Assembly: GCF_003315205.1 (NCBI RefSeq)
Contig: NZ_QNRR01000002.1
Location: 1-64,000, forward strand
Reading direction: 5' to 3'
Source: Roseimicrobium gellanilyticum
GTDB lineage: Bacteria; Verrucomicrobiota; Verrucomicrobiia; Verrucomicrobiales; Verrucomicrobiaceae
Length of the DNA stretch: 64,000 bases
Both the position numbers and the translations under genes were made by a program. A model generated the notes under the pieces. It searched no databases and had not been told where the DNA came from. It was given only the letters and a program-made list of their open reading frames with translations. Shown piece by piece: positions 1 to 64,000 of this stretch. The stretch's first letter is position 1. Every line of letters begins with the position of its first letter.

Positions 1-84
<84 letters not shown>

Positions 85-556
85 TTGGGTGTGGTGGTGT
101 TGGAACCTGGGGAAGGGTTAGCCGCAAAAAGACGCAAGAGGTGCAGGGGGGAGGTGGGTTGCGTGGGGTGGTGGGCGGTGGGGACGATTTGGGTTAACCG
201 CAGAGGGGCGGAGAGGCAGAGGACGCAGAGGAGGGAAGGGGGTGGTGCTGGGAGAGGCGATGTGCTTTGGGGTGGATGAGCTTCGATGCGGAGGAGGCAG
301 AGACGCGCAGGGATGCTTCTTGGGTGGTGTGGTGCCAGAGGGGAGTGCGGGCTGGGGAGGAATGGCCGCGAAAGAACGCAGAGAACGCAAAGGGGAGGGG
401 CTGCGTGGGGTGATTGGGTCGGGGGTGGGTTTTGGGAGTGGTGGGGTGGTGGGCGTGAAGGTTGGCCGCAAAAAGACGCAAGAGGCGCAGGAGAGAGGGA
501 GACTGCGTGGGGTGTGGGGTGCTTTTCTGGACACGCTATCCTGTGAGCAAGTGTCA

Positions 557-628
557 CCATCGCCACAGCAGGCTGTGGACTCTGGAAAGCGGCAGCAGGC
601 TGCTCGCAGTCCAAGGCCGCTTCGCGGC
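557..628. repeat. Solo arm of the cagcaggctg palindromic repeat family
   Basis: This stretch matches the right-hand arm of the inverted-repeat elements at 5665-5852 and 7395-7554: the cgccacagcaggctg block, the ggaaagcggcagcaggctg block and the gcagtccaaggcc end occur in the same order. No matching left arm is seen nearby, so it is a solo arm. Confidence 0.7.
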
Positions 629-757
629 ACAGCATCTGGATCAGTCGTGTGTATTTCGATCTACTCTGGTACCATGCAGTTCATAAATTGACGCACGTGT
701 GCGAAGGGGGACGAAGCGACCCAACACTCTGCCAACTCACGCAGGCCGCTTCTTTTT

Positions 758-806
758 GAGTTTTTTGCGTCTTTTTGCGTTCTCTGCGTTCTTTTGCGGC
801 CATTCC
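758..806. repeat. Inverted copy of the purine-rich intergenic repeat
   Basis: Pyrimidine-rich run with repeated tttttgcgt and ctgcgtt words ending in cttttgcggccattcc. It is the reverse complement of the units at 361-397 and 462-496, and sits just downstream of the acyltransferase stop codon. Confidence 0.65.
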
Positions 807-820
807 CTCCGGGCTTGCTT

Positions 821-1783
821 TCACCCCTGACTCTCGGCGAGCAGTTCACGGAAGGGTTTGCTGGGGTTGGCGTAGGCGGGGTACTTGGGGTTTTGGTCGA
901 GGCTGGGGAGGTAGCGCCAGTGTTTGTACATCCACATCCAGGCTTCGGGGTGTTTGCGGATTTGGGATTCGAATTTGTCCCACACAGCCTGGGTCAGGGA
1001 GGCGTTGGTGGGGAACTTTTCCGGCTCGAAGTGGGATTCGACTTCCACGTCGTAGGTGCCGTCGGGCATGGGGATGCAGACGCCGGCGATGATGGGGAGC
1101 TCAAGGCGGCATGAGAGGCTGGCGTGCAGGGTGGTAACGCAGGTTTTCAAGCCAAAACAATCAATGGCGGCGGCGGTCTTGTTGGGCCGGATGGTGAGGT
1201 CGGTGAGGAGGGCAGCGTGGCCTTTGCGTTTGAGTTCTTTTACCAGACGCAGCATGGCACCCTCCTGGGGAATGATGGTGTGGCCGCTGCCCTGTCGCAG
1301 CCGGGTGAAGATGGTGGTGAGGGCGGGGTTCTTGAAGTCCTGCGCCACGACGGTCCACGCGAATCCTCGGAAGCCCATGGCCAGGCTGACAAGCTCGAAG
1401 TTCCCAAAGTGCGGCGTGACCCAGATGCAGCCGCGCTCCCGGGCTTCGGTTTCGGAGGCGGGGTTGGCGAAGGTCACCTTCACGTACTCGGTGTAGTTTT
1501 CCTTCGTCAGGCGGAGGGACCAGAAGAGGTCGAAGAAGGTGCGGGCGAAGGTCTGGTAGGAGCCGAGGGTGATACGGGAGATTTGTCCGGGGGTGATGCC
1601 CTCGCTGGCGAAGGCGACCCGCAGGTTTTCGTGGGCGGTCTCCCGCCCGCGCGTGTCGAAAAAGCAGGCGAGGGCACCCACGGCATTGCTCAGAAGAAGG
1701 ATCGAGCGGCGGGAGAGGCGGGGCAGCAGTCGGGTGGCGAAATGGACGAGCAGGGTCTCCAGAGCTTGACGAATCTTCTTCAC
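821..1783 (-). CDS. Lysophospholipid (lipid A-type) acyltransferase, LpxL/HtrB-like
   Basis: The 320-residue protein has the features of the LpxL/LpxM/HtrB acyltransferase family, which transfers secondary acyl chains to lipid A precursors at the inner membrane. A hydrophobic N-terminal segment lies at about residues 8-42. The catalytic H-x4-D/E box is seen as HFGNFE (H125, E130; lipid A enzymes usually have HxxxxD/E). A conserved C-terminal WMWMYKHWR box near residue 285 corresponds to the family's W-x-H/K-x-R region. Length fits the family (about 300 residues). It is divergent from the peptidase gene at 1825, with a 41-nt gap that must hold both promoters. Whether the acceptor is lipid A or another glycolipid cannot be read from the sequence; the family call is firm. 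Confidence 0.85.
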   Translation of the reverse strand: MKKIRQALETLLVHFATRLLPRLSRRSILLLSNAVGALACFFDTRGRETAHENLRVAFASEGITPGQISRITLGSYQTFARTFFDLFWSLRLTKENYTEYVKVTFANPASETEARERGCIWVTPHFGNFELVSLAMGFRGFAWTVVAQDFKNPALTTIFTRLRQGSGHTIIPQEGAMLRLVKELKRKGHAALLTDLTIRPNKTAAAIDCFGLKTCVTTLHASLSCRLELPIIAGVCIPMPDGTYDVEVESHFEPEKFPTNASLTQAVWDKFESQIRKHPEAWMWMYKHWRYLPSLDQNPKYPAYANPSKPFRELLAESQG

Positions 1784-1824
1784 GTGGCGTTTGGTAGTGT
1801 GCGAAAACGAGTTACAATGTGCCC

Positions 1825-2829
1825 ATGGCAGACACGCTGACCTCTATCCTCAAGAAGCTCCTCAATCAACCCACCGCGCCATTCCACGAGTATCACGTGC
1901 GGGCGCAGATTGAACAGTACCTGCTGGACGTGCCCAACGTCGAGCTCTCCACGGATGCATTCGGCAACCTGCTGGCCACCTATCGCAAGGGCAAACACAA
2001 ATCCACGCCGGTGTGGGCACTGGGTGCGCACATGGACCACCCCGCTTGGGTGAAGGTGCCGGGCAAGACGGATGAGTGGGAATTCCTGGGCGGCGTGCCG
2101 AAGAATCTCGTGGAGAAGAAGGAGAACATCGCTCTGCGCAAGGAAAGCGGCGATATCGCTCCGTGGGGGTTCCCGGTCGTGTTTGAAGATGGCAAGGTCC
2201 ACGCGGCTGCGTGTGATGATGTGGTGGGCTGCGCGATCATCGTGGCTGTGTTCAAGGAATTGTCCCGTCTGGGTCTGGATGCCACGGTGCATGCGGCCTT
2301 CACCCGTGCGGAAGAAGTGGGCTTCCTCGGTGCCTGGCATCTGGGCAAGCACTGGCCCTTCGGCAAGGACGCAGTTTTCCTCTCGCTGGAAACCAGCCGC
2401 CCGGTGAATGGCGCGGAGATGGGGGATGGCCCGATTGTCCGTGTGGGCGATCGCCTTTCTGTTTTCGACCATGAACTCATCAACGTGCTGATGCGCACCG
2501 CGGCGGAGCAGGGGATTCGTGTGCAGCGCTGCCTGCTCGACGCTGGCGCCTGTGAAGCCACCGCCCTGCAAGCCTGTGGTATCCGCAGCGTGGGGCTGAG
2601 CGTGCCTCTGGGCAACTATCACAATTTGGACGACGACCAGAATATCGTGTCCGAATACGTGGACATTGAGGACGTGAAGCAGATGATCAATCTCATCGTC
2701 GCCCTCGTGGCTACGAAGCACGACGGCCTCGGCGAGCGCACCCTGGAAGAGCGAGTGAACCTCCGGATGAAGGAGTACAAGAAGTACCTCGAAATCGGGA
2801 ACGCGAAGTACGAGGAGATGACGGCGTAG
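1825..2829 (+). CDS. M42/M20-like zinc aminopeptidase
   Basis: A 334-residue cytoplasmic protein without signal peptide. Metal-binding motifs of the M20/M42 (MH clan) co-catalytic zinc peptidases appear in order: GAHMDHPAW (first His/Asp pair, about residues 65-73), AACDDVVGC (bridging Asp, near 131), TRAEEVGFLGA (catalytic Glu-Glu, near 156), then a late GACEAT...NYHN segment supplying the last ligands. This layout fits the M42 glutamyl aminopeptidase/FrvX group better than dipeptidases. I chose ATG 1825; a GTG two codons upstream (1819) is the alternative. It is followed by a 194-nt gap and then gatC-gatA on the same strand. Substrate not determinable. Confidence 0.82.
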   Translation: MADTLTSILKKLLNQPTAPFHEYHVRAQIEQYLLDVPNVELSTDAFGNLLATYRKGKHKSTPVWALGAHMDHPAWVKVPGKTDEWEFLGGVPKNLVEKKENIALRKESGDIAPWGFPVVFEDGKVHAAACDDVVGCAIIVAVFKELSRLGLDATVHAAFTRAEEVGFLGAWHLGKHWPFGKDAVFLSLETSRPVNGAEMGDGPIVRVGDRLSVFDHELINVLMRTAAEQGIRVQRCLLDAGACEATALQACGIRSVGLSVPLGNYHNLDDDQNIVSEYVDIEDVKQMINLIVALVATKHDGLGERTLEERVNLRMKEYKKYLEIGNAKYEEMTA

Positions 2830-3023
2830 TCGTCGGGCTGGCGTGCTGGGGCTTTTTGCGAAGACGCGGAGAGACGGAGAGGTTGAGAGGTGGAGAGGTG
2901 GAGACACGGAGGACTGAATAGAGGTTTCCGTGTCTTTTCTTTTTAGGTCTCGGCCTGCGCTCGAGCGCCTTGCTTTCCTGTTCGTTTGACTTTGCTCCTG
3001 CAGCGTCTCCTTTGACCCCATTC

Positions 3024-3317
3024 ATGTCGCAGTCAGAAATCAATCTCCAGCACACCGCCAAGCTTGCCCGCCTCGAACTCACGGAGGAGGAGATGGCGCG
3101 GTACCAGTCCCAGATTGCGGGTATCCTGGACTACATGAAGGTGCTGGAGGCGCATGAAGATCTGGCCGCGGTGGACCCGACTGCGCATGCCATGCCGGTG
3201 TATGATGTTTGGCGTGAAGATGCCTCGCGTGATGGCTTCACCGCGGAAGAAGCGCTCTCCAATGCGCCTCGCAAATCGCAGGGCCAGTTCCTCATCACCC
3301 GTGTGGTGGAGGAGTAG
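3024..3317 (+). CDS. gatC: Aspartyl/glutamyl-tRNA amidotransferase subunit C
   Basis: A 97-residue GatC. With GatA and GatB it converts Glu-tRNA(Gln) and/or Asp-tRNA(Asn) to the amidated forms. The N-terminal half carries the family signature (HTAKLARLELTEEE, then a helix ending ILDYMKVLE), and the C-terminal half has the typical extended segment with a conserved Pro-x-x-D/W-R-E-D. ATG 3024 gives the normal family start; an in-frame upstream start at 2970 would add an 18-residue tail not found in GatC. gatA follows after 61 nt. No gatB is in the window. Confidence 0.95.
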   Translation: MSQSEINLQHTAKLARLELTEEEMARYQSQIAGILDYMKVLEAHEDLAAVDPTAHAMPVYDVWREDASRDGFTAEEALSNAPRKSQGQFLITRVVEE

Positions 3318-3378
3318 TCTGCACCTGCTGGCAGCTTCCCTTTTCTCCTTTTCCATTTCACTTATCCCTTCCCCCTCA

Positions 3379-4851
3379 GTGTCCCTCTCAGAATCCACCA
3401 TTGCCCAGCTTCGCAAGCAGCTCAAAAGCGGAGACATCACGCCTGCGGATATCATCAAGGATCTGCATCAGGGCATGGAGAAGGTGAATGAGTCGCTTGG
3501 CGCGTACATCTCCTATGATGTGGAGGCGGCGCTGAAGGAGGCGGAGACAGCGGACCTCTCTCTCCCGCTCGGTGGCATCCCCATCGCGGTGAAGGATAAC
3601 ATCAATGTGAAGGGCCAGCCGTGCACCTGCGGCTCGAAGTTTCTGGACGAGAACTACACGGCTCCCTACAACGCCACGAGCATCGACCTGCTGCGCAAGG
3701 GGGGCGCGATTCCTTTTGGCCGGGCGAACATGGATGAGTTTGCGATGGGCTCCTCCACGGAGAACTCGGCCTTTTTTCCGGCGCGCAATCCCTGGGATCT
3801 CGCTCGTGTGCCGGGTGGCTCCAGCGGTGGCTCGGCGACGGCGGTAGGTGCGAATATCGCGCTGGCAGCGCTGGGCTCGGATACGGGTGGCTCGATTCGC
3901 CAGCCAGCTGCTTTCTGCGGGAATGTGGGCATCAAGCCGACGTATGGGCGTGTCTCGCGCTACGGCCTCGTGGCGTTTGCCTCGTCGCTGGACCAGATTG
4001 GCCCCATCACGAAGACGGTGGAAGATGCCGCGCTGGTGCTGAATCACCTCTGTGGTCATGATGCGCGCGATAGCACCTCGTTGAAGGTGGAGGTGCCGGA
4101 TTTCACCTCCGCACTGGGGCAGGACCTCAAGGGCCTGCGCATCGGCATCGCGAAGGAGCATTTCATTGATGGCATTCACCCCGGCATCCGCGAAGCGGTG
4201 GAGAAGGCGGTGAAGCAGATGGAATCTCTCGGCGCAACCATCGTGGACATCTCGCTGCCGCACACGGATATCGGCATTGCGACGTATTACATTCTCGCGC
4301 CGGCGGAAGCTTCGGCTAACCTCGCACGATTCGACGGGGTGCGGTATGGGCATCGTGCGGAGGTGCCTGCTGACGTGGAGAATGACAAGCGTCTGCTGTA
4401 CCACTATCAAAAGACCCGCTCCGAGGGCTTCGGACCCGAGGTAAAGCGCCGCATCCTGCTGGGCACGTACGTGCTGAGCTCCGGCTACTACGATGCCTAC
4501 TATGTGAAGGCGCAGAAGGCGCGCACGCTGGTGCGTCGTGACTTCACCGAGGCGTTTGAGAAGGTGGACCTCGTGGTGTCTCCTACCACGCCGGTGCCGC
4601 CCTTCAAGATTGGTGCGTTCCGCGATGATCCGCTCTCGTTATATTTGGAGGACCTATTCACCATCCCTGCGAATCTCGCCGGGCTGCCTGCCATCAGCGT
4701 GCCGTGTGGCATGATCCAGCATGAAGGTGTGGAGCTGCCGGTGGGATTGCACCTGACGGCGAAGCCGCTGGATGAGGTGACGGTGCTGCGTGCGGCGCAT
4801 GCGTATGAGCAGGCGACGGAGTGGCATAAGAGGCGGGCGCCGGGGGTGTAG
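3379..4851 (+). CDS. gatA: Aspartyl/glutamyl-tRNA amidotransferase subunit A
   Basis: A 490-residue amidase-signature protein that supplies ammonia by glutamine hydrolysis for tRNA-dependent amidation. The Ser-cisSer-Lys triad is visible: K72 in AVKDNINV, the GGSSGGS loop (cis-Ser near 148) and S172 in GSDTGGSIRQPA. The conserved GYYDAYY and the C-terminal GLPAISVPCG box are present. The reading frame is open far upstream through gatC in another frame, so the start must be chosen: GTG at 3379 gives MSLSESTIAQL and the usual GatA length. No other start after the gatC stop fits better. It is very likely co-transcribed with gatC. Confidence 0.95.
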   Translation: MSLSESTIAQLRKQLKSGDITPADIIKDLHQGMEKVNESLGAYISYDVEAALKEAETADLSLPLGGIPIAVKDNINVKGQPCTCGSKFLDENYTAPYNATSIDLLRKGGAIPFGRANMDEFAMGSSTENSAFFPARNPWDLARVPGGSSGGSATAVGANIALAALGSDTGGSIRQPAAFCGNVGIKPTYGRVSRYGLVAFASSLDQIGPITKTVEDAALVLNHLCGHDARDSTSLKVEVPDFTSALGQDLKGLRIGIAKEHFIDGIHPGIREAVEKAVKQMESLGATIVDISLPHTDIGIATYYILAPAEASANLARFDGVRYGHRAEVPADVENDKRLLYHYQKTRSEGFGPEVKRRILLGTYVLSSGYYDAYYVKAQKARTLVRRDFTEAFEKVDLVVSPTTPVPPFKIGAFRDDPLSLYLEDLFTIPANLAGLPAISVPCGMIQHEGVELPVGLHLTAKPLDEVTVLRAAHAYEQATEWHKRRAPGV

Positions 4852-5215
4852 CCAACCGAGAGCTTGCGTCCATTTGTACTGGTCGCTTGTTCTAGAGCGG
4901 TGTTGATACTGTTGTGGTCGAGCAAACCTTCGACCTTTCCTTCAGGACCTCGTCTGGTTTATTGTCTCGCGCGCCAGATACACTGGTGGGGAGCCGCTGC
5001 GTCGGCTTCCTGATCAGGTGGGCGGAGGCGGGGGGGCATTTGGGGTACCAATAGCTTGCCACGTGTGAGTTCCACACCGCCTCCGCCCTCTCTAGTTAGG
5101 AAGCCGGCGCAGCGGCTCCCCACCGGTGTAAGGGTGTGCAGAGCGATAGACCGGAGGTGCGTGACAAGATTCGGTAGTACCTGTGTGGCCTGGGCCTCAT
5201 CTCAATGACATTTGG
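4852..5215. other. Intergenic region with a large inverted repeat
   Basis: No gene is seen in these 364 bases between gatA and the small lipoprotein gene, which converge on it. It is largely occupied by the inverted-repeat element at 4981-5128, which could act as a bidirectional transcription stop. Confidence 0.6.
4981..5128. repeat. Inverted-repeat element, gctgcgtcggc family, copy 1
   Basis: Arms 4981-5031 and 5077-5128 are imperfect inverted repeats of about 51 nt with a 45-nt centre. The outer ends (ggtggggagccgctgcg... and its complement) match almost perfectly, as do the inner gggcggaggcgg blocks. The outer end resembles that of the element at 49446-49599 (shared gctgcgtcggc), so the two form a family. 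No open reading frame inside. Confidence 0.8.
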
Positions 5216-5554
5216 CTACTCCTTCTTCTCTGGCCACGGTGGCACGGGCTTGGTCTCGCCTTTTTTGAGACCGCCGAGGTGTTTCAAGACCTCGTCATAG
5301 TGGGCGTCTCCGGGGGCGTAGGTGATGAGGGCGTCTCCTTTGATGCCCTTCCCGTCGCCGTAGCCGGATTCTGTTTCGGCGCGGAGTTGCATTTCGATGG
5401 TGCCGTCCGTTCGCATCTTGGCGGTGCCGATGGAGGGTGCGTTGCTGGTGGCTGCGCTTTGGTTGTTCTGCTGTGGATCTATCGATGGGGGCTCCGAGCA
5501 GCCGGTGAGGGTGACAAGCATCATGCCCAGCAGGAAGGGGGTCAGCCTTTTCAT
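5216..5554 (-). CDS. Small putative lipoprotein
   Basis: A 112-residue protein starting MKRLTPFLLGMMLVTLTGC, a lipoprotein signal with lipobox LTGC (Cys19), followed by a Gln/Asn/Ser-rich spacer and a short polar domain containing GYGDGKGIKGDALITY and a Pro/Lys-rich tail. No family recognised. The frame is open upstream to 5842, but that part translates the palindromic repeat (5665-5852), so ATG 5554 at the lipoprotein signal is the sensible start. Membrane-anchored, probably on the periplasmic face or the outer membrane. Confidence 0.7.
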   Translation of the reverse strand: MKRLTPFLLGMMLVTLTGCSEPPSIDPQQNNQSAATSNAPSIGTAKMRTDGTIEMQLRAETESGYGDGKGIKGDALITYAPGDAHYDEVLKHLGGLKKGETKPVPPWPEKKE

Positions 5555-5664
5555 AGGAGGTTGATGGTAGCGGAAGCATTGAGGTGCGTCATGTAAAGAG
5601 GGAGTCAAGGCGGTGTGAGGGGCACAGGGGGATTTGAAAACGGCGAAGTGGCGTGGCAGTGGGT

Positions 5665-5852
5665 GCCGAAGGCCTTGGACTGCGGCAGCCTGCTTCCGCT
5701 TTGAAGAGTCCGCAGCCTGCTGCGGCGATGGTGAGTCTGGCTCATGGGATGACGCGTCCTGAAGTGTTTGGCGACTGCGTCGCGATGAAGCGTGCAGCAG
5801 GCTGCACTGGGAGAAAGCGGCAGCAGGCTGCGCGCAGTCCAAGGACGCCGCG
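5665..5852. repeat. Inverted-repeat element, cagcaggctg family, copy 1
   Basis: Left arm begins gccgaaggccttggactgc (5665-5683); the right arm ends with the degenerate complement (5834-5852). Both arms contain cagcctgct/agcaggctg blocks that pair with each other, and the centre is about 60 nt. It fills most of the gap between the lipoprotein gene and the first sulfatase. Confidence 0.8.
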
Positions 5853-5954
5853 CGTCAGCATCCGGGCTCTGGTGTGAGGTCCGCTGCATCCCCAATGTCT
5901 TCCGCAAGATTTAGGCAAGCTGGGGGCTATCTCGACGTTCAGACAGCATCCCGT

Positions 5955-7343
5955 ATGCGCTTCTTTCGTTTTGCAGCCCTTGCCTTGCTGTCGCTGGTCT
6001 CAGTGACCGCGCCGGTGTTTGCTGAAAACGCCCGGCCCAACATCATCCTCATCATGGCGGATGACTTCGGGTATGAGTGTGTGACGGCAAATGGTGGGGA
6101 GTCGTACAAGACGCCGGTGCTGGACAAGCTGGCGGCGGGTGGGGTGCGCTTTGAGCAATGTCATGTGCAGCCGCTCTGCACGCCCACACGTGTGCAGCTC
6201 ATGACCGGGAAGTACAATGTGCGGAACTACCTGAACTTCGGCACGCTGCTGGAAAGTGAGAAGACGTTTGCGAACGTGCTGAAGGAGACGGGCTATGCGA
6301 CTGGCATCTGCGGGAACTGGCAGCTTGGCCGCGGCAAGGAATTGCCGCGGCACTTCGGCTTTGATGAATCGTGTCTCTGGCAGCACACACGCCGCCCGCC
6401 GCGCTATGCGAATCCGGGGCTGGAATACAATGGGGTGGAGAAGGACTTCACCAATGGCGAGTATGGCCCGAAACTGGTGAACGACTTCGCGCTGGATTTC
6501 ATCACGCGGCACAAGGAGAAGCCCTTTTTCCTGTACTATCCGATGATGCTCACGCACGATCCCTTCCAGCCCACGCCGGACAGCGAAGACTGGGACCCGG
6601 CGACCCAGGGTGAGCAGGCGAAGAAGAACGTGAAGCACTTCGCGGACATGACGGCGTACATGGACAAGATGATCGGCCAGGTGGTGACGAAGCTGGAGGA
6701 ACTGGGCCTTCGCGAAAATACACTGGTGATCTTCCTGGGAGACAATGGCACGGGCAAAGGGGTGAGTTCGAAGTTCAAGGGTGCCGACTATCCCGGTGGC
6801 AAGGGCAGTACCCATGCACGTGGTACGCATGTGCCGCTGATCGCGAGCTGGCCTGCGGTGATGAAGGAGGCACGTGTCTGCAAGGGCCTCATCAGTAGTG
6901 CGGATTTCCTGCCGACCATTTGTGATGCTGCGGGCGTGAAGGTGCCGGAGGGGGTGGATGGCGTGAGCTTCCTGCCACAGTTGCGTGGGGAGAAAGGCGC
7001 GCCGCGTGAATGGCTCTACACGTGGTACTCACCACGACAGGCGAAGGATTTGGCGGTGCGTGAGTGCGCCTTCGACCAACACTACAAGCTCTACAAGAAT
7101 GGTGACTTCTTCGCGCTTGCGGGAGATCTCGATGAGAAGAAGCCGATGAAGGTGGCTGAACTGCAGGGTGATGCGGCTGTGGCTGCGGTGAAACTTCAGA
7201 AGGTGCTGGACCAGTACAAGGATGTGCGGCCGGAGGCGCTGGACAGGGCCTTTGCGGAGAATGGTGCGCCCAAGCCGGGGAAGCCCAATGCGAAGGGGAA
7301 GGGGAAAAACAAAGGTCAGGGCCAGAAAGCAGATGAACAGTGA
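5955..7343 (+). CDS. Secreted S1 sulfatase 1 (CTPTR type)
   Basis: A 462-residue formylglycine-dependent sulfatase, hydrolysing a sulfate ester outside the cytoplasm. It has a Sec signal peptide (about residues 1-22, ...VFA-ENARP), then the metal-binding start PNIILIMADDFG, the formylglycine motif CTPTR (C75), and the second metal site GDNGTGKG. Cys-type, so it needs a formylglycine-generating enzyme or anSME encoded elsewhere. Length is ordinary for the arylsulfatase A group. The C-terminus ends in a Lys/Gly/Gln-rich tail (about the last 25 residues) also seen in sulfatases 2 and 7. ATG 5955 is chosen because it starts the signal peptide; the open frame extends upstream into the repeat. Substrate unknown. 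Confidence 0.9.
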   Translation: MRFFRFAALALLSLVSVTAPVFAENARPNIILIMADDFGYECVTANGGESYKTPVLDKLAAGGVRFEQCHVQPLCTPTRVQLMTGKYNVRNYLNFGTLLESEKTFANVLKETGYATGICGNWQLGRGKELPRHFGFDESCLWQHTRRPPRYANPGLEYNGVEKDFTNGEYGPKLVNDFALDFITRHKEKPFFLYYPMMLTHDPFQPTPDSEDWDPATQGEQAKKNVKHFADMTAYMDKMIGQVVTKLEELGLRENTLVIFLGDNGTGKGVSSKFKGADYPGGKGSTHARGTHVPLIASWPAVMKEARVCKGLISSADFLPTICDAAGVKVPEGVDGVSFLPQLRGEKGAPREWLYTWYSPRQAKDLAVRECAFDQHYKLYKNGDFFALAGDLDEKKPMKVAELQGDAAVAAVKLQKVLDQYKDVRPEALDRAFAENGAPKPGKPNAKGKGKNKGQGQKADEQ

Positions 7344-7650
7344 GGTTCGTAGTGTCTATGCAAAGCTCGCGAACCAAACTCGAAACAAGCCGGCGCCGAA
7401 GGCCTTGGACTGCGTGCAGCCTGCTGCCGCTTTCCCCAGTGCAGCCTGCTGCGCGTCCCTCAGCGGCGAAGCCGCGAAGACTTTGTCGTGATGTGGTGTC
7501 ATGTGCGAGTGTTGCCATCGCCACAGCAGGCTGCCGCAGTCCAAGGCCTTCGGCTTCCGGATTTTATACTCATGGGTGGCTATGAAATGCCATCCGTTGT
7601 CTTTGCCGTCCCCTCCAATTTTGTCTGACTTCAGCCGTACGCATTCCATC
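7344..7650. other. Intergenic region between sulfatases 1 and 2
   Basis: These 307 bases contain the palindromic repeat at 7395-7554 and a short A/T-rich leader before the second sulfatase. Short open frames here translate the repeat and are not called. Confidence 0.6.
7395..7554. repeat. Inverted-repeat element, cagcaggctg family, copy 2
   Basis: The outermost 19 nt are a perfect inverted repeat: gccgaaggccttggactgc at 7395-7413 and its complement at 7536-7554. Internal cagcctgctg blocks also pair. The element is 160 bp long and has no gene. Confidence 0.85.
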
Positions 7651-9351
7651 ATGAAACTCCATCGTCTCCACCTCCTCTTCGCGTTGCTAGCGTGTTCGTT
7701 CCTGGCACCGATGCACATTCATGCTGCCGAGAACGGCAAAGCGAAGCGGCCCAACATCCTCTTCTTTTTCGCCGATGACTGGGGCAAGTATGCGAGCATC
7801 TATGCCGAGGTGGAGGGGAAGGGGGGCATCAATGATGTGGTGCGTACGCCGAACATCGACAAGATTGCGAAGCGTGGGGTGCTCTTCCGCAATGCGCATG
7901 TGAACTCGCCCTCATGCACGCCTTGCCGGTCGTCGTTGCTCTCGGGGCAGTACTTCTGGCGCACGGGTCGTGGTGCGATTCTGCGTGGCGCGGTGTGGGA
8001 TGAGAAGATTCCCTCGTATCCACTGCTGATGCGAGATGCGGGTTATCACATTGGGAAATCGTATAAAGTCTGGGGGCCGGGCACGCCGTCCGATGCGCCG
8101 TATGGGAAGCAGGAGTATGCGTATCAGAAGGCAGGTGGCCGTATCAACAACTTCTCTGAAAACGTCACGGAGATGGTGGCTAAGGGGAAGCCGCTGGAGC
8201 AGGCCAAGCAGGAGCTGTATGGTGAGGCGCGGCAGAATTTTCGTGATTTCCTGGCGGCGCGTGAAGGGGACAAGCCTTTCTGCTTTTGGTTTGGTGCGAC
8301 GAATGTGCATCGCAAGTGGATCAAGGGCAGTGGCAAGGCGTTGTGGGGACTGGAGCCAGATGCGCTGAAGGGGAAGATGCCGGCCTTCCTTCCCGATGTG
8401 CCCGAGGTTCGTGAAGACCTTGTCGACTACTTTGGCGAGATCGCCGCGTGGGATGCGACGGTGGGGCAACTGATGGAAGAACTGGAGAAGAGTGGCGAGG
8501 CGGAGAATACCATCATCGCCATCAGCGGTGACCATGGTGCGCCGGGGTTCCCGCATGGGAAGTGCAACCTGTATGGCTTCGGCACGAATGTGACGCTGGT
8601 ACTGGCTGGTCCGGGCGTGAAGGGTGGGCGTGTGGTGGATGATTTCGTATTGCTGCCGGATCTCGCGCCCACCTTCCTCGAAGCGGGTGGTGTTTCTGTG
8701 CCCGAGGTGATGACGGGTCGCAGTCTGTGGAACGTGTTGAAGTCGGATAAGAGTGGGCTAGTCGATGAGAAGCGCACATCTGTGATCACGGGACGCGAGC
8801 GTCACGTCGAGAATGCACGCGCTGACTATGCGCCGTATCCGCAGCGAGCCATTCGTACGAAGGACCATGTGTTGATTGTGAACTTCCATCCTGAGCGCTG
8901 GCCGCTGGGTGATCCGTACGGTCTTGGAGAAGGTGAGCAGGAGCCCACTCGGGAAGAGGTGACTGAGAATACGCGCGTGACCTTGCCTGATGATGACTCA
9001 GGCCCGACGAAGGCGTGGCTGGTCAGCGTGCGCAACACGCCGGAGTGGAAGGAACATTTCAACTGGGTCTTTGGCAAGAGGCCCAAGTATGAGCTCTATG
9101 ATCTGAAGTATGATCCGGATGAGACGAAGAATGTGGCGGAGGATCCTGCCTTTGCCCAGGTGAAGGCGGATTTGGAAAAGCGTCTCATGGATGAACTGAA
9201 GCGCACGGGTGATCCGCGCATGGTGGATGATGGTTCCTATTTCGAGAAGCCGCCGCTCGCGGGACCGATTGATGATGCGGAGGGCAGGGGAGGCGCGGGT
9301 CCGGGCGCGCGAGGGAAGGGGAAAGGGAAGAAGGCGGCGGCGCAGGAGTAG
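7651..9351 (+). CDS. Secreted S1 sulfatase 2 (CTPCR type)
   Basis: A 566-residue sulfatase with signal peptide (about residues 1-26, ending HIHA-AENG), the [11 protein letters not shown] metal-binding start, formylglycine motif CTPCR (C89) and the second metal-binding motif SGDHGAPG. The region after residue 430 has the [19 protein letters not shown] segment typical of choline-sulfatase/heparan-type bacterial sulfatases. The C-terminus is a low-complexity Gly/Lys-rich tail. ATG 7651 starts the signal peptide; upstream in-frame codons lie in the repeat. It lies 307 nt after sulfatase 1 on the same strand, so an operon with it is possible but not evident. Substrate unknown. Confidence 0.9.
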
Positions 9352-9355
9352 CTGA

Positions 9356-9511
9356 TTTGAAGTGCTGGAGCTTGCTCCAGCTTTGGGTAGCGGAGCTTGC
9401 TCCGCGTGAAGCCAAGATTGGGCAGGAGCTCAGAAGAGGATTCTTACTCAGGGGTCACCTCACGGCAGCAGGCTGCCTGCGGAAAGCTGGAGCAAGCTCC
9501 AGCAGTCCAAA
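9356..9511. repeat. Inverted-repeat element, gagcttgctccagc family
   Basis: Arms 9356-9384 and 9483-9511 match as inverted repeats in nearly all of 29 positions; each contains the palindromic word ctggagcttgctccag. The right arm also includes cagcaggctgcctgc and gcagtccaa, linking it to the cagcaggctg family at 5665 and 7395. It fills most of the gap between sulfatases 2 and 3. Confidence 0.8.
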
Positions 9512-9587
9512 TTCGCGTATCGCTTTGCGTAAGACGTAGACCATTTCTTCGTTACAAGGCCCTCCGATTCCTCCAGACTCTCACATC

Positions 9588-11111
9588 ATGCGCACGTTCC
9601 TTATCCTACTCCTGTTGGTGGCTTCGCTGCCTTTTGCGCCCAAGGCTCAGGCACAGAAGCCGAATGTTCTTTTCCTCATCTCGGATGATTTGAACAATTA
9701 CCTCGGCTGCTACGGGGACCCGCGGGCGAAGACGCCGAACATCGACAAGCTCGCGTCGCGCGGGGTGCGTTTTGATCGCGCCTACTGCACCTTCCCGTTG
9801 TGTGGTCCGAGCAGAAACTCGATGCTCACGGGCCTTTATCCGAACAGCACGGGCATCCTCTCCAACGGCCAGATTTTCCGCCAGACCATTCCGAAGCAGT
9901 GGAGCCTGCCGCAGGCATTTCGCTTGGATGGCTACTTCGCGGCGCGCATTGGAAAGCTGTATCACTACAATGTGCCGAACTCGATTGGTACGAATGGCCA
10001 TGACGACCCCGGATCGTGGGAACTGGAGATGAATCGTGCTGGGGTGGATAGGTTGGAAGATCAGTCGAAGATCTTTTCGCTTATCCCCGGAAACTTCGGT
10101 GGCACACTGAGCTGGTACGCCTCGCCGAAGAGCGATGAGTTTCACACGGATGGACTCGCGGCCAAGGATGCGGAGTGGGTGCTGGAACGTTGTGCCAAGG
10201 AGAAGGATCGTCCTTTCTTCCTGGCCGTGGGTTTCTTCCGCCCGCATACCCCTTATGTCTCACCGAAGACGCCGTACTTTGACATGTATCCAGAGTCCGA
10301 GATGCCAGTCGTGCAGGGGGTGAAGGAAGATCAAGCGGACCTGCCGCCTGCAGCCCTTGGCAGCTACAAGAAGGAACAGGATAAGCTCACCGATGATCTC
10401 CGTCGCCAGACGTTGCAGGCATACTATGCGAGCATCAGTTTCATGGATGCGCAGGTGGGGCGCGTGGTGGATGCGCTCGACCGGCTCGGACTCTCTGAGA
10501 ACACCATCATTGTCTTCACCAGCGACCACGGATATCACATGGGAGAGCATGGTCTGTGGCAGAAGCAGAGTGTTTTCGAAGGCAGTGCGCGTGTGCCGCT
10601 GCTGATCGTGGCGCCCGGCGCAACCAAGGGTGGCGTGGCGAAGTCACCAGTGAGCCATCTCGACCTGTATCCGACCCTCACCGAACTGTGTGGTGTAAAG
10701 GCGCCGGCAAACATCCAGGGACAGAGCCTCGTGGGCATGTTGCAGGATCCCAAGGAGAAGGGGCGTGGTTGGGCGCTGACGCAGGTGGTGCGTGGCGGAG
10801 GTTTCCGTCGTGGGGGCGCCAGTGCCGCTGCGGGCGACAATGGGAATCGCTTCTTCGGTTACAGCCTGCGCACGGACCGCTGGCGCTACACGGAATGGGG
10901 CGAAGGAGAGAAGGGGCGCGAGTTGTACGACCACGAAGGCGACGCGGAGGAACTCACCAACCTCGCGAACGATCCGAAGCATGCGAAGACGGTTGAGGAA
11001 CTCTCCAGGCAACTGCGTGACGCGGTGAAAAGCAGCTTCCCTGCTGATGGCAAAATTCCTGTGCTCGACAAAGAGGCTGTGATGTGGCCGCCGAACCTCA
11101 CGGAACCGTAG
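9588..11111 (+). CDS. Secreted S1 sulfatase 3, iduronate-2-sulfatase-like
   Basis: A 507-residue sulfatase with a clear signal peptide (MRTFLILLLLVASLPFAPKAQA), PNVLFLISDDLN, formylglycine motif CGPSR (C72) and SDHGYHMGEHGLWQK. The last motif and the overall layout (ARIGKLYH, AVGFFRPHTPY) are characteristic of the iduronate-2-sulfatase/choline-sulfatase branch. The C-terminal quarter has the ELYDHEGDAEELTNLA domain-closing segment. No Lys/Gly tail, unlike its neighbours. Likely periplasmic or secreted; iduronate substrate is only a family-level suggestion. Confidence 0.92.
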   Translation: MRTFLILLLLVASLPFAPKAQAQKPNVLFLISDDLNNYLGCYGDPRAKTPNIDKLASRGVRFDRAYCTFPLCGPSRNSMLTGLYPNSTGILSNGQIFRQTIPKQWSLPQAFRLDGYFAARIGKLYHYNVPNSIGTNGHDDPGSWELEMNRAGVDRLEDQSKIFSLIPGNFGGTLSWYASPKSDEFHTDGLAAKDAEWVLERCAKEKDRPFFLAVGFFRPHTPYVSPKTPYFDMYPESEMPVVQGVKEDQADLPPAALGSYKKEQDKLTDDLRRQTLQAYYASISFMDAQVGRVVDALDRLGLSENTIIVFTSDHGYHMGEHGLWQKQSVFEGSARVPLLIVAPGATKGGVAKSPVSHLDLYPTLTELCGVKAPANIQGQSLVGMLQDPKEKGRGWALTQVVRGGGFRRGGASAAAGDNGNRFFGYSLRTDRWRYTEWGEGEKGRELYDHEGDAEELTNLANDPKHAKTVEELSRQLRDAVKSSFPADGKIPVLDKEAVMWPPNLTEP

Positions 11112-11173
11112 AGCGTAGACATTGGTGGGTCAGGCGCCTGTCTGACGCGCGGAGGGATGCACGATGCTGCGTC

Positions 11174-11635
11174 CTACCGCGTGAAAATTCCTCTGCCCTT
11201 CTCGCTGCGTTCGATGTCCTTCAACTGCACATCCAGTGCACGCACGGAGATCTGAATCTCCCAGGCAGAGACGATCAAGGAGGCAATCATGAAGAGAAGG
11301 CTCGCTCCGAAGGTGGCCTTCCCAGCCTCCAGCCAACCGAGGAACAGGCAAAACATTGCCACGGTGCAAAGCAGGATGCTGACCACTCCGAGGAACTGCA
11401 TGGTGCGGATCATTTTGAGCCGTGTGCGAAGATTCTGAATCTGCTGCACATAGATCTCATGCGGGGCCGCTGTGTGCGCGGCATGCAGCGCACGCACCAC
11501 GGATGCCAGGCCCAGAAAGCGATTCGTGTAGGCCAGCAGCAGCAGGGAGATGGCTGGGAAAAGCAAGGACGGTGTGGCGAGGGTGATCTCCATGAAGCGC
11601 TGAAACTCCACTCCGATGGACGGGAGGTCAAGCAA
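11174..11635 (-). CDS. DUF2721 family membrane protein
   Basis: A 153-residue protein with the DUF2721 signature LATPSLLFPAISLLLLAYTNRF near the N-terminus and three hydrophobic segments (about residues 20-40, 78-102 and 107-128). Function of the family is unknown; inner-membrane location expected. Most family members begin a few residues before the ATP-S-LLFP motif, so ATG 11593 (MEITLATP, 139 residues) is an equally good start. It converges with sulfatase 3 and diverges from the HIT gene, interrupting the sulfatase locus. Confidence 0.8.
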   Translation of the reverse strand: MLDLPSIGVEFQRFMEITLATPSLLFPAISLLLLAYTNRFLGLASVVRALHAAHTAAPHEIYVQQIQNLRTRLKMIRTMQFLGVVSILLCTVAMFCLFLGWLEAGKATFGASLLFMIASLIVSAWEIQISVRALDVQLKDIERSEKGRGIFTR

Positions 11636-11691
11636 TGCCCATGACGCGGGGTGTGGACCATTTGCGGCGATGGGCTACACTCGGCGTCATC

Positions 11692-12129
11692 ATGAAGACC
11701 ACCTTTCAGCGAATCATTGAAGGGGAATTGCCTGCCAGCTTCGTGCTGAAGAATGAGAAGGTGTGCGCCTTTCTGGACATCCATCCCTACAATGCAGGTC
11801 ATACACTGGTGGTGCCGCGTCACTTTGCGGCGAGTCTCGAAGAGCTGCCCCAAGAGTTTGCTTCGGCCATGTTTGCCGCAGGGCGGCGCATCGTGATTGC
11901 GCTCAAGAACTGTGGGATTCCCTGCGATGGCGTGAATCTGAAACTCAATGATGGCGTGGCGGCAGGTCAGGATGTGATGCACTGCCATCTGCACGTCATC
12001 CCACGATTGCATGGTGACAGTCTGGCGGCTGGCGGGTGGGGGCAGGTTGCCAGCGAGCCCTGGGACGAATCCCGCCGTATGCACCTGGACGGGATTGCAG
12101 AGCGGATTCGGGAAGCCCTGCCAGAGTAA
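11692..12129 (+). CDS. HIT family nucleotide hydrolase
   Basis: A 145-residue histidine-triad protein. The triad is HCHLHVIPR (H97, H99, H101), preceded by the conserved FLDIHPYNAGHTLVVPRHF and LNDGVAAGQDVMH segments of the Hint/HIT group, which cleave nucleoside phosphoramidates or AMP-lysine conjugates. Cytoplasmic. Start ATG 11692 gives the normal family N-terminus (MKTTFQRIIEGELP). Its 3' end is only 9 nt from the end of the convergent sulfatase 4. Confidence 0.92.
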   Translation: MKTTFQRIIEGELPASFVLKNEKVCAFLDIHPYNAGHTLVVPRHFAASLEELPQEFASAMFAAGRRIVIALKNCGIPCDGVNLKLNDGVAAGQDVMHCHLHVIPRLHGDSLAAGGWGQVASEPWDESRRMHLDGIAERIREALPE

Positions 12130-12138
12130 CCTGTCACC

Positions 12139-13626
12139 CTACTTGCCCGCGACCGCAGGCTTTTCCATGGGGAAGATGGTGTTCTCACTCACCTCCGTCT
12201 TCAGCAGCTCTTCGGCCTGTTGAATCACGTCCGCGCTGCCCGCTGCAATGTCCTTTTTCTCGGAGCGATCCGTCGCGATGTCATACACTTCCCAGTTGCC
12301 GGGTTTCTTGGTCTTCAACCCCTGGCGTACGGCCTTCTTGTCACCGATGCGCACGGCGATCTGTCCGGTGTATTCGGGAAAGAGCCAGAGCATGGGCTTC
12401 GTGTGTGCCGTGTTCTTGCCGCTGGTGATGGCGGGCCAGAGGCTCTCACCATCCAGGCCCTCGGGCTTGGTGAGTCCAGTTGCTTCACACAGGGTGGGGA
12501 ACCAATCAGCGAAGTAGCCTGGCGAATCGTTCACCACGTTTGCGGGGATCTTGCCCGGCAGGCGCGCGATCATCGGCACCCGGATGCCGCCCTCATACAC
12601 GCTGCCCTTGAAACCTCGCAGGTCGGCGGTGCTGTTGAAGAACTTTGCATCGGCGCCGCCCACGCTGAATTTGGAGTCCGCATTGCGTGGATGGGTGGTG
12701 CCATTGTCACTGGTGAAAATGATGAGGGTGCGATCGGCGACACCTGCTTTTTCGAGTGAGTCCATCACCCTGCCCACATAGCTGTCGAGATCCGAGATCA
12801 TGGCAGCATAGCCGGCGTGCGGACGGGGATGTGGCACATAGCCATTTTCACCGCGATACGGTTCCTGGTCCCACTCCTTGGGGAACTTCTCCACACTTTC
12901 TTTGGGCGGATGCATGGAGACGTGCGGTTCGATGAAGGCGAGGTAGAGGAAGAAGGGTTTCTTCGCATTGTCCGCGATGAACTTCTCCGCCTCGGCAATC
13001 ATCAGTTTGGGAGCGTAGGTTTCGCCAATCCAGTCCTCCAACTTTACTTCGCCTTCCGGTTGCTTTGCATGGCCGGGAATGGGCTTTTGATTGATGACTA
13101 CCTTTTCGGAGTTTCTCCACACATGGGAGGGATAGTAGCTGTGGGCAACGGACTGGCAGTTGTACCCGAAGAAGAGATCAAAGCCTTTCGTGTTGGGATC
13201 CCCGGTGCTGCCTACGGGTCCGAGACCCCATTTTCCCATGGCACCTGTGGCGTAGCCTGCCTCCCGAAAGACCTGGGCAATCGTCCGGGCTTTCTCCGAG
13301 ATGGGATATTGCCCCTCCTCGTACCGCGGCAGAAGCTTCTTCGCCTGCATGTTGCCGCGAATCTCTGCATGACCTAGGTGCTTGCCGGTCATGAGCACGC
13401 ATCGCGAGGGCGCGCATACCGGCGCTCCGGAGTAGTGCTGCGTGAAACGGCTTCCCTGCTTCGCGAGCTTGTCGAGATTTGGCGTGGGAATCTTCTCCTG
13501 TCCATAGCAGCCGAGTTCTCCCCAGCCCAGATCATCCGCGATGACAAAGACCACATTCAACTTCTCCGCCGCAGGGGATGCAACGGCCGTGACGAGGAGG
13601 AAGCAGAGGGCGGAAATGCGTTTCAT
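12139..13626 (-). CDS. Secreted S1 sulfatase 4, arylsulfatase A-like (CAPSR type)
   Basis: A 495-residue protein with a short signal peptide (MKRISALCFLLVTAVASPAA), LNVVFVIADDLGWGELGCYG, formylglycine motif CAPSR (C71), MGKWGLG, and the TSDNGTTHPR second metal motif followed by GFKGSVYEGGIRVPMIARLPG. This is the arylsulfatase A/atsA type. Its ATG overlaps the stop codon of the upstream sulfatase 5 by 4 nt (13623-13626), so translation is probably coupled. Last gene of the minus-strand run PhoD, S7, S6, S5, S4. Confidence 0.93.
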   Translation of the reverse strand: MKRISALCFLLVTAVASPAAEKLNVVFVIADDLGWGELGCYGQEKIPTPNLDKLAKQGSRFTQHYSGAPVCAPSRCVLMTGKHLGHAEIRGNMQAKKLLPRYEEGQYPISEKARTIAQVFREAGYATGAMGKWGLGPVGSTGDPNTKGFDLFFGYNCQSVAHSYYPSHVWRNSEKVVINQKPIPGHAKQPEGEVKLEDWIGETYAPKLMIAEAEKFIADNAKKPFFLYLAFIEPHVSMHPPKESVEKFPKEWDQEPYRGENGYVPHPRPHAGYAAMISDLDSYVGRVMDSLEKAGVADRTLIIFTSDNGTTHPRNADSKFSVGGADAKFFNSTADLRGFKGSVYEGGIRVPMIARLPGKIPANVVNDSPGYFADWFPTLCEATGLTKPEGLDGESLWPAITSGKNTAHTKPMLWLFPEYTGQIAVRIGDKKAVRQGLKTKKPGNWEVYDIATDRSEKKDIAAGSADVIQQAEELLKTEVSENTIFPMEKPAVAGK

Positions 13627-15137
13627 GACTGCGTGGGAACGGTGGGTGTCGAGACCTTCTTGCCACCGGGCTTCTTCCCCGGGGCATTCTTGCGATAGCC
13701 ACGCTCTCCCATGGGCAGGAGGGCGCCACCCCTGGCATCCCTCTCCTGATTGCAGAGGGCGCGCATGGCTTTGAGGGCCTCCGCGTGGGCGGGATCCGCA
13801 GCCACATTCTTCAGTTCATCCTTGTCCGCCTTCAGGTCGTAGAGCAGTTCGTTGGAGGGTGCGGGCTGATCCACGTAGCGCGCATACATGTACTGTTGAC
13901 CGCGCATTCCCTCCCAGGTGAGTGTCGGCGCGAGATCGAGGTGTTCGCAGAAGAAATGGTCGCGCCAGGTGGTTGGTTGTTCTCCACGCACCAGTGGCGC
14001 GAGGCTGCTGCCCTGGTAGCCGGCAGGTTTCGCCACTCCTGCCCAATCAAGGAAAGTCGCCGGGAGATCCACGTTCAGTGCCATTTCATCCAGCACGCGC
14101 CCCCGCTTTTCCTTCGGCAGACGTGGGTCATAGATGATCATGGGCACACGCAGGGATTCATCATAGTGTGACCACTTCCCCTGGAAACCCCGGTCACCGA
14201 GGTAGTAGCCATTGTCCGCGGTGTACACAATGATGGTATTGTCCGCGAGACCGGCGTCTCGCAGGACCTGAAGCACTCGGGCGATGGCCTTATCAATCCC
14301 ACTGATCATGCGGAAGTACGCGCGCACATTTATCTCGTACTTCTCCGGCGTGTCATAGCCCCAGAAGAAGCGTTCGCGATTGATGGATTGCTTGAGGAAT
14401 TCCGGCTGGCTTTCGTAGATGGCGGGAGCGCCGAGTCGTGGCGGGGGAATCTTTGTATCCTCATACATGCCATCGGTTGATGGCGGCCAGGGATAGTGGC
14501 CGATGCCCGGACGTTTGTCACCATCCTCTGCATGGGCGGCATTGAACCAGAGGTTCAGGCAGAAGGGTTGATCCTTCGGTTGGACCTTGATGAACTCAAT
14601 GCCACGATCGCAGATGATGTCCGTCTCATGACGCTTGGTGCCATCCGGCATGCTCTTCAGATAGGGATTCCGGCCAACGGGCTCGTACACATCGTACTGG
14701 GACTCTGGTTTGAATCCCGGAGGCGCCATCATGTGCCACTTTCCGATGTGGCCTGTGCGATAGCCCGCCTGGCGCAGTTCCACCGGGAACGTGTGTGCCA
14801 GCGACTCTGGCTTCACCGTGGGCAGCGAGTCACGCAAGGCATGCGTGCGCGCCCATTGTCCTGTAAGCACGGTGGCACGGCTCACCCAGCACACGGAGGT
14901 GGTGACGAAAGCATTCCTGAAACGCACGCCCTCCGACGCAAGCGCGTCGATGGCGGGCGTCCTGATGATCGGGTGTCCCGCGCAACCAAGCGTGTCGTAG
15001 CGCTGGTCATCCGCAAACAGGAAGAGGATGTTTGGCCTCTTCGACGTTGACGCAGAGCTGGGTGAGGGCGCCTGCGCAGCAACATGGCCCAGGGGCAATG
15101 TGACAACAGCGAGTGCGGAGAGGAGCCATGAATTCAT
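13623..15137 (-). CDS. S1 sulfatase 5 with variant CWVSR motif
   Basis: A 504-residue sulfatase-fold protein with a signal peptide (about 1-21), PNILFLFADDQRYDTLGC, and YTADNGYYLGDRGFQGKW as second metal site. The catalytic motif is C83-W-V-S-R: Cys and Arg are present, but the usual Pro (C-x-P-x-R) is Val. It lies in the expected place (TTSVCWVSRATVLTGQW), so it is a real variant and not a mis-aligned motif. Whether FGE or anSME can modify it cannot be judged. The C-terminus is Lys/Gly/Pro rich. It ends with a 4-nt overlap with sulfatase 4 and begins 36 nt after sulfatase 6. Confidence 0.88.
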   Translation of the reverse strand: MNSWLLSALAVVTLPLGHVAAQAPSPSSASTSKRPNILFLFADDQRYDTLGCAGHPIIRTPAIDALASEGVRFRNAFVTTSVCWVSRATVLTGQWARTHALRDSLPTVKPESLAHTFPVELRQAGYRTGHIGKWHMMAPPGFKPESQYDVYEPVGRNPYLKSMPDGTKRHETDIICDRGIEFIKVQPKDQPFCLNLWFNAAHAEDGDKRPGIGHYPWPPSTDGMYEDTKIPPPRLGAPAIYESQPEFLKQSINRERFFWGYDTPEKYEINVRAYFRMISGIDKAIARVLQVLRDAGLADNTIIVYTADNGYYLGDRGFQGKWSHYDESLRVPMIIYDPRLPKEKRGRVLDEMALNVDLPATFLDWAGVAKPAGYQGSSLAPLVRGEQPTTWRDHFFCEHLDLAPTLTWEGMRGQQYMYARYVDQPAPSNELLYDLKADKDELKNVAADPAHAEALKAMRALCNQERDARGGALLPMGERGYRKNAPGKKPGGKKVSTPTVPTQS

Positions 15138-15173
15138 GAGGGAGGATGAGGCGCGAGGGTTCTCTTCAATTTG

Positions 15174-17027
15174 CTACTCCGCCAATGTGAGCGTCACGCG
15201 GCGGACATCCATCACGGACTTGCCGGGTATTTCCAGCGCACGCAGTGTGAGCGGGCCCTGTCCCTCCGTGAGCTTCATCTTTCCGAGGTTCAACGTGCGG
15301 AACTCCTTCATCTGCGATTCGCCATGTGGACGCGGCAGGGTGTCCTGATTTGTATTCAGCGGAGGGTCCCATCCGGGCGAGACCTTTCCTGTGTGCGAGC
15401 TGCCATTGAAGCTGAGTTCGACGGTGGCACCTGCGTCCGACTCCGGGCAGGTGTAGTCGATGGTCACTTCATAAGTTCCCGTGGTGTGCACATCGAGGAG
15501 CCACACCATGCAGTCGTCCTTGCTGCGCCAGTTTACAAAATAGGAGCAGTTCGGCGCATTGCTGCTGCGCTGGACTTCTCCACGTGGATCTCCATCACGC
15601 GCCGGCAGCATGGTGATGGGGAATTCGCGGTAACCCACCGGGATGGGGCGCGGATCCACGGCATTCGCGGGATTGTTCTTCCGGCCGCCGCCTTTGGGTT
15701 TGTTGGGCTGGGCCTGAGCCTGGGCTTGAACTTGGGTCTTGGGTTTCAAGGCTGGCGCGGCATCCGTGCCGAACATCTCCAGCCGCCACGCCTTCACTGC
15801 ATCCTTGAGCTTGGCTGCCAGCGCCGGTTCCTTGTCATTGATGGGCGTGGACTGACCGGGGTCGGTAGTCATGTCATACAGGTTCCCGGCGTTGTCCAGG
15901 CGATGGACTTGCGTGCGCACACTCACCTGACCTCCCCAAGTCGAGAAGATGCTCCGGGCGACCCATTCCACCTTTTCGCGCTTGAGTAGTGGGGATAGGT
16001 CCCATCCATCCAGCGGCTTGTCTCCCACTCGCTTCACACCTGCCAATGACGTAAGCGTGGGCAGCAGGTCGATCGCGCCGCTGATGTAGGAAACGGTGTG
16101 TCCCTTGGGCAGTTGCGCGGGCCAGCTGATGTAACACACGGAGCGAACGCCCCCTTCATCCGTATTGCTCTTCTTACCCTTCATGCCGCCGGTCCATCGA
16201 TGGGAGTTGGGACCGTTGTCCGAGAAATAGAGCACGATGGTATTCTCAGAAAGATTCAATTCCTTCAGCTTCGCCAGCACCCTGCCTACATTCATGTCCT
16301 GATTGGCCAGCATGGCATGCACCACACGCGTCTCATCGATGTTTTCCTGCTTTTCATCCGTGGCCCGCTGGGTGATTTCCTTCTGCTTGAATTCATCCCA
16401 GTTCTTCTGCGGTGCGGACCACGGTGAGTGCGGCGTGGTGAAGGGCACATAGCAGAGGAAGGGCTTGTCCTTGTTCTTCTCGATGAATCCGAGGGCGCGG
16501 TCGGTGCAGACGTCCACGATGTATCCCTTCGTGCGAATCATGCGGCCGTTTTCCTCCAGCGGCGCGTCAAAGTACTCGCCCCAGTGACCGGAGCTGTGGC
16601 CGAAATATTCGTCAAACCCGCGTGCCATGGGATGGTAGGGCCACTGTGTGCCATTGTGCCACTTCCCAAAAGCGCCCGTGGCATAGCCGGCAGCTTTGAA
16701 GGCATCTGCCACCGTCTTCTCAGAAAGGTCGAGCCGTTCCTGTCCCGTGGAGACACCCTTCACTCCGCCACGTGGATGGTATCGTCCCGTGAGGAACTCC
16801 GCCCGTGTGGGTGAGCACACCGGGCAGACATAGAAGCGATCGAGTGATACGCCGTTCTGCGCAATGGAGTCGATGTTTGGCGTGACGGCGGCCTTGTTCC
16901 CCGAGTGACCGTAGTCTCCCCATCCGGCATCATCGGCGAGGAAGATGACGAGGTTCGGCTTCTCTGCAGCGTGGGACAGCGAGACGCTCAAGAGCCATGT
17001 GCAAGCAAGAGTGAGGAGGAGTTTCAT
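15174..17027 (-). CDS. Secreted S1 sulfatase 6 with C-terminal beta-sandwich-like domain
   Basis: A 617-residue protein. Signal peptide MKLLLTLACTWLLSVSLSHA, then PNLVIFLADDAGWGDYGHSG, formylglycine motif CSPTR (C71), FGKWHNG, and SDNGPNSHRWTGGMKG: arylsulfatase A-like. After about residue 420 a Gln/Ala/Lys/Gly-rich linker (QVQAQAQAQPNKPKGGG) leads to about 150 residues with alternating hydrophobic strands (MVWLLDVHTTGTYEVTIDY, ATVELSFNG, DVRRVTLTLAE), consistent with a carbohydrate-binding-type beta sandwich. The start is ATG 17027 at the signal peptide; a TTG at 17042 is less likely. Between sulfatases 7 and 5 in one likely transcript. Confidence 0.9.
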   Translation of the reverse strand: MKLLLTLACTWLLSVSLSHAAEKPNLVIFLADDAGWGDYGHSGNKAAVTPNIDSIAQNGVSLDRFYVCPVCSPTRAEFLTGRYHPRGGVKGVSTGQERLDLSEKTVADAFKAAGYATGAFGKWHNGTQWPYHPMARGFDEYFGHSSGHWGEYFDAPLEENGRMIRTKGYIVDVCTDRALGFIEKNKDKPFLCYVPFTTPHSPWSAPQKNWDEFKQKEITQRATDEKQENIDETRVVHAMLANQDMNVGRVLAKLKELNLSENTIVLYFSDNGPNSHRWTGGMKGKKSNTDEGGVRSVCYISWPAQLPKGHTVSYISGAIDLLPTLTSLAGVKRVGDKPLDGWDLSPLLKREKVEWVARSIFSTWGGQVSVRTQVHRLDNAGNLYDMTTDPGQSTPINDKEPALAAKLKDAVKAWRLEMFGTDAAPALKPKTQVQAQAQAQPNKPKGGGRKNNPANAVDPRPIPVGYREFPITMLPARDGDPRGEVQRSSNAPNCSYFVNWRSKDDCMVWLLDVHTTGTYEVTIDYTCPESDAGATVELSFNGSSHTGKVSPGWDPPLNTNQDTLPRPHGESQMKEFRTLNLGKMKLTEGQGPLTLRALEIPGKSVMDVRRVTLTLAE

Positions 17028-17081
17028 GTGGGAAGATGGCAAAAGGAAGGTGGATCTCGGCGTGATTCTTGGGGAACGACG

Positions 17082-18569
17082 TCACTCGTCGGCATCCTTT
17101 TTGGGGGCTGTTTTGCCTTTGCCTTTCGCGCCAGGCTTCTTCGCCGGTGTATTGAGGTGAGTCATGGGCTTCTCCATGGCCTTCATCGCGGCCATGCCCT
17201 CGGGAGTGAGCAACGGGTCCTTGGTGTTTTCGCGCCACTCCAACAAGGCGGTTTGCAGACGCTTCAGCGTTTCTGCATGCTCGGGTTGCGAGGCTAGGTC
17301 TTTCCACTCCCATGGATCCGTCTGCAGATCGTACAGTTCGAACTCAGGTGGATTGGCCGCGAGCTCGAAGAGCTTGGCGACCTCGGTTCCAGAGAACTTC
17401 TCACTGCGTGCCATCGCGAGAGCAGCGTCACCATCGATGCCGGAGTTTGGCCTGGCCTTTCCGGCAAGCAGATTGTGGATCAGTTTGTACCGGGCGTCGC
17501 GAATGGTGCGGCGCGGAAAGAAAGGGATGGAACCATGAAAATGAAACTCGGTGGCCAGGTACTGGCGATGCTGGGAGGCATCCAGGGTGTGGCGGAGCGA
17601 GCGGCCCTGTACGTTCCCGGGGATGGTTTGTCCCGTTGCGTCCAGAATGGTTGGCAAGAGGTCCACCGTGCCCACGAGTGCAGGCGTGCGTTCTCCGGGA
17701 GTGAAGACACCGGGCCACAGCGCGAGCATGGGTACCTTCACCCCACCTTCGTAGCAGGAGGTCTTCCCACGCACAAAAGGCGGACCATGGTCTCCCACGA
17801 AGAGCACAAGTGTGTTGTTCATCTTGCCCGAGGCCTCCAGCTCAGCGAGGAGCAGGCCGAGTCCGGCATCAATGCGCGTGACAGCATTGTAGTACTGCGT
17901 CACACGCTCGATTTGTTCTTGAGTATCGATCTTCTGGAATGGGAAGGGAGGCACCTCACCGACCTTCAATGGAGTTTCAGGGATGCCCTCATATTGCGTC
18001 GGAAATGCCTCATCCGGCGGACGGGGACTGCGTCCCATGACGTGCGGATCCGCGAAGTTTACCATGAAGAAGAAGGGCTCCTGCGTCTCGCGGATGTAGG
18101 CACCGGCGACCTTTGCCACATTCTTCACATCACGCATGTCTGACTTGAGCCGCTGGTCGAAGGGGAATGTATTCTCGGGAGCCACGTGCAGCTTTCCCAG
18201 GAGGGCGGTGCTGTAGCCGGCATTCTTCAGCAGTGCGGGAATGGTCTGTGCCCGCAACGGCTCATGCAGGGCAAAGCCTCCATTCACCAAACCGTACTGT
18301 CCATTCGCGTGCGGATAGATGCCTGTGAACATTGCGCTGCGAGAAGGACTGCACGAGGCCTGGGCCACGTAGGCATTCTCAAAGAGGCGCCCTTTTTTTG
18401 CCATCGCGTCGAGATTCGGCGTGCGTGCCACCTTGTCTCCGTAGCAGCCCACCTGCACGCCGAGATCGTCGGAGGTGATGAGCAGCACATTGACTTTGGG
18501 ATTCTCCGCGGCGGAGGCGGAAAGCCATGCACTGATGAAGACCAGCAGGAGGAGGAAGGTGCGTTTCAT
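17082..18569 (-). CDS. Secreted S1 sulfatase 7, heparan N-sulfatase-like
   Basis: A 495-residue sulfatase with signal peptide (MKRTFLLLLVFISAWLSASA), VNVLLITSDDLGVQVGCYGD, formylglycine motif CSPSR (C73), LGKLHV, FADPHVMGR, and GDHGPPFVRGKTSCYEGGVKVPM. This combination resembles N-sulfoglucosamine sulfohydrolases. The C-terminal 30 residues are Lys/Pro/Gly rich, as in sulfatases 1, 2 and 5. It starts 49 nt after the PhoD-like gene and is followed after 54 nt by sulfatase 6. Heparan-like substrate is a family-level inference. Confidence 0.92.
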   Translation of the reverse strand: MKRTFLLLLVFISAWLSASAAENPKVNVLLITSDDLGVQVGCYGDKVARTPNLDAMAKKGRLFENAYVAQASCSPSRSAMFTGIYPHANGQYGLVNGGFALHEPLRAQTIPALLKNAGYSTALLGKLHVAPENTFPFDQRLKSDMRDVKNVAKVAGAYIRETQEPFFFMVNFADPHVMGRSPRPPDEAFPTQYEGIPETPLKVGEVPPFPFQKIDTQEQIERVTQYYNAVTRIDAGLGLLLAELEASGKMNNTLVLFVGDHGPPFVRGKTSCYEGGVKVPMLALWPGVFTPGERTPALVGTVDLLPTILDATGQTIPGNVQGRSLRHTLDASQHRQYLATEFHFHGSIPFFPRRTIRDARYKLIHNLLAGKARPNSGIDGDAALAMARSEKFSGTEVAKLFELAANPPEFELYDLQTDPWEWKDLASQPEHAETLKRLQTALLEWRENTKDPLLTPEGMAAMKAMEKPMTHLNTPAKKPGAKGKGKTAPKKDADE

Positions 18570-18618
18570 AGGGAGAGGGAAATAAGAAGCTGGTGTGAGG
18601 CGTGAGAAGCAGGTGTGA

Positions 18619-20607
18619 TTAGAAGAGCTTCACCGTGCGCGAGCCTGCTGCGGTCTGCTCTTTTGCCTCCAGTCCGGCGAGTGATTGTTTGTCCGGCTTG
18701 TACGCACCCACCTTCACTGTGTATTTCCCGGGCGCATACACACGTGGCTGGAAGCGATTTCCCCGCGCGCGCACGGTGTAGAGGACTTCACCGCTCATCT
18801 CCGCGATGACCTGGACCACGGGATCCTTCGCGTCTTCGAAGAGCAGCTCCGGCAGATAGCCTTGCACCTTGCGTCCATCATTCTGGTCCATGTCCACCGT
18901 GATGGGCCACCCGGGGAACTGTGCCTTGTTGCCCTGCTTCGCATCCGAGAAGCGCGGCCAGCATTCGAAGATGATCTTGCGCTTTGACTTCTGGAAGCGC
19001 ACGAGGCCATAGCCATCGGCGCGCTGCTTCTCATCCGAAATATCCGGCGGATTCGCATAGGCCATCATCGAGATGCGATTGCCGAGACCGTCCTTGAAAT
19101 CACCGGTCCACGGCAGCGGGCTGCCGGGCACAGGGTTGGGCCCCGGCTGCTCATCGAGGGGATGCCACCAGCGACCGTAGATGGTATTCACCAGCGCCGG
19201 ACTGGTGAAAGCGTAGGGGCCGTCACCAAACTCCGCGATGCCATGCTTCACGGTCACGGCCAGATGCTGGTCTCCACAAAGATGCACTGCCCATGCACGG
19301 CGGATTTCTTCCAGAGTGCGATTGCGCGGTGTCTGCGGCCAGCCATTGCAGTCCAGGTCCGCCAGCAGGCGTTCATCCCGCTTCCCATGCATGTGCACCG
19401 CACCGCAGAAGGCGGTCTGCGAAAGCACGGCCTTCATCTCGCAACCGGTCCAGTCTTGTGTCCAATCGCGCAGGAACTTCTCCTGGCGCTCGCCAAGCAA
19501 TTGCAGACCGGGCAGGTCTATCGTCTTTGGATCGTACGAAGGATCATTGATGTGGTCCGGGCGTGGACCCATCTGGGGAATCTTGCCTGCGGGGCCGGAC
19601 TTGAACTTGCGGTCCTCCAGAATGGCAAAGTCGACTCCGCCCACGATCAATCGAGTGTAGTACACCGTGATACCCCGCTCCACGGGCGTGGGATCCACCG
19701 GGTCCGGCAGGCTCCACGACTGCTGCCGCTGCACCTGGTTCACATACTCCACGGGGAACATGTATCCGCCATCCGCATTCCCCTTGAGTGTGGAGAGCCT
19801 GCCGTTCTCACCCCAGAGATTGGGATGACCCACGTCGTGGTCATCCGGGGTGCAGATGGTGGGACGGTCCTTCATGATGTCCCGGAACTGGAGGCCGAAC
19901 TCGATCCAGCCCGCGGTGTGCTCCGTGTGACGATAAGTCTGATCTCCTGCGAAGAAGAGAACGTCCGGGTCCTGTAGTTTCAGATTCTCGATGATCTCCG
20001 GTCGCAGGCCTGCCGTGCGGCTGGAGTTGCACGACATGTTTGCGATTACAATCTCGTCCTTATCCACTGGGTCACGGCGGATGAGTCCCTCAAACGCGGC
20101 TTCCTTCCCATGGCGCACGCGGTAGGGCACGTTCTTCGTCGCATCCCATTTCTCCACACGGATGTGAGCGCTCCATCCGGGATAGAGCACGGGTGACCTG
20201 GCTATTTCCTGCCATTTCCCATCCTCGCCTTTCACCTCCAGCCGTGCCTCACGGGGCTCATCTGGCTTCAGCGGGTAGAGCTGAGCGGTCATCTTCAGCA
20301 CGCCGTTCTGGTGCGTGTAGATGGCGAAAGCCACGACATCCTTGCGTTGCACGTCCATGGGTGGCGGTTGGGTGGCGCGTGCCTGCGCTTGAGGATTCTG
20401 CCGGCGAGGTCCGGCAGCGGGTGCCTTTGCCCACCATTCTCCCGTGGCCAGGGAGTCGAGCATGGGAAACTCAGCGCCGAAGGGTTGGGCGGATTCCGCA
20501 GCGACCAAGGTCCCTGTACTGCTCAGAGCTGCACCCCCAAAGCCGGCGGCGGTGAGCTTCAGCGCGTCGCGACGGGTGAGGGAGCGTGTGGCTTTCTTCG
20601 GCTTCAT
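18619..20607 (-). CDS. Tat-exported PhoD-like phosphatase/phosphodiesterase
   Basis: A 662-residue protein with a twin-arginine signal (SLTRRDALKLTAAGFGGAAL) and the metallophosphoesterase motifs of the alkaline phosphatase D family: FFAGDQTYRHTEH, TPDDHDVGHPNLWGENG and the late LCGDQHLAVTVKHG. PhoD enzymes are Ca/Fe-dependent phosphodiesterases acting outside the cytoplasm on phosphate esters or teichoic acid. An Arg/Gln/Pro/Ala-rich stretch lies at about residues 68-88. ATG 20607 is preferred to a GTG at 20616. First gene of the tight minus-strand set with four sulfatases, which suggests action on the same substrates or on phosphorylated decorations. Confidence 0.85.
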   Translation of the reverse strand: MKPKKATRSLTRRDALKLTAAGFGGAALSSTGTLVAAESAQPFGAEFPMLDSLATGEWWAKAPAAGPRRQNPQAQARATQPPPMDVQRKDVVAFAIYTHQNGVLKMTAQLYPLKPDEPREARLEVKGEDGKWQEIARSPVLYPGWSAHIRVEKWDATKNVPYRVRHGKEAAFEGLIRRDPVDKDEIVIANMSCNSSRTAGLRPEIIENLKLQDPDVLFFAGDQTYRHTEHTAGWIEFGLQFRDIMKDRPTICTPDDHDVGHPNLWGENGRLSTLKGNADGGYMFPVEYVNQVQRQQSWSLPDPVDPTPVERGITVYYTRLIVGGVDFAILEDRKFKSGPAGKIPQMGPRPDHINDPSYDPKTIDLPGLQLLGERQEKFLRDWTQDWTGCEMKAVLSQTAFCGAVHMHGKRDERLLADLDCNGWPQTPRNRTLEEIRRAWAVHLCGDQHLAVTVKHGIAEFGDGPYAFTSPALVNTIYGRWWHPLDEQPGPNPVPGSPLPWTGDFKDGLGNRISMMAYANPPDISDEKQRADGYGLVRFQKSKRKIIFECWPRFSDAKQGNKAQFPGWPITVDMDQNDGRKVQGYLPELLFEDAKDPVVQVIAEMSGEVLYTVRARGNRFQPRVYAPGKYTVKVGAYKPDKQSLAGLEAKEQTAAGSRTVKLF

Positions 20608-20723
20608 GGGAGACACGGGAAACGCATCCGCACACCCAAGATTTCATCAAAACAAAGTTGTCCGCCAAGCCACAGTGGTCAGTGGCGCAGCAAGCCAATA
20701 GACCCCGCCGCCTCGCCCAACAA

Positions 20724-20786
20724 TGCAAAGTGAGAAATGCAAAATGAAAACTGCAAAGTGCCGGAGCCGAGCCTCAGTCACTTTGC
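20724..20786. repeat. Short tgcaaagtg repeats and hairpin after the DUF3604 gene
   Basis: The word gcaaagtg occurs at about 20725 and 20753, with variant atgcaaaatg between them, and its complement cactttgc at 20779-20786 overlaps the stop codon of the upstream gene. gcaaagtg and cactttgc can form a stem around an 18-nt G/C-rich loop. There is no T run, so I do not call it a terminator. Confidence 0.45.
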
Positions 20787-23438
20787 ATTCCCGGAAGCAC
20801 TTCGTCCTAATTCCCCCCAATACCTCACCCACAGGGGTGAAGACCACGCCATGTTCCCATCCGTCTGCTCGATGCGGAGGTAGTAGCGGTTCTCGCCTTG
20901 CAGGGGATTCGCATCGGTCCAGGTGGCGCGCGCTTCCTTGTCGTTGCCTTCCATGAGGTGGTAGTCCTGCTCATTGCGTACCACGGTCACGCGCTTGATG
21001 GGCGCCGTGCCTGCGACGTGGAAGGTGAGAGCGGGCTTCTCCTTTGAGTCAAACACCTCGCCCATGAGGTGTTCGCCACAGCTCAACTCGACAAAGATCT
21101 TGTCCGTGGCTGCACAGGTGCGGCGTGCCTTGAACCCGGCGATGATGCCTTCACGAGTGAACTCCTCCACATACACGCCTCCGAATGAGGTGTGCGTGGC
21201 AATGTGATCGCTCGATGCGAAGACACTCAGCTTGTGACCTTCGGAGAGCGCCTTCTGGTACACGCCGTTGTTGTAGGCGGCGGGATTCTTGTTCCCTGCT
21301 TCGAAGTCTGTGATGGGGGCTGGAGGAATGGGTTGATTCTTCGGCTCCAGCTTGGCCGGGGTGTACGCTTCCTTCTGGCGCAGGCCGACGGTGGGCTGCG
21401 GTGCACCGGGTCCTTCATAGCTCACGCGTGCTCCCTGGAAGATTTCGACGGTGTTCTCATACGTGTTGTCGATGCCGCCCTGATACCTTGTCCAATCTGT
21501 GCCCATGCCTGTGGCACCGGTATGGCTGATGACCGCACAGGGATGATCGTAGCGCTTCAGGATGTCCCACAGTTCGGTGGGAAGAATGGCCTGGATGCCT
21601 GCGGCTACCGGAAGCTCCTCCTGCCACTGGGACTCGCGGTAGAAAGCACGATTGATGTATACAATCGGACCGCCGCGCTTCGCGAAGACGATATTGCGAT
21701 GTCCCCACGGGAAGGGCTGCTCCCGCTCATACGCGTACAGCGACGTAAAGCTGCCCGGCGCGAAGAACACATCCACATGCCGCTGCGTGTGCCACCACTC
21801 GTACGGGTCATACTTCTTACCCACATCTGTGTGGTCAGAGGTCCCCAGGAAATCCAGACCTGCGAGGTCATAGGCATAGCGATACGCTTCCATCACGCAG
21901 CCATCGAAGGCGGTGCGGCAATTGGAAATGTCCGTGTGCCGATGCAGGTCTCCCCAGACGAGCCGGTATGTCTTGCCGCCGACCTTCCACGTGTGATGCT
22001 CCGTCAGCGGGCGTGGTGGTGTGGACTCATTCAAGTAGGGCTCCATCTCAGGCGTGCGCGCCACTTCTGCATCAGGCTCCACGGGAAGAGTGGCAAGCTC
22101 CGCATCGGTCTTCACCGAGCTGACATACACACCGGCGATGCCGCACTCCTTGCCTGCGCGTTTGTCAGAGGGCCACGTCATCCAAAGTCCGCCACGCGGC
22201 CCGAGAAACATTTCCTGGTGGCGATCCTGGCCCATGGAGCTGTCCGGCAGAGCGGCCGGCATGCTCCAGGTTTTTGTCTCTGGAATGTACCGCAGCAGCA
22301 TGCCCCGCCACATGCCGCTGGTGAAGTAGCGGCAGGCGATCCACACCTGCCCTTCGCGCACCAGCACGGAGGGGACATTGATGGCATAGCCCGGACTCGG
22401 ATCTGGTGCGGGTGTGGGGCGGCCATTGTGCGGCACGGGCACTTCGGTGAAAGTCTCCGTGGCGATGTCATACCGGCCCAGCAGGAGACGCTTCTGTGCA
22501 TTGAAGCCCATGGCATTCTCATGACCTCTTGCGTCCAGCCCCCATTGTCGGCGACCGCGCTCGGCCGCGATCCACAGGCCGCCTTTTCCATCCGCGCTGA
22601 GGGAGGCGCGCGCTTCATATTCGGGTGTCTCCAGCAGCACGCGATCCTTCACCTTGCCGCTGAGGTCCACATGCGCGAGGCGAAGGTTGAATTCGCTGCC
22701 CGCAGAGTTGTCATAGGCGATCCATGCGCCATCGCCATCGGTGAAGGCAAGGCGTGGCTCCCAGTTTCCACCTTCCCTGGCTGTCGAAATGCGAACTGGT
22801 TCACTCCACTTTGAATCCGATGGACTCCAATGACGTGTCCATATCTGCGAAGCGCCCGGCCTTACCTCCTGCCATGTGACCCACACACGGCCTGAAGCAT
22901 CTGTGCCTGCATCCGCGAAGCTTGCCCCGGCATCTGCATACGAGGCGAATTCACTTTCCTCCTCCAGAGCACCCTTGGAAAACCGGCGTGCCCGCAAGGT
23001 CATGATGTCTTTTGCATTCACCTGTGCCCAGATACACCATATCCCACCAGCACCATCCGCGGTGATGGTGGGCTGGTGCAGCACGCCCGGCTGTGCTACC
23101 ACGGCCTGCGGGGTGAACTGGCGTCCCTCGCGCTTTGCGAGATGCAGGGTGTCCGCGACCCCATCGTGCTCGATGTACGTCACCCACAGGCCACCGCCCT
23201 TGTCCACGCACACATCCGGAAAGTCACGATGAAGCTTGGGGTCGACGATGGAGAGCCGGTTTGAAAGCGGTGCGAAGAGCTCGGGCTGCGTGATGGCTGG
23301 GCGCTTTCCTGCGCCCGGTCGCCTGGGTTTCGCTGCCGCCGGATTTGCCGGTGCGTCTGGTGAAGGAGCGCCCTCCTGACCGAGCAAGGTCAGGAAGGCC
23401 AGCAGCAGAAGTGGCGAGAGAAGCAGCGCGACTTTCAT
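20778..23438 (-). CDS. Secreted beta-propeller plus DUF3604 (PHP-like) protein
   Basis: An 886-residue protein: signal peptide (about 1-21), a Pro/Ala/Arg-rich linker, then about residues 60-470 of repeated blade-like units with the pattern GGLWVTYIE, GGIWCIWAQ, GRVWVTWQE, GAWIAYD, GGLWIAAE, GGLWMTW, i.e. a sialidase-like propeller. From about 490 a DUF3604 domain starts with the metal motif WGDLHRHTD (H499, H501), continues with GTSDHTDVG, AVISHTGATGMGTDW and SSDHIATHTSFGG, and ends with a beta-rich tail. DUF3604 belongs to the PHP-type metal hydrolases; its activity is not established. It lies 170 nt upstream of the PhoD-like gene on the same strand. Confidence 0.8.
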   Translation of the reverse strand: MKVALLLSPLLLLAFLTLLGQEGAPSPDAPANPAAAKPRRPGAGKRPAITQPELFAPLSNRLSIVDPKLHRDFPDVCVDKGGGLWVTYIEHDGVADTLHLAKREGRQFTPQAVVAQPGVLHQPTITADGAGGIWCIWAQVNAKDIMTLRARRFSKGALEEESEFASYADAGASFADAGTDASGRVWVTWQEVRPGASQIWTRHWSPSDSKWSEPVRISTAREGGNWEPRLAFTDGDGAWIAYDNSAGSEFNLRLAHVDLSGKVKDRVLLETPEYEARASLSADGKGGLWIAAERGRRQWGLDARGHENAMGFNAQKRLLLGRYDIATETFTEVPVPHNGRPTPAPDPSPGYAINVPSVLVREGQVWIACRYFTSGMWRGMLLRYIPETKTWSMPAALPDSSMGQDRHQEMFLGPRGGLWMTWPSDKRAGKECGIAGVYVSSVKTDAELATLPVEPDAEVARTPEMEPYLNESTPPRPLTEHHTWKVGGKTYRLVWGDLHRHTDISNCRTAFDGCVMEAYRYAYDLAGLDFLGTSDHTDVGKKYDPYEWWHTQRHVDVFFAPGSFTSLYAYEREQPFPWGHRNIVFAKRGGPIVYINRAFYRESQWQEELPVAAGIQAILPTELWDILKRYDHPCAVISHTGATGMGTDWTRYQGGIDNTYENTVEIFQGARVSYEGPGAPQPTVGLRQKEAYTPAKLEPKNQPIPPAPITDFEAGNKNPAAYNNGVYQKALSEGHKLSVFASSDHIATHTSFGGVYVEEFTREGIIAGFKARRTCAATDKIFVELSCGEHLMGEVFDSKEKPALTFHVAGTAPIKRVTVVRNEQDYHLMEGNDKEARATWTDANPLQGENRYYLRIEQTDGNMAWSSPLWVRYWGELGRSASGNAK

Positions 23439-23557
23439 GCGGTGGAAACGCCGGGAAGTTCCGGTTCTTCCGCACGGTCTCGCTCGTGCGATGGAATATC
23501 ATCTCACTTGGAGAAAGTCCGCTGGCGGCGTTCCCACGTGGTCCGTCCGGGGCTGTT

Positions 23558-25252
23558 TCAGTTCCTGGCTGTCAGTTTCTGGCACATGCAGGAGCTGGGG
23601 ATTTCCATGTCGGCCTTTGCCCACACCTTGCGGAACCGGGCTTCCACTTCGTCGGCTTCGGTGTTTTTGGATTGGGCGCGGAGGCTTTGGGCGAGGCCGC
23701 GGAGGGACCAGCCGTTTTCGGGGAGGCGCTTGAGGTCTTCGCGATAAACTTGCTCGGCCTCGGCGAAGCGTTCGGCTTTCATGAGGCTGGCGCCAAGGGG
23801 ATGGCGTACGGGGACGAGCCAGCCGGGAGGTTCATCGTAGCGCAAGAGGTCTTCTGCTTTTACGGCAGCGCGCAGGGCGGCGAGGCCTTCTTCCACCTTG
23901 CCTTCGCGCACGAGGATTTCGCCTTCCACCATGGGAGTGGACACGGTCAGGATGGACTGGGCGAGGTTGTTGCCGAAGTAGGCGTCCTTCGCTACGAGCT
24001 CGGCGCGCTTCAGGTAGATGGCTTGCTCCTTGCGTGCGGACACGGTGTCACCTTTCGCAGCGTAGGCGATAGCACGTGCGGCGGAGTGGATGGCGAGGGA
24101 GAGGGGCATGTGGTCTTCGTACTTCTCCTGCTCGGCGAGGATGTCATCCCAGAGGCCGAAGCGAATCATCACCTCCATGGGCATGGCGGCGTAGCCTTCC
24201 ACCATGCCGGCGTATTCCTTGAGGAAGTCGGCGGGGAGTTCCGCGGTCATGGAACGGATGTGTTTCATGGCGAGGTCGCGTTGGCCGGTCATCATGGCGG
24301 CGTAGGAGAGCATGTGGCGATTGTGCGCCACGTACATGTTCAGCATGCCCTTGGGAGGACCGGCTTTCTTGCGGTAGGCCTGGTCGGCTTCGACGGCTTT
24401 GATGTTCGAGTCGATTGCCTGCTGCCAGCGGCCGCGACGCACGTCGATGTGGGAGGGCATGTGCACGTTGTGTGCGACACCGGGTTGCAACGCGCGGAGG
24501 CGTTCCGCGGCGGCATCGGCGCGACCAGGTTCTTGCGAGGCCTCCACGGCGTGGATGTAGAGATGATTGGCGAGGGGGTGATTCGGATTGAGCGTAATCA
24601 CGCGATCCAAGGTGGTGATGATCTCGGCGGTGCCGGGTTGCTCGGCGCCTTCGGGTGTCCACTGGTCCCAAGGGCGAAGGTTCATCATCGCTTCAGCGAA
24701 GAAGCTGCCGGCATCGGCGTTGTCCGGGTAGCCCTTCCACACTTCACGCATGGCGTCTGCATAGGCGAGGTCCAGTGGGGCGCGGTCTGCGGGTTGTGGA
24801 TTCGCATAGCGCTTGCTCAGGGCGGAGATCAGCTGCTGCTCGAAGGGTGTGGCCTTCGCGGCGTGCTTCTGGGCGAGTTGCAGTTCTTTCCAGGCAATCT
24901 CCGCGGCGTCCGGTGGGACCATGGGGAAATTGATATGTGGGCCGTGGGCATAGGAGATGCCCCAGTGGGCCATGGCGCAGGCGGAGTCGTGCTTCGCGGC
25001 TTCACGGAAGGAGCGGATGGCTGCGCCGTGATTGAAGGCATGGAGGAAGGCCAGCCCCTGGTCGAAGTACTTTTGCGCGACAGGGGACTTCGTAGTGACC
25101 TTAATCTTGTAGCTGCCCAGGCCTTCGTAGAAGGGCTCGGGTGCTTCCTTTGCCTGCAGGGCAAGGGTGAAGATGAGGGCCATGCTCCACGACAGTCTGG
25201 CAAAGAGACGCGCGAGGAGATGGGGGTGATACAGTGACGTATTCTTTTTCAT
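23558..25252 (-). CDS. TPR-repeat protein, probably exported
   Basis: A 564-residue helical-repeat protein. The N-terminus (MKKNTSLYHPH...LIFTLALQAKEAP) is a long signal-like segment. Repeats typical of tetratricopeptides follow, for example QKYFDQGLAFLHAFNHGAAIRSFREA, then HxxHMPSHIDVRRGRWQQAID and a late LMKAERFAEAEQVYREDLKRLPENGWSLRGLA. The motif HNVHMPSHI recurs in a conserved group of environmental bacterial TPR proteins of unknown role. ATG 25252 is chosen over an upstream in-frame start at 25297. Minus strand, 119 nt upstream of the DUF3604 gene; co-transcription possible. Confidence 0.75.
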   Translation of the reverse strand: MKKNTSLYHPHLLARLFARLSWSMALIFTLALQAKEAPEPFYEGLGSYKIKVTTKSPVAQKYFDQGLAFLHAFNHGAAIRSFREAAKHDSACAMAHWGISYAHGPHINFPMVPPDAAEIAWKELQLAQKHAAKATPFEQQLISALSKRYANPQPADRAPLDLAYADAMREVWKGYPDNADAGSFFAEAMMNLRPWDQWTPEGAEQPGTAEIITTLDRVITLNPNHPLANHLYIHAVEASQEPGRADAAAERLRALQPGVAHNVHMPSHIDVRRGRWQQAIDSNIKAVEADQAYRKKAGPPKGMLNMYVAHNRHMLSYAAMMTGQRDLAMKHIRSMTAELPADFLKEYAGMVEGYAAMPMEVMIRFGLWDDILAEQEKYEDHMPLSLAIHSAARAIAYAAKGDTVSARKEQAIYLKRAELVAKDAYFGNNLAQSILTVSTPMVEGEILVREGKVEEGLAALRAAVKAEDLLRYDEPPGWLVPVRHPLGASLMKAERFAEAEQVYREDLKRLPENGWSLRGLAQSLRAQSKNTEADEVEARFRKVWAKADMEIPSSCMCQKLTARN

Positions 25253-25471
25253 CTGAGGAGGGGAATGTGAAATGCCAGCGGACTGGCAAGGGTTCACGAT
25301 TCCACAGTCCTCCGCGGAGAAAAGACCGGTAAAATACGGTATTGAGGGGGCCGGGGTACGGTATCGGTGGGTGTGGTCTTGTCCAGAGTGTTCAACACAG
25401 AGACACAGAGACGCAGAGGAAACTTCGGAGACTGAGACTGAAACTGAGATGGAGGGGGGACGAACGTGACC

Positions 25472-26902
25472 CTAGGCGCGCAGGCCCATGGAGGTCAGCT
25501 TGGTGACGCTTTCGGTCCAGGCGACTTCGTGCGGGGGGCGCTTGGAGAGGGCGGCGAGGGCGGCGGTGACACCGGCGGCTTCGCCCATGGCCACGGCATT
25601 GCCGGTGACGCGGTAGCTGGAGTGGGAGATGAAGTCGCCGCTGATGCAGCGACCGGCCATCATGAGGCCATCCACATCTTTTGCGATGAGGGCGCGCAGG
25701 GGAATGTCGTACGGCTTCACCTTGATGTCGGTGGGCATGGTGGCGGAGCCTTTGCGATTGTGCTTCGCGCTGGTGGCATGGATGTCCACGCCGAAGGTCA
25801 CGCGGGCCACGCCATCGTCATAGCGTGCGCCCTTGATGAGGTCTTCCTTCAGCACGGTGAAGCGGCCGGCGATGCGGCGTCCATCACGCACGCCAATCTG
25901 TTCGGCGGTGGCCACGATCTGGAGGCCCTCCCAAGGACCACCGAGGGCGCGCAGGCCATTCACCATTTTGTTCATCTCGGAGCGGGCTCGCACGGTGGCG
26001 GAGGTGACTTCTGCAGCGTCGAAGGGCTTGATGCCATACTCGTGATTCAGCATGGCGAAGAGGAGATTGTCCTTCACCTGCCAGAGCGTGGGTCTAGCGT
26101 AGGAGGGGAAGTGGCCGGTCTTCTCAATGGCCTCGCGGATGCGCTCCTTCTTGTCGCTGTTGGAGTTTTCACCCGGCAGTGCCTGCCCGAAGCGCACGAA
26201 CTCGCGGAGGGCTTCGGCGTCTTTCACCATCAGCAGCGCATTCAGCGACATGGGCTGACAAGGGCAGTCCTTGGCCTCACCGATTTCAAAGGAGCAACCC
26301 GCGAGCGCGCCGAGGTCGCCATCGCCGGTGGTATCGATGAACACCGGAGCGCGCCAGGCCTGGCGGCCCGACTTGGAGTCGGTGACGATGGTGGTGAGCT
26401 TGTTCCCCTCGCGGAAGGCGGCGGCCACACGGGTGTGGAATTGGAACTTCACCCCGGCTTCCACGCAGAGTTCTTCCAGCAGGAGCTTCAGCGCTTCTGG
26501 ATCGTAGCAGAAGGCGGAGGCTTTGGAGCCGGCACGTGCGCCACGGGCATCGAGCTTGTCGCGCAGTTCCTTGGCGAAGCCTGGCTTGTCGAAGTCGAGG
26601 AAGTAGCCCAGCAATCCCGCAGTCCACACGCCGCCGAGGCAGCCTCTCCATTCGAACAAACGCACCCGCGCACCGGCGCGCGCGGCGACGATGGCGGCGC
26701 TCACACCGGCAGGGCCAGCGCCGCACACGATGACGTCCGCATCATCCGCGAGGGGAATGTCGCGTGCGGGGTCGTGGAAGGTGCCGGTGTCGGCTTTGGG
26801 AGTCTCCTTCATTTCCGCGCCTGACGAGGTGCCCTGTGAAAGTGCGGTGCCTGCGAGGGCGGCATTCAGAAAGTGGCGGCGGGAGACGGAGGCAGGCTTC
26901 AT
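25472..26902 (-). CDS. Tat-exported FAD-dependent oxidoreductase
   Basis: A 476-residue protein of the FAD_oxidored (PF12831-like) group. It has a twin-arginine-type signal (SRRHFLNAALAGTALS), the dinucleotide-binding motif VIVCGAGPAGVSAAIVAARAG (about residues 57-77), the family box GCLGGVWTAGLLGYF, DTTGDGDLGALAG, and the C-terminal GLMMAGRCISGDFISHSSYRV plus GEAAGVTAAL flavin-closing segment. Related proteins are often encoded with sulfatases and glycosidases and are thought to act on sugars, but this substrate is unknown. Confidence 0.85.
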   Translation of the reverse strand: MKPASVSRRHFLNAALAGTALSQGTSSGAEMKETPKADTGTFHDPARDIPLADDADVIVCGAGPAGVSAAIVAARAGARVRLFEWRGCLGGVWTAGLLGYFLDFDKPGFAKELRDKLDARGARAGSKASAFCYDPEALKLLLEELCVEAGVKFQFHTRVAAAFREGNKLTTIVTDSKSGRQAWRAPVFIDTTGDGDLGALAGCSFEIGEAKDCPCQPMSLNALLMVKDAEALREFVRFGQALPGENSNSDKKERIREAIEKTGHFPSYARPTLWQVKDNLLFAMLNHEYGIKPFDAAEVTSATVRARSEMNKMVNGLRALGGPWEGLQIVATAEQIGVRDGRRIAGRFTVLKEDLIKGARYDDGVARVTFGVDIHATSAKHNRKGSATMPTDIKVKPYDIPLRALIAKDVDGLMMAGRCISGDFISHSSYRVTGNAVAMGEAAGVTAALAALSKRPPHEVAWTESVTKLTSMGLRA

Positions 26903-26954
26903 GGGAAAAGGAGAACGCAGAAGAATGGCGAAAGATTTCAGCGGCGGTCGGGCT

Positions 26955-27536
26955 TCAGTCCTGCTCTGCCACGGTCTCGTCCGCAGGCAGATCGTTGAGC
27001 ACGAGATTTACCTCATGCTCCACCAGTGTGGCACGCAGGGCATCCACTTCCTCCGGCCTGATGAGCAGTTCCAGATTGCCTCCGTGCTCGCCGGGGCCGT
27101 ATTGATTTTGCGCGACGCTGTGCAAGGTAAAGCCAAAGCGATCATAGAACGCAGCTGCTGTGGTGCCGGTACGTACCCGCACCAGCACGGGCCGGCCCTC
27201 CGGCTCCAGCAGGGAGAGACGTGCTGCCAGCAGCGTGGTGCCCAGCCCCTTCTTCTGGCGGTCCTTGTGAATCATGCCGCAGGCGAGCCACGCCCAGGGG
27301 CCATCTCCACTCAGTTCCAGGCCACCGCAGCCCACAATTTCGCTCTCATGCTCCACCACGAGAAAGTAGGAGGTGCCGCGCTCCAGGAAGTCGGTGAACT
27401 TTTCCACGTGCCCCGCGGGGTAGTACACACCTTCATTGGAGTGATATATCGCTAGGCACGCCGGGAGGTCCTCGGCAGTGTATTCACGAATGGTGCACGC
27501 GGTGAGATGGGAGGAGATTGATTCCAGGAGGGACAT
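26955..27536 (-). CDS. GNAT family N-acetyltransferase
   Basis: A 193-residue protein with the GNAT fold: an N-terminal IREYTAEDLPACLAIY strand-helix, a central ESEIVGCGGLEL beta strand pair, and the acetyl-CoA motif HKDRQKKGLGTTLLAARL (Q/R-x-x-G-x-G/A equivalent), then TTAAAFYDRFGFTLH. About 30 extra residues follow. ATG 27536 starts at MSLLESISSHL; the open frame reaches 27575 without another good start. Substrate unknown. Confidence 0.85.
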   Translation of the reverse strand: MSLLESISSHLTACTIREYTAEDLPACLAIYHSNEGVYYPAGHVEKFTDFLERGTSYFLVVEHESEIVGCGGLELSGDGPWAWLACGMIHKDRQKKGLGTTLLAARLSLLEPEGRPVLVRVRTGTTAAAFYDRFGFTLHSVAQNQYGPGEHGGNLELLIRPEEVDALRATLVEHEVNLVLNDLPADETVAEQD

Positions 27537-27589
27537 GCGAGGGCAATGGGAAGCGCAGGTGCTCCCGGAATGCAAGCGCCCGAGTCACC

Positions 27590-28093
27590 TCAATCTTCCT
27601 CCTCGTTCTCCTCCTCGGCCTCGTATTCGTAGGCCTCCTCGTCGTCCATCTCATCCACGGACAGGCCCAGCCAGGAGAGGGATTCTATCTGCTCGTGGAA
27701 GCTGCCAAAGGTCTCCTCGTCCGCGCCGAAGTGTTCCTGATTCACAGCGATGTGGCGGAGGGTGGGGGAGATCTCCGGCCAGAGGTCGCGGACTTCATCC
27801 GGATATTCACGGGCGCGCTCGGTGATGAGCGAGATGAATCCTGAAGCGCCTTCTGCATCGCCCTCCGCTGCTCGTGAGCGCAGGTAGGTCATGCAGGCAT
27901 CGAGATAGTAGGGAAAGCAGGCGGCCGGAGTGTAGAGCAGATCTTCCTGGTAGCGCGCGGCATCCTTTTGAAAAAGACTCATGGCCTCCTCCTTGGACTT
28001 CCCGCCGAAGTGCTCGAAGGCGGAGTCCACATCGATGTCCCAGGATTCACTGCGCCACTCGGCTTCGATGGGGATGGAACGGTCTAGCGGCAT
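27590..28093 (-). CDS. Conserved hypothetical acidic protein
   Basis: A 167-residue soluble, strongly acidic protein with no signal. A helical region (about residues 25-130: HFGGKSKEEAMSLFQKDAARYQEDLLYTPAACFPYYLDACMTYL...) is followed by a very acidic tail of Glu/Asp/Tyr. No family recognised. It lies 53 nt upstream of the GNAT gene on the same strand. Confidence 0.65.
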   Translation of the reverse strand: MPLDRSIPIEAEWRSESWDIDVDSAFEHFGGKSKEEAMSLFQKDAARYQEDLLYTPAACFPYYLDACMTYLRSRAAEGDAEGASGFISLITERAREYPDEVRDLWPEISPTLRHIAVNQEHFGADEETFGSFHEQIESLSWLGLSVDEMDDEEAYEYEAEEENEEED

Positions 28094-28186
28094 GGTGTTG
28101 GATACGAGTCCATTATTACTCCTGGTGCACCCTGCTGGCGAGGCGAAAGTGCATGCGAGAAGTGTCTGCTGACTTGGGTGTCCGGC

Positions 28187-28630
28187 TCAACTCCAGTACG
28201 TATAGATCTCCACCGTGCCGCGGGCGGGAAAATGCACGATTTCAGCGTAGGCGGCCCCTCCTCCAGCGGGATAGACATACCGCATCCCTCCGCCTTCGAG
28301 GGGTTCCTTTTTGCAGTCGGGATCACCCACCCCAGGGCAGGATTTCACCCAGGCAGCGATGTCTGCAGGAGCCCCGAAGAACGTCACACGGAAGCTTCTG
28401 GAGAACACGCTGCCGTCCGTGGTGAGATGAATACCTTGTGCCTTCGCAAGCAGCGCAGGCAATCTGGCCCAGTTCCATGCCGAGGCCTTGGCACTCGCCA
28501 TGTGCATCGGGCGTCGTGGCTCAAAGAGAATGTCGCCAGCCATCCAAACAAGGATTGCCGCAAGCACTGCCATGAAAAAGGCCCCGAGCAGCATGCCGCC
28601 GAGGCAGGAGCGTTTTCTTCCGTGAGCCAT
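28187..28630 (-). CDS. Hypothetical single-pass membrane protein
   Basis: A 147-residue protein with one membrane segment near the N-terminus (GGMLLGAFFMAVLAAILVWMAG, about residues 12-33) and a globular part of about 110 residues rich in aromatic and glycine residues, with cysteines in the segment VKSCPGVGDPDCKKE. The start at ATG 28630 avoids overlap with the upstream dioxygenase gene. No family recognised. Confidence 0.6.
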   Translation of the reverse strand: MAHGRKRSCLGGMLLGAFFMAVLAAILVWMAGDILFEPRRPMHMASAKASAWNWARLPALLAKAQGIHLTTDGSVFSRSFRVTFFGAPADIAAWVKSCPGVGDPDCKKEPLEGGGMRYVYPAGGGAAYAEIVHFPARGTVEIYTYWS

Positions 28631-28674
28631 GGTTGTACGCGTCAGCGAGCGAGATTCGGGAGGCAAGCAAACAA

Positions 28675-29385
28675 TCAGCCCTCGGCCCACTGCATGCCCG
28701 TGGGCAGGTCGTAGCCGGCGTACTCGATGTGCAGCACGCGGCGTTGCTTGTCCGAGGTGGAGCGTCCGGAGGCGTGGAGCAGGAGGGGGCGCATGAGGAG
28801 GGCGTCACCGGCGCGTGCGGTGCAGAGGTGCTCGGGGGTGTGCTGACGCCAATGCTGGATGGCTTCTGCGGAGAGTCGCCCGTGTGCGTGAGAGCCGGGA
28901 AGGACTTTCAGAGCGCCGTTGGTTTCATCCGCGTCATCCAGGTGCAGGCGGATGGTAATCATGTTTTCCAGCATGGCGATGGGTGGCTGCACGTGAGGCA
29001 CATCATGCTTCACACTCCATGGGCCGAAGCCGTCGACATCCATCTTCTCTTGAACGCAGATGGTCAGGTCCTGATGCCAGGCGACGAGCCAGTTCGTATC
29101 AGACGATTTGTTGAAGTAGATGGCGCGCACAGGGCGCGGTGCATGCTCGCACTGCAAGTGAGGTGCAACGAGGGCGAGGAGCCTGGATGAGCGGGCCAAT
29201 GACGAGATGCGCTCATCGTTCAACAGCGCGCGGCGACCGGGGCCAGAGGTGGGGCCGAGATTGGCGATGAGCTCAGCGCATTCGTCGGGGGAGAGAGCGG
29301 AAGGGGCGATGCCATATCCGTGGTCACGTATTTTCTCGAGGGGAGATAACTCCAATCGGATGGGTGGGGGAACGGGAATTGTCAT
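28675..29385 (-). CDS. Phytanoyl-CoA dioxygenase-like Fe(II)/2-oxoglutarate oxygenase
   Basis: A 236-residue enzyme with the H-x-D iron site WHQDLTI (H104, D106), the LENMITIRLHLDDADETNGALKVLPGSH segment typical of the PhyH family, and a late His/Arg pair (LLHASGRS, RRVLHIEY) that completes the iron and 2-oxoglutarate binding. The family hydroxylates varied small molecules; substrate unknown. Its start overlaps the upstream membrane-protein gene by 62 nt. Confidence 0.85.
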   Translation of the reverse strand: MTIPVPPPIRLELSPLEKIRDHGYGIAPSALSPDECAELIANLGPTSGPGRRALLNDERISSLARSSRLLALVAPHLQCEHAPRPVRAIYFNKSSDTNWLVAWHQDLTICVQEKMDVDGFGPWSVKHDVPHVQPPIAMLENMITIRLHLDDADETNGALKVLPGSHAHGRLSAEAIQHWRQHTPEHLCTARAGDALLMRPLLLHASGRSTSDKQRRVLHIEYAGYDLPTGMQWAEG

Positions 29386-29788
29386 GACGACAGAAAAGGG
29401 CGCGTACCACGCGAGAGGTCAGCACCCGGTATTGCGAGGAGAAAAAAACAAAGGCGGCGCTTAGTCCCAGGACAGTTTCAAGGCGACTAAATTCACGAAA
29501 TTTGACTCCAAACATGAACGTCTCCACCGGTGTCTTTGTGGAGAGACACACCGCCACACCCATGACACAAACAATCATGGCAAGCCACAAACTAAACAGC
29601 GCGCAGGTACGCCAGCCCGGAGATAGTCTGCGAAGGCCGAAATAAATTGGAATGCCAAGCAGGGACAGATTCAGTCGCACGGGACCTCCAATGCCGACAA
29701 TAACCATGCTCCACAGGCTGACCAGCCCGGTGAGCAAAAAGATAAGAGCCACCACCTGAAGCTGCACCGGGAGTCGTGTCGTGTTCAT
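29324..29788 (-). CDS. Hypothetical multi-pass membrane protein
   Basis: A 154-residue protein with about four hydrophobic segments (VVALIFLLTGLVSLWSMVIVG, LLGIPIYFGLRRL, ALFSLWLAMIVCVMGVAVCL, VLGLSAAFVFF). ATG 29788 is chosen; the frame continues upstream to 29863. The last 62 nt overlap the dioxygenase gene in another frame. Base composition is more A-rich than its neighbours. No family recognised. Confidence 0.55.
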   Translation of the reverse strand: MNTTRLPVQLQVVALIFLLTGLVSLWSMVIVGIGGPVRLNLSLLGIPIYFGLRRLSPGWRTCALFSLWLAMIVCVMGVAVCLSTKTPVETFMFGVKFREFSRLETVLGLSAAFVFFSSQYRVLTSRVVRALFCRHDNSRSPTHPIGVISPRENT

Positions 29789-29831
29789 GGAAGGAAGTCT
29801 GAGCGCAGGATAGGATCCTTCACTGTCGGGG

Positions 29832-30215
29832 TCAATACGGCAGTTTGTCCTCAGGCACGCCAATGTAGTCCGGCTCGGGATCTGCGGTGAACTGCACGGC
29901 GGTGATGTGCTCGCGCCCGAGCATCAGCGCTTTCGCGACGCGGTGCATCCCGTCCATGACACGACCATCCGAGGAGAGGATGAGGGGGTAGGCGAGGTCG
30001 GTCTCCGCGATGAGCTTCGCATGTTCGGCGATGGCGCGGCAGGTGGGTGGGCTGTTCTCGTCTTGAAACCAGAAGCATTCGTCCAGTTCACGAATGGAGG
30101 ATAGTGGAATGGAGACGTGAGGCAAAGCCTGAGTCTCCGTGAGTGCGATAAGACGATGCACATCCCACGCGAGCAGGCCGCGGAGTGAGGAGCGGAGGTG
30201 GTACTGCTTGCGCAT
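29832..30215 (-). CDS. ParB-like N-terminal domain protein
   Basis: A 127-residue soluble protein. The segment AYPLILSSDGRVMDGMHRVAKALMLG resembles the ParB/sulfiredoxin fold core (x-P-x-x-x-x-x-G-x-x-x-D-G-x-H-R-x-x-A). There is no helix-turn-helix part, so it is not a partition protein. Possibly a nucleotide- or peptide-binding stand-alone member. The sequence ends IGVPEDKLPY. Confidence 0.6.
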   Translation of the reverse strand: MRKQYHLRSSLRGLLAWDVHRLIALTETQALPHVSIPLSSIRELDECFWFQDENSPPTCRAIAEHAKLIAETDLAYPLILSSDGRVMDGMHRVAKALMLGREHITAVQFTADPEPDYIGVPEDKLPY

Positions 30216-30251
30216 GGCCGGCTGGTGAGGATACCGGGAAGGGATGGCAAA

Positions 30252-31457
30252 CTACACCTGCCAGGGGGAGTCAATGCTCGTGTGGAAGATGGCGCGGCGG
30301 TAGGGACCGTGGCTGTCCTTGTGATTGTGCGCGTCATTCGTGCCGGTGTAGAAGAGATGCCAGCGGCCGTTGTGTTGCACGAGGTTGTGCGGCGCGTAGA
30401 CGCCGTAGCTATCCGGCAGCGTATGCGGCTCGCTGCGGGGCAGCCATGAGGTGCGCGCGGGGCGGTGCCACTGCACGCCATCTTCGGAGTGGCACCACTC
30501 GATATCCATGGTCTGCGCCTGCAAGCGATAGTGACCGAGCATGCCGATGCGTCCCTTCTCCGTGTGGGTCACGGCGAGATAGTAGTGCTGGAGGTCGGTG
30601 TGGTCCTGGGCATCCGCCTGGATCACGCGCTTGCGATTTTCCCAACGCAGGCCGTCTTCGCTGGTGAAGCGATCAATCACGCGGATGCGTCCGGGGATGT
30701 TATCGTGCGGCATGTAGCGTGGGTCGTCCTTGCCCACTTCCATGAGGGCGGCGGTGTAGAGCTCAAACGATCCATCGGGAAGCTGATACACATTGGTCGC
30801 GTCATTGGTGATGAGTGCTGCCGGAGCGAGCGATTCGCCTGCCGCGACTTTGGCCTTCCGCTTTGCCATCCGGGAGAAGCCTGCCTTCACGGCCTCGGTA
30901 CCATCTACGGTGCGGTCGGCGGGATGGTAGATGCAGGGGCTCAGGGCATTCACGATGGTGTAGCGACGGCCATCTTCACTGTCCGCAGCGAGGTAACGCA
31001 CGATGCCCTCACCATGGGCCCAGAAATAGAGGCGATGACGGCCATCCTTGAGGCGCAGATGCACGCCCTGCTTGGGGTGCCAGCCCGAGGGAAGACCACC
31101 GAGCGAGAGAGGGGCATCCGCAGGTGCGCCGGTGGAGAGCACGGCCCACTGCACCTTCAGCTCTTCACCCGGTGTTCCTTCGAGATAACCCACATTGAAC
31201 TCGGGATGATTTGCTCCAGAGGTGGACATCCAGATGCGCCACGCGCTGCCGGAGAGTGGCTCGGCAGGTGAGGTGAAGCTCTGCACGCGTGCGTTCTCAC
31301 TGATCTTCTGTTCATACACCAGAGTGCGCTTGGCCCAACTGGACGAAGGAGCGGGCTGCAAACCTATCGTAGCAGCGTGGCTGGATTTCTGTAATGAGGA
31401 AGCTGCCGCGGCAGCGGCGGCGAAGGTGGTGCGGGTCAGGAAATCGCGACGGTCCAT
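30252..31457 (-). CDS. Tat-exported glycosidase-like five-bladed propeller protein
   Basis: A 401-residue protein beginning MDRRDFLTRTTFAAAAAAASS, a twin-arginine signal. The rest has features of the GH32/43/DUF1961-type five-blade propeller: RIWMSTSGANHPEF, HRLYFWAHGEGIVRYLAADSEDG, RFTSEDGLRWENRKRVIQ, DIEWCHSEDGVQWHRP, HNLVQHNGRWHLFYTGTNDAHNH. Acts outside the cytoplasm, probably on polysaccharide. A definite GH family cannot be fixed by eye. ATG 31457 is used; a longer frame to 31499 would disrupt the signal. Confidence 0.75.
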   Translation of the reverse strand: MDRRDFLTRTTFAAAAAAASSLQKSSHAATIGLQPAPSSSWAKRTLVYEQKISENARVQSFTSPAEPLSGSAWRIWMSTSGANHPEFNVGYLEGTPGEELKVQWAVLSTGAPADAPLSLGGLPSGWHPKQGVHLRLKDGRHRLYFWAHGEGIVRYLAADSEDGRRYTIVNALSPCIYHPADRTVDGTEAVKAGFSRMAKRKAKVAAGESLAPAALITNDATNVYQLPDGSFELYTAALMEVGKDDPRYMPHDNIPGRIRVIDRFTSEDGLRWENRKRVIQADAQDHTDLQHYYLAVTHTEKGRIGMLGHYRLQAQTMDIEWCHSEDGVQWHRPARTSWLPRSEPHTLPDSYGVYAPHNLVQHNGRWHLFYTGTNDAHNHKDSHGPYRRAIFHTSIDSPWQV

Positions 31458-31518
31458 TGAATGATTAACGATGCGACCGCATTTCTCTCTCACGTGCAAT
31501 CACTCTCCGCGGAGCTTT

Positions 31519-32784
31519 TCACTTCGCTGCTGTGCGCACCCTGGCAAAGAAGGTGCGCACATCCTGCACCAACAGTTCCGGCTGCTCCATCGCAGCGAAG
31601 TGTCCTCCGCGCGGCATCTCCGTCCAGTGAATCATGGTGGGCGAGTTCCTCGCGACCCACGCCCGGGGCGGTACGTTGATTTCCTTGGGGAAAAGTGCGT
31701 ACCCTATGGGAGCGGGTTTCCCTCCGCCTTGAAATGCCGACATGGAAGCAGGGCGCGGCAGATTGTGCTGGGACTCGTAGTAGATGCGCGTGGCGGAGGG
31801 CATCGACTGCGTGACCCAATACACCATGATATTTGTCAGCAGTTCATCCTTGGTGAAGCTGTTGTTCAGGTCGCCTTCGTGATCGCTCCATGCCCAGAAC
31901 TTGTCGATGATCCACGCGGCGAGTCCGGCGGGGGAATCATTGAGGCCATAGGCGAGGGCAAGGGGTCGCGTGCCCTGGATGGCACCGTAGGCGCGGTGGT
32001 CGGCGAGTTCTGCGTTGCGTTGTTGCAGGCGGTCCAACTCAGCCTGGGTCACGTCTTTTTTGGCTTCGGTTTCATCCGCGGGACGATTGCCTCCGGGGAA
32101 GTTGCTGTGCGCGCCGATGCAATGGGCTCCATCCGTGGAGGCGAGCCAGCGCACGATGCCGCCGCCCCAGTCGCCACCTTGTGCGCCGTACTTGTCATAG
32201 CCGAGCCGGGCCATGAGCTTGGCAATCACTTCCGCCATGCGGCCGGAGTTCCAGCCGGGTTCCTTGGGCATGCTGGAGAAGCCGAAGCCTGGCAACGAGG
32301 GCGCGACGACGTGAAAGGCATCCTCCGCGCGGCCGCCGTGTTTCTCGGGGTCGGTCAGCGGCTCGATGACTTTCATGAACTCCACCACGGAGCCGGGCCA
32401 TCCGTGCACGAGTACGAGGGGTGTGGCGTTCGCGTGTTTCGACTTCACATGGATGAAGTGCAGGTCGATGCCGTCGATGGCGGTCTTGAACTGCGGCACG
32501 GCGTTGAGTTTTTTCTCTTCCGCGCGCCAGTCGTATTTGGTGCGCCAGTAATCGCAGAGGTCACGCATCCATGCGACGTCCGGGCCGTGGTCCCACTTGG
32601 AGCCGGGGATCTGGTCCGGCCAGCGGGTCTTCTCCAGGCGTTCGCGGAGGTCCTTGAGCACGGAGTCCTCCACCTGGATGGTGAAGGGGCGTATCTCTGG
32701 GGCTGCGTCTGCGCCTTGCAACAAGGTGGTGGAAAACATCGCCACGGCCAGCAGTGCGGCCGGAGTCAGCGGAAGCGTCTTCAT
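31519..32784 (-). CDS. Secreted epoxide hydrolase (EHN-type alpha/beta hydrolase)
   Basis: A 421-residue protein with a signal peptide (about 1-27, ...GADA-APEI) and the N-terminal epoxide hydrolase segment (PFTIQVEDSVLKDLRERLEKTRWPD). The alpha/beta hydrolase core has the oxyanion motif HGWPGS (127-132), nucleophile GGDWG (D205) and the C-terminal catalytic His in RGGHFAAMEQPELL. This is microsomal-type EH architecture with about 100 residues between the nucleophile and the lid. The stop codon is 62 nt beyond the start of the downstream gene at 31457. Signal peptide is unusual for this family; I infer a periplasmic or surface role. Confidence 0.85.
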   Translation of the reverse strand: MKTLPLTPAALLAVAMFSTTLLQGADAAPEIRPFTIQVEDSVLKDLRERLEKTRWPDQIPGSKWDHGPDVAWMRDLCDYWRTKYDWRAEEKKLNAVPQFKTAIDGIDLHFIHVKSKHANATPLVLVHGWPGSVVEFMKVIEPLTDPEKHGGRAEDAFHVVAPSLPGFGFSSMPKEPGWNSGRMAEVIAKLMARLGYDKYGAQGGDWGGGIVRWLASTDGAHCIGAHSNFPGGNRPADETEAKKDVTQAELDRLQQRNAELADHRAYGAIQGTRPLALAYGLNDSPAGLAAWIIDKFWAWSDHEGDLNNSFTKDELLTNIMVYWVTQSMPSATRIYYESQHNLPRPASMSAFQGGGKPAPIGYALFPKEINVPPRAWVARNSPTMIHWTEMPRGGHFAAMEQPELLVQDVRTFFARVRTAAK

Positions 32785-32834
32785 GATCGTGGCTACGGGT
32801 TATCTTGCCCGTTTTTGCAAGGTTCATGAGTCGC

Positions 32835-32876
32835 TTACCGTGCCAAGGTAATGCTCTACCACTGAGCTAAGCGCAT
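32835..32876 (-). pseudogene. 5' half of a tRNA (Gly/Ala-like), lacking the T-arm
   Basis: Reading the minus strand from 32876: a 7-nt acceptor strand, T8-A9, a perfect D-arm (gctcagtggtagagc), A26, and a perfect 5-bp anticodon stem (ttacc/ggtaa) with loop ttggcac. The anticodon triplet is ggc, that of Ala. From 32834 onward no T-stem, no ttcaa loop and no complement of the acceptor strand are found. The D-loop and stem resemble tRNA-Gly(GCC). The 5' end overlaps the stop codon of the luciferase-like gene. I read it as a tRNA remnant and not as a functional gene. Confidence 0.7.
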
Positions 32877-33913
32877 CACCCCGGCAGCTTTTCGCGGATG
32901 ATGGGTGCCAGTTTTGTGCCCAGCAGCTCGATGGACTTCAGCATTTGGGCGTGGGGGACGGTGGCCACGGTCATCTGGAAGTTCAGACGCGCGATACCGC
33001 CGAGTGCCTCGTTTACGTACAGAATCTTCGAAGCCACATACTCTGCATCCCCGATCATGAGGGCACCCTTCAGGCTGCAGCCAGCCTCGAAGTGGGCACG
33101 TGTGGTGCGGGGCCAGCCGCGCTCCTCGCCAATCTTGTCGAAGGCACGTTTGTAGCCGGTGAAGAAATCGTCCTTCGCTTGAGTCGAGGTCTCGCCAATG
33201 AACCCAATCATGTGCAGGCCAACTTTCAACTTCTCCGGTGGATGGCCGGCGCGGGCACCGGCTTCGCGGTAGAGATCGATGAGCGGGCGGAAGCGATGAG
33301 GTTCACCGCCGATGATGGCCACCACCAGCGGCAGGCCCAGCGCACCCGCACGAGCGAACGATGCCGGGGTGCCACCCACACCCACCCAGATGGGGATGGG
33401 AGTCTGCAGGGGGCGCGGGTAGATGCCCTGCTCCTGCAACGGGGCGCGGTGCTTGCCAGTCCACGTAATCTCTGGGTTATCCCGGATGCGCAGCAGCAGA
33501 TCCAGTTTCTCCGCGAAGAGCGAATCATAGTCCCGCACATCAAAGCCAAAGAGCGGAAACGCTTCCGTGAAGGAGCCACGTCCCACCACCATCTCTGCAC
33601 GCCCCTTCGAAATGAGGTCCAGCGTGGCGAACTCCTGGAACACGCGCACCGGGTCTGCCGCGCTGAGCACCGTGACAGCGCTGGTCAGGCGGATCTGCTT
33701 CGTGCGTGCTGCTGCCGCAGCCAAGATGACCGCAGGCGCGGAGTCGAGGTACTCGGTGCGGTGGTGTTCCCCGATGCCGAAGTCATCCAGCCCCACGCGG
33801 TCGGCGAGCTCAATTTCCTCCAGAATATTCGCCATGCGCTGCACCGCACTGGGCGAGCCTTCGTGCTGGTGCTCCGGGTCAATGGCGACGAAACTATCGA
33901 TTCCAATCTGCAT
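32876..33913 (-). CDS. LLM-class flavin-dependent oxidoreductase
   Basis: A 345-residue luciferase-like monooxygenase. Signature segments: GLDDFGIGEHHRTEYLDSAPAVILAAAAARTKQIRLTSAVTVLSAADPVRVFQEFATLDLISKGRAEMVVGRGSF and, later, PIPIWVGVGGTPASFARAGALGLPLVVAI. These form the (beta/alpha)8 flavin-binding core of the group that includes alkanal and F420/FMN-dependent oxidoreductases. Cytoplasmic. The stop codon TGA overlaps the first base of the tRNA-like remnant. Confidence 0.88.
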   Translation of the reverse strand: MQIGIDSFVAIDPEHQHEGSPSAVQRMANILEEIELADRVGLDDFGIGEHHRTEYLDSAPAVILAAAAARTKQIRLTSAVTVLSAADPVRVFQEFATLDLISKGRAEMVVGRGSFTEAFPLFGFDVRDYDSLFAEKLDLLLRIRDNPEITWTGKHRAPLQEQGIYPRPLQTPIPIWVGVGGTPASFARAGALGLPLVVAIIGGEPHRFRPLIDLYREAGARAGHPPEKLKVGLHMIGFIGETSTQAKDDFFTGYKRAFDKIGEERGWPRTTRAHFEAGCSLKGALMIGDAEYVASKILYVNEALGGIARLNFQMTVATVPHAQMLKSIELLGTKLAPIIREKLPG

Positions 33914-34452
33914 GCACGAGTCAGTACGCGTGTGACCTCAGTTTACGCCGCCAAAAAAAATGCGCCGGTGGTTCGCCGACGCCCTATAGAGTGAAGCATT
34001 TACGCCGAAGGCGTTGTACATTGCCTAGCCCAAGGTCAGCTTGCGCAGCAAGCGCCACCTTGGGTGGCGGTGAGAAACAGTCGAACGCCGAAGGTGTTCT
34101 ACAAAGACGATCTACCGGTCTGCAGCGTTGTCCGGCCCACCACGCGTTTGTAGAACACCTTCGGCGTTCATGCATGTTCCTGCTGTCCCAGGGTGACGCC
34201 CGCTTCGCGGGCTGACCCTGGGCTAGACAGTGTGCAACGCCTTCGGCGTAGGAGCAGCCGGGAACCGTGATCGCATTTCATTTGGCTTAAAAACCGAATT
34301 GAGAGTTGTTGGTTGAGTGTCGAGAGTCTGAACCCGAACTCTTCACAAACGACCTGGTCTTCACCCGCAAGGTGGATTATTTGGACTCATTCTGCAAACT
34401 CAGTGTCAGGCTATCAACCATCAACAATAGACTATCAACTTAGGGTCTAGGC
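33914..34452. other. Intergenic region with a MITE-like element
   Basis: These 539 bases carry no gene. They contain the 250-bp inverted-repeat element at 34001-34250 and, beyond it, an A/T-rich stretch with imperfect inverted words (gttgttggttgag near 34305 and tatcaaccatcaacaatag near 34415). Confidence 0.65.
34001..34250. mobile_element. MITE-like element with RAYT-type arms
   Basis: Arms 34001-34105 and 34147-34250 are inverted repeats of about 104 nt. Each arm ends in cgccgaaggcg-type words and holds an internal hairpin (cagcttgcgcagcaagcg in the left arm, gcccgcttcgcgggc in the right). The 41-nt centre resembles sequence found next to the left arm of the RAYT-bearing element at 51062-51795 (shared accgg...cgttg...cggcccac words), so it looks like an internal-deletion derivative of it. 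Confidence 0.85.
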
Positions 34453-35661
34453 CTAAAACCTCACCGTCACTTGCGCCGCCAGCAGGTGGTCAGCATTTGC
34501 ATTCTCACCACCTTCGTGGCCATAGCTGTACTGTAGCTTCGTCTGCACATGGCGGTTGAAACGATAACCCACGGCCAGGTCAGCGCGGTAGAGGTCGCGG
34601 TCCCAGGATGTGGAGCCGCCCTGGCCATCTCCCACATCATCGAAGAATTGCTGATTCCATCGTGCCGCAAGGAAGAGGCTTTCGGTGAGCTTGTACTTGG
34701 CCTCAAGGTAGTAGCTGAGCGTGTCTGCATCACCCACGCGAGGGACTTCGAAGCGTGATAGAATCAGTTCGCCCCACAATTCAAAGCGATGGCGGGCATA
34801 GCTCACGTCGAAGCCAATCGTATCCTGCGTGAAGTCGCCACGTTCCGTGCCGCGGGGCAACAGCAGATCGCGATCCGGCTGCATGTAGGCGCCGGTGCTG
34901 AAGCTGGTGCCCACATTCCATGAGGCATTCGGCCGCCATCCGATTCGCCCAGTGAAGGTGGGCTCGTCAAACTCCGTATCACTTGCTTCCCAGGCAGCGG
35001 GTCGTGAGGAAAGCGCGGCGCTTTTGATTTCAAAGGCGTAGTCAAATTCCTCGATGCGCCCGAACACAGACGCTCCATGCGCATAGGAGGGACCCCAGAT
35101 GGGCACGAGCCATTCGCGCTTCTTGTCGGCCAAATTCTTGCGATTGAGGAAGGCTGCTCGTGTGAGTGGTGCGGCAAGGTCCGTCATGCCAATGACATTC
35201 TCGTATGGCACGGGGGCATTGATGAACGGATTGTCCCAGGAGAGATGACGCGGCACCCAGTTGCCGAAGGCCGTGGCGAACTTGCCTGCCTGGATGTTCA
35301 CCACAGGAGAGTCCATTGGAGTCCAGCGGATGAAATATTCGTCCAGACGTGCGGAGCCATCCTCCTCCACGCCGGGATCAAAGCCCCGATCGAATCGTGC
35401 CTGCACGGAGGCGAAGAAGTGAGTGCCTGCGTTCACATCCAGGAAGAGTGTCGCACGCGGATTGAAGAACGCCTCGTCATCGCTGAAGAGCAGACCTGGG
35501 GCAGGGGAGTCCGTGACATACAACTCCGCATCCAATGTGCCCCTCAGGCTCGCGTGCACGGGTGAATCTGGAGGCGTGAGGTCAAACGCGAGAAGGCTCC
35601 CACTGCATGTGCACCAGACGGCTAGTGACAGGAGGGAATGGATGAACGGACACCGGTTCAT
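34453..35661 (-). CDS. Outer-membrane porin-like beta-barrel
   Basis: A 402-residue protein with a signal peptide (MNRCPFIHSLLSLAVWCTCSGSLLA) and a beta-barrel pattern of alternating residues with aromatic girdles: ATLFLDVNAGTHFFASVQARFD, DEYFIRWTPM, GYRFNRHVQTKLQYSYGHEGG, and the C-terminal aromatic VTVRF expected of outer-membrane barrels. Similar proteins are annotated as phosphate-selective or general porins. Start is ATG 35661; upstream in-frame codons overlap the cyclase gene end. It is the last gene of a three-gene run with the cyclase and cupredoxin. Confidence 0.75.
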   Translation of the reverse strand: MNRCPFIHSLLSLAVWCTCSGSLLAFDLTPPDSPVHASLRGTLDAELYVTDSPAPGLLFSDDEAFFNPRATLFLDVNAGTHFFASVQARFDRGFDPGVEEDGSARLDEYFIRWTPMDSPVVNIQAGKFATAFGNWVPRHLSWDNPFINAPVPYENVIGMTDLAAPLTRAAFLNRKNLADKKREWLVPIWGPSYAHGASVFGRIEEFDYAFEIKSAALSSRPAAWEASDTEFDEPTFTGRIGWRPNASWNVGTSFSTGAYMQPDRDLLLPRGTERGDFTQDTIGFDVSYARHRFELWGELILSRFEVPRVGDADTLSYYLEAKYKLTESLFLAARWNQQFFDDVGDGQGGSTSWDRDLYRADLAVGYRFNRHVQTKLQYSYGHEGGENANADHLLAAQVTVRF

Positions 35662-35683
35662 GGGAGAGTGAAGAGGCAACGAT

Positions 35684-37645
35684 TCAAGGCTGGAGCCGTG
35701 CAGTGCTGAGTCCAGTGGGTGGGGCGCCCACTTCCTCGCTCATCGAGACAAGGCGGTAGGCAGGTGTAGGCAGGCTGAACCCTTTCAGCGGAAGCGGTTC
35801 GGTGGCTTCCACGGTGAAGCCCTCGGGAAGCTGGGCATGCGTAGTGGAATCGATGAGCAGTTCAGAGCTGCCCGCCTTGGAGCACAAGCGCGAGGCCAGG
35901 TTCACACGCTCACCCAGCACGGTGTAGTTCTGCCGGTCATCTGAACCCATCAATCCTGCGACGACCTCGCCGGTGGCGACGCCGATGCCAACATCAAATT
36001 TGTATCGCGAGGTGGCATTCAGCTTCGAGCGCTCCTCGATCATGCGAACGGCGCACTTCACGGCGTGCAGGGCATCGTTGCCATAGGACTTGGGCGCGCC
36101 GAAGACAGCCATGAGGAGATCTCCCACGAACTTGTCCACCACACCGTAGTGCTGGTACACGATGCGATTCATCGCGCTCATGTGCTCATTGAGCATGCCT
36201 ATCACCTCGGAGGGAGGCATGTTTTCCGTGAGTGCAGTAAAGCCGCGGATGTCGCAAAAGAGCACGCTCACCTGGCGCACTTCACCTCCCAAGGTCAGGC
36301 GTCCATTGATGAGTTCTTCAGCGACCTGCTTGTCGGTCACCTGGGCGAGCACGGACTTGTAGCGCTCCTTGAGGGCCAGTTCCTCCGCCATTTCATTGAA
36401 GGACTTTGCCAGCGTGCCGATTTCATCCCTCGATGCCACGGGTACTTTCACCGTGTAGTCGCCATCCTGAATACGGCGTGTGCCTTCCACGAGCTGCTCG
36501 ATCGGTTTGCTGAAGCCGTGCGAAATGAGGAAGATGAATCCAATGCCAATCAGCAGGGCCACGGTGCCGAAGCCCATGGCCTTGTTGCGCAGGTCCGTCT
36601 GCTCCGCCAGCACTTCATGCATGGAGTAGAGACCCACCTGCACGGCGGGGGGGAAGAGAGAGTCCGGATTGAGCACCTTGTAGATGAGGCGGTGCGGCAC
36701 TCCCTGCACGTCAATCACGTCCGTGCTGGAAATGGAGCTGTTGGTGAGCACGTCATGGATGCGTGAGGAGACGACATCATGGACTTCCTCTGGAATGGTC
36801 TTGGAGTACACGCGTCCTCCCAGCCAGATGCCGCTTTGCAGGGCCTTTTCACTGAACTGGTACATGGCCGACTCCCCAAAGTCCCGTACGGGGAATCCCA
36901 TGATGAGTGCACCAATGGTCTCGCCCGTGCCTTGATTCACAAGGGGTGTGAGAATCACTTCACGGAGTTGGGCATTGTCCATCTCCTTTCGCATTGGGAG
37001 GTAGCCGATTTCCTGCTCCTTGAGCACTTCTGCCGCGGGATGTTCCTTGAAAAGGGAGAAGAGCTCGGTGCGATTCTTCATGTCCGGCTTGAACATGAAG
37101 GTGGCCCGCTTGGTTTCAGGGACCAGGATGCGTCCCTCGGCGTCCACCACGGCGAAGTTGAAGAGATTGCTCTGGAAGCGATCGCGCTCACGGTCGCGGT
37201 CTCTTTCACGCTCGCGATTGGGATCACGCTCACGCTGCTGCGGAGTTCCGCGTTGCGGGCCACGCCGCAATGCCTCGCGCAACTTGGTGAGGGCTGGATT
37301 GGTGGTTTCCGTGGCCTTTACCAGTACATCGATCTCGGTGCTGAGGTTGTCATACACGAAGTCCGGGTCGTTGTCCTCGATGGCGGTTTCAAGCGCGCTG
37401 GCCAGACGCACGGACTTGCCCAGGGCTTCGCACTTGCGCACCAGGTCATTGAGCTGGCGCAGGCGCACTTCGGAGAAGTAGGCAAGCTGCTGCTGGAACT
37501 GCTGCTCGAACTGGTGCTGATACGTTCTCTGCACGCGCTTGCTCGCCACGTATAAAGTCGCCCCGGTGACTCCTGCCACCACCAGAGTCATGGCGACGAT
37601 CAGCTTCGTGCGGAAGGAGGGCGAGCGGAGCTTCGGGAGGGGCAT
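35684..37645 (-). CDS. Membrane adenylate/guanylate cyclase with HAMP domain
   Basis: A 653-residue receptor cyclase. Transmembrane helix 1 is at about residues 14-34, followed by a periplasmic sensor of about 300 residues, helix 2 (AMGFGTVALLIGIGFIFLISHGF), a HAMP domain (PIEQLVEGTRRIQDGDYTVKVPVASRDEIGTLAKSFNEM) and a class III cyclase domain. Metal aspartates are visible in LFCDIRGFTAL and VDKFVGDLLMAVFG, and the substrate-region lysine/asparagine segments in the C-terminal part. The sensor contains a long Arg/Glu/Asp run (about residues 138-156). 22 nt before the porin start and 50 nt after the cupredoxin gene, so probably one transcript. Confidence 0.88.
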   Translation of the reverse strand: MPLPKLRSPSFRTKLIVAMTLVVAGVTGATLYVASKRVQRTYQHQFEQQFQQQLAYFSEVRLRQLNDLVRKCEALGKSVRLASALETAIEDNDPDFVYDNLSTEIDVLVKATETTNPALTKLREALRRGPQRGTPQQRERDPNRERERDRDRERDRFQSNLFNFAVVDAEGRILVPETKRATFMFKPDMKNRTELFSLFKEHPAAEVLKEQEIGYLPMRKEMDNAQLREVILTPLVNQGTGETIGALIMGFPVRDFGESAMYQFSEKALQSGIWLGGRVYSKTIPEEVHDVVSSRIHDVLTNSSISSTDVIDVQGVPHRLIYKVLNPDSLFPPAVQVGLYSMHEVLAEQTDLRNKAMGFGTVALLIGIGFIFLISHGFSKPIEQLVEGTRRIQDGDYTVKVPVASRDEIGTLAKSFNEMAEELALKERYKSVLAQVTDKQVAEELINGRLTLGGEVRQVSVLFCDIRGFTALTENMPPSEVIGMLNEHMSAMNRIVYQHYGVVDKFVGDLLMAVFGAPKSYGNDALHAVKCAVRMIEERSKLNATSRYKFDVGIGVATGEVVAGLMGSDDRQNYTVLGERVNLASRLCSKAGSSELLIDSTTHAQLPEGFTVEATEPLPLKGFSLPTPAYRLVSMSEEVGAPPTGLSTARLQP

Positions 37646-37695
37646 GGGGAAAGCTGGGGAAGTGCGGCGCCCGCGCGAGCAGTGGAATGAGGTGC

Positions 37696-38349
37696 TTACT
37701 TCTTGAAGTCCACCTTGAGCGTGCCGGACTTCAAGGTCACCGGTTGTTGCAGCGTGGTTTTGTCATCCAACCATGCCTTGAGCACATAGTTGCCCGCAGG
37801 CAGGCCGGTGAGTTTGAATTTTCCCTCCGGAGTGCTGGTGGTGAAGTGAGGTGTATCCACCACGATGATCACGCCGCGCATGTGCTCGTGAATCTCGCAG
37901 TACAAACGCACGATCCCGGGTTTGTCGAAGACAAGAGCGGGTGGTGTCTCGTCCTTGCGGTACCGCCCGAGGTCGAAGCGCTTGGTCTTGGAGTAGGAGA
38001 ACACGTTGTGGTAGTCGTCGTCAAAGTTGGGAAACGACACCTGTGTGCCTGTTTGTACGGCAATCACTCCAGGATGGAACTGATACCCCTTCTGGCCAAA
38101 TGTCACGGGCTTGTTCCCTGTACGCGCGCCGAACTTTCCCTCCAGATATACCACTGCCACCTGCCGGGGCGAGGGCGCAACGGAGCCGGCTTTCAGTTGA
38201 TACTTGGGCGAGGGAGGTGGCGACATGGCCGCGCCCGTGATGGGTACGGTACCCTCGATGGTGACCTGGGCGGATGCTTTCGTGTTAGGTCCGCAGACGA
38301 CCAATCCCGCGCCAAGCGCCAGGCAATACCAGATCCGTTGGAGGAACAT
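37696..38349 (-). CDS. Periplasmic cupredoxin with carboxypeptidase-regulatory-like tail
   Basis: A 217-residue secreted protein (signal peptide about 1-28). The plastocyanin/azurin-like fold has H114 in DDYHNVFSYS and the type 1 copper loop YCEIHEHMRG (C151, H154, M157), a complete H-C-H-M ligand set. After residue 170, the segment TTSTPEGKFKLTGLPAGNYVLKAWLDDK is a carboxypeptidase-regulatory-like beta sandwich. Related proteins are annotated as methylamine utilization proteins. Upstream of the receptor cyclase by 50 nt. Confidence 0.8.
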   Translation of the reverse strand: MFLQRIWYCLALGAGLVVCGPNTKASAQVTIEGTVPITGAAMSPPPSPKYQLKAGSVAPSPRQVAVVYLEGKFGARTGNKPVTFGQKGYQFHPGVIAVQTGTQVSFPNFDDDYHNVFSYSKTKRFDLGRYRKDETPPALVFDKPGIVRLYCEIHEHMRGVIIVVDTPHFTTSTPEGKFKLTGLPAGNYVLKAWLDDKTTLQQPVTLKSGTLKVDFKK

Positions 38350-38406
38350 GCGCAGATGCTAGTGGAAGGCCCCTGTGACTGCAACTGCGGAGAGATGGCC
38401 GCGTTC

Positions 38407-38573
38407 TCAACGTAGCTCGCGAGTCCCTTCGCGAGACTTGCATTCCAGAAGCACTCACGATTCAGAAACTCCTCCTTCCAATGGATAGCGCGGGAATTGC
38501 CCTGCTTTGTGAATTTCGGTACACTGATTCGCGAAGGGATTCCTCCTTCGTCGGGCTTCGCTAACGCGAGGTA
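38407..38573. repeat. Inverted-repeat element, ctcgcgagtcccttcgcgag family, copy 1
   Basis: Left end 38407-38434 (caacgtagctcgcgagtccc...) is near-identical to 57835-57862. A degenerate complementary right end (cgcgaagggattcctccttcg ... aacgcgaggtacgt) lies at about 38530-38573. It occupies the gap between the cupredoxin and phytoene-desaturase-like genes. Confidence 0.7.
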
Positions 38574-38581
38574 CGTAGGTC

Positions 38582-40009
38582 CTACCGCATCTTCTTCACC
38601 ACGCTCTCCGCTGCCCAGTAGCCGCACATGCCGTGCACGCCGCCGCCGGGTGGGGTGGAGGCGGAGCAGAGGAAGATTCTGCGGTTCGGCGTGGCGTAGG
38701 GATCAAACATGCCCACGGGACGCGTGAAAAGCTGCCGCCAGTCCGTGACGCCGCCGATGACATCCCCGCCGATGTAGTTGGGATTGTAGGCCTCCATTTC
38801 GGCACAGTTCATGGTGTGATGTGCCATGATGCAATCGCGGAAGCCGGGGGCAAAACGCTCGATTTGCCTCGTGATGATTTCCAGCCGGTCCTCCGTGGAA
38901 CCCGCAGGCACATGGCAATACGCCCACGCGACGTGCTTGCCTGCCGGAGCGCGAGTTGCGTCGTGGATGCTCGGCTGCGCGACCAGCACGAAGGGCTTAT
39001 CATTCAGACGCCCCTCCCAGGCATCGCGTTCGCTGGTGACCAGCTCGGCCAGGGTGCCGCCCACGTGCACGGTGCCGGCTTTGCGGCACTCGGCATTTGC
39101 CCAGGGAATCGGCGCATTGAGCGCGTAGTCCACCTTGAAAACGCCGGGTCCATGGCGGAAGCGCTCCAGCTTGCTGCGGTAGCTTGCAGGCAGGGCATCA
39201 CCACAGATATGCGAGACGTTTTTCGGGCTCAGGTCAAAGAGGTACGCCTTGGCCGGAGGCAGATCCGCAAGGGACTTCACGGGTGTATCACATTGTACCT
39301 CACCGCCAAGCGAGCGCAGCAGGCCCACCATGGCATCCGTGATTCTTTGAGAGCCGCCTTCCGGAATGGGCCAGCCCACGGCGTGCCCGCTGAGCTGGAG
39401 CACAATGCCAATCGCCGAGGTCAGCGGCAGATGCAGCGCCATGATGGAGTGTGCCGCACATCCGCCGAAGAGGGCTCGGCCTTCCTCAGTGGAGAAGTAC
39501 TTCGCGAACCATGTGGCTGGCAGTCCTGCTCCCATGCCAAGCCTTGCCATGAGGTAGGGATGCTTTGGGAAACCTGCGGGCGCCAGCATATCGCCATACA
39601 GCTCATGCGCGTGCTCGACGAGAGTCTTGAAGAAGAGGCGGTACCGTCCGGCATCCTTGCCGAGTGAATCTGCTGTTTCGTCGAGTGAGCGATGCAGCAC
39701 CGCTGCGCGTCCACCATCCAATGGATGTGCCAGCGGATGGTCTGGCTGAATCCAACGCAGGCCATGCTTTTCCAGGTCCGGCCCAAGCTCGCGCAGGTAG
39801 GGCGAGCCGAGTCCCATGGGATGCACCGCCGAGCACACGTCGTGGCGGAAACCTGGAAGCGTGAGTTCCTTCGTTCGCGTGCCGCCGCCCGTGGTGCTGG
39901 CCGCTTCGAGCACGAGCACCTTGCTGCCCTTCTGTGCCAGACGGATCGCCGCCGCGAGTCCATTGGGACCGGAGCCGATGATGATGGCGTCGTGGGAAGC
40001 GGAAGGCAT
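38582..40009 (-). CDS. Phytoene desaturase-like FAD/NAD(P) oxidoreductase
   Basis: A 475-residue flavoprotein of the CrtI/CarC family. N-terminal dinucleotide-binding motif IIIGSGPNGLAAAIRLAQKG (about residues 9-28), the second family motif EAASTTGGGTRTKELTLPGFRHDVCSAVHP, and the C-terminal FAD box RRIFLCSASTPPGGGVHGMCGYWAAESV. Whether it acts on carotenoids is not clear: no other carotenoid genes are nearby. ATG 40009 chosen. Confidence 0.85.
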   Translation of the reverse strand: MPSASHDAIIIGSGPNGLAAAIRLAQKGSKVLVLEAASTTGGGTRTKELTLPGFRHDVCSAVHPMGLGSPYLRELGPDLEKHGLRWIQPDHPLAHPLDGGRAAVLHRSLDETADSLGKDAGRYRLFFKTLVEHAHELYGDMLAPAGFPKHPYLMARLGMGAGLPATWFAKYFSTEEGRALFGGCAAHSIMALHLPLTSAIGIVLQLSGHAVGWPIPEGGSQRITDAMVGLLRSLGGEVQCDTPVKSLADLPPAKAYLFDLSPKNVSHICGDALPASYRSKLERFRHGPGVFKVDYALNAPIPWANAECRKAGTVHVGGTLAELVTSERDAWEGRLNDKPFVLVAQPSIHDATRAPAGKHVAWAYCHVPAGSTEDRLEIITRQIERFAPGFRDCIMAHHTMNCAEMEAYNPNYIGGDVIGGVTDWRQLFTRPVGMFDPYATPNRRIFLCSASTPPGGGVHGMCGYWAAESVVKKMR

Positions 40010-40093
40010 GAGCAAGCAGATGGTGGAAGAAGGCTTCCATCAGCGAAGCGAGGTCCTGTCGCAACCCGGATTCAGGAAGAAGTGGTCAGCCCT

Positions 40094-40705
40094 TTAGTTG
40101 GCTTCCCGAGTGCCCATCACCTTGTTGAACTGTTTGAGAGTGGTGGCGTGCAACCCAATGCCGCATTCCTCGCAGAGTTTCGCCAGTTTGCGGAAGTCAT
40201 GACGGTACCAGTGTTTCTCAGGAAGTTCCGGGCTTGTCACCACGCCCGTGCAGGAGAAACAAAGCTCCACCGAGTTGATGAGTTTGCCTGACGCATCATA
40301 AAAGAGGAACAGGTGATGCGGAGAGTAGCACGCCGCTGAGGGCATCTTCTTGTTCTTGCCATAAATGGCCTGGATGAGTGTCTCAATTTGCGTTGGAGTC
40401 AGCTCGGCCTTCTTTACCGACAGTTCCTCCAGCCGGGAGAGGTCCACTTTGTGCCCTCCATTCAGGAAGGAAAAGTCCTCCATTTCTACCTTCTCGCCAT
40501 TTTTGAGCGTTGTTTCCGGCAGCTTGAAGCGGATGGCTTCCACCCGGGCCACCGCGTCGCGGTCAAAGGGAAGCGCTGGTGTGGAAGCCTTCGCCACCTC
40601 GCTCTTCTTCTCCATGATGGGAGTCTTCGGCTCAGATGCTGGACTCTGGAGCGCCACGAACCCAAACACGATCATGAGAGAAGCGCAGCGAGAAGAGAGG
40701 CTCAT
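40094..40705 (-). CDS. Hypothetical secreted protein
   Basis: A 203-residue protein with a signal-like N-terminus (MSLSSRCASLMIVFGFVALQSPAS). Later the segment ACYSPHHLFLFYDASGKLINSVELCFSCTGVVT, with three cysteines, and LCEECGIGLHATTLKQFNKV. Could be a redox-sensitive or metal-binding periplasmic protein; no family recognised. It lies 106 nt after fabF on the same strand, but a strong terminator separates them. Confidence 0.6.
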   Translation of the reverse strand: MSLSSRCASLMIVFGFVALQSPASEPKTPIMEKKSEVAKASTPALPFDRDAVARVEAIRFKLPETTLKNGEKVEMEDFSFLNGGHKVDLSRLEELSVKKAELTPTQIETLIQAIYGKNKKMPSAACYSPHHLFLFYDASGKLINSVELCFSCTGVVTSPELPEKHWYRHDFRKLAKLCEECGIGLHATTLKQFNKVMGTREAN

Positions 40706-40730
40706 AAGGTGGATCTACAACACTCCGCGG

Positions 40731-40774
40731 AAAAAGAAAAGAGGCAGGCTCTTTACACAGGAGCACTGCCTCTT
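40731..40774 (-). terminator. Rho-independent terminator of fabF
   Basis: On the minus strand, aagaggcagtgctc pairs with gagcctgcctctt (one unpaired base) around a 9-nt loop, and is followed by ttctttttcc. The stem is 13 bp, located 37 nt after the fabF stop codon at 40812 and before the next gene start at 40705. Confidence 0.85.
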
Positions 40775-40811
40775 GAGATATTCGCCCGGCGATTTTGGCG
40801 GGTGAGTCAGA

Positions 40812-42056
40812 CTAGATCTTCGTCACCAGCACCGCCGCGTTGTGTCCACCGAAGCCAAACGAGTTGCTCAGCGCCGCAGTCACCTTGGCTTCGCGGGCCA
40901 CGTTCGGCACGACGTCGAGGTCGACGGCAGGGTCCTGGTTTTCCACGTTGATGGTCGGAGGAATGATCTGATCGCGGATGGCAAGGATGCTGGCCGCGAG
41001 CTCCACCCCGCCGGCAGCGCCGAGGAGGTGGCCGGTCATGGATTTCGTGGCGCTCACGAGGAGGCCATTCGTCGCGTAGTCGCCGAAGGTCTTCTTGATC
41101 GCCTGCGTTTCGCACACATCGCCCACCGGGGTGCTGGTGGCGTGGGCGTTCACGTAGGAGATCTGGTCGGCGTTCAGCTTGGCATGCTTCAGCGCCATGT
41201 TCATGCAGCGGGCTGCGCCGGAGCCATCAGGCAGGGGAGCGCTCAGGTGGTAGGCGTCCGCGCTCAGGCCGTAACCGGCGAGCTCGCAGTAGATATGCGC
41301 GCCGCGCTTCTTCGCGTGCTCATACTCTTCCAGGATCACCACGCCAGCGCCTTCACCCATCACGAAGCCATCGCGGTCCACATCGAAGGGGCGGCTGGCC
41401 TTTTCCGGGGCGTCGTTGCGCGTGCTCAGCGCCTTCATGTTGCCGAAGCCCGAGAGGCCCATCGGCGAGATGCTCGCCTCCGCGCCACCGGCCACGATGA
41501 CATCCGCGTCGCCGAACTTGATGATGCGCCAGGCTTCACCAATGCAGTGGTTCGAGGTCGCACAGGCGGTCACGATGCACATGTTTGGCCCGAGGAAGCC
41601 GTACTCCATGGAGATCATCCCGCTGGCGATGTTGCTGATCATCATCGGGATCGTGAAAGGGGACACACGGCTGGGGTGCTTCTTCAGCAGGAGCTCGTGG
41701 TTGTCTTCCAGCGTCATGAGGCCGCCGATGCCGGAGCCGACCATCACACCCACGCGGGTGACATCTAGCTTGTCGGGGTCCAGGCCGCTGTCTGCCACGG
41801 ACATCTTCGCCGCGCCCATGGCGAGCTGGGTGAAGCGGTCGGCACGACGGGCGTCCTTGAAGTCCTTGAAATACTGCTTGGGCTCAAAGCCCACCGCTTC
41901 GCCACCGAAGTGCGTGCCGTATTCCGTCGTGTCGAAGGCCGTGATGTTCCGGATGCCGCTTTTACCCGCGACGAGGTTCTTCCAAAATTCATCCTTGTTG
42001 TTCCCCACAGGGGTGACAACGCCAATTCCGGTGATGACAACGCGACGGTCGGACAT
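40812..42056 (-). CDS. fabF: 3-oxoacyl-[acyl-carrier-protein] synthase II
   Basis: A 414-residue ketosynthase, elongating acyl-ACP with malonyl-ACP in fatty acid synthesis. The Cys-His-His triad is visible: C165 in IVTACATSNHCIG, His in VNAHATSTPVGD (about 305) and His in KSMTGHLLGAAGG (about 341). The N-terminal MSDRRVVITGIGVVTPVG and C-terminal SNSFGFGGHNA are canonical. The frame is open upstream to 42239, but ATG 42056 is the family start. It is divergent from clpB across a 471-nt gap. Confidence 0.96.
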   Translation of the reverse strand: MSDRRVVITGIGVVTPVGNNKDEFWKNLVAGKSGIRNITAFDTTEYGTHFGGEAVGFEPKQYFKDFKDARRADRFTQLAMGAAKMSVADSGLDPDKLDVTRVGVMVGSGIGGLMTLEDNHELLLKKHPSRVSPFTIPMMISNIASGMISMEYGFLGPNMCIVTACATSNHCIGEAWRIIKFGDADVIVAGGAEASISPMGLSGFGNMKALSTRNDAPEKASRPFDVDRDGFVMGEGAGVVILEEYEHAKKRGAHIYCELAGYGLSADAYHLSAPLPDGSGAARCMNMALKHAKLNADQISYVNAHATSTPVGDVCETQAIKKTFGDYATNGLLVSATKSMTGHLLGAAGGVELAASILAIRDQIIPPTINVENQDPAVDLDVVPNVAREAKVTAALSNSFGFGGHNAAVLVTKI

Positions 42057-42527
42057 GAGTAAGGTGGTGAGACTGAAGAATAGGGAGGGCGACAATCCAC
42101 GAAACGGGGAGGGGGGCAAGGGAAAAGCCACGCCCCTGCAGTCATCCATGGTGCGTGCCCATCTCCATACGGGACGGCCCACCGAATCTCGCTGCTCTGG
42201 CTTTACGTGGCTGGCGTTTTGCACGTATGGTGCGGCCAAGCTCCGTGTCCCAGCCGAGTCATGAAGTGGGATGAACTCAGCACGCCTGCCCCCTCACTCA
42301 CTCCCGAGCGAACGTCTGCGAACCCGTATTGGGTTGGGTCTACAGTGTCAAGATGGCGCTTTTTGCCCGCAGTGGTTCGCACCTGTTTGCCGCTATTGAG
42401 TTATAATGTCTCACGTTTGTTGCGTGGTATTTCCGGTTAAAGCGCTCATGACTAGTGTTTTAATGTATTGGTTATCTCGGCATGCCAATTGCATGAGTAC
42501 TCTCAGCTTTCTCATTCTTTACACCGC
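42057..42527. other. Divergent fabF-clpB intergenic region
   Basis: No gene is seen. The right half (42340-42500) is A/T-rich and contains the -10-like TATAAT at 42402-42407 for clpB. There is no CIRCE sequence (ttagcactc-N9-gagtgctaa), so HrcA control is not supported. Confidence 0.55.
42402..42407 (+). promoter_or_regulatory. Possible clpB promoter -10 element
   Basis: A perfect TATAAT lies 121 nt upstream of the clpB ATG. The -35 region is unclear: ttcgca sits 20 nt upstream and ttgccg only 9 nt upstream, neither at ideal spacing. I regard the promoter as plausible, not proven. Confidence 0.4.
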
Positions 42528-45101
42528 ATGAACCCTGACCGTTTTACCCTCAAAATGCAGGAGGCGCTCGCCTCCGGACAATCCATCGCGGCCCGCTACG
42601 GGCACGCTGAGCTGAAACCTTCCCACGTCCTCCTTGCCCTCTTGGAGCAGACTGAGGGCGTGACCAAACCCCTCCTGGAAAAGGTGGGCGCCTCACCCGC
42701 CAGCATCAAATCCGCCGTCGAGGTCCACCTCGCCAAGCAGCCGAAAGTTTCCGGCGGCAGCGGTCCGCAGCACATGAGCAGCGACCTCCGCGAGACCATG
42801 GCGAACGCGGAGAAGGAGCAGCACGCGCTGAAGGATGACTACCTCAGTGTGGAGCACTACCTCCTCGCCCTTACGAAGACCCGCACAGACATCGAAGGCG
42901 TCTTGAAGCAGGCCGGCATCAAGCATGCGACACTCCTGCAGGCGCTCACCTCGGTGCGTGGCGCCCAGCGCGTGACGGACCAGGATCCGGAGGGCAAGTA
43001 CCAGACGCTGGAGAAGTATGGTACGGACCTCACCGCGCGTGCCCGGCAGGGGAAAATCGACCCCGTGATCGGCCGTGATGAGGAAATCCGCCGCGTGATG
43101 CAGGTGCTCAGTCGCCGCAGCAAGAACAATCCCGTGCTCATCGGTGAGCCCGGGGTGGGGAAGACCGCCATCGTGGAAGGCCTGGCCCGGCGCATCGTGG
43201 CCGGTGATGTGCCGGACTCTTTGAAGAACAAGCGCGTCATCAGCATGGACCTCGGCGGGATGCTCGCCGGCGCGAAGTACCGTGGTGAGTTCGAAGAACG
43301 CCTCAAGGCCTTCCTCAAGGAAGTGACTTCCAGCGAGGGGCAGATCATTCTCTTCATTGATGAGCTGCATACCATCGTGGGTGCGGGCAAGAGCGAGGGC
43401 GCGGTGGACGCGAGCAACCTGCTCAAGCCCCAGCTCGCCCGTGGTGAACTGCGCTGCGTAGGCGCCACGACGCTGGATGAATACCGCAAGTACATTGAGA
43501 AGGATGCTGCTCTCGAGCGCCGCTTCCAGCCGGTGTACGTGGGTGAACCCAGCGTGGAGGACACCATCGCCATCCTGCGCGGCCTGAAGGAGCGCTATGA
43601 GGTGCATCATGGTGTGAGGATTCAGGATAGCGCCATCGTCGCTGCGGCGACGCTGAGCCATCGTTACATCAGCGACCGCTTCCTGCCGGACAAGGCCGTG
43701 GACCTCGTGGATGAAGCCGCGAGCCGCCTGAAGATTGAGCTCGACTCCATGCCCACGGAGATTGATGTGCTGGAGCGCTCCATCATGCAGCATGAGATGG
43801 AGCGCCAGGTGCTGAAGAAGGAAACCGACCCCGGCAGCCGCGCGCACCTCGCGCGACTGGAGAAGGAGATCGCGGACCTCAAGGAAAAGAGCACCGCGCT
43901 CAAGGCCCAATGGCAGAAGGAAAAGGAATCCGTGCAGGAGAGCCGCAAGATCAAGGAGGAGGTCGATCGCCTCCGCACCGAGCAGGAGCAGGCGCAGCGT
44001 CGCGGCGACTTCGCCCGCGCGGGTGAGATCCAGTATGGTCTCATTCCAGATCTCGAGAAGAAAATCGCCGATGCCAGCAAGGCCGAGGCACAGGGTGGCC
44101 ACACGCTCCTGCGAGAAGAGGTGACGGACGATGACATTGCCAAGGTCGTCGCAAGCTGGACGGGCATTCCCGTTTCACGCCTCCAGGAGGGTGAGCGGAG
44201 CAAGCTCACGCACATGGAGGAGCGTCTGCGTCATCGCGTCATCGGCCAGACCAGCGCCATCAGTGCGGTATCCAATGCTGTGCGTCGTGCGCGTGCCGGC
44301 CTTCAGGACGAGAACCGCCCCATCGGCAGCTTCCTCTTCCTTGGCCCCACCGGCGTGGGCAAGACGGAGCTGAGCAAGGCGCTCGCCGAGTTCCTCTTCG
44401 ATGATGAAAATGCCATGACCCGTCTCGACATGAGCGAGTACATGGAGAAGCACAGCGTGGCCCGCCTCATCGGCGCCCCTCCCGGATACGTGGGTTATGA
44501 AGAAGGCGGCCAGCTCACCGAGGCCGTGCGTCGGCGCCCCTACAGCGTGGTCCTTTTCGATGAAGTCGAGAAGGCGCACCCGGATGTCTTCAACACCCTG
44601 CTGCAAGTGCTGGATGACGGCCGTATCACGGATGGCCAGGGGCGGACCGTGGACTTCCGCAACACGGTCCTCATCATGACCAGCAACATCGGCAGCCAGT
44701 TCATCCAGAATGAGGAGAACGCCGAGCAACGCGAGGCTCTCGTGAAGGATGCGCTGAAGCAGTTCTTCCGCCCCGAGTTCCTGAATCGCGTGGATGAGAT
44801 CATCATCTTCGATCGACTGCATGCGAAGGACCTCGACCAGATCGTGAAAATCCAGGTGCAGCGCGTGGTGGATCGCCTGAAGAAGCAGAACATCACCCTG
44901 CATCTCGCGGACGATGCCGTGCGCCGTGTGGCGGATGAAGGCTACGACCCCGTCTTCGGCGCGCGTCCTCTGAAGCGCGCCATCCAGAAGCTCATCCTCG
45001 ACCCGCTCTCGCTGGACATGCTGGAAGGCAAGTTCACCGACGGCGCCCATGTCGAAGGACGTGTGAAGGATGGAAAGCTGGAGTTTGTGACCAAGGTGTA
45101 G
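42528..45101 (+). CDS. clpB: ClpB disaggregase
   Basis: An 857-residue AAA+ chaperone that, with DnaK, solubilises aggregates. Order: N-terminal Clp_N repeat domain ([14 protein letters not shown]...), first AAA+ with Walker A GEPGVGKT (206-213), a long coiled-coil middle domain ([19 protein letters not shown]... about 410-520), second AAA+ with Walker [10 protein letters not shown], and a D2-small domain with [16 protein letters not shown]. The length matches ClpB. ATG 42528 gives the canonical start; frame is open upstream to 42468. Confidence 0.97.
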
Positions 45102-45571
45102 ATGGGAACCTGCGTTTAGATAAATAGGGAAGTGGCGCATTGCGTGCCAACTTCATGGACCAGGTCGCTTTGCGTCGTGGAGTGCGGTGGCACAGGCCTC
45201 CCTTGAGGCCGCCACACCGCGTTAAACGAAGTGATCTGGCCCAGATGTAACGGAGAACTTCATTGAAATCCAGCAGCAGCTTCCCCTTGGGGACATGCAT
45301 CTTGGGGGATTGGACCGTGATCTCGATTCGCGATGCTCATGCCCTCCGTCAAAGCGGTGTCGCGGCCTCAAGGGAGGCCTTTGCCACACGCACTCCACGA
45401 CGCAAAGCGCTTCTTCCGAATGCCAGATGAACGTGAACAAGAGTCGTTGTTTGACACGGCTCACAGGACTCCATCCCCCAACCTGACGCACATGCGCTTT
45501 GCGGCTCTCGCTGCCCTTCAGGTAGCAATTTCAGAGGCACACTCGCGATCCTGATGTACAGGACGCGCCTG
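45102..45571. other. Intergenic region with a large inverted repeat
   Basis: No gene is seen in these 470 bases after clpB apart from the element at 45166-45410. Short open frames inside follow the repeat and are not called. Confidence 0.6.
45166..45410. repeat. Inverted-repeat element, gcgtcgtggagtgc family
   Basis: Arms 45166-45223 and 45352-45410 (about 58 nt each) are inverted repeats: the blocks gctttgcgtcgtggagtgc and ggcctcccttgaggccgc are identical in both. Each arm also folds on itself (ggcctcccttgaggcc). The 128-nt centre has no gene. I find no second copy in the window. Confidence 0.8.
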
Positions 45572-46567
45572 ATGATTTCCCCCTCCCTTGTCCGTGGTTT
45601 CGCGAGTCTTGCCTGTGCAGCGGCGATTGTCGCCTTCACCCCCAAATCTCAAGCAGGCGAGCCGTTGCTCGGCGTGTACGGTGAAAACTCCATGGAACGC
45701 GTGCTGGCCTTCGAAAAATGGCTGGGCAGGCCCGTGGATGTCATCCTGTGCACCATCGATTTCCACAAGTGGGAGAACTACCGCTACTCCGACTGGCTGA
45801 GCAACACGGTGTACGGCACCCGGGGCAATCGGCGACTGGTGTATGACGTGCCTATCATCATCAACGGTGCAAGCTACGCTGAAGCCAAGACGGGCGCGTA
45901 TGATGAGCACTGGAAGTGCCTCGCGGAGACCATCATTGCCAACAACCCTGGCGACTACGGAATCGTGATCCGGCCCAGCCATGAGATGAATGGCGAGTGG
46001 TTCGTATGGGGCGTGGGCGGATCACGGCACGCCATGATTCCGGATTTCATCGCATCGTGGCAGCGTTTTCACAGCGTGCTCCGCGGAGCGCAGGGCGGGT
46101 CGAGGTTCCAGTTCAGCTTCTCTGTCTCCGAGGGCGCGAGCGATCCGCGTCCCATGTGGCCTGGGGATGCATATGTGGATCTCGTAGGGTATGACCTCTA
46201 CTGGAAGCCGAAGAGCATGGGCGGTGAAGGTTGGGAAACGGACGATCCCCGCGAGGCGTGGAAACTGCGCGCGACCAACGGCTACAATGAATGGTGCGTG
46301 AGCGGAATGCTGGCCTTTGCCAAAGCGAAGGGGAAACCCTTTCAGATCGATGAATGGGGCGTGTGGGGGCCGAATGCAGGGCCATTCGTCGAGGGCATGG
46401 CTGCTTTTCTCAAGGAACATGACGTTCGCTCACACACTTACTGGAACTCCGACCTGGCCTATCCGGGTGAGATTCACACGCGGGATGCGGAGTGGCCTGC
46501 GACCACGGCCGCTTTCAAGGCAGCCTTTGGCAAAGCCTCCGGGGTAAAGCAGGAAGCCGCGAAGTGA
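45572..46567 (+). CDS. GH26-like secreted glycoside hydrolase (beta-mannanase-like)
   Basis: A 331-residue protein with a signal peptide (about 1-28) and a GH26-type TIM barrel: catalytic acid in RPSHEMNGEWFVWG (E138) and nucleophile in FQIDEWGVWGPN (E261), with typical aromatic substrate-binding residues between them. GH26 members cleave beta-mannans or mixed-linkage glucans. ATG 45572 (MISPSLVRG) starts the signal; 45554 is the longer alternative. Secreted polysaccharide degradation inferred. Confidence 0.8.
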   Translation: MISPSLVRGFASLACAAAIVAFTPKSQAGEPLLGVYGENSMERVLAFEKWLGRPVDVILCTIDFHKWENYRYSDWLSNTVYGTRGNRRLVYDVPIIINGASYAEAKTGAYDEHWKCLAETIIANNPGDYGIVIRPSHEMNGEWFVWGVGGSRHAMIPDFIASWQRFHSVLRGAQGGSRFQFSFSVSEGASDPRPMWPGDAYVDLVGYDLYWKPKSMGGEGWETDDPREAWKLRATNGYNEWCVSGMLAFAKAKGKPFQIDEWGVWGPNAGPFVEGMAAFLKEHDVRSHTYWNSDLAYPGEIHTRDAEWPATTAAFKAAFGKASGVKQEAAK

Positions 46568-46685
46568 GGGCCTGCGCGGAGGCTTGCACTTTCCTCCTGT
46601 CTGACCACAAAGGCGCTTGCGTTCCCCGCATGTCCCACCTGTAATTAAATCCCGTCAGCACGAATTTCCGCTCCCCCGAAATTGC

Positions 46686-47105
46686 ATGGCCCGTCGCGCA
46701 AAATCCCAGTTCACTCCCCTTCATCTCATCGCCGTTCTTGCGGGTTTTGGCCTCATTGCCTTCATCGGGTTCAAGGTGTTGCAGGGTACCGGCGCCAGCA
46801 CCGGCTTTGCGGATGCCACGGACCTGGACATTCGTGAGTACATGGAAAATTCCAATGCCCTCTCCAACAATACCTACCGCATTGAGGGCACCATCGCGGA
46901 CCGTCTTGATAACAACTGGCCCTCCAGTCGTGGCAGGCTCTTCGAAGTCATGGTGGATGATGGCCCGGAGCGTGGCTCCGTGGGCGTGGTGGTGCCTGCG
47001 AAGTTCAATGGCACCAACATCCAGCGCGGTCAGCGCTTCAAGTTCAAGGTCACCGTCCAGTCCGGCACCGGCATGCTGGAAGTGATGGACCTGACGAAGG
47101 CGTAG
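46686..47105 (+). CDS. Membrane-anchored conserved hypothetical protein
   Basis: A 139-residue protein with one membrane segment (LHLIAVLAGFGLIAFIGFKVL, about residues 12-32) and a periplasmic beta-rich domain with strands YRIEGTIADRL, RLFEVMVDDG, SVGVVVPAKF, RFKFKVTVQSG, resembling an OB fold. No family recognised. ATG 46686 used. A 215-nt gap separates it from the next gene on the same strand. Confidence 0.6.
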   Translation: MARRAKSQFTPLHLIAVLAGFGLIAFIGFKVLQGTGASTGFADATDLDIREYMENSNALSNNTYRIEGTIADRLDNNWPSSRGRLFEVMVDDGPERGSVGVVVPAKFNGTNIQRGQRFKFKVTVQSGTGMLEVMDLTKA

Positions 47106-47320
47106 GCTTTTCGTCGAAAGAGAGGGGAGAGTGCGTGGCCTTGGCAAAGGAAGGGAAAAGGGTGCTGCTGGTGCTGCTGTGACTTCGGAGGCATGGAGTC
47201 CATCATGGTCCGGGTGGGACGGAGATTTGCCACGCCCGCTCTCTGCCATGTCACGGGCTATTTTCGCCGTGTCTCATCCCTTTCTTGTCAATTAAGGGGC
47301 AGCGACTATGCTTTTTTCTA

Positions 47321-49219
47321 ATGAAGACCAAGCTGCTTCTGCTTCCCGCCGCGTGCCTCATTTCTCCCCTGGCGCTTTCGCACGGCCAGGTGCTGCCGGC
47401 CAGTGGAGGCGGCGGCGCTCCCGCGAGCCAGCAGAGCAGTGCCCCGCCGCCCACGCAGTCCAATCAATCGCAGCAGCAGAACTCCATGCTGGGCAACACG
47501 TTGCCTTTCATGGACGTGGGCAATGAGACCGTGGCCTGGGATGGCAAGATGTGGAACGTGACGAACAATCGCATGTTCCGCGCGCGCCTGGAGAAGTACC
47601 TCGCTTCCCCCGAGGCCAATACACCGGAGGATGAAGAGTACCGGAAGATTCTGGACGAAATCACCACGCTGCTTGCCCCCACCCACAACGGTGGCAAGCC
47701 CAGCCTCCCCGGCGCGGTGGCGCTCCTGCCCATTGCCGCGCAGCACAAGATTGACGCGAAGCTGTGCGATACGCTCGCGAACGCCATCTACGGTGTGTGG
47801 CTCTCCCAGAAGAATGTGGCCAGCCTTCGCGCCACCACGGAAGAGATGGGACGCCAGCGGAACAACCGCCACTTCTTTGGCAAGCACGCGTCGGATCCCA
47901 TGTCTGTCCAGCGCCCCGCCGCCGGCAGCACCACGAATCGCGGTGGTCAGCAGCAGAATACACCCCAGCAGGCGGTGGCCCAGCTCGGTGATGTAGCCCA
48001 GTACACCAAGGACATCGTGGAGCTCGAAGCCAAGATGAAGGCTGCCGAGCTCTCCATGGCCACGGCGCAGGTCACGGCGAAGGCGGAGTTCCAGGCCATC
48101 ATCATCCAGTTCGCCATCCAGCGTCGCTTCGAGCATGTGGTGCTCGCGTGCCGCTTCTACCGTCATATCTTCGCGGATCCCTCCGGCATCCTGAACCTCA
48201 AGGAAGGATCGGATGCGGAGAAGATGTTCGCCTCCAGCCTCGGCACGTCACCCACCATCAGCGCGCTCGATTCGTTCGCGAACGAAGCCATTCGCGATGT
48301 GGATGAGGCGGTGCAGGCCTTCGATTATCTCGTGGAGCGTGGCGATATGGCCAGCGCCTCCCAGCGCATCTCCGAGGCCTTCATGGTCGGCGAATACCTT
48401 CCTCGCGTGCGCCGCGTGCCCATTCAGCGGAAGATGATGGTGCTCGACTTCACCCGCGACTCGAACCAGCTCGTGTCTGCCATGGAGATGAAGGACTACA
48501 CGCTTGCGGAGACGCTGGTCACGAAGCTGCGTACGCTCGCAAAGGACTTCGACTACAGCAAGCCCACCGCCATGATCGAGACGGCGCGGACCGTGAGCGA
48601 CATGCATCTGAACAAGGCCAAGGTCGCCGCCATGCAGGGCGATCAAAAGGGCAGCACGGATTCGCTCACCCAGGCCGCCACCATCTGGCCCACGAATCCG
48701 AAGCTGAAGGAATTCACCAACATGATCGGCAACAACGCCGATATTAAAACACAGACCGCGCTCGACCTGGATCGCCTGCTCAGCCAGCGAAACTACCGCC
48801 AGATCTATAACGACCAAGGCCGCTATCTCGCTGCGGTGATCGATGACCCCATCCGCCAGGAATCTTTGAAGAAGGTGCTCACCGACATGAACAAGGTGAA
48901 CCTCATCATCGCCGGCGCGACGAGCCGCTCCCAAGGTGGTGATATGGCGGGCGCTTGGGAGTCCATCGAGCAGGCTTACGTTGAGTTTCCCGAAGATCCC
49001 GAAGTCGCCCGCCTGCGTTCTGATTTCAGTGTGAAGGCCACCGACTTTGTTGGCGCCCTGCAAAAGGCGAAGCAACACGAGGACCGCCAGCAAACCGGCT
49101 CCGCCCTCGCCTGGTACCTCAAGGCCCGCACCCAATATCCCCCGAGCCAATTCGCCCGCGAAGGCATCACCCGCCAGGTGACCAAGCTGAACGGTGGTAG
49201 TGGTGATACGGTGCCGTGA
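47321..49219 (+). CDS. Secreted helical-repeat protein of unknown function
   Basis: A 632-residue protein with a signal peptide (MKTKLLLLPAACLISPLALSHG) and a Gln/Ser/Pro-rich N-terminal linker. The remaining part is almost entirely alpha-helical, with long amphipathic helices (about 200-620) of TPR/SEL1-like spacing and a Gln/Asn-rich segment (TTNRGGQQQNTPQQA). A short Gly/Ser-rich end follows. It may be a scaffold or a surface protein; no family recognised. ATG 47321 chosen. Confidence 0.7.
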   Translation: MKTKLLLLPAACLISPLALSHGQVLPASGGGGAPASQQSSAPPPTQSNQSQQQNSMLGNTLPFMDVGNETVAWDGKMWNVTNNRMFRARLEKYLASPEANTPEDEEYRKILDEITTLLAPTHNGGKPSLPGAVALLPIAAQHKIDAKLCDTLANAIYGVWLSQKNVASLRATTEEMGRQRNNRHFFGKHASDPMSVQRPAAGSTTNRGGQQQNTPQQAVAQLGDVAQYTKDIVELEAKMKAAELSMATAQVTAKAEFQAIIIQFAIQRRFEHVVLACRFYRHIFADPSGILNLKEGSDAEKMFASSLGTSPTISALDSFANEAIRDVDEAVQAFDYLVERGDMASASQRISEAFMVGEYLPRVRRVPIQRKMMVLDFTRDSNQLVSAMEMKDYTLAETLVTKLRTLAKDFDYSKPTAMIETARTVSDMHLNKAKVAAMQGDQKGSTDSLTQAATIWPTNPKLKEFTNMIGNNADIKTQTALDLDRLLSQRNYRQIYNDQGRYLAAVIDDPIRQESLKKVLTDMNKVNLIIAGATSRSQGGDMAGAWESIEQAYVEFPEDPEVARLRSDFSVKATDFVGALQKAKQHEDRQQTGSALAWYLKARTQYPPSQFAREGITRQVTKLNGGSGDTVP

Positions 49220-49841
49220 GGCGTCGGCACCGCTGTGAAGGGGGCAACGCAAAGCAGCGAAGCAGCCAAGGAACCTAGTGTAGAAGGCTTCTCCAGAAAC
49301 CTCTCACGCGAGCACGTCTCCTGACGCGACACGCCTTCAGCGCACAGCGTATCCTCAAGGAGTGGGGCATTCTTGCCCCCATTTGGACGTTGCACGTTCC
49401 CTGCCCGGTAAGTTCCTGCGCTTCGCGCGCCCATTCGAAGATTTCGGTAGGGTGCTGCTGCGTCGGCACCCAAATTTCCGTGGGCGGAAGCGGCGTGGAA
49501 CTTTGTTGCGTGCGTCTTACAGGCCTTGCCACCCACCCACCAGCTCCGCGCCTCCCCAAGCCCCACCTGACTAGGGTGCCGACGCAGCAGCACCCTACCA
49601 GATACAGGCGCTCGCCACGTAAGTGTGCGAGTATGGAGAAAACGTGGCTGGTTCCTGGGCCTTGCTCCCCCTCAGTCTCCGAAGTTCCTCTGTGTCTCCG
49701 TGTCTCCGTGTTGAATCCAATGCACCTCGCCTCGCACCCGTAGGTTCCGGCCACACAACCTCACCAAATCTCCCCAACTCCCCTGATCCAACCCGCCTTC
49801 CCACCGCGTTCTCATCCACCTCACGCCTCACGCCTTCCCCC
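49220..49841. other. Intergenic region with a perfect inverted repeat
   Basis: No gene is seen in these 622 bases. They contain the element at 49446-49599 and a purine/pyrimidine repeat of the R1 type at about 49680-49712 (ctctgtgtctccgtgtctcc). Open frames here translate Pro/Ser-rich or Arg-rich low-complexity sequence. Confidence 0.6.
49446..49599. repeat. Inverted-repeat element, gctgcgtcggc family, copy 2
   Basis: The outermost 26 nt are a perfect inverted repeat: 49446-49471 and 49574-49599, beginning ggtagggtgctgctgcgtc. The centre is 102 nt and includes gggcgga/gcgg words like the element at 4981-5128. The shared gctgcgtcggc block makes the two one family. Confidence 0.85.
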
Positions 49842-50699
49842 ATGCTCCGCCTCGCCTTCCTCTCCCTCCTCACCCTGGCAGCCAGCCACCTCACTGCCCC
49901 GGCCTCCGAGCCCACTACCGTCACCGGCCTCTACCAGGGCGTCCGCATCATCGCCCATCGCGGTGCCGGCTTCGAGTTCGATGAAAACACCGTCGAAGCC
50001 TGCAAGCACAGCTATGCCAAAGGCATCCGCGGCTACGAGGTGGACATCCGCCTCACCAAGGACAACCACCTCGTCCTCATGCACGACGCGGACACCGCCC
50101 GCACCACGAACGGCAAGGGCAAGATCGAAGACCTCACCCTTGCCGAGATCCAGGCCCTGCGCACCACCCGCAGCGGCGTTCCGGTGCCCTCCGTCACCGA
50201 CCTCTTCACCTGGTTCAAGGACAAGCCCGAGGTCCTCTTCCTCCTCGAGATGAAGACCAAGGAGGAAAAGGTCTACACCGAAGACCGCCTCGCCATCTAC
50301 TGCCGCCTGCTGGACGAAGCCACGCGCAACCTCCTCCCCAGCGGCACCTACCATTTCACCTCCTTCGACAAGCGCTCCCTCACCATCATGAAGCGCCTCC
50401 AGCCCGACGTCCCCACCGGCCTCCTCACCAGCACCTTCCCCACACCCGAACTCATCACCGAAGCTAAAGCCCTCAACTGCGCCCGCCTCTCCGTCTCCCT
50501 CGACGCCACCTCACGCAAGATGGCCCGCGAAGTCAAAGACGCCGGCCTTCAGGTGTCCCTCTGGCCCATCAAAAGCAAAGCCGACGCGGATTTGGCCGTG
50601 ATGATGGGAGCGAATATTTTGTGCACGGACGTGCCGGGGGATTTGGTGGGGAAGGAGAGTGGGAATGCGAATGTGAAGAGCAAGGATGCGGTGCCGTAA
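49842..50699 (+). CDS. Secreted glycerophosphodiester phosphodiesterase
   Basis: A 285-residue protein with a signal peptide (about 1-22) and the GDPD fold: IIAHRGAGFEFDENT (H39, R40, E48, N49), YEVDIRLTKDNHLVLMHD (E66, D68, H81), and the later FLLEMK and CTDVPGDL motifs. It hydrolyses glycerophosphodiesters to glycerol 3-phosphate and an alcohol; the signal points to a periplasmic enzyme. The frame is open far upstream, but ATG 49842 is the start of the signal peptide. Confidence 0.9.
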   Translation: MLRLAFLSLLTLAASHLTAPASEPTTVTGLYQGVRIIAHRGAGFEFDENTVEACKHSYAKGIRGYEVDIRLTKDNHLVLMHDADTARTTNGKGKIEDLTLAEIQALRTTRSGVPVPSVTDLFTWFKDKPEVLFLLEMKTKEEKVYTEDRLAIYCRLLDEATRNLLPSGTYHFTSFDKRSLTIMKRLQPDVPTGLLTSTFPTPELITEAKALNCARLSVSLDATSRKMAREVKDAGLQVSLWPIKSKADADLAVMMGANILCTDVPGDLVGKESGNANVKSKDAVP

Positions 50700-51220
50700 G
50701 GAATGAGCGACCGTGTGGCCGTGGCGTCACGATGGCACATTTCATCCCTCAGCGTGACGGCCACCCACTTGTGGAACACCTACGGCGTTCAAGCTTCTTT
50801 TGCAGCCACCTGGGGTGGCGTCCGCTTCGCGGACTGACCCCAGGCTGGACAATGTTCAACACCTTCGGTGTAGGAGCTTCGATCCGGAGGTGGTCATAGG
50901 GTTCGCAGAGGTTGAGCTTTGGTAGTGCCGTTGTGAGATGGCGATGGGTGATTGTGGGAGAGACGAGGCTTTGCCAAAGTGGCTCACGCTGCCCTCAGCG
51001 TGAACCGTGGCAGTATCCCTGATTCACCATACTCCCAACACCATAACCAAGAAGACGCCCTTACGCCGAAGGCGTTGCACATCGTCCAGCCCAACGGTCA
51101 GCTTGCGAAGCAAGCGCCACCTTGGGTAGCTGATAATGAAACTTGAACGCCGTAGGTGTTCCACAAACGGCTGCCATTCACCGGCATCGTTGCGCAACGT
51201 TCCCGGGCGGCCCACCCGCT
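50700..51220. other. Intergenic region with REP-like arms
   Basis: No gene is seen. The region carries a solo arm (50769-50872) and the left arm (51062-51167) of the RAYT-bearing element, in opposite orientations, with about 190 nt of plain sequence between them. Confidence 0.65.
50769..50872. repeat. Solo REP-like arm of the RAYT family
   Basis: Matches the right arm of the elements at 34147-34250 and 51690-51795: it begins ttgtggaacaccta, has the hairpin gtccgcttcgcggac and ends aacaccttcggtgta. It is the third arm in this area. Confidence 0.8.
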
Positions 51221-51795
51221 TCAATCCCACGCATACCGTTCATCTAACTCCGCGCCGTACTTCTTGCACAAGCGGCGGAACTCATCCTGGAATCCGACCT
51301 TCCGGTGATGCTCCTCTTGATTCCGGATGTACTTGGCCAGCGCATCGATGTGGGACGGGCTCACGGAAAACGCCCCATAACCCGCCTGCCACCGGAAATC
51401 CCGGAGGTTCCGGTTGGTGACCTTGATCCACTTGGTGGTCTCGCGTTTCAAATCCCGCACGAACGCCGCCTGGGACAGGTTCCTGGACAACCGGCAAAAT
51501 ACATGCACATGATCCGCCACCCCGCCGATGACCACCGACGGTGACTCCATGTTCTCACACGCCCCGGCCATGTACGCATGCGTCTCGCGCCGGAACGTGG
51601 CGTCCGTGAGGAAGGTGGCACGCTCCTTCGTGGAGAACACGAAATGCTGGAAATCGCGGCTGATGGATTGGGACATCTTGAGCCGACTTTTTGTGGAACT
51701 CTTTCAGAGTTCAATTAATTTCTCGACCAAACCCAAGGTGGCGCCCGCTTCGCGTGCTTACCCTGGGCTGCACAATGTGCAACGCCTTCGGCGTA
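51062..51795 (-). mobile_element. RAYT-carrying element with inverted arms
   Basis: Left arm 51062-51167 and right arm 51690-51795 are inverted repeats of about 106 nt with the same cgccgaaggcg ends and hairpin cores as the 250-bp element at 34001-34250. The RAYT gene lies between them on the minus strand. The arms are the likely substrate of the encoded Y1 transposase. Confidence 0.85.
51221..51676 (-). CDS. REP-associated tyrosine transposase (RAYT, IS200/IS605-like)
   Basis: A 151-residue Y1 transposase. The HUH metal motif is H56-V-H58 (GVADHVHVF) and the catalytic tyrosine is in LAKYIRNQEEHH (Y116), at the expected distance. The conserved WQAGYGAFSVS segment of RAYTs is present. It nicks and joins single-stranded DNA at hairpins. 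Located inside inverted REP-like arms, so it is probably the enzyme acting on them. Full length; intact motifs. Confidence 0.9.
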   Translation of the reverse strand: MSQSISRDFQHFVFSTKERATFLTDATFRRETHAYMAGACENMESPSVVIGGVADHVHVFCRLSRNLSQAAFVRDLKRETTKWIKVTNRNLRDFRWQAGYGAFSVSPSHIDALAKYIRNQEEHHRKVGFQDEFRRLCKKYGAELDERYAWD

Positions 51796-51978
51796 GAGGA
51801 TGACACGGTTGATTCATTGCTGTGTAGACCCGAAACATCATCCTCCTAGGTCAGGAAACGATGGCTGTTTGGAGGTTGACTTTTCTCCTTGTAACTGAAC
51901 AATTGATAAAGTGCCTGTGTTTCAGCATCCAGTCTTGGTTAGAAGCATGGGTTGAGGCATCAGCACCTTTTCCATTCA
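51677..51978. other. Intergenic region next to the RAYT element
   Basis: Holds the right arm (51690-51795) and then about 180 bases of lower-GC sequence before the winged-helix gene. Nothing else is recognised. Confidence 0.5.
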
Positions 51979-53070
51979 ATGTCTGAGTCTGAACAACCTC
52001 AAAAAGCGACTGCGGCCAAGCGACCAAAGTCCAAGAAAAAGGGTCGTAAGAAGCCTAAGAATATATCAGAGGGTGGAGGCACAGCCGCTTATCCGCGCCA
52101 CAGCCTGTCAAAGTCACTGCGGATTCCAACCGCCATCCTAGAACAAAATGCGGGGAAGCCATGTAGCGAAAAGGAGGCCGCAACTTTTGTCGGAGTTGGA
52201 TTTGGAGGTCCATTTCGACTTGAGATCAGTTCATGTTTGAAATTCGGACTTCTGGAGCGCCCAGGTCCAAGTCAAGTAGGGATCACGGAGCTTGCTCGCA
52301 GGGCGATAAGGCCGCAAAGTCCTGGTGATGATGTTCGGGCTCTTCAAGAGTCTGTGCTAAAAGCACCTCAAATTTCGGAGGTCTATCAACACTACAGAGG
52401 TGAGAATCTGCCCGAACCCAAGTTTTTCGAAAATGCCTTGCAGGATAAGTTCAGGATTCCATCGGATAAAACGCTGGATTTTATTACAATTTTTGAGCAG
52501 ACGCTAGAATCTGCCCGATTACTTCAACGAGTTGATGACAGGATACGGCTGTTGGATGTGAGTGATACAGCGACAATCGGCGATGAAGCGGGACGTTTAA
52601 AGAAATTGGGTCGTGAGGTCCATGTCTCAACTTCGGACAGTTGCTTCGTAATGATGCCGTTCGCCCCGCCCATCGGAAGTTATTACGAGAAGATTTATGA
52701 TCCAGCGATTCGCAAGGCTGGACTGACTCCCGTTCGTGCAGACAATGATATTTTTGGTACGGGTAAAATCATTGAGCAGATTTGGAGTGGAATCAACAAG
52801 GCGCGCGTATTGGTAGCCGAGTTAACCAACCGAAATCCCAATGTCTTTTATGAGCTAGGGCTTGCTCATGCTTTGCAAAAACCAGTCGTTTTGGTGGCCT
52901 GTTCAGACCAGGACGTGCCGTTCGACCTAAGGCATATTAGAGTCATCTATTATGACATGACTGACCCATTTTGGGGGCAAAAGCTCGTCGAGAAGATATC
53001 GGAGAATATTCTGTCAGCTCTCAAAAATCCGGACGAGGCAATCTTGCCTAGAGTGCTCGAGCGGCAGTAG
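51979..53070 (+). CDS. Winged-helix plus nucleoside deoxyribosyltransferase-like domain protein
   Basis: A 363-residue soluble protein. Residues 12-27 are Lys/Arg-rich; about 38-112 look like a winged-helix domain (SLSKSLRIPTAIL...SEKEAATFVG...KFGLLERPG...ITELARRAI); 113-215 is helical; 222-345 is a Rossmann-like domain of the nucleoside 2-deoxyribosyltransferase/TIR-like type: CFVMMPF, YYEKIYDPAIRKAGLTPVRAD, IEQIWSGINKARVLVAELTNRNPNVFYELGLAHAL and PFDLRHIRVIYYD. E292 in FYELG aligns with the catalytic Glu of deoxyribosyltransferases. Such domains occur in nucleotide-signalling and defence proteins. Lower GC than its neighbours. Start ATG 51979; an upstream TTG at 51952 is less likely. Confidence 0.72.
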   Translation: MSESEQPQKATAAKRPKSKKKGRKKPKNISEGGGTAAYPRHSLSKSLRIPTAILEQNAGKPCSEKEAATFVGVGFGGPFRLEISSCLKFGLLERPGPSQVGITELARRAIRPQSPGDDVRALQESVLKAPQISEVYQHYRGENLPEPKFFENALQDKFRIPSDKTLDFITIFEQTLESARLLQRVDDRIRLLDVSDTATIGDEAGRLKKLGREVHVSTSDSCFVMMPFAPPIGSYYEKIYDPAIRKAGLTPVRADNDIFGTGKIIEQIWSGINKARVLVAELTNRNPNVFYELGLAHALQKPVVLVACSDQDVPFDLRHIRVIYYDMTDPFWGQKLVEKISENILSALKNPDEAILPRVLERQ

Positions 53071-53150
53071 GAAGTGCGAATGGTGAGGGCAAAATCTCTT
53101 CTTGAACCATCTGATCTCGATGGGCTTGGCCTGAGTTCTGGCGGGTATAC

Positions 53151-54017
53151 TCAAGAAGGGGCAAGTAACTGTTTAATGGAGTCGGGATTCGCAAGTAGAC
53201 GCTGTATGAGTTCTTGTTTTACTTCGTTTCTAACTTCTTCACGGATCTCCTCCCGCAATTCTTGTCGAACCTCTTCCATGTAGTGTTCACGAATTGTGTC
53301 GCGCTCTTCTTGAAGCGCACGCATCAGCCAATCTCTAAACTCGACTCGCACAGTCTCTCGTAGGTCTGTAGGCATTGCCCCTTTGAACATGGCGGATATG
53401 CCTGCTTGTAGATCTTCGCGAAGGGATTGGACCGTTTGTTGGGTGAGTGCTTCTTGGATTCGAATTCTTTCGTCCTTCGCGGTCTCAGCCAGTAGGGTGC
53501 GGAAGTCGGAGCTGACTGAGTCTTTTATTTCTCGAATTAAGGTGTGTTGCAGCAATTGAACGGGGCCCTCCTTGAAAAACTCCGCGAGGCAAGACCGGAA
53601 GAATGACTGTGTCTGTTCTCGCAGATTTTCATGGACCATGTCGGCTAGGCACTCTTCAGCAATTTCACGAATGTCTTCTCTCATATGCTGGGTAATGGTT
53701 TCGACATTCTTGTCGCATTCTCGAAGTCGTAGCTCTTTAGAATCAGCGGGCGCCTGATATGGAACGAGAAGTGCATTCCGTTGTGCCGTCGCATTGGCCT
53801 TCATCCTTCCTGTGCCACAAAAGAAATAGTGAAGGTCATTGAGAAACAATGGTGTTGGGATGCGGCCCGTCTTTCCAAACGTTTTATCAAAGTGATCGGA
53901 CAGTAACTGGAGAATAACCGTGCCCTGTCCTGCTGTGGCTTCTAAAAGATAGGACCGGATCACGACAAAGACCCTGCCCGGGTTCTCGCTGCGCTTTGCC
54001 AATCCTAGTGGGGTCAT
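53151..54017 (-). CDS. Coiled-coil protein of unknown function
   Basis: A 288-residue protein. The N-terminal 90 residues look globular (FVVIRSYLLEATAGQG, LNDLHYFFCGTGRMK); from about 90 to the end there are long charged helices, with REELREEIREEVRNEVKQEL near the C-terminus, typical of a coiled coil. No family recognised. It converges on the winged-helix/deoxyribosyltransferase-like gene (80 nt gap) and shares its lower GC, so the two may have arrived together. Confidence 0.65.
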   Translation of the reverse strand: MTPLGLAKRSENPGRVFVVIRSYLLEATAGQGTVILQLLSDHFDKTFGKTGRIPTPLFLNDLHYFFCGTGRMKANATAQRNALLVPYQAPADSKELRLRECDKNVETITQHMREDIREIAEECLADMVHENLREQTQSFFRSCLAEFFKEGPVQLLQHTLIREIKDSVSSDFRTLLAETAKDERIRIQEALTQQTVQSLREDLQAGISAMFKGAMPTDLRETVRVEFRDWLMRALQEERDTIREHYMEEVRQELREEIREEVRNEVKQELIQRLLANPDSIKQLLAPS

Positions 54018-54059
54018 CAGCGGAGGTGATAGTGTGCTTTTTGTCTTGATGCGCGTTAT

Positions 54060-56432
54060 TTACACCCTCTCCACCGTCACCAACACCCCCTTCGACGTCG
54101 GCGTATTGCTCACCTCCGCCGTGCTATCCACCGGCACCAGCACATTCGCCTCCGGGAAATAGGCCGCCGCTGTGCCCGCCGGAATATCATACGGAATCGC
54201 CAAGAAGTTCCGCGCGACTCGGGTCTCGCCGTTCCAGTGGCTCGTGATGTCCACGGGCTTTACGGGGCCGATACCGCGGGCCTTCATATCCTCCGGATTC
54301 AAGAACACAATGCGGCGTTCGTTGCTGATGCCGCGGTAGCGGTCGTGCAGGCCGTAGACGGTGGTGTTGAATTGGTCGTGGCTGCGGAAGGTTTGCAGCA
54401 CCAACTGACCGGGGCCAGCCTCCAGGGAGGTGAGGGGATGGGACGTGAAGACGGCGCGTCCGTTGCCAGTGGGCGTGTTGAAGACACCTTCGCGGGCGGC
54501 GTTATACAAATAGAAGCCGCCGGGCGTGCGCACGCGTTCGTTGAAGTTCTCGAAGCCGGGGATCACGGCCTCCACCTTGTCGCGGATGAGGTCGTAGTTT
54601 CCGTAGAGCTCGCGCCAGGGCACGGTGCTGCGGCCTTTCAACGTGGCCTCGGCGAGGCGGGCGACGATGGCGGTCTCGCTCAGGCACTGGTCGCTGGGCG
54701 GCGTGAGGCGGCCCTGGCTCATGTGCACGATGCCCATGGAATTCTCCACGGTGACGAACTGCTCCATGCCATTCTGCAGGTCCACTTCCGAGCGGCCGAG
54801 GCAGGGGAGGATGAGGGCGCGCTTCCCGGTGATGAGGTGGCTGCGGTTCAGCTTCGTGGAGATGTGCGCGGTGAGATTGCAGTTCCGCAACGCAGCAGCG
54901 GTGAACTCGGTGTCCGGCGTGGCGGAGAGGAAGTTCCCACCGAGGCCGAGGAAAAACTTTCCCTGCCCCTCATGCATCGCCTTGATGGCCATGCAGGTGT
55001 CCCAGCCGTGGTGCCGCGGCGGGGTGAAGCCGAAGACTTTCCCGAGACTATCCAGGAACGAGTCCGGCATCTTTTCGAAGATGCCCATGGTGCGGTCGCC
55101 CTGCACATTGCTGTGGCCGCGCACGGGGCAGAGGCCTGCGCCCTCGCGTGCCACGGCGCCGAGCATGAGATGCACGTGCACGACCTCCTGGATGGTGGCG
55201 ACGGCATTGCGATGCTGCGTGAGGCCCATGGCCCAGCAGGAAATGAACTTCCGCGAGCCGGAGGCAATCTGCTGTGCGGCCTTCTTGATCTCCGCGCGCT
55301 CAATGCCGCTGTGTTTTTCAATCTCCTCCCACTTCGTGGCTTCCACCTGCTTGCGATAGGCTTCGTAGCCGATGGTGCGATCCTTGATGAAGGTCTGGTC
55401 GAGCACCTTGCCGGGGTTCTCCCGTTCCATGCCGAGCAGCGCCTTCGCGATGCCGCGGAAGAGGGCCATGTCGCCATTGATGCGCACCTGGAGATACTGG
55501 CTGGTGAGCTTCGTGGCGAGGCCCATCATGCCGATGACTTCCTGCGGATGCTTGAAGCCCAGCAGGCCCGCCTCGCGCAGGGGATTCACGGAGATGATCT
55601 TCGCCCCGTGACGCACGGCGCTCTGCAGGGCGCTGAGCATGCGTGGGTGGTTCGTGCCGGGATTCTGGCCGACCACGATGATGGTGTCCGCCTTGTCGAA
55701 ATCGGCAAGCTTCACGGTGCCCTTGCCCACGCCGAGCGTTTCCTTCAGCGCAGCGCCGCTCGACTCGTGGCACATGTTGGAGCAGTCGGGCAGGTTGTTC
55801 GTGCCGTACTGGCGGACGAAGAGCTGGTAGAGGAACGCTGCCTCATTGCTGGCGCGTCCGCTGGTGTAGAAGACGGCCTCATCCGGCGAGGCGAGTTTGT
55901 TCAGCTCGGCCGCCATGATGTTGAAGGCCTCGTCCCAGGACACCTGCTTGTAATGCGTGGCGCCCTCGCCAGCTTCCAGCAGCATGGGGTGGGTGAGTCG
56001 GCCCTGCTGCTCCAGCCAGTAGTCGGACTGCTCCGCGAGTTCACGCACGCTGTACTGCGCGCAGAACTCCGGCGTCACGCGCTTCAGCGTGGTCTCGGCG
56101 GCGATGGCCTTGGCCCCATTCTCACAGAACTCGGTGGGCGCACGATGGTCATCCGGGTCCGGCCAGGCGCAGGAGGGGCAGTCGAAGCCGTTCTTCTGGT
56201 TCAGCTTCAGCATGGCCTGCGTGCCACGCACCACGCCCGCCTGGGTGAAGACATGATTCAGCGAGGACAGCACCGCCGGTACCCCTGCCGCCGCATGCGA
56301 GGGCGAGCCGACGCGAATGCCCGTGTGCTCCTCCGGCGTCAGCGCGTTCGGCAGTCCCTCAGCGGGTGGCGTCGGCGAAGCGGGCGCTGGCTCGCTGGTG
56401 GTCTCGGATTCGGCTGGCGTGCGGGAAGACAT
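54060..56432 (-). CDS. FdhF/YdeP-family molybdopterin oxidoreductase
   Basis: A 790-residue molybdopterin enzyme. A Pro/Ser/Thr/Glu-rich 40-residue N-terminal extension is followed by the CxxC segment GFDCPSCAWPDPDDHRA (no full 4Fe-4S site), the molybdopterin-binding core (YTSGRASNEAAFLYQLFVRQYGTNNLPDCSNMCHESSG, DTIIVVGQNPGTNHPRM, CPVRGHSNVQGDRTMGI, FLGLGGNFLSATPD) and the C-terminal cofactor-binding domain (LQTFRSHDQFNTTVYGLHDRYRGI). This is the YdeP branch, whose reaction is unclear. ATG 56432 starts the protein; the open frame extends to 57674 on the reverse strand of the GHL10 gene and is not real. Confidence 0.85.
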   Translation of the reverse strand: MSSRTPAESETTSEPAPASPTPPAEGLPNALTPEEHTGIRVGSPSHAAAGVPAVLSSLNHVFTQAGVVRGTQAMLKLNQKNGFDCPSCAWPDPDDHRAPTEFCENGAKAIAAETTLKRVTPEFCAQYSVRELAEQSDYWLEQQGRLTHPMLLEAGEGATHYKQVSWDEAFNIMAAELNKLASPDEAVFYTSGRASNEAAFLYQLFVRQYGTNNLPDCSNMCHESSGAALKETLGVGKGTVKLADFDKADTIIVVGQNPGTNHPRMLSALQSAVRHGAKIISVNPLREAGLLGFKHPQEVIGMMGLATKLTSQYLQVRINGDMALFRGIAKALLGMERENPGKVLDQTFIKDRTIGYEAYRKQVEATKWEEIEKHSGIERAEIKKAAQQIASGSRKFISCWAMGLTQHRNAVATIQEVVHVHLMLGAVAREGAGLCPVRGHSNVQGDRTMGIFEKMPDSFLDSLGKVFGFTPPRHHGWDTCMAIKAMHEGQGKFFLGLGGNFLSATPDTEFTAAALRNCNLTAHISTKLNRSHLITGKRALILPCLGRSEVDLQNGMEQFVTVENSMGIVHMSQGRLTPPSDQCLSETAIVARLAEATLKGRSTVPWRELYGNYDLIRDKVEAVIPGFENFNERVRTPGGFYLYNAAREGVFNTPTGNGRAVFTSHPLTSLEAGPGQLVLQTFRSHDQFNTTVYGLHDRYRGISNERRIVFLNPEDMKARGIGPVKPVDITSHWNGETRVARNFLAIPYDIPAGTAAAYFPEANVLVPVDSTAEVSNTPTSKGVLVTVERV

Positions 56433-56657
56433 TTTCGGTGAGCGGTGCGACGGTGAGCGGTGGGTCAGTGGCAAAGAGCGGGAATCGGGCCTGCCGCTAC
56501 AGTCTAGTCTCGCAGAAAGAGATACGCTTGGCAACGGGGGAGCATGCAGGGAAGAAGGGGCGGGAATGCGCGGGGAGATGGTGTTTCTTTGCAAGGTCTT
56601 GCTGGCAGGATAGCCCGAACCGCGAATACTTGGACACCGCATTGCGTCCCACCCCCT

Positions 56658-57827
56658 ATGCTCGCCCGAACCCTTCCCAACCCCGTCCGCGCCCTGGTTG
56701 CCACGCTGCTCCTCGCGGTAGCTGCACCCTCCGCATCCCTCCACGCCGAGATGCGTTCCGCCTGGGTCGCCTCCGTACACAACTTGAACTTCCCCTCCGA
56801 GGCTGCACTTCCCGCCGAAGCCCAGCAGATGCAGATTCGCCGCATTGTGAGCCTGGCGGAGGCGAGCGGGTTGAATGCCCTCATGGTCCAGGTGCGGCCA
56901 GAAGGGGATGCGTTGTATCGTTCGCGCCTTGAGCCGTGGAGCCGCTTCGTCTCGGGAGCCCAAGGGGTGGATCCGGGTTATGACCCACTCGCCACCTTCA
57001 TCGCCGAGGGACGTGCGAAGGGCATCGCCATTCACGCGTGGATCAATCCCTACCGCGCAGCGACCAGCAGCAAAGTGACGCGTGCGCGCAATCACATCAC
57101 GAATACCATGCCCGGCGCGGTGCGCCGCGTGGGCTCCATGCTCTGGATGGACCCCGGCGAGCCCGCCGTGCGCCAGCATGTGGTGCGCGTGGTGCAGGAC
57201 ATCGTGAATCGCTACGACGTGGCCGGCGTGGTGATTGATGACTATTTCTATCCCTACCCCGGCAGCGGCATCCCGCGTGGCACCTTCCCCGATGACGCGA
57301 CCTATGCGAAGTATGGCAAGGGCCAGAGCCGCGGCGACTGGCGTCGTAACAACGTGCACTCCCTCGTGCGCGATCTGCACGGGGTGGTCTCCGGCTCGGG
57401 CAAACGTTTTGGCGTGAGTCCCTTCGGCATCTGGCGTCCGAATGTGCCCCCCGGCGTGGATGCCCAGCTCGACCAGGTGATGGAAATCTACTCCGACCCG
57501 CTCGTGTGGATGCGCGAGGGCTGGATTGATTACCTCTCCCCGCAGCTCTACTGGGCCGATGCCGGTCCGCAGAGCTACTCCGCCCTCCTGCGGTGGTGGC
57601 GTAGCCCGCAGGCCAATCCCCGCGGCGTGCCCATCATCCCCAGCATCGCCGCCGACCGCATGGGCGGCAGCCACAAGTGGCCCGCCAGTGAGATCGCGCG
57701 CCAGCTGGAGCTGGAGAAAAAAATAGGCCCCCGCCGTGCCAATAGTGCTGGCTTCATCATCTGGAGCATGGGCCCCGTGATGAAGGACCTGAAAGGCGTG
57801 CGCGGAGTGATACGGAGTTCGCGGTAG
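56658..57827 (+). CDS. Secreted GHL10-family (DUF187-like) hydrolase
   Basis: A 389-residue protein with a signal peptide (about 1-30) and the glycosyl-hydrolase-like 10 fold (YngK/UPF0748-type): EMRSAWVASVHNLNFPS, LNALMVQVRPEGDALYRS, GIAIHAWINPYRA, VAGVVIDDYFYPYPGSG, FGVSPFGIWRPN, WIDYLSPQLYWAD. These barrel enzymes are thought to cut peptidoglycan or other glycans. ATG 56658; the frame is open upstream to 56544. Divergent from the molybdoenzyme by 225 nt. Confidence 0.85.
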   Translation: MLARTLPNPVRALVATLLLAVAAPSASLHAEMRSAWVASVHNLNFPSEAALPAEAQQMQIRRIVSLAEASGLNALMVQVRPEGDALYRSRLEPWSRFVSGAQGVDPGYDPLATFIAEGRAKGIAIHAWINPYRAATSSKVTRARNHITNTMPGAVRRVGSMLWMDPGEPAVRQHVVRVVQDIVNRYDVAGVVIDDYFYPYPGSGIPRGTFPDDATYAKYGKGQSRGDWRRNNVHSLVRDLHGVVSGSGKRFGVSPFGIWRPNVPPGVDAQLDQVMEIYSDPLVWMREGWIDYLSPQLYWADAGPQSYSALLRWWRSPQANPRGVPIIPSIAADRMGGSHKWPASEIARQLELEKKIGPRRANSAGFIIWSMGPVMKDLKGVRGVIRSSR

Positions 57828-58475
57828 CGCGAATCAACGTAGCTCGCGAGTCCCTTCGCGAGTGTATTTCAAGAGGCAAAACCTCGCGAGTAATGCCACA
57901 GAGTCGCTTCCGGTTAACCAAAGAGACGAAGTGTAGCTTCAGCAGGAAGTCGGGTCTCCTGACCGGACAGCGTCCGATGGGTCTCCCGACCCGTCGTGCG
58001 AGTGGCGTGAGTACGCGAAGACATTCGAAGGAACGACCAAGCACTTCTGTGTGTTGCTCAGAGGCAGTTCAACACGCACTCGTGTCTTTCAAATTTCTGG
58101 CGGGTAGGAAAACCCGCCGGACGCTGTCCGGTCAGGAGACCCGACTTCCTGGCACACAGCGCGAACGGATCTCACGCGTGTATCTCAGAATGCAAACCTC
58201 GCGAAGGGACTCGCGAGCTACGTTGGAGGTGAGCCCTCGCTGCGTCTCTGCCTCCTCTGCATCGCACGACGTAACCAACACCCACATGCAAAACCCAACC
58301 AATCCTCTGCGTCCTTTGCCTCTGTGCCCCTTTGCGGTTAACCGGAATCGTCTCCACAACCCGGCTAACTCCCTGCACCAACGTTGCGGCTGCGAAGGAG
58401 GTTGAGATGCACAGAGCGAACGCACCACGCGAGTGTATTTCAGAGCGCAAAAAGCCTCGCGAAGGGACTCGCGAG
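57828..58475. other. Convergent intergenic region with nested palindromes
   Basis: No gene is seen between the GHL10 gene and the pyruvyl-transferase-like gene, which converge. The region holds the nested element 57835-58225, a purine-rich repeat near 58285-58340 and a further arm at 58456-58483. The hairpins could stop transcription from both sides. Confidence 0.6.
57835..58225. repeat. Nested inverted-repeat element
   Basis: Outer arms 57835-57862 and 58198-58225 are inverted copies of the caacgtagctcgcgagtccc family (also at 38407). Inside them 57944-57976 and 58118-58150 form a perfect 33-nt inverted repeat starting aggaagtcgggtctcctgac. Flanking the inner arms toward the centre are smaller hairpins (gggtctcccgaccc, cgggtaggaaaacccg). 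One element appears inserted in the other. Confidence 0.9.
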
Positions 58476-58483
58476 CTACGTTG
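58456..58483. repeat. Further arm of the ctcgcgagtcccttcgcgag family
   Basis: Identical to 58198-58225 in its core (ctcgcgaagggactcgcgagctacgttg). The stop codon of the pyruvyl-transferase-like gene (58476-58478, TAG on the minus strand) lies within it, so the repeat defines the 3' end of that gene. Confidence 0.85.
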
Positions 58484-59738
58484 GGCTTCCACCCGCCGCC
58501 TTCCGCAGCACCTCCATCGTCCTCTTCTGGTGTCCCTGCACCACCTCGCGTGCCTTCGCCGCTTTCGCTTTCGCTGCCGCAGGGTCCTTCGCCATCGCCA
58601 GCACGGTGCTGGGCAAACGCAGACGGTCCTCCGTGTTATCCAAATCAAACAACCAGTCACCTAGACCGATGTCCTGCCACATAAAACCCTTCGTCGTCTG
58701 CTCCACGAAGCGGCACACAATCGCAGGCACACCATTGCCGATGCACATGATGGGGCTGTGCATCTCATTGCCGAAGAGGCCGGCGCTGCGCACATAGGTG
58801 CTGAGCGCTTCATCCGTGAGCCAGAAGTTCTTGCGCCACACCACCTTGGCCTTCACGTCATTTGGCAGCGGGTCCACGATGAGCAGTTTGCCATCCTCCA
58901 TCTGGGTGGAATCCTCGGGACACACCAGCACCTTCATGTCTGTCTCCCGCGTCACGGCGATGATGGCCTCACGCAGCAGCACGTGGTCATGGTCCTTCAT
59001 CTCGTCATTGCGACGCTGCTTGTTCTCATCAAACGCATAACCCTTCTTCACCTTCCAATACGGCGCATTGCGCAGGTTCGGTATGGTGCAGAAGAATTTA
59101 CCCTCCTCCAATCCATGCTGCTTCATGAAGGCAAGCGCAGCCTCATCATTGCGCAAGTCGCAGCCGAACGCGCCATCCGGTCCGAAATCGATGATGGGAC
59201 ACTTCACGCCGCCGTCCTTCACCACCTTCAGTGAACGGCTGTCGCGCAGGAAGACAAAGCTCGCCGTATCCAGCAGCGCGCGGCAGTTGTCATCGAGACC
59301 GTTGTTCCGCATGATCTTCATGCCCGGGTCTCCCGCAGGAGCCATGGTGATGCCGTACACTCCGTATGGCTTGCCGGTTTCCTTCTTCCACTCCGCCACA
59401 TCACGATGCGCCGTGAGATACGGACCCGAGCCATGCAGGAGGAAATCACACGCGAAGACCTCGCTCTTGTCCTTCGTGATGGTGAGTTTCGGAAAGCGCT
59501 TCTTCAGCATCTCCTCCACGCCATTCTCCACATTCATCGGCCACAGGATGACCTCCATCTCCGGCAGATGCTTCTCAATCAACGCGAGCACACCCGGTGT
59601 ATGACCGATGTCCCCGATATTCACCGTCTGCCAGGACGAGCGCAACACGATGCGCGGCTTGCGTTCCCCCGCAGCAATCGCGGGAATGGATGCGAGCGCG
59701 GAGGCCAGGGCAGTATGTAGGAAGTGACGGCGATGCAT
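58476..59738 (-). CDS. Exported polysaccharide pyruvyl transferase-like protein
   Basis: A 420-residue protein starting MHRRHFLHTALASALASIPAIAAG, a Tat-like signal. The fold is that of the polysaccharide pyruvyl transferase family: QTVNIGDIGHTPGVLALIEKHLPEMEV, FLLHGSGPYL, GITMAPAGDPGM, SFVFLRDSRSLKVVKDGG, and YVRSAGLFGNEMHSPIMCIGNGVPAIV. This domain normally acts in the cytoplasm on exopolysaccharide sugars, so an export signal is odd. ATG 59738 chosen over 59795. Its last codons lie in the repeat at 58456. Confidence 0.78.
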   Translation of the reverse strand: MHRRHFLHTALASALASIPAIAAGERKPRIVLRSSWQTVNIGDIGHTPGVLALIEKHLPEMEVILWPMNVENGVEEMLKKRFPKLTITKDKSEVFACDFLLHGSGPYLTAHRDVAEWKKETGKPYGVYGITMAPAGDPGMKIMRNNGLDDNCRALLDTASFVFLRDSRSLKVVKDGGVKCPIIDFGPDGAFGCDLRNDEAALAFMKQHGLEEGKFFCTIPNLRNAPYWKVKKGYAFDENKQRRNDEMKDHDHVLLREAIIAVTRETDMKVLVCPEDSTQMEDGKLLIVDPLPNDVKAKVVWRKNFWLTDEALSTYVRSAGLFGNEMHSPIMCIGNGVPAIVCRFVEQTTKGFMWQDIGLGDWLFDLDNTEDRLRLPSTVLAMAKDPAAAKAKAAKAREVVQGHQKRTMEVLRKAAGGSPT

Positions 59739-59770
59739 GGGGAAGAATATCGTGTGATGCGATGTATGGG

Positions 59771-60478
59771 TCAGCGGGTTTTCCGCGGAAACCACTGGCG
59801 GTTATCCCATATCTGATGGGAGAGGGGCCTTGGTGGCGGCTCCAGGATGATGGAACCAGCGAGGATCAGTCCCTTTGGTGTTTCATGAATGGTGGCGTCC
59901 GCAAGGTAGGGCGGAATGTCGGTGCCTACAATTTGGGCCCGAACTGACGATGCCTCGGGAGGCACTACGCTTTTCACTACGCTGGCCGGATAGCGCGTCA
60001 GGCTGATTCCGAGTTTCCTTTGGAACTCCTCCAGGTCTTTGATGGGCTCAGCCGGAATGAGCACCCAAACACACTTGCATATGCGGATTTCAAACTCGAC
60101 GCCGGATTTGAATTTTGCCACCACCATGTCCAGTCCTCCGGATTCCGGAGTTGCAGGACAGAGCACTCCTTTCCTCTGGCCTTTTGCTGGAATGCCCAAA
60201 GCCTTCAGCAGCATCCGATCCATGGAGGTATTGGCAAACATGTCTGCCATGGGAAGAGGTGGCCCAGTGTGAGGCACCGCCTTTTGCCCGGCCAGCATCA
60301 ATGCCGTGGAGGTCCAGGGGTCTTTCTTGAACGTGTGATCGGGATCACCCGGCATGAATTCTCGATGCCAGTCATAGGCTGAATTATCGAGCTCCAGGTC
60401 CTCCCAAACCGGCTCCTCCGCCATGCAGGTGACGGCGAGAAACAAAAGAGGAAGCAGGCAACGGGCAATGGCATGCAT
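59771..60478 (-). CDS. Hypothetical secreted protein
   Basis: A 235-residue protein with a signal peptide (MHAIARCLLPLLFLAVTCMA). Mature part contains GVLCPATPESGG, KFKSGVEFEIRICKCVWVLIPAEP and a Pro-rich end (LEPPPRPLSHQIWDNRQW). No family recognised. It lies 32 nt upstream of the pyruvyl-transferase-like gene on the same strand, so they may be co-transcribed. Confidence 0.65.
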   Translation of the reverse strand: MHAIARCLLPLLFLAVTCMAEEPVWEDLELDNSAYDWHREFMPGDPDHTFKKDPWTSTALMLAGQKAVPHTGPPLPMADMFANTSMDRMLLKALGIPAKGQRKGVLCPATPESGGLDMVVAKFKSGVEFEIRICKCVWVLIPAEPIKDLEEFQRKLGISLTRYPASVVKSVVPPEASSVRAQIVGTDIPPYLADATIHETPKGLILAGSIILEPPPRPLSHQIWDNRQWFPRKTR

Positions 60479-60558
60479 GGCAGGTGATGCGGGCTGCATG
60501 AGACTGGCAGAAAGCCGGAGGGAGGGCAATGCGAGAAAATGCCACTGCCCGTCTCCAT

Positions 60559-61500
60559 CTACTGCGCACTCTGCGCCACCGGCTTCATCAGCACCTCATA
60601 CGCATACTGCGCCAGCATCTTGTGCGCTTGCGTGGTGGGGTGCAGACCATCCGCGGAGAAGAGATGCTTGTCATCATTCGCGCCCTTCGTCACTTCCACG
60701 AAGCCGTACTTCGCCGGGTCCTTTGCCACATCCGCGAAACGCGCATGCAGATCCAGCTTCGTGAGGGTGAGTCCCGGATTCGCCTTCTGCAGGCGCGCGA
60801 TGGCCGCATCCATCTCGGTGTTGTGCGCCTGCACCGCACGCGTGATGGCTGCAAGATACACGCCGGACACCTCCACACCAAAGGGCTTCGCACGCATCGC
60901 CACGGAGGGTGCCTGCGCCACATCGAAGAGGTCACCCCACATCACGTGCCGCACGCCCGCACCCGCGAGCGCCTGGATTTGGGACTCCGTGCTCTTCGCC
61001 ACGGCCACACCCACCGCATCCAGCTTGGCCCACTTCGTCGCAATCTGGTCGAGGCCGATGGAGGCGAGCATGAGGTCATTCGTGCCGATGACAATCACGT
61101 GCAGCGCATTCTTCTTCACCCCATCCTTGTTGAAAGCGGGATTGAGATAACGCTTCGAGACCTGCTGCGTGAGATGCTGGCCACGGTTGCGATCCTTGTT
61201 CATCGCCGCAGTGGCCTCCGTGGTCGCGCCGCCCACGGCATAGTTCGTGCCGCCGTAGTAGTAGGACATGCCCGAGGGCTTGAAGTCCGGGACATTCAGC
61301 AACCCGGGACCCGCGAGTACCTTCACCCAGTTCTCGCGGAATTTGATGTCCGGCTTCCTCGTTTCCACCGAGCGATTTCCCATGTCCGAGAGACTGTCGC
61401 CGAAGGTCACCAGTCCATCGATGGCCTGCGCCGTGCAGGTTTCAGCGAGGGCAAGCTGGAAGCAGAAGGCGAGAGCGAGCAGGGCGGAAAGTCGACGCAT
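60559..61500 (-). CDS. Secreted SGNH/GDSL lipase-esterase-like hydrolase
   Basis: A 313-residue protein with a signal peptide (about 1-24). Block I FGDSLSDMGN holds the catalytic Ser, block II glycine is in YYYGGTNYAVGGAT, block III is VIGTNDL (Asn) and block V is DGLHPTTQAH with Asp and His. This is the autotransporter/thermolabile hemolysin-type GDSL group. ATG 61500 starts the signal peptide. Substrate could be an acyl or acetyl ester on a polysaccharide. Confidence 0.88.
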   Translation of the reverse strand: MRRLSALLALAFCFQLALAETCTAQAIDGLVTFGDSLSDMGNRSVETRKPDIKFRENWVKVLAGPGLLNVPDFKPSGMSYYYGGTNYAVGGATTEATAAMNKDRNRGQHLTQQVSKRYLNPAFNKDGVKKNALHVIVIGTNDLMLASIGLDQIATKWAKLDAVGVAVAKSTESQIQALAGAGVRHVMWGDLFDVAQAPSVAMRAKPFGVEVSGVYLAAITRAVQAHNTEMDAAIARLQKANPGLTLTKLDLHARFADVAKDPAKYGFVEVTKGANDDKHLFSADGLHPTTQAHKMLAQYAYEVLMKPVAQSAQ

Positions 61501-61636
61501 GGGGTGGGGGAATGGAAAGGGCCGGAGTGGATACGCTAGAGGAGGCTGGCGCGCCACACTTCCCTAGACGACGCCGTCCCGCGCTTGGTTACAAGGATGC
61601 GTTTGGCCCCGGCGCAGGCCTGTGTCATCATGCACC

Positions 61637-62416
61637 ATGTCCTCGGAGCGCACCCCACTCATCTTCACCCTCGCTGCGGTGGCCGGCGTGCTGGTGGTAG
61701 CGCTGGTGGGTTGGCTGTTCGACCGCACCCTCATGAACCCGGCATCACGAATCCCCGAGCGCTTCGCTCGTGAACTGCCTCCCGCGTGCCGGCAGATCAT
61801 GCTGGTGGTCTCGCCGCATGAGACTTCCATCACGGCGAAGTTGTGGCTCATGGAGCGCAGGGACGAGGGCGGCTCATGGAGACTTCATCGTGGCCCCATC
61901 GATGTGACCCTGGGTCGCAATGGCCTCGCGTGGGGCATCGGTGAGCACTCGGATCCGCCACCGGAAGGTTTCCGCATCAAGCATGAAGGAGACGGGTGCA
62001 GCCCCGCAGGCATCTTCCGTATTCCCTTTGCCTTCGGTCTCGCTTCGCCAGAGGCGGCCGCACACTTGCGCCTGCCCTATACATTCCTCTCACCAGATAT
62101 CTTCGGCATCGAGGACCCCAACTCCCGCTACTACAACCAGGTGGTGGATGTGACCAAGGTCCAGCGCGACTGGCCGGACAATGAACACCTGCCCATGCGG
62201 CGCTACACTTCGTTGTATTATTGGGGCGCTTTCGTCGAGCACAATCCCCAGCGCATCCCCGGTGCCGGCTCCTGCATCTTCCTCCATCGCTGGCCCGGTC
62301 CCGGTGAATCCACCGCAGGCTGCACCGGAATGACCGAGCAGGACCTCGGCGACGTGCTCACATGGCTGGACCCCGCCCTGGAACCCCGCCTCGTACAGTG
62401 CGTGGAGGGATGGTGA
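61637..62416 (+). CDS. L,D-transpeptidase-like (YkuD-type) protein
   Basis: A 259-residue protein with a membrane anchor (LIFTLAAVAGVLVVALVGWLF, about 8-28) and a YkuD-like catalytic segment: IFLHRWPGPGESTAGCTGM, with H217 and C229 spaced as in the H-x(12-16)-[ST]-x-GC pattern. An aromatic-rich core (GVFRIPFAFGLASPE, YYNQVVDVTKVQRDW) precedes it. Predicted to cross-link or modify peptidoglycan. ATG 61637 (MSSERTPLIF) is preferred over 61622. Confidence 0.75.
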   Translation: MSSERTPLIFTLAAVAGVLVVALVGWLFDRTLMNPASRIPERFARELPPACRQIMLVVSPHETSITAKLWLMERRDEGGSWRLHRGPIDVTLGRNGLAWGIGEHSDPPPEGFRIKHEGDGCSPAGIFRIPFAFGLASPEAAAHLRLPYTFLSPDIFGIEDPNSRYYNQVVDVTKVQRDWPDNEHLPMRRYTSLYYWGAFVEHNPQRIPGAGSCIFLHRWPGPGESTAGCTGMTEQDLGDVLTWLDPALEPRLVQCVEGW

Positions 62417-62437
62417 ATCGTCGCGCTCTTTCGCTGC

Positions 62438-62710
62438 TCAAATCTCCCCACGCGTCGGCCTTGGATGACCGGTGAGCAAATCATACGTCACTTCCGCCAC
62501 GGAACCGCGCAGGTCAAACGTCTGCCCGTCTGCCATGGCGATGGACAGGGTGAAGATGTCGTCGTCGCTGGGCGGATTGTTGAACTCGATTTCTTCGTCG
62601 CCATCCTCGGAAGGAACGGGCGCATACCCCGCCGTCAGGGAGACAATCTGTGAGCTCTGGATGTAGACGTGCGGATTGCCGTCGATGGAAATGGGAATGA
62701 ACTCGGCCAT
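62438..62710 (-). CDS. Small conserved hypothetical protein
   Basis: A 90-residue protein starting MAEFIPISIDGNPHVYIQ, beta-rich with an acidic loop (SEDGDEEIEFNNPPSDDD) and ending GHPRPTRGEI. No family recognised. Converges with the transpeptidase-like gene (21 nt). ATG 62710 is preferred over 62782. Confidence 0.6.
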   Translation of the reverse strand: MAEFIPISIDGNPHVYIQSSQIVSLTAGYAPVPSEDGDEEIEFNNPPSDDDIFTLSIAMADGQTFDLRGSVAEVTYDLLTGHPRPTRGEI

Positions 62711-62848
62711 AAGGAGAAAGCGGGTGTTACTCCCTTCCTTACCCACTCGCCGTAACCGAAGCAAGCCAAGATGCAGACACACCGATGCATTTCACAAAAC
62801 CCACCGGCCTCATTCCTGAAAACTTAAATCTTAAAACTGAAAACTCGC

Positions 62849-63205
62849 CTACTTCAGCGCCTTCGCCCACTCCTCCTCCTTGAAGCCCACCAGGTACACC
62901 CCCGCATCCTTGTCGAGCGCGAAGGGCCGCTTCACCAGATTGCCGTGCTCAGAGAGCAGCTTCAGCGCATCCGCTTCACTCATGTCCGCAAGCTTGTCCT
63001 TGATGCCCATGGCGCGGTAGTCCTGGCCGGAGGTATTGAAGAGCGGCTTGAGATCACCACGCGCTTTCAGCATGGCCTTGAGCTCAGCCACGGAAGGTGG
63101 CGTTTCACGGATGGGCTTCTCATCAAAGGAAATGCCCTGTGCCTTCAGCCATTTGGTGGCGGACTTGCACGTGGAGCAGCCTGCATAGGTATACACTTTG
63201 AGCAT
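62849..63205 (-). CDS. ArsC/Spx-family protein
   Basis: A 118-residue thioredoxin-fold protein with the redox pair C10-S-T-C13 (YTYAGCSTCKSATKWL), then DEKPIRETPPSVAEL and the late GNLVKRPFALDK and YLVGFKEEEW, as in the Spx/MgsR/YffB group. Members are regulators or glutathione-linked reductases. Without a DNA-contact partner nearby, I keep only the family name. Divergent from the M14-like gene at 63301. Confidence 0.85.
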   Translation of the reverse strand: MLKVYTYAGCSTCKSATKWLKAQGISFDEKPIRETPPSVAELKAMLKARGDLKPLFNTSGQDYRAMGIKDKLADMSEADALKLLSEHGNLVKRPFALDKDAGVYLVGFKEEEWAKALK

Positions 63206-63300
63206 GCTTCACTGATACGGAATGTGGCCGAAGGCTCAAGTACGATGTCCCACTGAAGAATGGCGTCCGTGTGGCGTACCTGTCCCTCCTCACCGCACGC

Positions 63301-64000
63301 ATGAAACGCCACCTGCTATCGCTATTCGGCATCCTCATCGCACATGCTTCGCAAGCCGCGCCACCTGCGGAACCCGCCAATGCACCGCAGGAAGAACAGG
63401 CGCAGGCAGCCACACGAGCCAAGTATCCCCTGGTGCCGCGCCTCACGCAGGACGAGTATGAAGCCACACTCCGGCATTGGCGCACCAAGCACCCAAAGAC
63501 ATTCACGTTTCAAAAGCGCGACGAGTCACCGGAGGGATTTCCCATTTACCTCGCCAAGGTGACTGATATGAGCGTGCCGGATGTGGACAAGCAAGTATGC
63601 CTGGTCACCGCGCTGCACTCCGGTCCGGAGCACAGTGGTGCCACCGCCTGCCTTGCCCTCATGGAATGGTTGCTCGGCGATTCGCCTGAGGCAGCCGAGA
63701 CGCGCCGCCGCCAGATTGTGCTCTTCATGCCGGTCATCAATCCCATGGCGATGTTTCACACGGACCGCTTCCGGAACTCGAAAGGAGTAGACCCCTATAC
63801 TTCTCTTGGACCGCTGGGGAAGAGCCTGGATGTGCGCCACCTGATGCTGATGAATGAGGTGTCCGCCCCGGAGATAGGGGCGGTGCTCTCGGTGATGGAT
63901 GAGTATCAGCCGGAGGTGCACGCCGATTTGCACGGCATTGGACTGCAGGAGTACGCGCCGGAGCAGCTCGGCCAGCGACGTCTGTATCAGGGCCAGATGA
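63301..64000 (+). CDS. M14-like zinc carboxypeptidase, truncated by the window end
   Basis: The first 233 residues. Signal peptide (MKRHLLSLFGILIAHASQA), then segments of the M14 fold: KRDESPEGFPIYLAKV, CLVTALHSGPEHSGATACLALMEWLLG (zinc-binding His/Glu region, although the usual H-x-x-E is H-S-G-P-E), IVLFMPVINPMAMFHTDRFRNSKGVDPYTS, and EVHADLHGIG. The remaining part lies outside the window, so the catalytic Glu cannot be checked. Probable periplasmic peptidase. Confidence 0.72.
   Translation, partial: MKRHLLSLFGILIAHASQAAPPAEPANAPQEEQAQAATRAKYPLVPRLTQDEYEATLRHWRTKHPKTFTFQKRDESPEGFPIYLAKVTDMSVPDVDKQVCLVTALHSGPEHSGATACLALMEWLLGDSPEAAETRRRQIVLFMPVINPMAMFHTDRFRNSKGVDPYTSLGPLGKSLDVRHLMLMNEVSAPEIGAVLSVMDEYQPEVHADLHGIGLQEYAPEQLGQRRLYQGQM

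What the first reader, a model, noticed from the sequence alone, without database searches (positions are those of the whole stretch)
51062..51795. REP-like arms flank a RAYT transposase, with a gene-less derivative 17 kb away
Arms 51062-51167 and 51690-51795 are inverted repeats around an intact Y1 transposase (HUH H56/H58, Y116). The same arms without the gene form the 250-bp element 34001-34250, whose 41-nt centre resembles the sequence beside the left arm. This links a non-autonomous MITE to its likely enzyme within one window. RAYTs are known to associate with REP repeats; arms of over 100 nt and a clear deletion derivative in Verrucomicrobiota look poorly described.
Basis: partly seen in the sequence, partly recalled or inferred. 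Interest (0 to 1): 0.82.

Follow-up and report, generated by a model that had tools for sequence, protein, structure and literature searches.

The report
Stationary HUH enzyme with three-hairpin arms
A small single-strand-DNA-cutting enzyme of a kind reported to have no partner repeats sits here, and in many of the relatives examined, between two long folded repeats, and copies of those repeats without the gene are scattered in this genome, which points to a likely substrate for the enzyme.

Summary
The arms, the Y1 gene and the gene-less 250-bp element are real. The interpretation changes in three ways. (1) The enzyme is not a class-2 RAYT: it carries the motifs of TnpAY1 subclass 1.2 (DHVH, WQ, YIRNQEEHH), and fold and tree place it with IS200 transposases. 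Quentin 2018 lists no REPs for subclass 1.2. (2) All five paralogs in this genome lie between their own ~100-nt inverted arms, each arm three hairpins (small, large, small); in the window's family these show compensatory changes. At the strict threshold, inverted arms flank 27 of 40 sampled genes of relatives and 49 of 78 from seven phyla, against 1 of 17 other Y1 genes and 1 of 1672 shifted positions. (3) The 250-bp element is one of at least 20 gene-less doublets; a deletion origin is not supported. In a sister species the four orthologous enzyme loci are in place, while none of 25 elements checked there was found at the site of a same-family element among 35 here. Best reading: a REPIN/RAYT-like system built on another enzyme subclass, with a stationary enzyme and moving doublets. 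Mobilisation by the enzyme is inferred. One family has arms in the sister species without its enzyme.

The parts
51221..51676 (-). Y1 HUH enzyme gene, 151 aa, motifs of TnpAY1 subclass 1.2 (DHVH, WQAGY, YIRNQEEHH)
   Evidence: motif table read; fold
51062..51167 (+). left arm (outer to inner on + strand)
51063..51075 (+). left arm, outer small hairpin ACGCC-GAA-GGCGT
51090..51126 (+). left arm, middle large hairpin, preceded by CAG
51145..51161 (+). left arm, inner small hairpin GAACGCC-GTA-GGTGTTC
51690..51795 (-). right arm (outer to inner on - strand)
51782..51794 (-). right arm, outer small hairpin
51732..51767 (-). right arm, middle large hairpin, preceded by CAG
51696..51712 (-). right arm, inner small hairpin GAACTCTGAAAGAGTTC
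50767..50872 (-). third, lone arm (half-element) beside the enzyme locus, at the same place in the sister species
34001..34250 (.). gene-less doublet (two inverted arms, ~40-nt centre)
34001..34105 (+). doublet, left arm
34146..34250 (-). doublet, right arm

Best explanation
The window holds one enzyme locus and one gene-less doublet of a REPIN/RAYT-like system whose enzyme belongs to TnpAY1 subclass 1.2. Shown by computation: the gene is enclosed by two inverted ~105-nt arms; each arm is three hairpins (small, large, small), conserved as structure in this family; the same kind of arms without the gene form at least 20 doublets in this genome; each of five paralogous enzymes has its own arm type, and four orthologous enzymes in a sister species keep theirs; those four loci are in the same place in both species, while no same-family element was found at a shared site. 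Inferred: the enzyme, a Y1 HUH nuclease-ligase, binds arm hairpins of its own type on single-stranded DNA (for example at replication forks), cuts and rejoins beside them, and so copies or moves doublets, while its own locus stays put and descends vertically. The (T/C)AG often found at the foot of the large hairpin is a candidate counterpart of the GTAG foot or guide of REPs and IS200 ends. Lone arms would be decay products or half-transfers.
For: Arms at five of five paralogs. Arm copies away from the gene for the window family (20 doublets) and for each of the other four families in the own genome (40 of 63 candidates scored; C21 type 3 doublets, C8 type only single-arm hits there). Inverted arms at score 34 or more: own 5 of 5, relatives 27 of 40, seven phyla 49 of 78, other Y1 genes 1 of 17, shifted positions 1 of 1672; with the strict motif pair only, 5 of 5, 23 of 32 and 38 of 62. 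Three-hairpin detector on either side: 4 of 5, 32 of 40, 61 of 78, against 2 of 17 other Y1 genes and 58 of 1657 single control windows, i.e. roughly 7% for two sides. Compensatory changes: 97.2% of cells paired, 11 pairs changed on both sides against 5.0 in shuffles, covariation score reached in 0 of 500. Enzyme-arm fidelity: arm scores 66-157 for orthologs, 10-45 for other pairings; six arms probed in six genomes gave hits only in their own genome among the candidates scored. Stationary enzymes. Doublet turnover. Class-1 fold and tree.
Against: No activity was tested. No empty site is clean enough to give exact ends or a target rule. The sister species has about 12 C9-type arm hits but no orthologous C9 enzyme (at most 41% identity), so an enzyme is not needed for persistence. 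Four of six genomes probed with their own arm gave only 2-3 hits. 13 of 40 and 29 of 78 genes fall below the strict arm threshold. Flanks paired across different loci also score higher than shifted DNA (99th percentile 33, maximum 45, n 780), probably because the arms share an architecture. Absence in the sister species may be loss there rather than insertion here.
Confidence: 0.72

Rival explanations
1. The whole armed gene is an ordinary autonomous insertion sequence (IS200-like) that transposes as a unit, and the doublets are its internally deleted MITEs.
For: Gene between inverted ends; enzyme closest in fold to IS200/IS605 transposases; gene-less copies exist.
Against: One copy of each enzyme type in the own genome, paralogs 36-51% identical to the window's; the four loci with an ortholog are syntenic in the sister species; the doublet centre is not significantly like the enzyme locus; arms differ from the small subterminal hairpins given for IS200.
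Confidence: 0.12
2. The arms are host-useful structures (mRNA ends, terminators, nucleoid or repair sites) spread by other means; the enzyme gene merely sits among them or uses them for its own control.
For: Wobble pairs biased to the outer-to-inner strand (23 G.T against 7 A.C cells, 5 of the 7 in a misaligned subtype), which RNA folding would also give; C9 arms without their enzyme in the sister species.
Against: Each enzyme has its own arm type and orthologs keep it; arms adjoin 27 of 40 and 49 of 78 subclass-1.2-like genes but 1 of 17 other Y1 genes; no Rfam family reaches its gathering score in the window.
Confidence: 0.1
3. It is a class-2 RAYT with REPINs, only with long REPs.
For: Same logic of enzyme, flanking inverted repeats, multi-copy doublets and vertical inheritance (PMC8049555 passages); GTAG does stand at the foot of the large hairpin in 10 of 154 detected arms.
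Against: Y---Q--HH instead of Y---NP; 37 of 37 aligned members match the IS200 model (best E 9.5e-24), 16 of 37 also the REP_Tyr_transpos model (best E 3.3e-7); separate branch from 18 non-1.2 proteins, 15 of them with a Y---NP motif; three-hairpin arms.
Confidence: 0.06

Closest known systems
REPIN-RAYT / REPtron systems (class-2 TnpAREP)
   Same: Single-copy, vertically kept Y1 enzyme flanked by inverted palindromic repeats; gene-less doublets of the same repeat in the genome; each enzyme paired with its own repeat type.
   Different: Enzyme subclass (Y---Q--HH, class-1 side of the tree); arms of roughly 85-115 nt made of three hairpins instead of one short GTAG-footed palindrome; the foot is mostly TAG or CAG (68 of 154 detected arms), GTAG in 10 of 154.
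TnpAY1 subclass 1.2 (Quentin 2018, PMC6006769)
   Same: Motifs, length near 150 aa, low copy number, low identity between copies.
   Different: [quoted passage not shown] Here many members have long structured inverted arms, and members were found in Verrucomicrobiota, Planctomycetota, Acidobacteriota and Armatimonadota besides Bacteroidota.
TIRtrons / TIRYTs (Di Nocera 2013, PMC3733652)
   Same: Y1 gene between long terminal inverted repeats, some of them multi-copy (single, dimeric or grouped), some 'double palindromic'.
   Different: According to Quentin 20 of the 26 TIRYTs are subclass 2.1 and the other six 2.2 or 2.5. The GGGGWSAS motif of many TIRs is absent from both window arms and present in 9 of 125 flank sets.
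IS200/IS605 insertion sequences (IS608, ISDra2)
   Same: Fold and catalytic residues.
   Different: No set of near-identical copies in the genome; ends are long inverted three-hairpin arms.

Membership tests
TnpAY1 subclass 1.2 | Tyr motif Y---Q--HH | tested here: met
   YIRNQEEHH; Y116, Q120, H123, H124 invariant in 37 sequences
TnpAY1 subclass 1.2 | DH[IV]H and WQ motifs, median length 148 aa | tested here: met
   DHVH, WQ, 151 aa (table)
TnpAY1 subclass 1.2 | low copy number, low identity between copies in a genome | tested here: met
   5 copies, 36-51% identity to the window's
TnpAY1 subclass 1.2 | no REPs, generally no terminal IS200-type structures (reported properties, not clustering criteria) | tested here: not met
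   structured arms
TnpAY1 subclass 1.2 | match to the published subclass profile | not testable with these tools
   profile not held; only the motif table was seen
RAYT / TnpAREP class 2 | Tyr motif Y---NP | tested here: not met
RAYT / TnpAREP class 2 | groups with class-2 proteins in a tree | tested here: not met
   18 non-1.2 rows lie across a 99/94 branch; 151 of 233 columns used, long branches warned of
RAYT / TnpAREP class 2 | flanking palindromes with a GT[AG]G foot | tested here: not met
   both window arms have CAG before the large hairpin. Elsewhere mixed: GTAG in 10 of 154 detected arms, and in the C9 paralog's arm
REPIN | inverted doublet of a repeat, multi-copy, without gene | tested here: met
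   20 doublets; 12 of 17 aligned doublets pair a GAACGCT-type with a GAACTCT- or GAACCC-type inner hairpin, small variants allowed
REPIN | replicated by the cognate enzyme | not testable with these tools
   needs experiment
TIRtron | Y1 gene between long inverted repeats | tested here: met
TIRtron | GGGGWSAS motif in the repeats (shared by some or the majority of described cases) | tested here: not met
   absent from both window arms; 9 of 125 flank sets
IS200/IS605 | HUH-Y1 fold | tested here: met
IS200/IS605 | near-identical mobile copies | tested here: not met
   one copy of each type; loci with an ortholog are syntenic in the sister species

The most novel reading that the evidence does not exclude
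Subclass 1.2 is a second, separate domestication of IS200-type enzymes into a REPIN-like system, spread over at least five or six phyla. Its substrate is a three-hairpin arm, used as an inverted pair, enzyme-specific in sequence but common in architecture, often with a (T/C)AG foot.
Probability: 0.5. Interest if true: 0.75.

Novelty: new variant of a known kind. Interest (0 to 1): 0.62.

Why it matters
It gives a likely DNA substrate to a group of HUH enzymes reported to have none, and supplies five enzyme-repeat pairs in one genome with four orthologous pairs in a sister species. That makes open questions about RAYT-like systems testable in another branch of the family: what is recognised, why the enzyme stays while doublets turn over, and what happens when an enzyme is missing (the C9 family).

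Tried and rejected
Rejected: deletion derivative; class-2 RAYT; a known RNA family (nothing at gathering thresholds in the window); another armed element at window 5712-5799 (one weak hit, to sequence beside a half-element). The pair of arm ends at C15:17796-18271 (L059) shows no Y1-like protein by eye among its ORFs of 50 aa or more, and one search lists no match there.

Exact boundaries and target: element-free sites were seen, but intergenic DNA of the two species is too diverged for base-exact junctions. The wobble bias is only suggestive, since copies are related. L209 is not listed as a class-2 protein: it is IS200-like (YIADQ) and its place in the tree is unsure.

Limits of counts. Searches did not score every candidate (40 of 47, 40 of 42, 23 of 47 and 23 of 42 for the two main genomes, 40 of 63 and 40 of 67, 40 of 138 and 40 of 136), so copy numbers are lower bounds, and cross-hits among unscored candidates are not excluded. 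Searches dropped 2 of 80 loci (L092, L116) and 3 of 20 non-1.2 loci (L215, L216, L223) for short flanks. The 80 loci are the best 80 of 571 relatives from a capped list found with a motif of this subclass: not a random sample. The 40 genes of relatives are those I chose to fetch from the list. These two sets share 2 identical proteins. Of 125 genes counted as subclass-1.2-like, 101 show both strict motifs. Start codons of the non-1.2 genes were set by a simple rule. The one non-1.2 gene with strong arms, L228, has GTAG-footed repeats as I read the alignment. The tree used 74 of 143 proteins. Phyla were assigned by me from record titles, many of them MAGs.

Shared-site test: elements were masked with 40 nt on each side. 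The remaining hits are short repeats, some of them the unmasked rest of C9-type elements. Two cases have longer matches between elements of different families: G001 4935842 with C4:418395, and G001 4824796 with C8:322944, where one flank aligns close to both elements. I did not follow these up further, apart from the element-free stretch opposite C4:418395. Elements C2:80001, C2:104717, C15:56211 and the window's enzyme locus and lone arm were not among the 35.

Literature: searches listed no paper that, as far as listings and passages show, ties subclass 1.2 to such arms. Seen: PMC3733652 (passages, section 16), PMC6006769 (passages, outline, sections 6 and 12, section 15 part 1), PMC8049555, PMC8266576 and PMC4853749 (passages); PMC3116915, PMC3686654 and PMC2817692 only in listings. 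Figures and supplements were not available, so whether a TIRtron of Figure 9 in PMC3733652 is of this type could not be checked. Bertels 2017 is known to me only through citations in those papers.

Full report
Observation. The window carries a 151-aa Y1 transposase-like ORF at 51221-51676 on the minus strand between two inverted arms, 51062-51167 and 51690-51795, and a 250-bp element 34001-34250 with related arms and no gene. A third, lone arm lies at 50767-50872. The genome (7.93 Mb, 32 contigs) holds 20 full-length gene-less doublets counting this one, 249-264 bp long, plus half-elements. 17 of the 20 went into the alignment.

What the enzyme is. It matches Pfam Y1_Tnp (E 2.9e-20) and scores 53 bits against the NCBIfam IS200 model, just under its cut-off of 55. 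Its motifs DHVH, WQ and YIRNQEEHH and its length fit subclass 1.2 in Table 1 of Quentin 2018 (PMC6006769), not the Y---NP of class-2 RAYTs. An alignment of 37 relatives keeps H56, H58, W96, Q97, Y116, Q120, H123 and H124 invariant. The predicted fold (mean pLDDT 90.8) is closest to ISDra2 and IS608 transposases (Z 16.4 over 108 residues at 2.5 A, and 15.6 over 108 at 2.5 A) and further from TnpAREP (4er8, Z 9.3 over 123 at 3.8 A). A sequence search of solved structures returned eight sequences, all transposases, IS608 among them. In a tree of 74 of 143 proteins the 55 subclass-1.2-like rows and one IS200-like row (L209, long branch) lie across a 99/94 branch from 18 other Y1 proteins of the relatives, 15 of which show Y---NP.

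The arms recur. The genome has five paralogs, and each lies between inverted arms of its own; arms differ between paralogs. I scored the upstream flank against the reverse complement of the downstream flank in larger sets. At score 34 or more, arms flank 5 of 5 own genes, 27 of 40 fetched from relatives and 49 of 78 of the named loci, against 1 of 17 other Y1 genes and 1 of 1672 shifted positions. At 24 or more the numbers are 5 of 5, 29 of 40, 58 of 78, 5 of 17 and 21 of 1672. With the strict motif pair they are 5 of 5, 23 of 32 and 38 of 62 at 34 or more. Upstream and downstream flanks of different loci paired with each other reach a 99th percentile of 33 and a maximum of 45 (n 780), so some likeness is shared between loci. 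By phylum at 34 or more: Planctomycetota 14 of 17, Verrucomicrobiota 17 of 28, Bacteroidota 12 of 24, Acidobacteriota 2 of 4, Armatimonadota 3 of 3, Desulfobacterota 1 of 1 (one MAG contig), Fibrobacterota 0 of 1. The one strong non-1.2 case, L228, has GTAG-footed repeats.

Anatomy. A typical arm is a small hairpin with a three-base loop (often GAA, AAC or AAA), a large middle hairpin, and a second small hairpin next to the gene. A mechanical detector of this order fires on either side of 4 of 5 own, 32 of 40 relatives' and 61 of 78 named-locus genes, against 2 of 17 other Y1 genes; 58 of 1657 single control windows fire, i.e. about 7% for two sides. AGCC lies around the start of the large hairpin in 91 of 154 detected arms, against 12% of 16-nt windows in the same flanks. 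In a narrower window the foot is TAG in 37, CAG in 31 and GTAG (part of the 37) in 10 of 154. In 37 arms of the window family 97.2% of cells pair, 11 pairs change on both sides (shuffle mean 5.0), no shuffle of 500 reaches the covariation score, and sliding the partner drops pairing to 30-48%. So in this family the fold, not only the sequence, has been kept.

Doublets. 12 of 17 aligned doublets pair an arm with a GAACGCT-type inner hairpin and an arm with a GAACTCT- or GAACCC-type one, small variants allowed, which suggests that the pair is inherited as a unit. A subset has an extra outer inverted repeat beyond TACGCC...GGCGTA, by eye. The centre of 34001-34250 is not significantly like the enzyme locus.

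Comparison with a sister species. Contig C2:1-144000 is largely syntenic with G001:C1:4437800-4564900, mostly at 80-90% identity. The window's enzyme locus with its arms and the lone arm is in the same place there, and so are the three other enzymes with an ortholog. The doublets at C2:34001, 100909 and 121191 are missing at the matching sites. In a larger set, none of 25 elements of G001 (19 window family, 6 C9 family) was found at the site of a same-family element among 35 of the own genome; two of them lie near an element of the other family in homologous DNA. C9-type elements at C2:104717 and C4:418395 face short element-free stretches in G001. Insertion here and loss there cannot be told apart for single sites.

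Specificity. Of 38 genomes searched (own included), the window's arm family is abundant in the own genome and G001, gives 1-2 weak hits in three genomes of one neighbouring genus and none in 33, although 31 of the 38 have some match to the paralog alignment. Orthologous enzymes keep similar arms (scores 66-157; other pairings 10-45). Six arms from six named genomes gave hits only in their own genome among the candidates scored. Verrucomicrobium sp. BvORR106 and Terriglobus albidus have many (44 and 70 arm hits, lower bounds), the other four 2-3 each. All four other arm types of the own genome have copies away from their gene.

Against the reading. G001 keeps about 12 C9-type arm hits without an orthologous C9 enzyme, so copies can persist without it; passages of PMC8049555 report fewer but present REPINs in E. 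coli genomes without RAYT. A fair share of subclass-1.2-like genes has no recognisable arms. No chemistry was tested.

Conclusion. The system works like REPIN-RAYT, but its enzyme fails the class-2 tests. It is best filed as a subclass-1.2 enzyme with three-hairpin doublets, a new variant of a known kind. Mobilisation by the enzyme is the most likely mechanism and remains to be shown.

Noticed in passing
G001 (sister species), e.g. C1:999165-999424 and 2616486-2616589: C9-type arms persist although no orthologous C9 enzyme is present: elements after enzyme loss, or cross-mobilisation.
   Followed up: partly
G001:C1:4824796-4825046 and G000:C8:322944-323047: Elements of two different families appear beside one homologous flank in the two species; perhaps the same intergenic site was hit twice.
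   Followed up: no
L059 (G000:C15:17796-18271): Two arm ends in inverted orientation about 420 bp apart without a recognisable Y1 gene between them; a possible decayed element.
   Followed up: partly
L228 (G012:C1:2184700-2187000): A non-1.2 Y1 gene (NHVH) flanked by repeated GTAG-footed palindromes in the same bacterial family, like a classical REPtron.
   Followed up: partly
L126, L072, L122: Some enzyme genes appear flanked by a complete doublet on each side rather than by one arm (folds).
   Followed up: no
L056, L057, L055 and their G001 counterparts: Extra single arms stand beside the orthologous enzyme loci in one species only.
   Followed up: no
G000:C2:69113-80385: An 11-kb stretch with no counterpart in the otherwise syntenic sister region; it contains a C9-type doublet at 80001-80259.
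   Followed up: no
G016:C261, G037:C20, G002:C95, G021:C160: Subclass-1.2-like genes with one in-frame stop, perhaps pseudogenes.
   Followed up: no
window 5712-5799: Similarity to sequence beside a half-element on contig C15; looks like another dispersed repeat, unrelated to the arms.
   Followed up: no
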